A model generated the notes under the pieces. The model saw nothing but the letters and a program-made list of their open reading frames with translations. It had not been told where the DNA came from and did not search any database. Position numbers and translations under genes: made by a program. A DNA stretch of 35,408 bases from a virus, in the IMG/VR virus record IMGVR_UViG_3300025087_000218, positions 1-35,408 of that record, one strand, 5' to 3'. The stretch's first letter is position 1. Each line of letters starts with the position of its first letter. Positions 1-35,408 of the stretch are shown here, piece by piece.

Positions 1-2593
1 CTTTAAGGTGAGATTTAACTGTTTTTAAAGGATCAGATGATTCACTAATCTCTTTTCTAGCTATTTCTAACATAGGTTTAGAGAGAGTAGTTAGAAAATC
101 ACTTTGATAATCTTCTAATTGATCACCAGGGATTTCAATAATACTTTCAAAATCAGTAACAATTGGTTTCCCATTCTTATCGAAACGCTCAGTAGCTGAT
201 TTATTAGATGGTTCACTAGATGGTTCACTAGATGGTTGCACCCTTGAAGAAATAAGAGATGATGAACTTTGTGAAAGAGTATTTAATCTATCATTAACAG
301 CATTATCAAATGTAGTCTTCTGATCTTTATTAAATCCAGTTTCATCAATTTCATCTAATAGTGTAGTGATATCTTCTTTACTAGCAGTCTTTATCTTCGT
401 AAGTGATTCTTGAAGTATATCTTCACTACTCTTAGGTTGCGAGGAGGCTTGTTGTTTAGCAAGAACTTCAGCATCTAATTTAGCTTTTTTATCAGCTTCC
501 TTCTTAATACGAGCATCTTTATCTTCTTGTTTCTTAATCTCTACACGTTTAGCTGTAGTATAAGATTTAAATCTATTATGAGTATATTCTTTCTCTATAG
601 CTGTAACATCATCTTGTGTTTTAGCATTAATCAGTTTAGATTTAAACTCATTTAATACTTTCTTCTCAGCAAGAAGATTTCTATCAGTATATTCACGTAG
701 TTTTTTATCACTCTTTTCAAGTTCAGAAACAGTCTTCGCAGCAACATTACTTTTAGACATGGCTTCTCCAAACAGTCTATATGCTTCATGAAGTTTAATA
801 TCAATCTCATTTTCTGCAGAAAGATAATCTTCTATTTCTTTAAGAGCTTTAGCCTCTGATACTTTATTAGTTTTTCTATTCTCAATATAAGCATTTCGTA
901 AAGCTTCATTCTTTTCTAATATACTATTATATTCTTCTGAATGAACTTCTTGCCTATTAAGCAAATCTTCCATACTCTCATTAGAGTCTAATGTTCTATC
1001 GTGAGTATTAGATTGTTCTAGTTGTGCAATTTGTCCACCAACTTCTTCTAGAGCTTTAACTGTAGAAGCAGCTTGTAAACTTAATTGTTTTAAAGCAAAT
1101 AAAGGATGTTGTTTTTCAGCTTCTGTATATTGTCCATTTAAATTAGTAATATCTCTTTCAGCTTTAAGTGCTTCTTTTCTATTGGTATCACGATTAGTTC
1201 TAAGATTAACTAATGCTATTCCCATATTAGGATCTTCAGAGTATTTATGCATTGTTTTATTATACTCTAATTCAAAGTTTTTAGCAATGTCTAAATATTC
1301 ATCAGCAGTCTCTTTAAAGTTATCTTTATAACCTTTCTCTTTAGCTACATCATTACTAGTGTTTCTAATATCTTCAAGTACTGACATCATAGTACTATAT
1401 GTACCTTTTTGAGCAGACTCAAATAAAGATGATATAAAAGTATTTCTTTCAGTATTAGCTAAAGCATTAAAGTCTCCATATTGATTCTTAATATTCATAA
1501 TATTCTCTCTAGCTACTTTCCTTGCACCAAGATTAGTAAGATTAGATATAAACTGCATTCCAGCACCACCTATAGCTCCGAGGAGTCCTTCGGTAATACC
1601 TTCATAAGAACCAAAATGTTGTAATGCTCTATCAACTGGTGTAGAACCATCATCGTAAATCTTCTTAGTATATAGATCTACATTACGTTGAGCTTCAGAT
1701 TCAAATACTCCAGTATTCATTTCTTCCCAAGCTTCACTTCCTGCAGTTTCTAATAACTCTTTAACTGTACCTTTACTAAATAAAGATGTAGCTGATCTAG
1801 ATAATCCTCCTATTTTAAATAAATTATTATATTCTATCATATTTAATAGAATATTAGCTTTACCTTTAACTATAATACCTTCAGCATCTTTAGCAGCTAA
1901 CTTCTTAGCTTCATTCATAGCCATTTCATCAGAAATATTAGGATTTTGTTTCTTAATAAAATCAAAATACTTTACTTTATTCTGTTCAAAAGCTATTGCA
2001 GCACTATACATATGCTCACTATAATTCTGAGCAACAGCACCTGTAGCAAGTCCTCCCCATTTAATAATAGATTGACTTGCTCCAAGTGCTTTTAAACCCA
2101 TAGAAGCTCCTTTAGTAATTGCCATTCCAGGTACAAAATAACCTAGAGATTTAAGTACTTGATCTCCATTCCTAAACCACCAATCTCCACTAAATATACG
2201 AGGTTGATCTTCTTCAGTATAAATAGGCATAGATTCATCTATGGATTTCTCTAGATTTCTAAGACTAGCACTAACATCATTACCATAAACATCTTCAATT
2301 TGATTGATATCACTAGTATATTGCTCAATATCTAAAAGATAAGGAAGAGGTTCTATAATAGATACTCCTGTCTTTAGAATACCTCTACCTAACATATTTC
2401 CAAACTTATCCCAATCAGATTGATTTTGAGCTTTATATCTATTGATATCTCTCTCATAATAATCAGCTGATATAATAGGAAAATATCCAGTGCCGTATTT
2501 ATCAGCACTGGTTATTGGAGAAGTTAATGGTTCAGGTCTTCCTAATATAGGAGGATTTGTAAAATTCTTATAAGATGTTGGAGGAATACCCAT
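1..2593 (-). CDS. Large virion cargo protein, C-terminal part outside window
   Basis: An open frame starts at the ATG at 2593 and reads without a stop through 864 codons to the left edge, so the C-terminus is missing. Two Gly/Ala-rich hydrophobic stretches (about residues 140-190 and 325-355) are followed by a long charged region from about residue 450, with coiled-coil character and a Lys/Glu/Ala-rich stretch near residues 685-715. A Ser/Glu/Pro repeat lies near residue 790. Very large, mostly helical proteins with Gly-rich hydrophobic segments sit downstream of the muzzle gene in crAss-like phages, and several are packed in the virion and ejected with the DNA; that role here is inferred from family and position. 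No enzyme motif is visible in this part. The start lies 6 bases after the upstream gene's stop. Giant virion RNA polymerase genes often lie nearby in this phage group, so the missing part or the next gene could carry one. Confidence 0.7.
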   Translation of the reverse strand, partial: MGIPPTSYKNFTNPPILGRPEPLTSPITSADKYGTGYFPIISADYYERDINRYKAQNQSDWDKFGNMLGRGILKTGVSIIEPLPYLLDIEQYTSDINQIEDVYGNDVSASLRNLEKSIDESMPIYTEEDQPRIFSGDWWFRNGDQVLKSLGYFVPGMAITKGASMGLKALGASQSIIKWGGLATGAVAQNYSEHMYSAAIAFEQNKVKYFDFIKKQNPNISDEMAMNEAKKLAAKDAEGIIVKGKANILLNMIEYNNLFKIGGLSRSATSLFSKGTVKELLETAGSEAWEEMNTGVFESEAQRNVDLYTKKIYDDGSTPVDRALQHFGSYEGITEGLLGAIGGAGMQFISNLTNLGARKVARENIMNIKNQYGDFNALANTERNTFISSLFESAQKGTYSTMMSVLEDIRNTSNDVAKEKGYKDNFKETADEYLDIAKNFELEYNKTMHKYSEDPNMGIALVNLRTNRDTNRKEALKAERDITNLNGQYTEAEKQHPLFALKQLSLQAASTVKALEEVGGQIAQLEQSNTHDRTLDSNESMEDLLNRQEVHSEEYNSILEKNEALRNAYIENRKTNKVSEAKALKEIEDYLSAENEIDIKLHEAYRLFGEAMSKSNVAAKTVSELEKSDKKLREYTDRNLLAEKKVLNEFKSKLINAKTQDDVTAIEKEYTHNRFKSYTTAKRVEIKKQEDKDARIKKEADKKAKLDAEVLAKQQASSQPKSSEDILQESLTKIKTASKEDITTLLDEIDETGFNKDQKTTFDNAVNDRLNTLSQSSSSLISSRVQPSSEPSSEPSNKSATERFDKNGKPIVTDFESIIEIPGDQLEDYQSDFLTTLSKPMLEIARKEISESSDPLKTVKSHLK
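205..238. repeat. 12-base tandem repeat inside cargo gene
   Basis: The unit tagatggttcac occurs twice exactly (205-216 and 217-228), followed by a partial third copy (229-238). It encodes a short Ser-Glu-Pro-Ser repeat in a likely flexible linker of the cargo protein. Confidence 0.75.
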
Positions 2594-2599
2594 TGTCTT

Positions 2600-4723
2600 T
2601 TATTTAGATAATTGTCCTAGTTTATAAATTGCATCTGTAAGTTCATAAGGAGATTTAAATGTTTTACTGTTTGTATTTAGTAAATCACCATATCCACTAG
2701 CAGCCATAATTGTAGCAGCTTGCTGTCCATGTTTAGTTGTAATATCATTTTGAATTAGTTTATTACCACTAGGAGTAAGAGATAAAGTATAAGTGTAAGT
2801 ATCTCTACCTTGGAAGTCTTTAGGACCTAAATTAACAGTAACTCTAGCACCAGGATCAACAACTTCACCATTAGAATCTAAGGTTGGAAATACAGGTAAA
2901 TCATCAGTCATTCCAGGAGTAGTTCTCATTTGAGCAATAGAATTAACAAGTATATCTCCATATGAAGGAGGTCTTTTACTACCTATAGCATACTCTTTAT
3001 CTCCAATGTCATATACTCCAGCATTGAACATACCATAATCTCCTGTAGTAGTTACAATAGAATTATCTGCTCCATAGGTACCTTTAAGATTCATAGTAAC
3101 TTTTCGTTCTTTACCATTACTTTTAGATACTAAATCTTGTTTAAATTCATCTAATGTAACAAACTTATTTGCTTTTGTATCATAAATACTTACTCCAACT
3201 AAATCAGGGATTTTATTTATATTTCCATTGGCATCAATTTCAATAGTAGGATAATCTTCTTGCATTCCTAATATATATTGATTTAATGCTTCTTTCTCTT
3301 TATTAGTTGTAGGAGTCTGAATATAATCATTAGATATAACATTAGTAAATGATTTTAATACTCCATCTACTCCAGTCATAATCTTATTAACCTCATCCTT
3401 GCTTTTAGTTCTAGCAATATATTCATCTACAAGACTTTTTAATGTAGTACTAAATCTATTTTTTAATACTAAATCTACTTTATCTCTATTAGATGAACCA
3501 TTATATAATTTAACAATATCATAAGTTAATCCTGTCGGATCATATTGAGGTAAAGGATCTTTAGGAGTAGCAGCACCTGGTATAAAAGCATCTTTCATTA
3601 TATGAGGAAGATCACTTGTAAAAGTCTTAGCTACCATCTTCCATGTATCAGCTAAAGCATTGATAGTTTGATCAGTCATACTTCCTCCAGTAGGAGATGT
3701 AGTATTATAAGGATCTAATGCTGTAATTAAAGGATTAGGTTGAGTTACTCCTGTAGCAAGATTGTAATTAGCTGGAGGAAAATTAACTTGATTTTCATAA
3801 TCATATTTTTTCTTCCATACTTGCCAATCATCATAATTACCCATCATCCAACGTTGAGTAAAACTATCTTCAGCAAAGTTTTGAGCATAGGGAGTAGCTA
3901 TTCCAGTAAGAAAATCCTTTTCTGTTGTAGGAACTCCTTTACTATTTTGAATATCTACATAATCTTGAACTACAGGTTTAGCTTCATTATTAGTTTGAAG
4001 AGAAGCAACTGCTTCATCAATTAAATCTTGTTCACTAATATATCTATTATCTTTATAAGAATACCATTTAGTTAATCCAGTATCAGGATCTACAGTTTGA
4101 TATAATCCATCTGTTGTTAATTGAGCCTTTTTATTAGCCATCCAAGTATTAAGAAACTTATCAAAATCAAATTCTTTAGCACCTATAGGAGCAATATACT
4201 CTTTATCATACATTCCATTTATATCTGCAGTAGTAGGAGTAAAAGCATTTTCTATCTTTTGACTTTGTAATGCATATCTATCAGGACTATAGTATCCACT
4301 TTCAACTCCTTTTCTAGCTTCTTCTAGAGCTTTAATTTTATTCTGATATCTAGCTGTAGCAGCTGGTATAAATTGATCATTAGAAAACTTATTATATAGA
4401 TTTCTAAGTTTAATTCTAGCAGGCCCAAAGTCTCCAGCTTCTGATATATCTTTAACACCAGCATTTAACATATTAACTCTCTCTGCAATACCAGCTCTAT
4501 CTTTAGGATCAACATTAGCTTGTGATAGAGTTTGTGCTAGAATATCTTCAGTATTATTAATAAAATCAGATTGTTCTCTATATGATTTATATGCTCCACC
4601 TATTTCAGCAACAGGTCTTCCAACAAATGTAGGTTGAAACTGACTAAAATTAATAAGAGATTCTCCATCATTTCTATATGAACGTCGTCTATCCATATAA
4701 GGATCATAATTTTCGTATGGCAT
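2600..4723 (-). CDS. Putative virion cargo protein, 707 aa
   Basis: The protein has 707 residues and no signal peptide or clear membrane segment. It looks soluble: helical and charged in the first 200 residues, with several Tyr/Trp-rich stretches (for example DDWQVWKKKYDYEN near residue 310), and more beta-like toward the C-terminus. I see no catalytic motif. It lies between two other very large proteins downstream of the muzzle gene, the slot where crAss-like phages encode proteins stored in the capsid or tail and ejected at infection, so a cargo role is inferred. The A/T-rich leader lacks a Shine-Dalgarno sequence and the start is 7 bases after the stop of the 1349-residue gene. The exact function is unknown. 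Confidence 0.7.
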   Translation of the reverse strand: MPYENYDPYMDRRRSYRNDGESLINFSQFQPTFVGRPVAEIGGAYKSYREQSDFINNTEDILAQTLSQANVDPKDRAGIAERVNMLNAGVKDISEAGDFGPARIKLRNLYNKFSNDQFIPAATARYQNKIKALEEARKGVESGYYSPDRYALQSQKIENAFTPTTADINGMYDKEYIAPIGAKEFDFDKFLNTWMANKKAQLTTDGLYQTVDPDTGLTKWYSYKDNRYISEQDLIDEAVASLQTNNEAKPVVQDYVDIQNSKGVPTTEKDFLTGIATPYAQNFAEDSFTQRWMMGNYDDWQVWKKKYDYENQVNFPPANYNLATGVTQPNPLITALDPYNTTSPTGGSMTDQTINALADTWKMVAKTFTSDLPHIMKDAFIPGAATPKDPLPQYDPTGLTYDIVKLYNGSSNRDKVDLVLKNRFSTTLKSLVDEYIARTKSKDEVNKIMTGVDGVLKSFTNVISNDYIQTPTTNKEKEALNQYILGMQEDYPTIEIDANGNINKIPDLVGVSIYDTKANKFVTLDEFKQDLVSKSNGKERKVTMNLKGTYGADNSIVTTTGDYGMFNAGVYDIGDKEYAIGSKRPPSYGDILVNSIAQMRTTPGMTDDLPVFPTLDSNGEVVDPGARVTVNLGPKDFQGRDTYTYTLSLTPSGNKLIQNDITTKHGQQAATIMAASGYGDLLNTNSKTFKSPYELTDAIYKLGQLSK

Positions 4724-4730
4724 AGTAGTA

Positions 4731-7700
4731 TTAATTTAAAGTTCTATATACTCGTTTCTGATATTCATCTAGTGTTTCACCAGGAAGTCTAGCAGGTAAA
4801 CCATATTGTCTAGCCATAGCATCTAATTGTTTAGATTGATATGCACTTTGTTTAAGATTATTAGTAAATCCTTGGAATGTATTAATAGTATTCTGATTAA
4901 GAGCAACTCCAGTATTAATAAGACCAATCTTATGTGATAATTTAGCAGCATCATAACCCATCTTACGAATAGCTTCAGTACCTAAGAACTGAGTCTTATC
5001 TTTAGCATTCTGATTATTAATATCTCCAATAGTTGCAGACTCTTGACCAGATAATCCACTTTTACCTCTAAGTAAGTTTGCATTTAATTGAGCATAGTTA
5101 TTAGATAATCCACTACCAGAAGTATTCCTTCTCATATATTCCATAGTATTTAATGCAGATTGATCTAAATCACCTTTCTGTTGACCATAGAAAGACTTCA
5201 TATAACGAGGATCTTGAGCAATAAATCTAGACTGTTGATATTTAGGAAAAGGAAGTTTCTTTAATTTACGTAAAGCATTAGTATTTACAATAGTATTAGC
5301 TACTCCTAATCCAAGTTCTCCAATAGTACCGATAGCTTGCCAAGTATCAGGATTTCTAATAGCATCTCCCATTTTAGTTCTACCAGTTTCAGGATTTCTA
5401 GGTTGTTGAGTTTGTCTTCCTATACTACCAGGAGCCTTTCCCCACTGATCTCCTTGAGGAGCAAGATTAAAATCAGTAACCGGAGTAGTATTAGTATATG
5501 GTTGATTATTATTATAATTACTTAATGAAGTAGGTTGAATTCCACTACCAATAGGTGTTGGAGTAAAACCATTATAAACAGGATTAGTATTTATAGAGGG
5601 CTTAAGCATTCCAAGACTACGATTATATGTAGATTGAGTTGGGCCAGAAGGTATATTAATTCCATACATATCATTAGGATTAGCATTTTGAAATCTAAAT
5701 CCACTATTTAATGGATAATTACCAATAGGATTAATTCCCCAATTACTAGCAGTTTTAGCTACTCCCATAGGATCAATATCTTCCCAAGGATTACCCCCAA
5801 GATATAAACCGTTACCTTTATTTTGTTTAGCAACTGCCCTATTCATAAATTGTTTTATAGTTTCTTTAGAAGGATTATTTCTAAATGCTTTCATAAGTTT
5901 ATCTTTCTCACCATTATCATCTGATATAACTACAGCATTAGGAGGTAACATAGCATTTACTTTATCTGTACCACCCTTGCCTCCAAGTATATGTGTACCA
6001 CCAGCTTTCATACTAACAGGAGAGTTAGTTACAATAGGAGCAGGATTACCAAATTGATCATATACTATTTCATCATTATCAAGTTTAACAGGAATCATGC
6101 CACCTTGAGCACGTTTCATAGATCTTTTCATAGTTTTACCTCCACATTTAAGAGAAGTATTACCAAAATTAATTGGTCTATCAGGCATAGCATTAGGAAT
6201 AATAGGCATATCTTCAGCACCAGGAACTAATACATTTAAAGCTCTACTTGCTTTCTTACCTAAAGATTTAAGTCCATCAGGAGTTAAATATCCACCAAAA
6301 GGTTTACGTTTAGATGGAATCTTATTAGTCTTAACAAACTCTCCTGATAGAACTTGTCCCGGCATAGCTTCAGACATATATATTCTTTCAGGATTAGGAT
6401 TTTTATATAGTTCATCATATACAAACTTCCACATCTTTCTATCTTGTCCAGCATTCTCTTTACTACCATGAACAGCTAACCAATAAGCATCTGATTTAGA
6501 CAGAGTTCCTCCAGGAGGATCAGTAAGTTTACCTCCTTTAGCATATAGACTTTGAGTAGGATATCCATATTGATCATATGTAGAAGCTCCTACTCTACCC
6601 ATTTGAAGTTTAGCTTGTCTTTCTCCAGTAGCTTCTAAGCGTTTAATACTAGCTAAATCTTTATCAGCAGCAGCAGCTTGTTTCTTACCTCCCCAATATC
6701 CTAAATCATCCCAACTTCCTCCAGTTCCAAATACATTAGCTATATGACCAACAGGATCAAATACAAGATTAGCTTGCATATTATTAGCATGTCTAGTATT
6801 ATTATCAATTAAACCATATTCATTTTGATTAGCTTTAAGCATGCCTTGTCCAATACCTTGTCCTATTCCATATAGTCCACTAACCATTGATGTTACTCCT
6901 CCAATAGACATTTTAGGAGGATTAAATCTATTATTTACTCTTAGAGTGTTTTTCATTATTCTGCCTCCAGATTTAACTTGTTGTATATCTTTAGTATCAT
7001 TATTTTTAGATAAACCATTCATTAAATTTATAATAACATCATCATTAAAATAATTAAACAAATCTGTAGCTTTATTATCAGGATGTTGTTTAATAGTTTC
7101 TAATGTTGGAGTATCAATAATTTGTCCTGGTTCTATATTACTATTATATCGAAGTTCCATAATACGAGAATATATCTCGCGAGGTTCTTCCATGTATCTA
7201 TCTCTTTGTTTATGACCATGTTTTATAGTCTTTTTAATATATTCATAAAAAGGAGCTTCAGGAGTACCACTATGAGTACCTTCATGAATGGATGTTGATT
7301 TACTATTATCAGCAATTAAAGCAACATGGTTATCTATATCATATTGTCCTGAAAATCTATTATTTTGAGGAACATTTTTATATTGTACTGTATTAATATT
7401 ATTAGTAATAGAACTGATAATATCACTAGCATATTTATCTCTTCGTTTAGTTTGTTTTGGATTATCAGTTGCTTCTAATCCTGCAACTTTCATAAGTCTA
7501 CGCTTTGCTTCAGGATTATTAAACCAATCTACAAGCCATTGTTTTTGTTTATCATATTGATTAGTAAAAGGAGGATCACCAGTTTTACCACCTTTAGCAA
7601 ACTTCTTCTTTCCACCATAATTAGATTGTCCTGTTTCTCCTAGTTTATTCATTAGTCCAGATTCATTCCATTTATTATATAGTTTATCTGCTTCTTTATT

Positions 7701-8780
7701 AGTAAGAGTTTCTCTACCCTTTCCATCACCATAATTAATATAATTATTCTTACCTTTAGGACTATATTGAAAGAATATCCTATCTCCTCTTTGAGCACCT
7801 ATTGGTTGAGATGGAGTACGTGTATTAGGTTTAGTAGGTGTATATACAAACTGTCTGGGTTCTAATTTATTAATAGCTTCAATAGGATGATTCTTATTAG
7901 GTTTATTAGGTTTAATAGGAATAGATGAATTATTTACTGGAATATCAGTTGGATCTTTTAATACAACTGTTTGTTTAGGTTTTACATTTGTATAGTCAAA
8001 TACTACACGAATATCATTTCCCCCAACTAAACTCATTGCTAATGGGAATGCACCTCCAATATTATTTTTTATATTATATTCATAGTCACTACTTCTACCA
8101 AATATGGGAGCACTATCTCCTTGATCTTCATAATACCTAACTGCCAAAGGAGCAATATTTGTAGAAAGAAGATTTCTAATTTTATTATTCTTATTTACAG
8201 CATCAGGAAGTAAATCATCCACAGAGTATAAAGAATTACTATGTTGTTGAACATCATATACTTCAGGATATTTAGCAAATATATTTTTATCAATAGGTGT
8301 TTTACCAACAACCTTTTTAATCATATTCATCGAATAAGCAGTACTGTATTTAGTAGGAGGATGACCAGGATCAATATAACCCATCGGATGCCCTCTACTT
8401 GGTACATATCCCATTCTATCAAATTCTTTTATTAAATCTTGCGAATTATTATACAAATCTAAACTATCCTTATAACTTTTATATCTAGGATTATTAATAT
8501 CTCCATAGATAGTAACTTCATTAAGTTGTTTAGGATCTTTATCAGGAGTACCCCCTTTGGCTAATCTAATCTTACCTTTTAATTTAGGCATTCTATTTAT
8601 AGAACTTCTTATGGGTTCTTCAAACAACATCTTTTTATTAGGATCTTGTTGGAGTATAATATCTCCTTCAATATTATTATATTCTTTAGGATAACCATAA
8701 GGAATACCATTAGCATCTCTATTAGAAAAGAATGTTTTAATTCTTTGTCTAAGTGTACGTTTAGGTTTATCTATAATCAT
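4731..8780 (-). CDS. Large virion cargo protein with HEGTH metallopeptidase-like motif
   Basis: This 1349-residue protein starts 3 bases after the muzzle gene stops. The motif LNEVTIYGD lies near residue 90; as I recall, similar motifs occur in large Bacteroidota phage virion proteins. HEGTH (499-503) fits the zinc protease HExxH pattern, and a helix with EEPRE (531-535) could supply a third zinc ligand. Short basic/Ala-GG motifs recur at residues 74-77, 395-398, 604-606, 747-750, 891-894 and 926-928. The C-terminal third (after about 890) has a Gly-rich segment followed by long helical, Gln/Asn-rich sequence. By position and size it corresponds to the main cargo protein of crassviruses, thought to sit in the tail barrel and capsid. 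The cargo role is an inference from context. The protease domain is a motif-level call without fold evidence. Confidence 0.75.
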   Translation of the reverse strand: MIIDKPKRTLRQRIKTFFSNRDANGIPYGYPKEYNNIEGDIILQQDPNKKMLFEEPIRSSINRMPKLKGKIRLAKGGTPDKDPKQLNEVTIYGDINNPRYKSYKDSLDLYNNSQDLIKEFDRMGYVPSRGHPMGYIDPGHPPTKYSTAYSMNMIKKVVGKTPIDKNIFAKYPEVYDVQQHSNSLYSVDDLLPDAVNKNNKIRNLLSTNIAPLAVRYYEDQGDSAPIFGRSSDYEYNIKNNIGGAFPLAMSLVGGNDIRVVFDYTNVKPKQTVVLKDPTDIPVNNSSIPIKPNKPNKNHPIEAINKLEPRQFVYTPTKPNTRTPSQPIGAQRGDRIFFQYSPKGKNNYINYGDGKGRETLTNKEADKLYNKWNESGLMNKLGETGQSNYGGKKKFAKGGKTGDPPFTNQYDKQKQWLVDWFNNPEAKRRLMKVAGLEATDNPKQTKRRDKYASDIISSITNNINTVQYKNVPQNNRFSGQYDIDNHVALIADNSKSTSIHEGTHSGTPEAPFYEYIKKTIKHGHKQRDRYMEEPREIYSRIMELRYNSNIEPGQIIDTPTLETIKQHPDNKATDLFNYFNDDVIINLMNGLSKNNDTKDIQQVKSGGRIMKNTLRVNNRFNPPKMSIGGVTSMVSGLYGIGQGIGQGMLKANQNEYGLIDNNTRHANNMQANLVFDPVGHIANVFGTGGSWDDLGYWGGKKQAAAADKDLASIKRLEATGERQAKLQMGRVGASTYDQYGYPTQSLYAKGGKLTDPPGGTLSKSDAYWLAVHGSKENAGQDRKMWKFVYDELYKNPNPERIYMSEAMPGQVLSGEFVKTNKIPSKRKPFGGYLTPDGLKSLGKKASRALNVLVPGAEDMPIIPNAMPDRPINFGNTSLKCGGKTMKRSMKRAQGGMIPVKLDNDEIVYDQFGNPAPIVTNSPVSMKAGGTHILGGKGGTDKVNAMLPPNAVVISDDNGEKDKLMKAFRNNPSKETIKQFMNRAVAKQNKGNGLYLGGNPWEDIDPMGVAKTASNWGINPIGNYPLNSGFRFQNANPNDMYGINIPSGPTQSTYNRSLGMLKPSINTNPVYNGFTPTPIGSGIQPTSLSNYNNNQPYTNTTPVTDFNLAPQGDQWGKAPGSIGRQTQQPRNPETGRTKMGDAIRNPDTWQAIGTIGELGLGVANTIVNTNALRKLKKLPFPKYQQSRFIAQDPRYMKSFYGQQKGDLDQSALNTMEYMRRNTSGSGLSNNYAQLNANLLRGKSGLSGQESATIGDINNQNAKDKTQFLGTEAIRKMGYDAAKLSHKIGLINTGVALNQNTINTFQGFTNNLKQSAYQSKQLDAMARQYGLPARLPGETLDEYQKRVYRTLN
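7146..7298 (-). other. HExxH metallopeptidase-like segment in cargo protein
   Basis: It covers about residues 495-545 of the 1349-residue protein. HEGTH is at 499-503. The helix YMEEPREIYSRIMELR follows 26 residues later and offers Glu residues at a gluzincin-like distance. If real, it is a zinc-dependent peptidase domain carried in the virion. Confidence 0.5.
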
Positions 8781-8783
8781 AAT

Positions 8784-11700
8784 TTAAAATCTTTTTCTAG
8801 GTGTAGCATTAACAGAGAAATCATGAATTAATATAGATTTGTTTGCAGAGTTAGTAAATACTAGTCTTACAACTATATATTCACATTTAAAATGAGAGTT
8901 CTTATACCATTCAGTAGCAGGATATTTATTAGTTGTAGGATCAGGAATAGTTTCATAAGAAAGATGATCTATATTTAAATCTGTAATTAATGAACTAGTT
9001 TTAGTTTTAAGTACATCTCTAAACTTACTAAAATGCCAACTTCCACCAATCTTTCTAGTATTACCTGTTCCATATCCTACATTAGCTAATGATATAATAT
9101 CACTATGTTTATTATTAGTAAATATAATAATCTTACTTAATGTAGTAGTTTCTAATGGATTAAGACTAATATCTCTACATGTAGTTGCCCATTGAATAGA
9201 ATCAAATAATTTATTAAGATTTTCAGGATTACAAATAATAGGATCTATTTTACTTTCATAATACGTACCATAATATAATCCTTTATTACCATTATGTTTA
9301 TAAATAAGATTACTAGTAATCTCTACTTCTCCTTCTAATACAGTACCATTTTTAATACTATATAATTCTTTCTTAAAAGAAATCATATTAACAGGTACAA
9401 AACTATGAAAGCATAACCATCCTCCCATATATCCTATATCTTTAATATAATTTAAGTTAGGAGAATATGAAATAGTAAATGCAATATTAGCTTTCTTATT
9501 AAATATATATCTTTCTTGTTTAGTATCCCATATAGCTAATATACCCTTACCATTAAAAGGATTATCTTCATTGAAGTTTTTATCATAGTCTGCATTAATA
9601 GGAGCATCAGTAATATTATATTTAAGATTAGTATTAAACCATTTAGTCATTCCAATAGAACTAATCTCTTTAGCTTTATATCCTTTATATAAGAATATTC
9701 TACCTCTTTCTTTATCAACAAATATAATACCATTTAATGATGAATCATTAGCAAACATACATTGATTACCAACATATCCTTCATTATCTCCATACATTAT
9801 TTCTTCAGGTTTATTCTCAAATAGATTAGCTGAACCTAAAGCTATAACTGTACTATCATTAACATTAAGTTCGTCTTTCTTTCTGAATACAAATAGACCA
9901 TATTTCATAGAAACTAGAAGGTCTTTATTATCAGCAATTACATTCCATATTGGACCTTTATCTCTAGGCATTTCTATATAAGAAGATGAAGGAAATATTC
10001 TCCATCCTGTAAATTGACCCTCAGAAGCTAATATTAAACTAGAAGCAACTCTATATGGAAACTTATATATGTCATCTAATGAAGGATCAAAGATAGGAAG
10101 AATAGCTTCTACATCATTTACAGAACTATAATCAAAATTATATCCTATCCATTGTTCAAGATCTTTAGCATATAGTATAACTCCACCAGGATTAGCCTCC
10201 ATTATCTTTCTCCATAGAGATCCTTCTGTATAACTACCTTCTCCAAGATGAGTACCTCCTCTTCCTACTACATTGTTAACTAAATTAAAATATGGAAAAG
10301 CAAATTCCTCTAATTCTTTACCTCTATGTTGTAATCCAATATTAGCAACAGAGTAACAAGGATATAAATAATAATGAAATTGACTACCTGTTCCCCATTC
10401 ATTATCTCCTGCAGGTGGAACTGGTGTTCCTTCATATCTAGTTACTCCATATAAACTTACATGACAATCTCCTCCATAGATATTATAATTTTCATAGTCT
10501 ATAGAATTAACATTAATCATTACATTAGTTCTAACAATCTGCTGATTAAACATTGAATTATAAACATTTAGTTTAAATGAGCAGAAGTTAGCTAGAGTTA
10601 ATACTTTATCAGTAGCATCATTGGTTGGAGTTGGAGTTGCTCCATTATCAAATTGTCCTCTATGATATATGTAATCTTCACCATTAGCATTAGATGGAGA
10701 GATATAACTATTATCTCTTTGCATATACTTAGATTCTGTAATCTTAACTAAAGGAGTTGCTCCTCCATATTTAGTTTCAACAACAAAAGCAGGATCAGTA
10801 GGATCAGTATCATATACTATAGTATTATCAGCAGCATCAGTATAATCATAATTTAATTGTCTTTCTGCATGAGTAACATTAAGAGCAGCTAGTGTACTAA
10901 TAAGATCAAATGAATGTTCTCTACAATACTTAAATCCATCATCAGTATCTACAGTAGTAATCATAGCTTGTCCTAAGACTGTACTATTACCTATAGTTCT
11001 TTTAGCATATAGTATTTCAAAGTATGTAGCTTTATCCTTTATTTCATCAGGAAATAACATACTAGTTGTATCTAATTGCAATCCTAATATAGTAGCTAAT
11101 TCAGTAGAAGGAACTACATCAACTCTAGCTGTAAACTTTATACTTCCAGTATATCCACCATTTACGGGAATAGGATTTTGTTCTTCATCAGTTTCAGTAT
11201 AACAACTGCCTCTAATTATTAAACTTTCTCCAGTAAATAAAACTATATCAACAACAGATACATCTAGAGTTATATTAATAGTATCTACACCAGCTCCTCC
11301 TTCTCCATTAGTATCCCAAACTTCATATTCAACCGTATTAACTCCAGCAACAGTTCTTTTTAATATTTGTACATATCCTTTTATTTTATGCCCACCACCA
11401 TGACTATTAAATGAACATTTAATATTACAATCATAATCAACTGTAATAGGTTGAGTAGCTGTAACTACAGTAATAATTCTTTTAGATTGTCCTAATGGTT
11501 CATAATCTCCAAAATCATCATTATTAATATCTAAATATTCAGTAAATGCTCCATATTGAAATCCTAAAACCTTTACATTTCCAGTATAAGTTTTCATTTG
11601 AGCTCCAATATATAACTGATCTATAGATACAGGAGCATCTAATAATACACTTCCAACATTAGTTAATACATCAGTATTATGATGAAGAAAAGGAATAGTA

Positions 11701-13208
11701 TTACCTCCACTAGTATCTTTAAGAAAATATAATGATGGAAACTTATGGTGTCTTACATGTTCATTTCTTAAGTCAACTCCATATGCTATAGGATTTTCAT
11801 CATAATCAGTAGTACCATCAAACTCACTATCATCAGGATAAGATTCACTAGCATTTTCCCAATATCCCATTTCACCATATTTAGCTGCTCCACCAAACTT
11901 AGTTGCAGTATTCTCAAGATGAAATGTTTTAGCTCCAGGATATATATCTAAAGCAGCAGCTTCAGTATCAGTTTGTGTTAAAGGATCAGGATCACAATCT
12001 TCAATATCACTAGCAACATGAGGTCTTCCAGGAATATGAAATAGTTTAGAAGTTTTACCATTCTTAAGATGAAATCTACCATATAAAGCATATATTTCAC
12101 CAGGCATAAAAGTCTTCTTGTTATATACTATAAAAGGATTCTTATATGAATCTATCATAGCATCTAACCCAACAGAATCTATAGCAATCCACTTAACTTT
12201 TATATTATTAGCATACTTTTGATATCTAACTTCAGGATCAACTTCTAGTCCTCCTAAATATAAATTATTATCTAATACATCTAATGATTTAACTTTACTA
12301 TAAATAGAATTCTTAGCTAATAGTATATCCATACTTAAATCTTGATATATCTCAGATCCTGTATGTACAACTATATTAGATAAAGTACTATTAGTTGCAA
12401 AAACTCCAGCTTTATATATACCATTAATTTTACTTAGATAGGCAATTTGATATCTATTATATCTTGTATCTAAATTATTAATAGTTATTTCAATAGCTTT
12501 AGATGTAACTGTTCCTGCAGGAGCTCCTTCTATAGTTTCCCAAGTTTCAGTATTACCAGAAGGATGAACTATAATAGGTTGTGATGCTCCTAACCATTCT
12601 CCAAAGAAACCATCAGATATTTCATATGAAATAAAATAATAATATACTCCAGATAATAAACTACCACCAACATATTGAGTATCTTTATAATTAAATAGTG
12701 GTGAATTATATTCAGGAAATAGATTAAATAAAGTTATATCACTAGGAGTAACTAATTCTAAATTACCATCTAATTCAGCTTGTATACTATCTACATTTAA
12801 GTATCTAGCAACGTTAGGATCTATTTTAGGATATTCTTGAGTTGCATCAGTAAATACTATAATTAATTCATTATTATTATTATATCCAAATACACCTTTG
12901 ATAGGATTTCTATAATCAAATCCAAAATAGGAACTATATATTAATTTAGTATAAATATTACCATCATAAACTCCTATCTCACTTTTATCAGTATTTAATA
13001 CTTCACTAAATATAATAACTCTATCTTGAGTTTTAATATGTCCAATGTAAAGATTTTCTACACCAATATTATCTTGATATACAGTACCATCTTCATTGAT
13101 AATATCATCAGTCCCTAAAGATAGAGAAAGATTGAGAGCGTATCTCCAACTTCCTGCGATAGAATCATTGAGAGATTCATCTCTTCTCATGCCTTTATTA
13201 AGCTTCAT
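8784..13208 (-). CDS. Tail muzzle (tail stabilisation) protein
   Basis: The protein has 1474 residues. Its N-terminus MKLNKGMRRDESLNDSIAGS and the following part that mentions a viewing-type pattern (IIFSEVLNTDKSEIGVYDG) match what I know of the crassvirus muzzle or stabilisation protein, which is distantly related to podovirus tail tube B and P22 gp10-type proteins. It forms the distal barrel of the short tail and closes the exit channel. A second family-like block lies at about residues 1120-1200 (GYVGNQCMFANDSSLNGII, then FVDKERGRIFLYKGYKAKEI), typical of beta-propeller repeats. The length suits the family (about 1400). The start overlaps the stop of the upstream connector gene by 11 bases, which suggests translational coupling. 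No signal peptide or membrane segment is seen. Confidence 0.82.
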   Translation of the reverse strand: MKLNKGMRRDESLNDSIAGSWRYALNLSLSLGTDDIINEDGTVYQDNIGVENLYIGHIKTQDRVIIFSEVLNTDKSEIGVYDGNIYTKLIYSSYFGFDYRNPIKGVFGYNNNNELIIVFTDATQEYPKIDPNVARYLNVDSIQAELDGNLELVTPSDITLFNLFPEYNSPLFNYKDTQYVGGSLLSGVYYYFISYEISDGFFGEWLGASQPIIVHPSGNTETWETIEGAPAGTVTSKAIEITINNLDTRYNRYQIAYLSKINGIYKAGVFATNSTLSNIVVHTGSEIYQDLSMDILLAKNSIYSKVKSLDVLDNNLYLGGLEVDPEVRYQKYANNIKVKWIAIDSVGLDAMIDSYKNPFIVYNKKTFMPGEIYALYGRFHLKNGKTSKLFHIPGRPHVASDIEDCDPDPLTQTDTEAAALDIYPGAKTFHLENTATKFGGAAKYGEMGYWENASESYPDDSEFDGTTDYDENPIAYGVDLRNEHVRHHKFPSLYFLKDTSGGNTIPFLHHNTDVLTNVGSVLLDAPVSIDQLYIGAQMKTYTGNVKVLGFQYGAFTEYLDINNDDFGDYEPLGQSKRIITVVTATQPITVDYDCNIKCSFNSHGGGHKIKGYVQILKRTVAGVNTVEYEVWDTNGEGGAGVDTINITLDVSVVDIVLFTGESLIIRGSCYTETDEEQNPIPVNGGYTGSIKFTARVDVVPSTELATILGLQLDTTSMLFPDEIKDKATYFEILYAKRTIGNSTVLGQAMITTVDTDDGFKYCREHSFDLISTLAALNVTHAERQLNYDYTDAADNTIVYDTDPTDPAFVVETKYGGATPLVKITESKYMQRDNSYISPSNANGEDYIYHRGQFDNGATPTPTNDATDKVLTLANFCSFKLNVYNSMFNQQIVRTNVMINVNSIDYENYNIYGGDCHVSLYGVTRYEGTPVPPAGDNEWGTGSQFHYYLYPCYSVANIGLQHRGKELEEFAFPYFNLVNNVVGRGGTHLGEGSYTEGSLWRKIMEANPGGVILYAKDLEQWIGYNFDYSSVNDVEAILPIFDPSLDDIYKFPYRVASSLILASEGQFTGWRIFPSSSYIEMPRDKGPIWNVIADNKDLLVSMKYGLFVFRKKDELNVNDSTVIALGSANLFENKPEEIMYGDNEGYVGNQCMFANDSSLNGIIFVDKERGRIFLYKGYKAKEISSIGMTKWFNTNLKYNITDAPINADYDKNFNEDNPFNGKGILAIWDTKQERYIFNKKANIAFTISYSPNLNYIKDIGYMGGWLCFHSFVPVNMISFKKELYSIKNGTVLEGEVEITSNLIYKHNGNKGLYYGTYYESKIDPIICNPENLNKLFDSIQWATTCRDISLNPLETTTLSKIIIFTNNKHSDIISLANVGYGTGNTRKIGGSWHFSKFRDVLKTKTSSLITDLNIDHLSYETIPDPTTNKYPATEWYKNSHFKCEYIVVRLVFTNSANKSILIHDFSVNATPRKRF

Positions 13209-13905
13209 AGTAATTTGGATTATATGAACCTTGTGTATAATTATTATAATCTAATACAAAACTACGATTAAGTCTACTAATTAACTCTCTATTTTCACTA
13301 TCCCAAGCATTAACTGAATTTCTAGCTCTCTTCATAGCTTGATCAAATGCTATACCAGGATTAGTATATTCATTATTATTAGTAAGACTAAATCCTTTTA
13401 CTTCATGTCCTCTTTGAATCATTCGTAAAAGTATATACCAATCTAAAGCTTCAAGTACTTCTTCATTATCAGGTACTCTAGGATAATAAGCATTTGTCTC
13501 AGCATCAAAATCATCTATATATTTATAGATATACAGTGTAATATCTTCATCTTCAAGATTACTCACTATATATCCATTAGTATCTATATTATACCAGTAT
13601 TCAGAATCACCTAAATTACTCAAATCTAAAGTAGGATCAGCATTTATTCTACTACCTAATCTAGGTATTCTATATGAATTCCATGATACTCCTCTAATAT
13701 AAGCTGTTTTATCAGGAATTCTAGTTTTAAATTCTACAAGAGTTGCAGCAACAGTAACAGGCTCTAGTATTAATGGTATATCCATCTTCTTTAAACCTTG
13801 TGATATCCAATATGCAGCTCTAACTTCCCATCCATGATGATTTACAGGAAACCTATCATATACTCTACCAATACAAGTTTTACCATTTAAATATGTAGTA
13901 ACCAT
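13198..13905 (-). CDS. Neck/tail ring (connector) protein, 235 aa
   Basis: This 235-residue soluble protein lies directly upstream of the muzzle gene and overlaps it by 11 bases. The N-terminal half is beta-rich, including a Tyr/Arg/Trp-rich stretch (YIRGVSWNSYRIPRLGSRIN, about residues 68-87). The C-terminal part is helical and ends in a Tyr/Asn-rich tail. In crassviruses a ring protein related to podovirus tail tube A (T7 gp11, P22 gp4 role) is encoded just before the muzzle and links the portal-adaptor stack to it. Assignment rests on position, size and the general look of the sequence, so the exact ring number is left open. Confidence 0.68.
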   Translation of the reverse strand: MVTTYLNGKTCIGRVYDRFPVNHHGWEVRAAYWISQGLKKMDIPLILEPVTVAATLVEFKTRIPDKTAYIRGVSWNSYRIPRLGSRINADPTLDLSNLGDSEYWYNIDTNGYIVSNLEDEDITLYIYKYIDDFDAETNAYYPRVPDNEEVLEALDWYILLRMIQRGHEVKGFSLTNNNEYTNPGIAFDQAMKRARNSVNAWDSENRELISRLNRSFVLDYNNYTQGSYNPNYYEA

Positions 13906-13908
13906 CTT

Positions 13909-14847
13909 TTATAATTTAACAAAAGTTTCTATATATGTAGGATCAAATCTAAGTAAACAATTTAGTTTATCTCTAAATCCTAATTGTCCACTTTCAAGAA
14001 TATCTCTTTCTGATTTTGCATTATTAGTAAAATCAACCTGACTTCTAGTTTCATTCATTATGAAATTAGATGGAATGATATTATAATCAGGATTTATTCT
14101 TTTTTTCTGAAACATTAGCCAAGCATTTTCTTCTTTATGTAAATGAACTAACCATTTAAATCCATCAGGATTAGTAGTTTCATTATAAGTATAAGGAATC
14201 AGTGTATGAATAAATGCTCTTTTATTTAAAATACCTTCTATATAATCTTTATATATAGAAGGATAATGCTTATTAGCGTAATATTTAAGAAGTTTAAAGG
14301 ATTCTCCCCAATCAATTTTAAATTTAACTCCTCTAGATAAATTAGCTTTTTTACTAGCTACTCTTAATATTCCAACGTTATATATATTATATTCAAATCC
14401 ATTTAGTAAACTTATAGAAACTCTAGTATAAAAGGTATTAACAATCCTATAATATAATTGATATTCAATATTACATAGAGTTAATACTTTCTTTATTTCT
14501 TCAAGTTTATATTCATTGATAAGAGTAGCAATTAGTATTTTAAAGTAAGCTGTAATAATATGAGTTTTAGATATAAACCAATCCTCACTATACATATTCT
14601 TAATATTAATTTCTTCTAGTTGTTCTCTAGTAAATCTAAAAGTACCATCCAGATACTGTCTAACTTGATTGAATATATCAATTCTTAGATTATGACTTTC
14701 TCCAACATGAACTAATTGAGTAGCTATATATAAAGCTTTTCTTCTAGTTTCATTTAATAAATCATCTATTACTTTAGATTGTTCACTAATTGAATTAGTA
14801 AAGTAACTATATGATTCTTTTATATCTAAATTAGTTGTTGTCGACAT
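13909..14847 (-). CDS. Neck-region structural protein, 312 aa, function unknown
   Basis: This 312-residue soluble protein is mostly helical in the first 150 residues. It is followed by a block with GVKFKIDWGESFKLLKYY (about residues 172-190) and then GFKWLVHLHKEENAWLMFQK (about 229-248), a Trp-rich pattern that I have a vague memory of from Bacteroidota phage proteins without a firm function. The start overlaps the stop of the upstream 216-residue gene by 17 bases, and the stop is 3 bases before the next gene, so it belongs to the same translational unit as the connector and muzzle genes. A neck-assembly or virion-associated role is inferred from this placement. I would not assign a biochemical activity. 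Confidence 0.6.
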   Translation of the reverse strand: MSTTTNLDIKESYSYFTNSISEQSKVIDDLLNETRRKALYIATQLVHVGESHNLRIDIFNQVRQYLDGTFRFTREQLEEINIKNMYSEDWFISKTHIITAYFKILIATLINEYKLEEIKKVLTLCNIEYQLYYRIVNTFYTRVSISLLNGFEYNIYNVGILRVASKKANLSRGVKFKIDWGESFKLLKYYANKHYPSIYKDYIEGILNKRAFIHTLIPYTYNETTNPDGFKWLVHLHKEENAWLMFQKKRINPDYNIIPSNFIMNETRSQVDFTNNAKSERDILESGQLGFRDKLNCLLRFDPTYIETFVKL

Positions 14848-15481
14848 GAGTAGGAGTTACTTTATCTTTATCATCAATTATTCTTAATTCACCAGAGAGT
14901 AATTTAGCTTTTATATTACCAATTAGATCAATTGGTACAGGAAATTCCATAGCATCATCACATATAATATCTCCTACTCCATAATCATTAAATCCTTCAA
15001 CATAAATATTAGGATTTTCATAAGCGGCTACAACAGTTATAGTCTCAAGTTTAATATTATTTAGAATATATATTCTATTATTCCTCCAAACATAAACAAT
15101 AGCTGTTGCAATCTTATCTAAATTCTGTCTAAACTTAAATTCAGTAGGACTACTAATCCAAGTTAATGTAGGCCCGCCTAATCCTGATACATGAATGAAA
15201 GGCTCAGGAGTATTATATCTAATTGGAGTAGGAATCTTATTTACTGTTCTAAGTATTTTCTTTCCATATATAATATTTTCTGCAGTACCATCAACAATCT
15301 CTAAATCAGCTTCATATGGAATAGTATAATAATGATGGGCGTCACCCTTATTCATCTCTTGACGAATAAGGGCTGCCCTCTCATTAATAATTAAATCCAT
15401 AACTCTACGTAGGAACATCTCATCAAAAGGTCTATTTAATGCATCTATTATTTGAGTACCATATACTCTAAGTGTAGCCAT
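14831..15481 (-). CDS. Neck ring/adaptor protein candidate, 216 aa
   Basis: The protein has 216 residues. The N-terminal helix includes FLRRVMDLIINERAALIRQE (about residues 23-42), followed by a beta-rich body with ILRTVNKIPTPIRY (about 76-89) and VYVWRNNRIYILNN (near 130-143). This order, a helix with INERAALIRQ followed by a RxVNKIPxPIR block, resembles head-tail connector proteins in crAss-like phages as I remember them. It is the first gene of the connector-muzzle unit and overlaps the next gene by 17 bases. Its leader is purely A/T-rich. A role as an adaptor ring below the portal is likely, but the precise ring is uncertain. Confidence 0.62.
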   Translation of the reverse strand: MATLRVYGTQIIDALNRPFDEMFLRRVMDLIINERAALIRQEMNKGDAHHYYTIPYEADLEIVDGTAENIIYGKKILRTVNKIPTPIRYNTPEPFIHVSGLGGPTLTWISSPTEFKFRQNLDKIATAIVYVWRNNRIYILNNIKLETITVVAAYENPNIYVEGFNDYGVGDIICDDAMEFPVPIDLIGNIKAKLLSGELRIIDDKDKVTPTHVDNN

Positions 15482-15503
15482 GATTTAATTATTTAAATTA
15501 ATA

Positions 15504-15872
15504 TTATTCTGCAACTAGATTTTCATGCTTACTAATAAACATAACAATAATAGTAAGTACAAAATCAATAACCTGTTCAATCATAATTTCAGCTTCTTCT
15601 TTAGCAATATTAAATTCAGTCTGAAAAGCAAGAAGTACTTCTTCACGCTCAACATCACTCATATCTCCAAGTTCTGAAGCTGCATATTTAAAACTTTTAA
15701 AAGGAATACCAATTGCCTTGAAACTAATATCCATTCCTTCAGCAACAGTTACATTACTTTCATCTTTTTCAGTTGTAGGATCATCAGTAATAGCACTAAC
15801 AATTGAATTAGACACTTTAGCTCCCCAAATTAGAAGCTTTTTAACATTTTCAATACCAAATACTTCTTCCAT
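15504..15872 (-). CDS. Small acidic protein with C-terminal hydrophobic helix
   Basis: The protein has 122 residues. An amphipathic N-terminal helix (KKLLIWGAKVSNSIVSAI, about 11-28) is followed by an acidic linker (30-46) and a helical C-terminal half. The latter includes DVEREEVLLAFQTEFNIAKE (73-92) and a hydrophobic stretch IDFVLTIIVMFI (102-113) that could insert in or lie on a membrane. It neighbours two small membrane proteins. I do not recognise a named family. Small acidic helical proteins of this kind occur near holin-like genes in Bacteroidota phages, so a role in lysis or membrane association is possible but unproven. Confidence 0.55.
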   Translation of the reverse strand: MEEVFGIENVKKLLIWGAKVSNSIVSAITDDPTTEKDESNVTVAEGMDISFKAIGIPFKSFKYAASELGDMSDVEREEVLLAFQTEFNIAKEEAEIMIEQVIDFVLTIIVMFISKHENLVAE

Positions 15873-15920
15873 TTTATTTAATTATTAATAGTTAATAATA
15901 GCAATATTACTATTATATCT

Positions 15921-16187
15921 TTATTTATGTGATATATGCTTACTTGAAGTACTAAATTTAGCAGGTACAAACCAAGTAGCTACTCCAATTAGAAAACCTA
16001 ATGAATATTTAATCCATTTAGGAATACCTTCAATAGTCATCACAAAGGACATTCCACTAGCCATAGGGCCTGCTACATAAGCAACGGTAGTCCACCATGG
16101 AGAAGCAGGAGAATTATATCTCTCTTTAGCAATTTCAACAAATGTATCTTTAGATTCTATAGTAGATACTTTATTTATATCTTCCAT
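15921..16187 (-). CDS. Holin-like small membrane protein, 88 aa
   Basis: The protein has 88 residues and two predicted membrane segments (about 31-50 and 60-75) joined by a short turn containing EGIPKW, with a basic C-terminal tail. This matches the size and topology of many phage holins, but also of other small phage membrane proteins. The gene starts one base before the stop region of its upstream neighbour ends (stop at 16189, ATG at 16187) and is preceded by AGGAGG, which is rare in this window. No endolysin is seen nearby, so the holin call rests on topology only. Confidence 0.5.
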   Translation of the reverse strand: MEDINKVSTIESKDTFVEIAKERYNSPASPWWTTVAYVAGPMASGMSFVMTIEGIPKWIKYSLGFLIGVATWFVPAKFSTSSKHISHK

Positions 16188-16188
16188 T

Positions 16189-16515
16189 TTAACTTCCTCC
16201 TCTTGTTTCTAATTTAATATAATCAATCAGTAAAGTTTTTAATTCAGGATCTGTGTTAGGATCTCTAATTAAAATTAATGATACAGTTCTAAGTTTAATA
16301 TCATATTTAATCATATTTTCATTAGTAGCATTAATTTCCTTATATATAGCAGTATGATCTTCTCTGTTATTTGATCTGTCTATACTATAAGAAGTTAAAA
16401 ATCCTGCAAATAATACTGCTATAATAGCTTCAAGAAAGTGGTCACTCCACCATATACGTCGTCTTATAGATTTTCTAGTTCGAGTAGTTTCATTACTAGT
16501 CCTATTCATATTCAT
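16189..16515 (-). CDS. Single-span membrane protein, possible spanin-like or lysis accessory
   Basis: The protein has 108 residues. A strongly basic N-terminus with RKSIRRR (14-20) precedes one membrane segment (about 26-44). A polar helical domain of about 60 residues follows, predicted outside the inner membrane (N-in by the positive-inside rule). The topology resembles an inner-membrane spanin subunit, but the helical part is short and no lipoprotein partner is seen. Two in-frame ATGs (codons 1 and 3) are possible starts; I kept the first. Its last codons (Arg-Gly-Gly-Ser) contain the AGGAGG that precedes the next gene. The function is unknown and a lysis role is a guess from neighbours. 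Confidence 0.5.
   Translation of the reverse strand: MNMNRTSNETTRTRKSIRRRIWWSDHFLEAIIAVLFAGFLTSYSIDRSNNREDHTAIYKEINATNENMIKYDIKLRTVSLILIRDPNTDPELKTLLIDYIKLETRGGS
16196..16201 (-). promoter_or_regulatory. Shine-Dalgarno-like AGGAGG before the 88-aa membrane protein
   Basis: On the minus strand AGGAGG is followed 8 bases later by the ATG at 16187. Other leaders that I read in this window are A/T-rich and lack such a motif, so this one stands out. It also encodes Arg-Gly-Gly of the upstream protein and may be coincidental. Confidence 0.45.
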
Positions 16516-16530
16516 ATTTTTATATAATTA

Positions 16531-16959
16531 TTAATGCACTTCTCTTATATAAAAAACATCTTTAATCCAACCTTCTATTATAGTTTCAACAGTATCCCGT
16601 TCCATCATAAATTTAATCTCTTCATATTTAGATTTATCACCAGTTAGATAATAAACTGCTTCAGTAGACGTAGAATCAATTGTAATAGTATCTGTAATAC
16701 TAACCCAACTCATTCCAGGAATAGAACCTTGAATATATAATAACGTAGTAGTAGAATCTATATCTCCATAATTAACTCCATATACCCATGTAAAATTATC
16801 ATTAGGCATAGCAAGATTTATAGTTTCTAAAGTATCAGTATCTGCAAGATAAGCAGTATCATGAGAAGTAAAGTGAATAGCATTTTCACCCCATTGCATT
16901 CTTTGTCCAAAAGAACAAATTGAAATTAGAAGAATCCCTATTAATAGTATCTGTTTCAT
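16531..16959 (-). CDS. Small secreted protein with Bacteroidota-type signal peptide, 142 aa
   Basis: The 142-residue protein begins with a clear signal peptide, MKQILLIGILLISICSFG, with Gln at the likely mature N-terminus (about residue 19). Cys15 precedes the cut but the surrounding residues fit a lipobox poorly. The mature part is Thr/Asp/Ser-rich and probably beta-rich, with no domain that I recognise. It is the last of four adjacent genes whose products start with signal peptides, directly after fibre-like genes, so a surface or adhesin-accessory role is plausible. The start is preceded by an A/T-only leader. Confidence 0.65.
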   Translation of the reverse strand: MKQILLIGILLISICSFGQRMQWGENAIHFTSHDTAYLADTDTLETINLAMPNDNFTWVYGVNYGDIDSTTTLLYIQGSIPGMSWVSITDTITIDSTSTEAVYYLTGDKSKYEEIKFMMERDTVETIIEGWIKDVFYIREVH

Positions 16960-16963
16960 ATTA

Positions 16964-17809
16964 TTAATTATCTAATTGTTTCCAAGCAGAACCATCATAT
17001 CCATAAAAATGACCATCTGTATCCATTCTCATATCACCTTTAATAGGATAAGTAGGAGCATATTCTATAGTATCTAATCTTATATAATAAAAGTTAGTTA
17101 TATAATCAGATTGTGGAGAAAATGTTATAGGAATAGAATAATAAGCTCTCAATTTAATTTGATCTACTGATAAAGTAGAATCTAAAGCTATAATTCTAAT
17201 ATTAAATGTAGAATCTTCTAACATATCTGCAATAGTAGCATCCGCATTTACAATTGAATTAGCTATTGCTGAATCTAATAATACATCTAATCCTAACAAA
17301 TTACTTATTCCACCAAATATTACAGTAGTATCAGTAGTTAATTTAGTCGGAAGAGAATTATAAGGAGTAGTATCATTTCCAATCATAAAATAAGTATAAT
17401 AATCTCCTACAGCTGATATATTTTTATATTCTATAGAAAGATTAACTCCACTTATATCTCCAACAGGAACAAATGTAGGAAATGTATACTTAGCATATGA
17501 AGAGTCTGCTGCTACAAATACTGCATATTGATTATTAGATGTGTATGCATTTTGTACAGTAGTTACAGCAAGTTTACTTAAGGCTAGTGTATCACTAATT
17601 GCTACATATGAAGTAGTATCTCTAATAGTTAAACTAATAGAAAACAAATTAGTATCTAATACTTCATTATTGTATGTAATATTTCCTTCAAATGTAGCAT
17701 CTCCTTTAGAATAAAACTTACCAAGTGCATCTAGATTAAAGAAAGCTTTATCTTGCTGAGCAAACATTAGTAAAGGAGTAAGTAATAAGAACAACAATAG
17801 TTTTTTCAT
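16964..17809 (-). CDS. Fibre-like secreted protein with signal peptide, 281 aa
   Basis: I chose the ATG at 17809 rather than the one 8 codons upstream (17833), because it places a standard signal peptide, MKKLLLFLLLTPLLMFA, at the very start, with Gln-Gln following the probable cut. The mature protein is beta-rich, full of Asp-Thr/Asp-Ser pairs, and has no membrane segment. The end, GDMRMDTDGHFYGYDGSAWK, is a small motif common at the C-termini of fibre and adhesin modules in Bacteroidota phages and prophages. It follows the 218-residue FISUMP-like gene and precedes the 142-residue secreted protein. A fibre or surface-associated role is likely, but the exact location in the virion or host envelope is unknown. 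Confidence 0.65.
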   Translation of the reverse strand: MKKLLLFLLLTPLLMFAQQDKAFFNLDALGKFYSKGDATFEGNITYNNEVLDTNLFSISLTIRDTTSYVAISDTLALSKLAVTTVQNAYTSNNQYAVFVAADSSYAKYTFPTFVPVGDISGVNLSIEYKNISAVGDYYTYFMIGNDTTPYNSLPTKLTTDTTVIFGGISNLLGLDVLLDSAIANSIVNADATIADMLEDSTFNIRIIALDSTLSVDQIKLRAYYSIPITFSPQSDYITNFYYIRLDTIEYAPTYPIKGDMRMDTDGHFYGYDGSAWKQLDN

Positions 17810-17850
17810 AATAATTAAATTAATATTAAGCAATTATATAACCAAATAGT

Positions 17851-18507
17851 TTACTTTACACATCTAATTGACATGCCCATACTTTTAGGATACATTGAAG
17901 TATTAGATGTAGCACTCCATGCAGTATAATTATAAGCATAGTTTTGATAAACACTAACTTGCTCATTACTCCAATACATTGCATATTTATTAGCATACAT
18001 CAATACACCAGTCCTATAATATAGGTATCCTGATGCACTTAATTTAAGTGGAGAAGCAAATGCATTATTAAGACTTGTCCATCCAGCATCTACATTAGTC
18101 CACTCATGCAAAGTTGGTATATGCCAACCAGCACCTAATTCAATAGTACATGGATCGTTACTTGGTAGCCAATTAGAATTAGTTGAAACAGAATAATTCC
18201 AAGTAGTTTCAGGAAGTCGTGAGCCAGCATAAGCATATCCTTGTTTTACTCCAAACTGCCAATACCAGCCAGAAGCAGATACATCATTAGGTGAAGTAGC
18301 TTCATGAGTAGAACCAAGATTACTAGTAATCCAACATTTATCAGGTTCACCAGGAATATTAGTAGTTACAGCATAAGTTGCTATAGTTGATATAGGAGCT
18401 ACACCATTTACTGTAAAGTGATTAACAATAATAGGAACACAATCTTGTGCAAATATAGTAGCAATAAAGATTGGTAGAATAAGTAATGATAAAATGATCT
18501 TTTTCAT
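17851..18507 (-). CDS. Secreted FISUMP-like domain protein, 218 aa
   Basis: The protein has 218 residues and a signal peptide, MKKIILSLLILPIFIATIFA, followed by Gln-Asp-Cys. The mature part resembles the Fibrobacter succinogenes major paralogous (FISUMP) domain seen in many secreted Bacteroidota proteins: CWITSNLGS near residue 58, GWHIPTLHEW near 128, YWSNEQ near 172, and the typical ending SMGMSIRCVK. It is Tyr/Asn/Ser/Trp-rich near the C-terminus and contains several Cys. It is essentially a single domain after the signal peptide. The domain type also occurs in the neighbouring 1679-residue fibre-like protein. The role is unknown: adhesin tip, decoy or secreted surface protein are all possible. 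Family membership is moderately certain. Confidence 0.68.
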   Translation of the reverse strand: MKKIILSLLILPIFIATIFAQDCVPIIVNHFTVNGVAPISTIATYAVTTNIPGEPDKCWITSNLGSTHEATSPNDVSASGWYWQFGVKQGYAYAGSRLPETTWNYSVSTNSNWLPSNDPCTIELGAGWHIPTLHEWTNVDAGWTSLNNAFASPLKLSASGYLYYRTGVLMYANKYAMYWSNEQVSVYQNYAYNYTAWSATSNTSMYPKSMGMSIRCVK

Positions 18508-18543
18508 AATAGTGAGTTTTAAAATGTTAATTAATATAATAAT

Positions 18544-21500
18544 TTATTCTATATAAATAGTAGCTGCAATATAACAAGATGTTGCTGTACTAGACATAGT
18601 AGGCATTGTTATTTTCAATTCAAGAATATCTCCTTGAGCAACAGCTACAGATAATGCAGTATTAGAAAACAATTGAGTATTACTATTTGCAACAGACATA
18701 ATTTCTGTAGCTGAATTATTGACATTTACACTCATTATAAAGTTTCCACTTGTATATACTCCACCTGCAATCTTTACAAAATATATATAAGCAGCACGAA
18801 CAGTTCCTCCTTTAGGAATATAACATCTATATTGATTTTGTGTAGTAGTTAATGCTACTGTAGCACTTCCACAATAATATGTAGTTGCACTTAATAAATT
18901 AGTAGCAGTAGGAGCCATTTGTAAACTATATCCTATTGGCATAATATTACCTGCTTTTCGATAATCTCCAGTAGCATTAATATCACCAGTTACATCAAGT
19001 TTATATGATGGAGTATTATCATTTAATCCAACATCACCATCCACATCAATATAGAGAGAGTTGGCCGAACTGTTATTTTCAATTACTACCACATCTAAAG
19101 AGTTTTCATGATCTCTTATTTTAAACTCGCCAGTAGAAGTAGCTTTAAATCTCCAATCAGTACCAGACCCATTATCCTTCATCTTAAATGTAGCCCCTCC
19201 AATTCCACCATCATTTATAAGAGCAATTTCAGGAGATGATATATTCTTATCAATAAGAAAAGATGTTCCATTCCATGTTACAGAAGTATCACCTTCAATA
19301 GAATTACCATCTGTAAATATTGCTAATTGATTATTAATAGGAGTTCCTGTAGTATCAACCAATTCTCTAATATCATTATAAGTTGCTATTCCTATTCCTG
19401 CAGCAGCAGTTGTGTCTAACCATTCTAATGCAGAACCCGGAAGTGTTTCTAAATACCTACCATCTAAATCAGTAGTATTTCCACCACTAATAGTTAGTTC
19501 TCCAGTAGAGGTATTAAAAGATGTTGTTTGTGCATCAGTGTTATCTAAATATCCACTTAGATCAACTGATGTTCCATCACCTGTTAAACTAAGAGTATTA
19601 ACAGATAAACTTAAATCTTGTGCATCAGTATTATCAAGATAGTAAGCACCATGTTGACCATCAAGTTTATCAGCATCTAATGCCCAATTAGCCGTATCGG
19701 CATTTACATTAACACTTCCCCCGAGAATACTATCTAAAGGGACAAGTTTTAATACATACTCCCAAGCGGATAACCCCCCAGAAGGATAGCTTGCTCCAAA
19801 TCCAATTCCTATGCTATCCTTATCAAACATAGCTACATATCCTGAAGGAATACTATCAAATAGATGTTCCATATGTCCTTCTACACCAATGGGACTAGGT
19901 GCTAATACTAAATTTTGTGTTAACATAAATATTGAATCTCCTACAGAGCCATAATTAAAACTAGATGTTTTAATATAAGTTCTAACTTCATTTTCTTCTA
20001 CCGCATCTCTATATGTACCCACAAGAGCATACCAAGCCCAAATATCCTCAATGGTTAATATTCCATCACCAGTAAAATCATAATATGGAATACTATCATA
20101 TGGCATATCATATCTGTACATATTATTAATTCGTTGAAAAAAGTCTGCATTGTTAATTATAGAATCCATATTGAGATCGAGAGTAGAACCAATGGATTGA
20201 TAGAAGGACATAGTATCACCAGTATATTTCCATCCTCCGGGGTCAGCCCCAGGACTCATTACAATATTCATATAAATACTATCAAGCTCATTGGTTGTAT
20301 CGGCATCTACTTCGGCAGTCAACCAATTAGGAGTATAAGGAATTAACTGATTAGTTTCATTAACCATAGGAATATCTCCTTGATCAGCACCTGCCCAAAT
20401 TACATCAGTGAGATCATTAAATGCCATATCAGGAACAGAATCTACAACAATACTTCCAATCCAAGGTCTTATTTGGGCAGTATCTAAATCCCATTCTACA
20501 TCTGAAGTTTGATTATAATATGCACCTATAATTCCATAATCACCCGTAAGATGAGCAGTCGTATCACCCTCATTTCCAATAACAGCATCAACCTCTACAA
20601 CAGTAAAATTAATAGTATCATTATCAGGCTCTATAGTTAAATTAGAACTTTGACTTTCTAATGTAACTCTTGGAGAAGTGCTTGTGTTAGAAGTTATTTG
20701 AGCACCTGTTGTACCATAATCTGTAACATCAAGTAAGCCTTCATTAGTAATACTTCCATCAACCTCAACAGTAAGATAATTAGCATCAACATAATAAACA
20801 GTACTATCTTCATTATTCCATAACATATAATAACCACTACCTGTTGTTATATCAGAAAAACGAGGATAATTAAGAGGAGTAACTGAAAAACCTTTTTGTT
20901 CACTTGAACCAGACATCCCATCGTTATAATAATATCCGATCCATGCTATTTGATCACTATATGCAGTTGCTTTTGGTGCTAAATCTACATTACCCCAAAT
21001 ATTAATTAAATTCTTATCCCACGTTACATCAGTGAAAGAAATTCCATTATCAGTTTGAACTCCATCATAATTTATAAAATAAGAACCAGTGATTAAATTC
21101 TGAGTCATAATATGATTACCAAGATTATCAGCAACAGTAGTTCCTGGAGGTGTAGCCCATGTGCCATCAGCTCTCATGAAATTAGCAGAACCTCCACCAG
21201 ATTGAGGAACAAGTCCTCTATTTGTAGAAGTGAATAGATTAATAGTATCTGCAGTACCTCCACTGATAGACATAATACCAGTAGATTTAGCATAAGATAA
21301 AGACTGAGAATCTGTATTAACAGGAAGGGTTGTTTTACCAATAGTATCATTACTCACAACCAATACTTCAGTATATAGTGGTTTAGAAGGAACTATTAAA
21401 AATATATTAGTATTATCGTCTACTATATTTGTAGTGTATAATTTATTCCATTTTGTAGGCTTTGATCCAAGACTCATACTAATTTCATCAGGTCTTAAAT

Positions 21501-23583
21501 AACCATTATTACATATTAAAGCATTTAATCCACCTATCTCCCAATAAAATCCAGTAGCCTTATTATATAATATATTATTCAAAGATGAAACTGTATCAAT
21601 ATGAATATTATCACCTACCCTTCCTACAAGCAAAGCATATTGAGTATGATCATCATTAAGTAGGCTATCTAACTCTCCATGATCTATTATACTTCCACCC
21701 AAAAATAATCCAGTATCACCAACACTAAAGCGTTTAGTTATTGGATTATAGTAAGTAATATATTCTGATTTTCCACTTGTAGGAGATTGAATCATAATAT
21801 CTGTAATATCTAATACTCCATCCATTCTTAGTTCATTATCATAAGTAGGACTCGATTCTATATAAGTAAAAGAAGAATCTTCATTATTATTATAAGAACA
21901 TCTAGCTTCTGTTGTTAAAGCTGCCCAAGTTGCATTGTCTGTTACTTCGGTAATAGTAGATCCATCACGATATAAAGTTTCACAAAGATTATCAGCTAAC
22001 CATTCTTGAGTATCTATGCATATGGTTCTATATCTTTTACCATCATTACCTACATATAATCCTTCTTCACCATTAGATAGAATAGTAGATGTTTTAATTA
22101 ATCTAAGAGGAATTCCTATAGCATAATTAAAATTATAAAAACTACTCCACGCATCACTATTATAATCCATATAATATCCAGTCCATGTTGTAGCATTATA
22201 TAAGTATCCTAAATAACCTCTTTCCATAATACTTCCAAAAGTACCATCTGTATTAATTCTTCTTCCTCCTCCACGCAAATTAAATCCTAATTCATTAGTA
22301 GCTCCTGTATTAGGTGTAGTCCAATGAGTAATACCAGTTTCTTTTAATTTACCTGCTGTTACCCCAACATAAGCATAAAAAATATCCCATTTGGTTTTAT
22401 CAGGAACTACCCAACTATCAGAACTTGTAATCTTTCTTGTATCTGTAATGGCATACCAATTATATAAATATCCATAATTTACAATTGTTGTATCATTATT
22501 AGTATAGAAATAAGGATATCCGGGATCAGTTTGTTTCTTTTGTGAATAAGGCATTACCTTAATTATAGTATCAGCATTATCTAAATCCCAAGTAGAATCT
22601 TGAACAGATATAGATTGATTAATAGTACTAAAGTTTAATGAAGAAAGTTCACCAGTAACATCATTCCAACCAACAACTTTAGTAGGAATGCTTGTAATAT
22701 TAGTATTTATTCCAGGAATATAAACTTCCCCAACACTATCGACTTTAAAAGCATATGTTCCATCATGTTTAAGATAAGCTAAACTATCTTTGCTAAATAT
22801 ATATGTTTGATACCATATAACAGTATCCCCATTATATAAAGAAAAAGGATAATCCCCATAATTACTTAAACTTTGATTTAATGTTGAATATCCATCAAAT
22901 GTATTAGTAATTTGAAATTGTAAATTTGGTACATATGACAATCCTCTTGAATTAGCATCTTGAATATAAACTTCATCCAATGCTGTTGATCCAATAACAT
23001 CCAAACTTCCATTAGGATTAGAAGTACCAATACCAACAGAAAATAGAGAATCACTTAACCATACTTTTTGTAAAGGATAATCTATAGACCATATACTATC
23101 TCCTCCAATTAATCCTCCATCAACGTCTAATGTACCACAAATTCGTATAATATTATTAGCAAAATCAAAATATAGAAGAGGACAAATAGTATCACTATTA
23201 TCAATCCCTCCTATATTATCCAAATCTGCAAAAATACTATCTCCTCCAGTCTCATTTCCAATCCATACAGTACCATCAGCATGTTCAATATTTCTACCTG
23301 CATAAGTACCAAGTATTACATTTCTAGAACCAGTCTTAACCTTTTTAAATGCTCCCCAACCACCCACAAAATTACTATCAGCTACAGGACTTGTAAAATT
23401 ACCTGAATTACTAATATAAACATTCTTAGTTCCATAAGCATTAATAAGATTCCATTGTCCTGCTTTAACTTGTCCTTTAGTAGAATTTGTAAGAGGTAAT
23501 ATAACATTGTCCCCTGTCAAATTTTGACTGTATATAAAATAAGGTATAATAAATAGTAACAATGTAAAAAATAGCTTATTCAT
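18544..23583 (-). CDS. Giant fibre-like adhesin with signal peptide, FISUMP-like and dockerin-like regions
   Basis: The 1679-residue protein starts with a signal peptide, MNKLFFTLLLFIIPYFIYS, and Gln as the likely first mature residue. Visible parts in order: a fibre motif with NVILGTYAGRNI (near 88-99); a FISUMP-like region with its two halves in swapped order (about 368-575); DDHTQYALLVGRVG (near 647-660) and GLVPQSGGGSANFMRADGTW, both common in phage tail fibres; a dockerin-like pair of EF-hand loops (about 1130-1190); two copies of YLDNTDAQ near 1320-1345; a motif of the type PSYKLDVTGDINATG; and a C-terminal beta-rich domain ending in IAATIYIE. Such modular proteins serve as receptor-binding fibres, but a Sec signal on a virion fibre is unexpected. 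The role as tail fibre is inferred from motifs and from its place in the virion operon. An alternative is a secreted host-surface adhesin encoded by the phage. Confidence 0.75.
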   Translation of the reverse strand: MNKLFFTLLLFIIPYFIYSQNLTGDNVILPLTNSTKGQVKAGQWNLINAYGTKNVYISNSGNFTSPVADSNFVGGWGAFKKVKTGSRNVILGTYAGRNIEHADGTVWIGNETGGDSIFADLDNIGGIDNSDTICPLLYFDFANNIIRICGTLDVDGGLIGGDSIWSIDYPLQKVWLSDSLFSVGIGTSNPNGSLDVIGSTALDEVYIQDANSRGLSYVPNLQFQITNTFDGYSTLNQSLSNYGDYPFSLYNGDTVIWYQTYIFSKDSLAYLKHDGTYAFKVDSVGEVYIPGINTNITSIPTKVVGWNDVTGELSSLNFSTINQSISVQDSTWDLDNADTIIKVMPYSQKKQTDPGYPYFYTNNDTTIVNYGYLYNWYAITDTRKITSSDSWVVPDKTKWDIFYAYVGVTAGKLKETGITHWTTPNTGATNELGFNLRGGGRRINTDGTFGSIMERGYLGYLYNATTWTGYYMDYNSDAWSSFYNFNYAIGIPLRLIKTSTILSNGEEGLYVGNDGKRYRTICIDTQEWLADNLCETLYRDGSTITEVTDNATWAALTTEARCSYNNNEDSSFTYIESSPTYDNELRMDGVLDITDIMIQSPTSGKSEYITYYNPITKRFSVGDTGLFLGGSIIDHGELDSLLNDDHTQYALLVGRVGDNIHIDTVSSLNNILYNKATGFYWEIGGLNALICNNGYLRPDEISMSLGSKPTKWNKLYTTNIVDDNTNIFLIVPSKPLYTEVLVVSNDTIGKTTLPVNTDSQSLSYAKSTGIMSISGGTADTINLFTSTNRGLVPQSGGGSANFMRADGTWATPPGTTVADNLGNHIMTQNLITGSYFINYDGVQTDNGISFTDVTWDKNLINIWGNVDLAPKATAYSDQIAWIGYYYNDGMSGSSEQKGFSVTPLNYPRFSDITTGSGYYMLWNNEDSTVYYVDANYLTVEVDGSITNEGLLDVTDYGTTGAQITSNTSTSPRVTLESQSSNLTIEPDNDTINFTVVEVDAVIGNEGDTTAHLTGDYGIIGAYYNQTSDVEWDLDTAQIRPWIGSIVVDSVPDMAFNDLTDVIWAGADQGDIPMVNETNQLIPYTPNWLTAEVDADTTNELDSIYMNIVMSPGADPGGWKYTGDTMSFYQSIGSTLDLNMDSIINNADFFQRINNMYRYDMPYDSIPYYDFTGDGILTIEDIWAWYALVGTYRDAVEENEVRTYIKTSSFNYGSVGDSIFMLTQNLVLAPSPIGVEGHMEHLFDSIPSGYVAMFDKDSIGIGFGASYPSGGLSAWEYVLKLVPLDSILGGSVNVNADTANWALDADKLDGQHGAYYLDNTDAQDLSLSVNTLSLTGDGTSVDLSGYLDNTDAQTTSFNTSTGELTISGGNTTDLDGRYLETLPGSALEWLDTTAAAGIGIATYNDIRELVDTTGTPINNQLAIFTDGNSIEGDTSVTWNGTSFLIDKNISSPEIALINDGGIGGATFKMKDNGSGTDWRFKATSTGEFKIRDHENSLDVVVIENNSSANSLYIDVDGDVGLNDNTPSYKLDVTGDINATGDYRKAGNIMPIGYSLQMAPTATNLLSATTYYCGSATVALTTTQNQYRCYIPKGGTVRAAYIYFVKIAGGVYTSGNFIMSVNVNNSATEIMSVANSNTQLFSNTALSVAVAQGDILELKITMPTMSSTATSCYIAATIYIE
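20014..20196 (-). other. Dockerin-like EF-hand pair in fibre-like protein
   Basis: Two Ca2+-binding-loop-like segments, LDLNMDSIINNADFF and DFTGDGILTIEDI, lie about 30 residues apart at roughly residues 1134-1180. Spacing and residues match type I dockerin repeats (DxNxDxxINxxD). Confidence 0.6.
21859..22482 (-). other. FISUMP-like region with halves in swapped order
   Basis: The part that normally ends a FISUMP domain (GYLYNWYA near residue 370, GKLKETGITHW, GFNLRGGGRR near 435) comes first. The part that normally begins it (DGKRYRTICIDTQEWLADNL near 513, then RDGSTITEV and ARCSYNNNED) follows. It is either a circular permutation or two partial domains. Confidence 0.6.
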
Positions 23584-23601
23584 TATAGTAGTATTTACAG
23601 A

Positions 23602-23922
23602 TTAATAGGTAATTTCAAATATATCATATAACTTATAAAGATTTATTCCATTACATTGTAAATTATATTCAATAGTATTCATACTAAATGTAGCTTCTAC
23701 TTCTTCAAGAGTTTCTCCCATTATTATTCTTTTCTTAATGCCCATTACAAGTATAAAAGCTAACCAATATTGTTCTAATTTAGTATAGTTATTAGATGAT
23801 CCTTGAGTACCTTCTTCATTAAATTGTCTAATAACACTAACTAAATACTTATTCCAATATTCTACAAATAAAGATTTAGTATAACTATGATTACTAAAAG
23901 AAGGAATATTTGAATGTATCAT
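23602..23922 (-). CDS. Hypothetical protein, 106 aa
   Basis: This 106-residue soluble protein has one moderately hydrophobic helix (YWLAFILVMGIKKRIIMG, about residues 52-69), not long enough to call a membrane span with confidence. No motif is recognised. It starts 3 bases after the stop of the 256-residue gene, which places it at the end of the head-completion/neck group just before the fibre cassette. A small virion or assembly protein is possible, with the alternative of an accessory protein for the fibre that follows. Confidence 0.55.
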   Translation of the reverse strand: MIHSNIPSFSNHSYTKSLFVEYWNKYLVSVIRQFNEEGTQGSSNNYTKLEQYWLAFILVMGIKKRIIMGETLEEVEATFSMNTIEYNLQCNGINLYKLYDIFEITY

Positions 23923-23925
23923 AAT

Positions 23926-24696
23926 TTAAACATTAGTATCAATACAATCATTCACATATTTATTAAATCTATATAAAGATTCTACTGTCTGCAATAACCA
24001 CTGATAGAATGTATCAGTATATAAACTCAATTCAGTAGCAGTAGTACCTCCATAATTAACAGGAGTAGCAGTTTTAATACATTTATAATAAGCATCTAAT
24101 ATAAGAGCAGTATTACTAGTTACAATATGACCACTCATATCCATTAGAATATCATCTCCTAAAGCATCTTGCCAATTATATGTACCAGAGCCAATAGATC
24201 TACATTGATAGATTTGATCTTTGTATAACATACCAGCAGATATATCACTATAATCTAGAAATACATTTGCATTAGTTTCAAAGAAGAATCCAATAGTAAG
24301 CATAGAAACTACATTAAAATCATAATATGTTCTATGATCAGGATCAAGTAAATGATCACCTAAAGGATTAGGAACAATAAGATTAGGAATAGTATCTATA
24401 AAATAATCATCAACTTCATTCATTATATATACATAATGAATATAACTTCCATCTCCTTCTGTTATAGATAATTTATAAACTCCATCTTCATTAAATGTAA
24501 TCTCAAATTCATCTGCAGGAGCTCCTGTTAAAGTATATATATTTAAAACAGGAGTAACTGAAGGACTAACTGATATATCAGCAGCTTCTTCAACATATGA
24601 ATCATGTACAATTTTAACAGGAGTTACTACAACATCATTAGCACTAAGAGTAATCTTTAGTACATCTCTTTCGATCATTTCTATTAGATATGCCAT
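23926..24696 (-). CDS. Neck-region structural protein with N-terminal beta domain, 256 aa
   Basis: The protein has 256 residues. The first 95 or so are beta-rich and look like an Ig-like or similar sandwich (VVVTPVKIVHDSYV, then EFEITFNEDGVYKLSI and YIHYVYIMNE). The rest is mixed, with a helical C-terminus (FYQWLLQTVESLYRFNKYVN, about 231-250). The ATG shares one base with the TAA of the upstream gene (TAATG), which suggests translational coupling to the 416-residue neck candidate. I do not recognise a specific family. By position it should be a neck, head-tail joining or collar component of the virion. Confidence 0.6.
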   Translation of the reverse strand: MAYLIEMIERDVLKITLSANDVVVTPVKIVHDSYVEEAADISVSPSVTPVLNIYTLTGAPADEFEITFNEDGVYKLSITEGDGSYIHYVYIMNEVDDYFIDTIPNLIVPNPLGDHLLDPDHRTYYDFNVVSMLTIGFFFETNANVFLDYSDISAGMLYKDQIYQCRSIGSGTYNWQDALGDDILMDMSGHIVTSNTALILDAYYKCIKTATPVNYGGTTATELSLYTDTFYQWLLQTVESLYRFNKYVNDCIDTNV

Positions 24697-25946
24697 TATT
24701 TCTCTATTTGCTGATTAGTAGCTTCAAAATCTTTCTTAGAACCATATACAGGATTTTGTGTATCACCTGCTATTTTCATTACAGTCCAATCTACAATTTT
24801 ACCATGAACTGATTTAGGAAGATCACAATCAATACCATTAGTTAAATCAACAGTAGCAGGAGTCTTAACATATTGAAGTTTAAGACCATATATATAGAAT
24901 TTCTTATCATGAAATACTCTAAGTTTATTATTAATCCTAGAGGATACAGGACTAGAAATTACAGTTCCATAGCTATGTTTAAGAAAAGTTCCCTTATCTT
25001 GATATTTAATAAGACGATTAGGAGAAGACTTAACTTTATACAATCTAGTACCACCTGCCCATGTAGGAGTTCCAGTAAGAATACTTTTAAATATAGTACC
25101 TACATCATTACCATTACCTAATCCAGTATAATTCTTGAGATTAGTAGTACCAGCAGTATATATTAAATAATATTCATCAAGAGTTAATTCTCCAGATGTA
25201 ATAGGAAGTCCACAAATAACTTGAGATTCAGATGATAAGAATTCAAATAAACCAATATCATCTATACATCTTAAAACAGTATCACTTACTCCAGTCCAAG
25301 CAGGAGTTTTAATAAGAGGTTTAAGTCTAATTTCATCTGTAGCAGCAGTATAATCAATAGTTGCAGTATTAGTAATAACAAACTCTTCACCTGGTTCATT
25401 ACTTAATGCTCCATAAGGAGTAAAATCACCAGCACCAGGATTATGAATAATTCTATACTTCTCTCCTCTTACAACATCAAGGGTTACTAAATCCAATTGT
25501 ATCTCAGTAATATTAGCTAGAAATTCATCTCCATCAACTTGGCTTCCATCATCTTCATATCCAAATACTACTAAAGGAGTATCTCCAGCTGTACTTACAA
25601 TATAGGTAGCTCCATCGACTAACATTCCAGCAATGACATCTACTTCACCAACAGCATTCTCTCTAGGCAGAAATCCTTCAATATATCCTTCAGACCATCT
25701 ATTAGTAAATCCCATTTGAATATCTCTAATAAAGGGACTAACCATTTCTTCATACTTTCTAATATCAGCATAAGATACGATATTACGGATAGTATTTTCC
25801 TCTTTAGTAGCAAATGCTCTTACAAAATCTTCAATAGTCCTATTTAAATAATAGTCCTTTTCTTCATCTTGTAAAGTATTAAATAAATGAGAATTAAGTT
25901 CTTGTAAACCTAATTCTATACCAATATGCATTTCTCTTATAGTCAT
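24696..25946 (-). CDS. Neck ring/connector protein candidate, 416 aa
   Basis: The 416-residue protein begins MTIREMHIGIELGLQELNSH, followed by EKDYYLNRTIEDFVRAF (about residues 28-44). This N-terminal pattern, a short helix pair with a YYLNxxxxDFV motif, resembles a family of structural proteins found downstream of the capsid gene in crAss-like phages, assigned to the ring/neck region. The middle (about 100-330) is beta-rich with repeated Gly/Thr/Asp loops. The C-terminus returns to helix. Its gene starts 16 bases after a strong hairpin and shares a base with the next start codon. The exact ring is not assigned because I cannot align it. Confidence 0.62.
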   Translation of the reverse strand: MTIREMHIGIELGLQELNSHLFNTLQDEEKDYYLNRTIEDFVRAFATKEENTIRNIVSYADIRKYEEMVSPFIRDIQMGFTNRWSEGYIEGFLPRENAVGEVDVIAGMLVDGATYIVSTAGDTPLVVFGYEDDGSQVDGDEFLANITEIQLDLVTLDVVRGEKYRIIHNPGAGDFTPYGALSNEPGEEFVITNTATIDYTAATDEIRLKPLIKTPAWTGVSDTVLRCIDDIGLFEFLSSESQVICGLPITSGELTLDEYYLIYTAGTTNLKNYTGLGNGNDVGTIFKSILTGTPTWAGGTRLYKVKSSPNRLIKYQDKGTFLKHSYGTVISSPVSSRINNKLRVFHDKKFYIYGLKLQYVKTPATVDLTNGIDCDLPKSVHGKIVDWTVMKIAGDTQNPVYGSKKDFEATNQQIEK

Positions 25947-25962
25947 ATCTTATTTATATTAA

Positions 25963-25988
25963 GAGGGAAGGTCATAACTCCTTCCCTC
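25963..25988 (-). terminator. GC-rich intergenic hairpin, possible attenuator
   Basis: A perfect 9-bp inverted repeat, GAGGGAAGG (25963-25971) and CCTTCCCTC (25980-25988), flanks an 8-base loop in the 58-base gap between the 313- and 416-residue genes. In the direction of transcription it is followed by TTAATATAAATAAG, which is A/T-rich but lacks a run of T, so it may be a partial terminator, an RNA-processing site or a stabiliser of the capsid transcript. Confidence 0.6.
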
Positions 25989-26004
25989 ATTCTAGTTAAT
26001 CTAA

Positions 26005-26946
26005 CTATGCAATCGCATCAGCAGCGACATTAATTACAGGAAGCAGTGCATCAAGTACGGTTCCAGTTTCAGTAGCATCATACTCAGTAGTAGGAACAGC
26101 AATTAACAATTCCTGCCACTTAGGAACTTCTGTTCCATAAGTAGCTTCTTGTTCTGCATGCCAACGAAGAGTATATATATTATAAGTAATAGCAGTAACA
26201 GCTTGCCAAGTAACACTAAATAAGGCATCTCGCAAAAGAGTATTACTAGTATTACCACGTAGAGGACTAAAATCCTTTTCGATTTGTAATACTTGAGCAT
26301 ATGTTCCATGACCAATTACATAAGCTGCAAATGATCCACCTGCAGTAGCTTGAGTAGTATTTTCAAATACACCACCCATATTTACCCAATCAAAATCACC
26401 ATAAAGTCCAGTAAGAACAATACCAGCACTACCACCAGCTAATGCAGCACTACATATCTTCTTTGTATCAGCAGTAATTGCAGCTACAATAGCAGTTAGA
26501 ATAGTAGCATTAGTACTTACAGCAGTAATAGGAACAGTATAGTATTTCTCTCTACGTTTATCATTAGGAGGATAACGCTTATCAACAAGCATAATAGAAG
26601 CACTCTTACCAATATAAGTAGTAAGAGAAGCAGGAAAGTTCAATGCTCCATTACCACCAGCTTCAGTACCAATAACTCGTATCGGCATAACAGGTGCAAC
26701 ATAAGCATCTTTACTATAAGAGAAAGTCTTATAGTTTATAATAGGAGTAGTAATTGGACCTTCTTGTGTACCAAGCACAAAATAGAAGTTTTTAAATAAT
26801 TCTGTTGTAGCTCCATCAAGATACGTACCATCTTCAGTAAAAGCTACAAGTGCACCTTGTGCAAGTCCAGAATAAACTTCATCAAGTGTATTAACACCAT
26901 TATATCCATAAATTACTCCTGTCTTAGTAATTAGAATTTGTTTCAT
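26005..26946 (-). CDS. Virion structural protein, candidate auxiliary capsid protein, 313 aa
   Basis: This 313-residue protein is Ala/Gly/Thr-rich and beta-rich, with MKQILITKTGVIYGYNGVNT at the start and FYFVLGTQEGPITTPIINYK near residues 52-71. No signal peptide, membrane segment or enzyme motif is seen. It lies 3 bases after the 376-residue gene in the head group, and a hairpin follows it. The composition (few charges, many small residues, repeating beta segments) suits an abundant structural protein such as a capsid decoration or head-completion protein. That is an inference from position. It is the only gene in the window ending in TAG, with an in-frame TAA three codons later. Confidence 0.62.
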   Translation of the reverse strand: MKQILITKTGVIYGYNGVNTLDEVYSGLAQGALVAFTEDGTYLDGATTELFKNFYFVLGTQEGPITTPIINYKTFSYSKDAYVAPVMPIRVIGTEAGGNGALNFPASLTTYIGKSASIMLVDKRYPPNDKRREKYYTVPITAVSTNATILTAIVAAITADTKKICSAALAGGSAGIVLTGLYGDFDWVNMGGVFENTTQATAGGSFAAYVIGHGTYAQVLQIEKDFSPLRGNTSNTLLRDALFSVTWQAVTAITYNIYTLRWHAEQEATYGTEVPKWQELLIAVPTTEYDATETGTVLDALLPVINVAADAIA

Positions 26947-26949
26947 TGT

Positions 26950-28080
26950 TTAAGAAAATTTAGAATTTAAATCTTTGAACCGAGTTTCATACTCACTTAC
27001 AACTGCAACGTTTTCTGGATTTGAACAGAATGTAACAGCTGCATCAAGATCATTACCAATAATCTTTGAAGGATTGGTATAATCCGTTATAATATTAGTT
27101 CCTTGAATTCGTTTAAAAATATTGTATGTAACATACTTTTCAATAAGTCCTTTTAATGCAATATTCTTATCAGAAGCTAAGGATATAAATTTAGCTGGGT
27201 CTTTATCCATAGTTGATTGTAAAAGAACATGAAGTTGAAGATCAAGATCAGCTCCTTCATTATCCTTTGCAAGATCGAATATCTTACCTCCAAGACCAAT
27301 TGCAAATAATATATCAGCAACATTCTTCTTAGATGTAATAATACTAAGGTATTTCTCCATAGCTTTATTCTTAGTCTGAATCTTAATTCTTTCTAATTGT
27401 TTCTTATTATCTTCAGAACTTAGATAGAATTCAATATTCATACTTTTCTCTGCAAAAGAAAACTCATTAGCAACATGACTACATACAAGACAATACTTCC
27501 ACAATAGATATTGAAAAGGTTCTATTGGAGTACCTACTTTATAATGCTCTGCTTCAATATTCCATATCTTAGCATATTTAGCATTATAAGCAGCCTTTAA
27601 TGCAGTTTCTTTATCTCTTTCAGAAAGACTATTAGCTTCTAGTATAGCAGCTTTATAAGCATCTTCAACTTCACTTAACTTAAGATAGATATAAGTTTTG
27701 AGATCTTCATCAGTCTTTATTTTCTTATCTTCTTCCTTAATTTGAGTATTGATAGCATTTATATATTCTTTCTTAGTTACATCATTAAGATCATATTTAA
27801 AGCCTGTTTCAAGAGTCTTTCCTACATAAGGAATAGGTTCAGATAGAGAATTCCAGTATCTAGCAATCATCCTATCCCAATCAGGACTTACAGCAGCCAG
27901 ACCTATGATTTCAGGCATTAAAAGCTTAAGTTCTTGAGATAAAGATAACATCTTATTTACTGCTCCCATAGTAGATCCTAAAATCTTAGCACTAGGAACT
28001 AACTCTTTAGCATTAGCAATAGCATAAGCACTTAAATTAGTCTTTACAATCAATTCATATTTACGTGATATAGTAATCAT
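26950..28080 (-). CDS. Head-associated protein, helical, 376 aa
   Basis: This 376-residue, mainly helical, Lys/Glu-rich protein is encoded directly after the major capsid protein. The N-terminal segment (about 1-60) is hydrophobic-amphipathic. A Lys/Glu-rich helix spans about 110-170 (KEYINAINTQIKEEDKKIKT at its start). There is no signal peptide and no motif that I recognise. Genes in this slot of crAss-like genomes encode virion or head-assembly proteins, so a head role is inferred. Its leader is 56 bases long and A/T-rich, the second longest gap in the window, and could hold a promoter, although I see no clear promoter motif there. Confidence 0.58.
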   Translation of the reverse strand: MITISRKYELIVKTNLSAYAIANAKELVPSAKILGSTMGAVNKMLSLSQELKLLMPEIIGLAAVSPDWDRMIARYWNSLSEPIPYVGKTLETGFKYDLNDVTKKEYINAINTQIKEEDKKIKTDEDLKTYIYLKLSEVEDAYKAAILEANSLSERDKETALKAAYNAKYAKIWNIEAEHYKVGTPIEPFQYLLWKYCLVCSHVANEFSFAEKSMNIEFYLSSEDNKKQLERIKIQTKNKAMEKYLSIITSKKNVADILFAIGLGGKIFDLAKDNEGADLDLQLHVLLQSTMDKDPAKFISLASDKNIALKGLIEKYVTYNIFKRIQGTNIITDYTNPSKIIGNDLDAAVTFCSNPENVAVVSEYETRFKDLNSKFS

Positions 28081-28136
28081 ATAGTTTTATATTTATAAGT
28101 TAATAGCTTTTATATATTATATTATACTATTTAAAA

Positions 28137-29615
28137 TTATCGTGAAAACTTCATATAATAAGAAGTAGTATAGTTCTTCATAGTGATACCTTGTGACATA
28201 AGTACTTCATAAGAAGCTTCATCAGTTTTGCTACTCAGAAGTTTAGACTCCCTAATAGCACCCCATGATTCAGGAAGATTAGTAAGTCCTTTATATACAC
28301 CAGTAAGAATCTCACGACCCTTTTCAGCTACTAACTGAATATTACGCTCACCATCAGAAGTCATAGACTGATCAAGAAGGATAATATCATAAGATGTATC
28401 AGGAAATCCCTTATACATATTACCATTAGCCTTATCCAATTCAGCATACAAACCATTATCAAAGATAGAAGCTTTCTTAATAGTTATGATATGACCATCA
28501 ATTGTTTTAAACTGATTGAAATATGTACCATAAGACAGATAACCATCTTTACCACTAGTGATTTCTTTCTCACCTAAAGCCTGATAATAAGACTGTGTTC
28601 CAGCCTCATTTTTAATAGCTTCATTAAACATACGAATACCACCAGAACCTGTATAGAAAATAAGTTCCATGGGAGTTTTATCAACCCTATTAGAAAATAA
28701 CCTATTAACAACAGAGTCAAGTTTATCTACAGTAAGAACAGAATATGTTTCATACTGATCAGTAGTCTTAAGGATTTCCTTAATACCAGCACCCTTAGGA
28801 ATAGGTTGATTAGTCTTTTCATCAATAAGGTGAATAACACCATATTGATCTCTATTATAAACACTATTCCAAAGATCTTCTTCTAGCATCAACCTACGGT
28901 CGATTTCAAATTGTTTCATCTCGTGTGGCATCCATAAGTTAGTCTTACCACCACCTTCAAGATCAAATTCAATATTAGTAACCTTATTGGCTACATTACC
29001 ACTGATATTCTTTGAGAAACGGAGAAATCCAAACTGATTAGTCCATTTACCAGGAGCCTGACTTCTACTTGATGTACCTTCTGAATAAGCACCTGCAACA
29101 GAAGGAGGAGCCTGTACCCAGTAAGTACCAGCAATAAAGTTAGAAGCAGCAACATATTCAGCAGGATTTGCTGTATTAATCCTAAATGTATAGATATAAC
29201 GATTAGCACCATCCCTAATAGGATCACCTTGAACACGGAGATTATTAAGTTTGTCAGCTGGAGTAGCACCGTAATAACGTAAGAATGTATCATCTTCCAT
29301 AACAACTTGGAAAGGCTGAAATCCTTGACCAGGATAAGACTGTCCACCAATAAGTGCAACAACCTTTGATACATGTTTCATTCTACCCATTACATTCCAA
29401 GTGTATTGAGTATCGTTTAAAGTTTTAGGAGTAAGAGAAACTAATCCAGATTGTCCTTCAGTTAATGAAAGCAATGGAAACATTTCGCTATCTTTACCCC
29501 ATAAATAAGTCAAAGCAGTACTAAGACTTACAGGATCTATCAGTTTGTTCTTATAAAGAACGTTTTCATCTGTATACCTTTCATTATTATAGGTATCAGT
29601 ATAGAGTTCTCTCAT
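28137..29615 (-). CDS. Major capsid protein
   Basis: The 492-residue protein fits the crassvirus major capsid protein (HK97 fold) in length, in its N-terminus (MRELYTDTYNNERYTDENVL, then PVSLSTALTYLWGKDSEMFP) and in its place after portal and scaffold-like genes. The body contains alternating beta and Gly-rich segments (KHVSKVVALIGGQSYPGQGF, about residues 79-98) and ends GITMKNYTTSYYMKFSR. The shell of a large T-number capsid would be built from this protein. No propeptide cut site is obvious. The leader is entirely A/T-rich, without Shine-Dalgarno, although this should be one of the most strongly expressed genes. I recognised the family by eye; no alignment was possible. Confidence 0.85.
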   Translation of the reverse strand: MRELYTDTYNNERYTDENVLYKNKLIDPVSLSTALTYLWGKDSEMFPLLSLTEGQSGLVSLTPKTLNDTQYTWNVMGRMKHVSKVVALIGGQSYPGQGFQPFQVVMEDDTFLRYYGATPADKLNNLRVQGDPIRDGANRYIYTFRINTANPAEYVAASNFIAGTYWVQAPPSVAGAYSEGTSSRSQAPGKWTNQFGFLRFSKNISGNVANKVTNIEFDLEGGGKTNLWMPHEMKQFEIDRRLMLEEDLWNSVYNRDQYGVIHLIDEKTNQPIPKGAGIKEILKTTDQYETYSVLTVDKLDSVVNRLFSNRVDKTPMELIFYTGSGGIRMFNEAIKNEAGTQSYYQALGEKEITSGKDGYLSYGTYFNQFKTIDGHIITIKKASIFDNGLYAELDKANGNMYKGFPDTSYDIILLDQSMTSDGERNIQLVAEKGREILTGVYKGLTNLPESWGAIRESKLLSSKTDEASYEVLMSQGITMKNYTTSYYMKFSR

Positions 29616-29654
29616 TTTAAAATTAATTTTATTATATTAATTACCAGTAATTTG

Positions 29655-31004
29655 TTAGTCCCTCTTGATAACAATCTTTGTAGATTTAGAGTTATGTTGT
29701 GATACATCCTCTGAAGCACTACTAGATCTAAGTTTTCTTATACGACCAACTTCATTTTCTTTAATAGCTTGTTTAATAATCTGTGAAATATCACCTCCAG
29801 TAAATACTTTGAAAGCATCCATAACATCATGAGCAACAGTACGAGATTGATTCTGCATAGCAAGATCATAATCATATGCACTCATAGTCAAAGGTCCATC
29901 AGGAGTATTAACTTTCATAGGCACATAAACATAATTAAAAAACTCTTGACGTGTAGCAAATTTTACTTGTCCATCACGAGTATATTTAATCTTTTCAGGA
30001 ATAGTAAAAGTATCATTACCAATTTGTACAGTTCCTTTTGTAATAGTATCATAAACACTTCCTACTTTATTAATAGGATGAAGTTCATTATTCTTAATAC
30101 TTACTCCCCAATATTCATCATTAGCTTTTTGTTCAGCTTGACGTTGAGCAGCAAGTTGTTGATCATTCTTAGTTCTCTGTTCATTATAATGAGTATTTAG
30201 AAAACTAAGTTCAGTAGTAGCTTCTTCTTCAAGACGCTTAGCATCTTTAAGATATTGAACATATTCAGCAGCCTTTTGTGGAGTATCTCCTCTAAGTATT
30301 CTAGCTTGAGTAACAACACTTTCTTGTTGACCAATATTCTCTTTAGATATAGTAACTTTAGAATAATCAGGAGTTTCAGTAAAATCTTTTAAACTTCCAT
30401 GTAATTCTAAATGTGTTACAATATCTTGTATAATAGGAAACTTATTAACTAATGCAGATTGAAATTGTAAAGCACCTTCTTGTAATGAAGTTTCTCTAAC
30501 ATCAGTCACATAATTAATTAATCCTTTTTCATTATCTTCATAAGATACTTCATTTCCCTCACTATCATAGATAGGAATAGCGGTAGATTTAATAAGATCA
30601 GTAACTTTAAGTTCTCCTGCTTCAGGAGCTTCAGTCATTGCATCAAGTTGTTCTTTAGTAAACTTAATATTACCTTGATCATCTAAAGCATTACCAATTT
30701 TATCTATTTTATAAACAACTCCATCAATTTCAGCTTGTTCATCTTGTGCTTGACTAGCACTAAGAGTATCAAGTTCAACTTTAGTTTTAAAGATCTGTCC
30801 ATCTTTAAGAGCATTACCATCTTTATCAAGAGGGTATTTAATATTATCAATCTCAATTTCTTTCTCTACTATAACAGGCTCTACTATAGGAGCAGGAGCA
30901 GCAGGAATAATTGGATTGGAAGCAGGAATTATAGGAAGAGTATCATCACTAGGAACAACTCTATTTCCTTCTCCAGGTAGTACAATTTTCAAATCATCAG
31001 GCAT
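29655..31004 (-). CDS. Putative scaffolding protein, 449 aa
   Basis: This 449-residue protein sits between the portal and major capsid genes, the usual place of a scaffold. The N-terminus is acidic and Pro-rich (PIIPASNPIIPAAPAPIVEP, residues 24-43). Two related segments follow (about 49-81 and 90-123; shared pattern EID, then DKxGNALxD, then a K-E-LD ending). A charged coiled-coil region spans about 245-297 (RLEEEATTELSFLNTHYNEQ within it), and the C-terminus is basic and Ser-rich (KSTKIVIKRD at the very end), as expected for a capsid-binding tail. There is no protease motif. The scaffold role is inferred from position, charge pattern and coiled coil. A minor virion protein is the main alternative. 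Confidence 0.62.
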   Translation of the reverse strand: MPDDLKIVLPGEGNRVVPSDDTLPIIPASNPIIPAAPAPIVEPVIVEKEIEIDNIKYPLDKDGNALKDGQIFKTKVELDTLSASQAQDEQAEIDGVVYKIDKIGNALDDQGNIKFTKEQLDAMTEAPEAGELKVTDLIKSTAIPIYDSEGNEVSYEDNEKGLINYVTDVRETSLQEGALQFQSALVNKFPIIQDIVTHLELHGSLKDFTETPDYSKVTISKENIGQQESVVTQARILRGDTPQKAAEYVQYLKDAKRLEEEATTELSFLNTHYNEQRTKNDQQLAAQRQAEQKANDEYWGVSIKNNELHPINKVGSVYDTITKGTVQIGNDTFTIPEKIKYTRDGQVKFATRQEFFNYVYVPMKVNTPDGPLTMSAYDYDLAMQNQSRTVAHDVMDAFKVFTGGDISQIIKQAIKENEVGRIRKLRSSSASEDVSQHNSKSTKIVIKRD

Positions 31005-31038
31005 AATAACTCTTTTTTAAATTAGTATTTTTTATAAG

Positions 31039-33315
31039 TTAATTATTATTTGTAGGTTTAGGCTTTAATTTAGCCTGTTCTATTCTAGCAATATTATCTA
31101 ACTGAGTTTTAGTAAGAGTAGTCTTATTCTTATCAAATGCTACTTCTAATTTAGTATTAGTATCTAATTGTTTAAGAGCAATCTCTCTATCAGTTTGTTT
31201 ATTTTGATCAAGTTCAATCTCTTCAAGTTTATTTTGATGTTGCTTATCAAGTAATGCATTATCACCATCAATCTTCATTTTAATATTCTTATTATCCATT
31301 TCTTTCATCTGCATTTCAAACTCACGTTTAGCAACAGAGAAATCTTTAATATATTTACGAAGACCAGAAGAACTATCAGCATCTATAGCAGCACCAGCTA
31401 ATTCTACATCTCCATTTTGACTAGCATTAAATGCTAAATCTTTATATTGTTGTAATTTCTGATCTTCTAGAATACTATCTATAACAAATACTCCAAGATC
31501 TTCTTCAAGTAAATCTCCTTTTCCAAGATGAAGAACTTCAATCTTTCCATCTTGTCCTGTATAAGAACCTGTTCTACCTTCTACATAAGCAATCTTTGCA
31601 TGTTCGAGAGTAGAAGAATGATCTCTTTCTAAAGCTTTATTAAACATCTGTACCATTAATACAGAACCTAATCTAGCTAATTGAATATTACTAACATTAT
31701 TTCTTACAGTTTCACTTGAACCAGCATTACCATAACGATTAGCATTCATATTAGCCATATCCCAAGCTTCTTGTCTAATATTCTCACGAATATCAATAAG
31801 AACTTTAAGATAATTAGATATAACAGAATCATTGCCAACAATACGATATCCAGTAGCTACTACATCAGGTCCTATTTTAGTTTCATCATATATAATAGTT
31901 CCATCAGCAAGTTTATAAAACCAATTCATTTGAGTATCAGCATCACTCTTACCATTAATAATTCCTTGAGGAATAACTTCAGTTGGTCCTTTAAACTTTG
32001 CAATAGTTCTTTCTATATTAAGATTAATAATTTGATATAGAGCAAGAGAACCAATTATTCTCTTAGGTATAGGATATAAAAAGTTATTCCGTAAAAGACC
32101 TTTCTTACCTCCAAAAGGAATCTTTACGGAACCATCAATATTATACCTTTGTATTTCATAAGGTCTAGGAGCTATATATATTCCTTCAGCTTCTTCACCT
32201 ATTCTAACTTGCCACCAAGCTTCAGGAATCCATTTCTCTTCTAAAGATACTTCTCCAAACTCAGGATTAATTTCATAATCATCATCTACAACCTTAGTAG
32301 ATTCAGCTCCACTTTCAATAATATAATGAAGTATATTTCTTTTTACATCTGTTACAAAACAAACATAATATTCAAATAGAAAACCATCTTCAGTAGGTTT
32401 TATAATATCTTCTCTATTTCTAGATACTTTATTAGTTAAAGTAGAAAGATCACTTAGATTATAAATATCAATATATTTACCATATGGAAGATCATTACCA
32501 CCTTTAAAGCTTCTTTCAAGTTCATCTAGAAATTTAACATCTTTATCAGAAAGAAACTCTCCATATTTAGTTTTAATATCAAATATATTGAGTTTACGTT
32601 GAACAAGAAAACCAGGATAGTCTTCAACAAATTGTTTAGAGGTAGTAATAGGATATCCTTCAAGAGGACTAATTGTTTCATCAATTACATTATTACCTAC
32701 AATTCTACGGAAAGTATAGAATTCTTCACAAGACCACCAATAGAAGAATCTTTGTATTCGTTCAGTATCAAAATTATTAATAGTATTAGTAAAGTTGATA
32801 GTCTTTTTACCTTTATCTGCTCTTTCATCAACCCAAGTTTTAAAATCTTCATTGGCTTGTTTATATATACCTTCTAATGCAGATTCATCTAACTTACCAG
32901 TTTGAATAGCTTCAGCTAATAATACTTTAACTTTATCAGCAATAATCTTTTGAACATCTAATGTTCTAGTAGCAGCTACATCAGGACTTTGACTAATAAC
33001 ATGAAATTGATAAGGTAGTTGTATATATTCACCAATATTCTTTTCTTTAATAGGTGTAAGAAAATCTATATTTCTAATATTACCAGGAAGCTTTTTAAGT
33101 TTGTCTGCATCCATTTGTAAAGGATTCATAACATACTCAAATACAGAATCGCTTATAATACCATTAGCAGCATTCAAACATTCTTCTGTAAAAACTTTAT
33201 CATTTAAAGATTTAGCTTTAGCAATCCAATAATTACAATTACCTATATACCAATCCCTATCTTGCTTTTTAGCAGTAGATACTTTTTGATCAGGCTTATA
33301 AACATTTGTACTCAT
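31039..33315 (-). CDS. Portal protein
   Basis: The 758-residue protein is encoded immediately after the terminase, with a length typical of crassvirus portals (about 750-800). The N-terminus (DRDWYIGNCNYWIAKAKSLN, about 19-38) and the sequence around residues 190-215 (FYWWSCEEFYTFRRIVGNNV) fit the family as I know it. The middle has the mixed alpha-beta wing and clip regions. The last 100 residues form a long charged coiled coil (about 650-745), which in portals builds a barrel or internal extension. Twelve copies would form the DNA channel at one capsid vertex, docking the terminase and later the neck rings. No frameshift or truncation is seen. Confidence 0.82.
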   Translation of the reverse strand: MSTNVYKPDQKVSTAKKQDRDWYIGNCNYWIAKAKSLNDKVFTEECLNAANGIISDSVFEYVMNPLQMDADKLKKLPGNIRNIDFLTPIKEKNIGEYIQLPYQFHVISQSPDVAATRTLDVQKIIADKVKVLLAEAIQTGKLDESALEGIYKQANEDFKTWVDERADKGKKTINFTNTINNFDTERIQRFFYWWSCEEFYTFRRIVGNNVIDETISPLEGYPITTSKQFVEDYPGFLVQRKLNIFDIKTKYGEFLSDKDVKFLDELERSFKGGNDLPYGKYIDIYNLSDLSTLTNKVSRNREDIIKPTEDGFLFEYYVCFVTDVKRNILHYIIESGAESTKVVDDDYEINPEFGEVSLEEKWIPEAWWQVRIGEEAEGIYIAPRPYEIQRYNIDGSVKIPFGGKKGLLRNNFLYPIPKRIIGSLALYQIINLNIERTIAKFKGPTEVIPQGIINGKSDADTQMNWFYKLADGTIIYDETKIGPDVVATGYRIVGNDSVISNYLKVLIDIRENIRQEAWDMANMNANRYGNAGSSETVRNNVSNIQLARLGSVLMVQMFNKALERDHSSTLEHAKIAYVEGRTGSYTGQDGKIEVLHLGKGDLLEEDLGVFVIDSILEDQKLQQYKDLAFNASQNGDVELAGAAIDADSSSGLRKYIKDFSVAKREFEMQMKEMDNKNIKMKIDGDNALLDKQHQNKLEEIELDQNKQTDREIALKQLDTNTKLEVAFDKNKTTLTKTQLDNIARIEQAKLKPKPTNNN

Positions 33316-33333
33316 TATAAAAGTATAAGGTTA

Positions 33334-35406
33334 TTAATTATTAAAACCATATAAATTAATAGCTGCTAAAGTACTCTTTGTAGAAGTATTAGTAGCAGTC
33401 CTTCTCTTAAGTATATAATAATTACGAATTGTAGGATATAGTCTAAAACTACTTATTCTATCAAAATTACCTATTCTACTGAACTTGTCAAATTCAGTAA
33501 GTAAACCAACCTCTTTTATATAATGTAAAAAAAGTAGCTTTTTTCCTTCATCATTCATAGAAACTTCACTATAAATTAGCTCTCTTAATGATGTTAAATA
33601 CGTATCAGCTTTAGAATCATCTCCTATGATAATACCATATGGAATATTAGAACTATCAGGTTTGCCTGCAAGAAAGTAACTAGGATCTTTAAGTAACCAT
33701 TGTAAAGCTTGCCATTTCTTAAAGTTACTTAATGTTTCTCCAACATTCATTTCAACAAGTGCTTTAGCATTATAACTTCTACATAGATTATAAGCTATTC
33801 TATCAGCACTTACCATAAGTTCAGGTCTACCTATATAACTAGCTACAATAATATCTCCTCTAGAATTAGCAATAGTATTTGGTAACATAACTACATACAT
33901 TGCATTAAGAGAATTTGCACTAATAATAGTATCAGACTTTTTATCCTTAGCTACAGTATCATATAGCAAAACATATAAATCATCAGGTATCTTATCATTA
34001 ATTTTAAAAGGAGGATGAAACTCTCTAACACAACCATGAAGATCAGTTCCAGGAATAAAAGGAACACTATCTATAAAAGGATGAGTTGCAATACCACTAG
34101 TTTCTAATTCAATATTAGGTTTAAAGATAAGTCCATTAGTAGTTTCAACCCATTGTCCATCTCTATAATATTTATGTGTAAAGTTATGTTTAACTTCCTG
34201 TAGATGCATAGTTAATTCAGGACTAGTAAACAAATTATCTTTACCTCTTCTAAAAGCTTCTTCAGGACTATTAGCTCTCTGACCAACATAACTAGCATGT
34301 TTATCAGGAGTCATAGAAAGTTTCTTTCTTTCCTTATCTTTTAGATCAAATTCATAAGCTTCTTCTATAAGACTATTTCCATGAATATCTATATAAGGTT
34401 CATAATCCCATACTTGAGGAAAGAAGAAACCACATCTATTATGTCTAGAATTAGAATCCCATATATTCTCCATAGGAAACATTCCATAAGCATCAGGATT
34501 ATAAAATAGATATGAGAAAGGTTCCCAATCAGCATCTTCAACACCAGCAGTACCATAACATCTAATAGTACCTACATTACCAGCTCCTACTTCAGTACTA
34601 CTCATAGTAACATCGAGAGCTTCTAATAGATTAGCAAGTTTACCAGCTTCTTCAAAGTCAATCTCTAATGCTCTTTTACCAATAGCAGCACTAGAATTAC
34701 CTCTAGTAGATACAGCAATAAGTCTACTTAACCAACCATATTTCTTACTACCAGATTTAGTAAGTTTGTATCCAAGCTCAGTAGCTTCAGGATCTTCTGA
34801 TAGATAATTACGTTTCCAATGAGTATTATTCTCAAACCAATCTAAACATCGCTTAGCCATTGATTGAGTAGCATCAGGATCAATAAGATAATCAATTAGA
34901 TAAGCAGCTAATACAACAGTTACACTAGGAATAAGATTAATAGTATTAGCAGCTTGACTACCTCTTTTAAAACTAAATCCTTTACCTCTAGCTTTAGCTT
35001 TACATAAGTGATACTTATTTCTTCCAATGAATTCATCAATTTTAAAGTTCCAATAATCTCCATCCCAAAATCTAGGAAAGCCAGGAACTAATTCAGTCTT
35101 AAAATCACCCTTTCTATGTAATTCTTCTCTTTCTTCACTATTAGGAGTTCTCATTAGCCTACCATAATTAAGGTAAGTATATTGATCTCCAGTTATTCTT
35201 AAGTCTACAATTTCACCAGTAGAGAGTAATTTACAAGGAGCTGTCATTCCAGCTCTACGTCTATTAGTTTCTCTAGACCAGAAAGCATCATATTCAGCAG
35301 TTCCTTTTCTATAAGGACAATAATAATGTTTATTCCTATTCTCAGTAACTGGTACTTCTAAACTATCTATCCATTTAACTAGATCAGGGTCTTTAATATT
35401 CCTTTC
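33334..35406 (-). CDS. terL: Terminase large subunit, N-terminus outside window
   Basis: The frame stays open to the right edge (first full codon ends at 35406), giving 690 visible residues; the ATG at 35247 is internal, not the start. An ATPase P-loop-like segment, KARGKGFSFKRG, lies at about visible residues 138-149. A Walker B-like strand with acidic residues, ALEIDFEEAG, is near 246-255, and a coupling-type motif RCYGTAGVED follows near 282-291. The nuclease domain shows YDTVAKDKKSD (482-492) and ALVEMN (549-554), which would hold acidic metal ligands. SPEEAFRRG (380-388) is typical of phage terminases. The enzyme translocates DNA into the procapsid through the portal and cuts it. Length and motifs suit crAss-like phages. 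The residues before the window edge probably number fewer than 100. Confidence 0.9.
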   Translation of the reverse strand, partial: ERNIKDPDLVKWIDSLEVPVTENRNKHYYCPYRKGTAEYDAFWSRETNRRRAGMTAPCKLLSTGEIVDLRITGDQYTYLNYGRLMRTPNSEEREELHRKGDFKTELVPGFPRFWDGDYWNFKIDEFIGRNKYHLCKAKARGKGFSFKRGSQAANTINLIPSVTVVLAAYLIDYLIDPDATQSMAKRCLDWFENNTHWKRNYLSEDPEATELGYKLTKSGSKKYGWLSRLIAVSTRGNSSAAIGKRALEIDFEEAGKLANLLEALDVTMSSTEVGAGNVGTIRCYGTAGVEDADWEPFSYLFYNPDAYGMFPMENIWDSNSRHNRCGFFFPQVWDYEPYIDIHGNSLIEEAYEFDLKDKERKKLSMTPDKHASYVGQRANSPEEAFRRGKDNLFTSPELTMHLQEVKHNFTHKYYRDGQWVETTNGLIFKPNIELETSGIATHPFIDSVPFIPGTDLHGCVREFHPPFKINDKIPDDLYVLLYDTVAKDKKSDTIISANSLNAMYVVMLPNTIANSRGDIIVASYIGRPELMVSADRIAYNLCRSYNAKALVEMNVGETLSNFKKWQALQWLLKDPSYFLAGKPDSSNIPYGIIIGDDSKADTYLTSLRELIYSEVSMNDEGKKLLFLHYIKEVGLLTEFDKFSRIGNFDRISSFRLYPTIRNYYILKRRTATNTSTKSTLAAINLYGFNN

Positions 35407-35408
35407 AT

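Follow-up and report, generated by a model that had tools for sequence, protein, structure and literature searches.

Adjoining virion-operon genes of a crAss-like phage encode fibre-like proteins with predicted Q-rule signal peptides

In the textbook view, tailed phages assemble wholly in the cytoplasm. Virion proteins with Sec signals are familiar from filamentous phages, whose coat proteins bear them, but those particles form in the membrane as they are extruded, whereas tailed phages build theirs in the cytoplasm and then lyse the cell. Phage hijacking of secretion has been described (PMC4823517), and Q-rule genes in Nixviridae prophages of Porphyromonas gingivalis were taken as evidence of host secretion use (PMC10367356). 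Those genes resemble the ones described here in encoding phage proteins under the Bacteroidetes Q-rule, in which Gln directly follows the predicted signal cut, but they are five genes of unknown function for which the portion of that paper considered here reports neither virion proteomics nor a link to fibres. Lyase-domain proteins of the North Sea flavophages Ingeline and Nekkels are mentioned in one line as bearing signaling peptides (PMC8776804); the portion of the article considered does not take up the paradox of a signal on a protein located in the virion. The tail fibre gp22 of crAss001 docks via its residues 1-26 (PMC10172136).

The window analyzed here is the whole of a single linear metagenomic contig of 35 kb from groundwater (35,408 nt; IMGVR_UViG_3300025087_000218). 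It comes from a crAss-like phage, as a profile search matched its major capsid protein to PF23898 with 152.8 bits (cut-off 27). This capsid protein is of the crassvirus type that defines Crassvirales and is 45% identical to that of cr127_1. Genes for TerL, portal, capsid, ring, and muzzle proteins lie in that order on one strand, as judged from phrog_6681, phrog_6547, phrog_11589, phrog_9863, and phrog_15100 and from homology with other crass-like records. Four adjoining minus-strand open reading frames (ORFs) in the virion operon, with tight spacing of 4-41 nt and virion genes on either side, encode proteins that each begin with a classic Sec signal followed by Gln at +1 (Table 1). With a slash at the predicted cut, the N-termini are MNKLFFTLLLFIIPYFIYS/QNL (1679 aa), MKKIILSLLILPIFIATIFA/QDC (218 aa), MKKLLLFLLLTPLLMFA/QQD (281 aa), and MKQILLIGILLISICSFG/QRM (142 aa). 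The block occupies a tail-fibre slot of a crass-like phage. The gp22 fibre and tail hub of crAss001 belong to the same phage order and share a fibre role in the virion; however, gp22 carries no signal, and crAss001 fibre genes precede the capsid gene rather than following it.

Table 1. Positions of the signal-bearing block and of reference genes in the window
Feature	Position	Strand	Remarks
Fibre-like protein, 1679 aa	18544..23583	-	Sec signal IYS/QNL; FISUMP domain and phage/Bacteroidota fibre modules
Signal peptide of 1679-aa protein, 19 aa	23527..23583	-	Unchanged in independent assemblies L002/L003
FISUMP (Fib_succ_major) domain of 1679-aa protein, aa 343-466	22186..22557	-	PF09603, TIGR02145
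FISUMP-like protein, 218 aa	17851..18507	-	Sec signal IFA/QDC; mature chain with four Cys
Signal peptide of 218-aa protein, 20 aa	18448..18507	-	
Fibre-like protein, 281 aa	16964..17809	-	Sec signal MFA/QQD; no family match
Signal peptide of 281-aa protein, 17 aa	17759..17809	-	
Protein of 142 aa	16531..16959	-	Sec signal SFG/QRM; no family match
Signal peptide of 142-aa protein, 18 aa	16906..16959	-	
Crassvirus major capsid protein	28137..29615	-	PF23898; without signal; identifies phage group
Muzzle-like virion protein	8784..13208	-	phrog_15100; without signal; crAss_MUZ_C below cut-off
Conserved virion protein flanking block	14831..15481	-	phrog_9863; synteny anchor
Three small genes, 122, 88, and 108 aa	15504..16515	-	Between block and ring-like virion genes

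We note that signals were scored with our own heuristic, not SignalP, based on n-region charge, an uninterrupted hydrophobic core, and small residues at -3/-1. The four proteins showed a basic n-region, a hydrophobic core, a small residue at -1, and a permissive one at -3, with Gln directly after the predicted cut in all four. Three of the 22 complete window genes passed the first version of the scorer, all inside the block; the 281-aa protein (counted from ATG; a TTG 24 nt upstream would give 289 aa) has Met at -3 and passes once Met is permitted there. No other full-length gene among the 22 showed a Gln+1 Sec signal by this scorer. When N-termini were generated at random from the composition of each protein, 0.8-1.8% passed, or 0.04-0.08% with Gln at +1, and the background of Gln+1 signals was 0.56% (892 ORFs from 16 crass-like records). 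The chance of four consecutive Gln+1 signals among 23 genes is ~2e-8. The run of four such genes had been reported in the initial annotation, and that observation holds, although the two interpretations attached to it are not the best ones. Predicted export via Sec and signal peptidase I (SPI) under the Q-rule is well supported by the signal signature.

Domain content ties the block to virion proteins that lack signals. The FISUMP domain of the 1679-aa protein scored above curated cut-offs (PF09603, 67.5 bits versus 33.9; TIGR02145, 44.2 versus 41.65), whereas matches of the 218-aa protein fell below them (18 and 25.8, respectively), so we call it only FISUMP-like. The FISUMP segment of the 1679-aa protein is 45% identical to a signal-less muzzle-like protein of a relative, and its residues 1409-1453 are 53% identical to a signal-less protein of relative G009. 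Virion proteins of relatives bear the FISUMP domain without signals, including a muzzle-like protein with four such domains. In viral_contigs, the 1679-aa protein had close relatives only within the same population and the 281-aa protein had none; a pattern scan of genome_contigs found no cellular relatives of the 1679-aa protein. AlphaFold gave unusable models for the 218-aa and 281-aa proteins in mature form (mean pLDDT 38 and 34). In none of the four proteins did we find a T9SS C-terminal sorting domain (NCBIfam) or a lipobox (Cys at +1), so the known routes would leave them in the periplasm until the cell lyses. Surface display on infected cells, one interpretation in the initial annotation, thus gains no positive support.

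Adjoining signal-bearing fibre, lectin, or lyase genes were also found in the virion operons of three other crass-like genomes (G011, G005, and G010). The G011 block (locus L031) sits at the same syntenic spot as the window block, with three adjoining genes that have signal-like N-termini and the phrog_9863 gene directly downstream. These encode a fibre (501 aa, whose signal has Pro at -1 and fails the scorer), a ConA-like lectin (274 aa), and a Pel9A-like beta-helix protein (878 aa). Unlike the window, G011 holds other protein families in this slot, and its FISUMP domains lie in a signal-less muzzle-like protein. Other relatives lack the cassette at that site. Similar blocks occur in unrelated phages (L131, L136, L138, and partly L137). 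Signal-bearing fibres among Bacteroidota phages are not universal, as we found none in crAss001 (first 50 kb), crAss002 (first 45 kb), phi14:2, B124-14, or the examined part of Fpv20. Within the set of beta-helix proteins compared, a C-terminal NGK-type motif was present only in signal-bearing ones.

The closest parallels in arrangement are phages of Cellulophaga and the flavophages, in which phi10:1 (gp091-095), phi19:1, phi18:3, phi46:3, phi13:2, Nekkels, and Ingeline have 3-5 adjoining tail-fibre/lyase genes, mostly with Q-rule signals. Adjoining signal-bearing blocks comprise phi10:1 gp091-094 (four genes), phi19:1 gp101-104 (four), and phi18:3 gp085-087 (three), and, as in the window, they are found among the tail genes of the virion operon. 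The GenBank records carry a note for all 11 proteins of these blocks, naming them as virion proteins on MS/MS evidence. The assumption that export signals do not belong on proteins of the virion is contradicted in these comparable cases. Signal-bearing non-fibre genes of phi10:1 (gp004, gp044, and gp058) and of the similarly studied phi14:2 (gp001 and gp002) have no structural record, which speaks against bulk contamination by exported proteins. One signal family showed pN of 0.000 at pS of 0.277 across seven phages and another had pN/pS of 0.26; the signals are under strong purifying selection, so they are not vestigial. The N-modules that bear them stay constant while C-terminal domains swap, as in tailspikes, and near-identical modules pass between siphoviruses (Assiduviridae, Duneviridae) and Pachyviridae, whose tails are unrelated (the characterized Pachyviridae member is podoviral). 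We found no recognizable T9SS C-terminal domain in the Cellulophaga signal-bearing proteins. A possible Gln+1 site was present in 34 of 44 such signal-bearing proteins, many of them homologous, compared with 12% of control ORFs. The Cellulophaga phages differ from the window phage in being siphoviruses and Pachyviridae, not crassviruses, and their lyase domain is missing from the window. Window and Cellulophaga proteins gave no blastp match at E 1e-4, so the window has the same kind of arrangement but not the same protein family; the link consists of arrangement and signal type.

We suggest, as the likeliest reading and at about an even chance, that the four genes form an adsorption (tail-fibre/lectin) cassette whose products are exported and that some of them then bind virions at lysis. 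The products would be made late, alongside virion proteins, and exported as Sec/SPI substrates of a Bacteroidota host, with cleavage before Gln and probably a pyroglutamate cap. Folding would take place during periplasmic transit, and at lysis mature fibres and lectins could meet cytoplasm-assembled virions, with at least some attaching and serving adsorption or glycan binding (in relatives, glycan cleavage as well). This reading draws on the four Gln+1 signals, the crassvirus operon context, and the domains in common with signal-less virion proteins of relatives, as well as on the recurrence of such blocks, the purifying selection seen for signals in a comparable family, and the MS/MS records in Cellulophaga virions. 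Counting against it, fibres with signals are missing from the examined parts of the best-studied crassviruses (crAss001, phi14:2, and crAss002), the residues through which crAss001 gp22 docks are a stretch that cleavage would remove here, and we found no precedent in the literature on tailed phages for an exported fibre meeting the virion. Selected, recurring export signals on virion-recorded fibres point to either a different assembly route or an unrecognized role for export before lysis. More tentatively, many Bacteroidota tailed phages might finish their tails outside the cytoplasm, with host-range fibres, lectins, and depolymerases Sec-exported, Q-rule-processed, folded and stored in the periplasm, and attached only at lysis. 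If so, and given a generic interface between fibre and virion, this would be a possible explanation for the trade in signal-bearing fibre modules among phages whose tails are unrelated. How exported proteins come to sit on the particles of a tailed virus matters for host range and for the annotation of fibres in Bacteroidota phages, gut crassviruses among them, and Gln+1 signals offer a sequence clue to the host phylum, Bacteroidota.

Exported products could instead never become virion parts. As lectins, adhesins, or lyases secreted into the periplasm and, upon lysis, released to the surroundings, they might loosen capsule or matrix so that progeny escape trapping, mask receptors on debris, or block superinfection. 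The block would then be a moron-like cassette, its position in the virion operon incidental. We consider this unlikely, if by no means negligible. The strong signals are consistent with it, as are the Pel9A-like lyase and ConA-like lectin in the cassette of relatives and its absence from the site in others; modules shared across unrelated tails fit a function independent of virion architecture, and Bartlau et al. (PMC8776804) suggest that phage lyases may aid progeny escape from debris. However, virion records exist for the 11 Cellulophaga proteins but not for other proteins with signals in those phages, a constant N-module with a swapped C-domain is a virion tailspike habit, and the window block has domains in common with virion proteins of relatives. 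It is improbable, in our view, that the N-terminus goes unused for export, either retained as a virion docking peptide or bypassed as fibre folding or late timing outruns Sec. Gln at +1, in 4/4 proteins here and most of those compared, would serve no evident purpose if SPI did not cut there. Between G005 and G010, the beta-helix signals diverge in sequence but keep hydrophobicity and the cleavage site, which is signal-like and unlike docking peptides, and MW202608, a signal-less beta-helix relative, has its start where the mature form of its G011 homologue is predicted to begin. A docking role would nevertheless suit the first 26 residues of crAss001 gp22 (PMC10172136), the comparable Cellulophaga proteins found with virions, and the 284/292-aa pair of G005/G010, in which residues 1-33 are the most conserved stretch.

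FISUMP domains and such fibre modules occur in Bacteroidota cells too, and PF09603 was present in Bacteroides ihuae among 14 control genomes, which would suit recent capture of host secreted genes with functionless, leftover signals, the other interpretation in the initial annotation. This is disfavored and very unlikely, since the four genes match other phage genes in codon usage and GC3, the trait recurs with Gln+1 intact in many phages, including unrelated Bacteroidota phages, the Cellulophaga signals are under purifying selection, and genome_contigs yielded no cellular homologue close to the 1679-aa protein. Recent capture was rejected on the codon usage, which is indistinguishable from that of other phage genes. 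An artefact, whether bacterial genes misassembled onto a phage contig or chance hydrophobic N-termini, would be a natural concern for one linear metagenomic contig but deserves almost no credence here. Three independent assemblies (L002, L003, and L077), 99.8% identical and carrying SNPs, confirm the virion-gene side of the block and cross or reach the upstream junction, and on these grounds misassembly and host contamination were rejected; L002 and L003 extend into the 1679-aa gene, including its signal, and L077 ends ~100 nt short of the signal. Other assemblies thus back the 5' end of the cassette, and its 3' end is seen only in this one. Window composition is uniform, the arrangement recurs in relatives, and the chance estimate given above is also unfavorable.

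Additionally, we considered a diversity-generating retroelement linked to FISUMP and rejected it, as 0 of 28 SNPs between L003 and the window fall inside the FISUMP domain; no reverse transcriptase was recognized among the window proteins searched. Matches to MT835907 and MT838140 were put aside because they look like Bacteroides chromosomal pieces. The heuristic scorer found no cleavable signal in the products of the three small genes next to the block, and those of 88 and 108 aa have hydrophobic, membrane-like stretches, as judged by eye.

The initial annotation had claimed that four adjacent window genes encode proteins with a Sec signal and Gln directly after the cut, and the signature is indeed present at all four N-termini. 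Each runs from one or two basic residues through an unbroken hydrophobic core and a small residue to Gln. Our scorer, a heuristic rather than SignalP, initially excluded the 281-aa protein (Met at -3), which was admitted after the criterion was relaxed; it found such a signal in none of the 18 other complete window genes. By this scorer, 0.56% of 892 ORFs from related records carry Gln+1 signals, so the probability of four in succession by chance is about 2e-8. The four genes share the codon usage of the phage and lie in the crass-like virion operon of this linear 35.4-kb virus record, where every gene is on the minus strand. Independent assemblies of the phage (L002, L003, L077) confirmed the upstream junction of the block, with a few SNPs. 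One of them, L077 (LBTB01000015.1; 99.8% identical), sits in a CPR Shapirobacteria MAG (GW2011 series), probably a binning error. Crassviruses have Bacteroidota hosts.

Features of the window, crass-like relatives and other phages
Feature	Location	Strand	Details (slash, predicted cut)
Window terminase	window edge	minus	truncated; 761 aa in L002
Window portal protein gene		minus	virion operon
Window major capsid protein		minus	PF23898, 152.8 bits
Window ring-like and muzzle-like proteins		minus	virion operon
Four signal-bearing genes	16531-23583, flanked by 106-aa gene (23602) and small 108-aa gene (16189)	minus	spacing 4-41 nt
1679-aa protein	18544-23583	minus
G011 muzzle-type protein	L100:7990-13965 (G011:47990-53965)	minus	1991 aa; four FISUMP domains, 188.6 bits
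G011 slot gene 1			fibre; signal-like N-terminus
G011 slot gene 2			ConA-like lectin; VTA/QTP
G011 slot gene 3			Pel9A-like beta-helix protein; SNA/TTY
Beta-helix protein	L031:17616-20249		C-terminus NKDGKIVKYNGKTIKY
Beta-helix protein	L108:16988-19282		C-terminus NKAGITVVYKGKVLKY
Beta-helix protein	L119:8194-10188		C-terminus MHNGKHKKHNGKYLMK
Podovirus beta-helix protein (MW202608)	L072:8052-10712		no signal; starts MTTYYIAPS
Small signal-bearing proteins upstream of terminase	L024:2150-2560, L036:2477-2905, L020:2857-3273, L007:3992-4402		~120-140 aa
Pair, unrelated phage	L131		276 + 538 aa, both with signal
Pair, unrelated phage	L136		435 + 664 aa, both with signal
Pair, unrelated phage	L138		778 + 600 aa, both with signal; 778-aa protein matches tail-fibre PHROGs
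Single genes, unrelated phage	L137		beta-helix gene and fibre-like gene, each with signal
Maribacter phage Colly_1 annotated tail fiber protein	L148:6923-8929		lipoprotein-like signal at start (LVGC)

The 1679-aa protein contains a lectin-like FISUMP domain exceeding both curated cut-offs; this segment shares 45% identity with one repeat of the signal-less G011 muzzle-like protein and 37% with a signal-less G005 FISUMP protein. A second segment matches a signal-less G009 protein whose gene adjoins the ring gene. The four FISUMP domains of the G011 protein suggest host-binding domains on the tail tip. A stretch of the 1679-aa protein (LNMDSIINNADF ... YDFTGDGILTIEDIWAWY), lying somewhere between about its middle and its C-terminal third, resembles a dockerin/EF-hand calcium-binding repeat by eye, although Pfam gave no match to it at 0.01. 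Resemblance of the 218-aa protein to FISUMP stays under the cut-off; its mature chain has four Cys. Neither the 281-aa nor the 142-aa protein had a family match; the 281-aa C-terminus, MDTDGHFYGYDGSAWKQLDN, looks fibre-tail-like by eye.

Across relatives, the block site is a present/absent slot. In G011 (L031), three adjacent genes with signal-like N-termini occupy exactly this site beside a phrog_9863 gene; the slot is empty in its closest relatives (L027, L028, L033). L010, with 67% capsid-protein identity to the window, has small genes for membrane and lipoprotein-like products in the slot. In G005 and G010, a signal-less fibre is adjoined by a pair of genes that both encode signals, one for a 284/292-aa protein and one for a beta-helix protein. 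The MW202608 protein, related to the G011 beta-helix protein and starting directly at its predicted mature end, is a natural signal-less counterpart of it. The signal-bearing beta-helix proteins of L031, L108 and L119 finish with a short Lys/Asn-Gly-Lys repeat; within the data set, this motif is confined to proteins with signals. The small proteins that several crass-like records encode upstream of terminase are also Gln+1 (SIS/QVK, STS/QVA, CIS/QQK), possibly spanins or periplasmic lysis factors.

Virion membership could be assessed in Cellulophaga phages from MS/MS notes in database records. Four adjacent Q-rule proteins of phi10:1 (gp091-094) are all recorded as structural, as are phi19:1 gp101-104 (Gln+1 in three of four) and signal-bearing phi18:3 gp085-087. 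General contamination of virions by exported proteins is argued against, since signal-bearing phi10:1 gp004, gp044 and gp058 and phi14:2 gp001 and gp002 have no structural record. None of 17 phi14:2 MS/MS proteins examined has a signal; its tail protein gp097 shares a pectate-lyase domain with phi10:1 gp093 (and phi4:1 gp052), so one enzyme domain occurs on virions both with and without a signal-bearing N-module.

The signals themselves are under purifying selection: pN is 0.000 and pS 0.277 for the gp093 type (seven phages), and pN/pS is 0.26 for the gp094 type. These N-modules are 83-95% conserved, with the C-terminal domain swapped in Nekkels and phi18:3. No gp093 N-module carrier examined in the phage collection lacks a signal. 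The module is found in Nekkels and Ingeline, both siphoviral by TEM, and also in Pachyviridae, of which Gundel is podoviral.

Signal peptidase I substrates without a T9SS domain or lipobox have the periplasm as their end point by known routes, and neither was found in the four window proteins; Q-rule processing is demonstrated for periplasmic and further exported proteins (Bochtler et al., PMC5837995). We therefore favour a model in which these fibre/lectin proteins would be exported from the cytoplasm, cleaved by signal peptidase I, stored in the periplasm and joined to virions at lysis. The chief competing reading is that the proteins are secreted and act without attaching to virions. Less likely, the N-terminus stays uncut as a docking peptide, for which crAss001 gp22 is a precedent (PMC10172136); however, the G005 and G010 beta-helix signals differ in letters while keeping the hydrophobic core and A/TN cut, as is typical of signals and not of sequence-specific docking peptides.

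Among open-licence papers, we found none on signal-bearing fibres in virions. Q-rule genes were already noted in P. gingivalis phages (PMC10367356); signaling peptides of the Ingeline and Nekkels lyases get one line (PMC8776804), and according to a survey of DGR targets, the target proteins of phages are without signal peptides (PMC6199706). Scans with the G005/G010 284/292-aa and beta-helix proteins as queries recovered signal-bearing genes in the unrelated phages tabulated.
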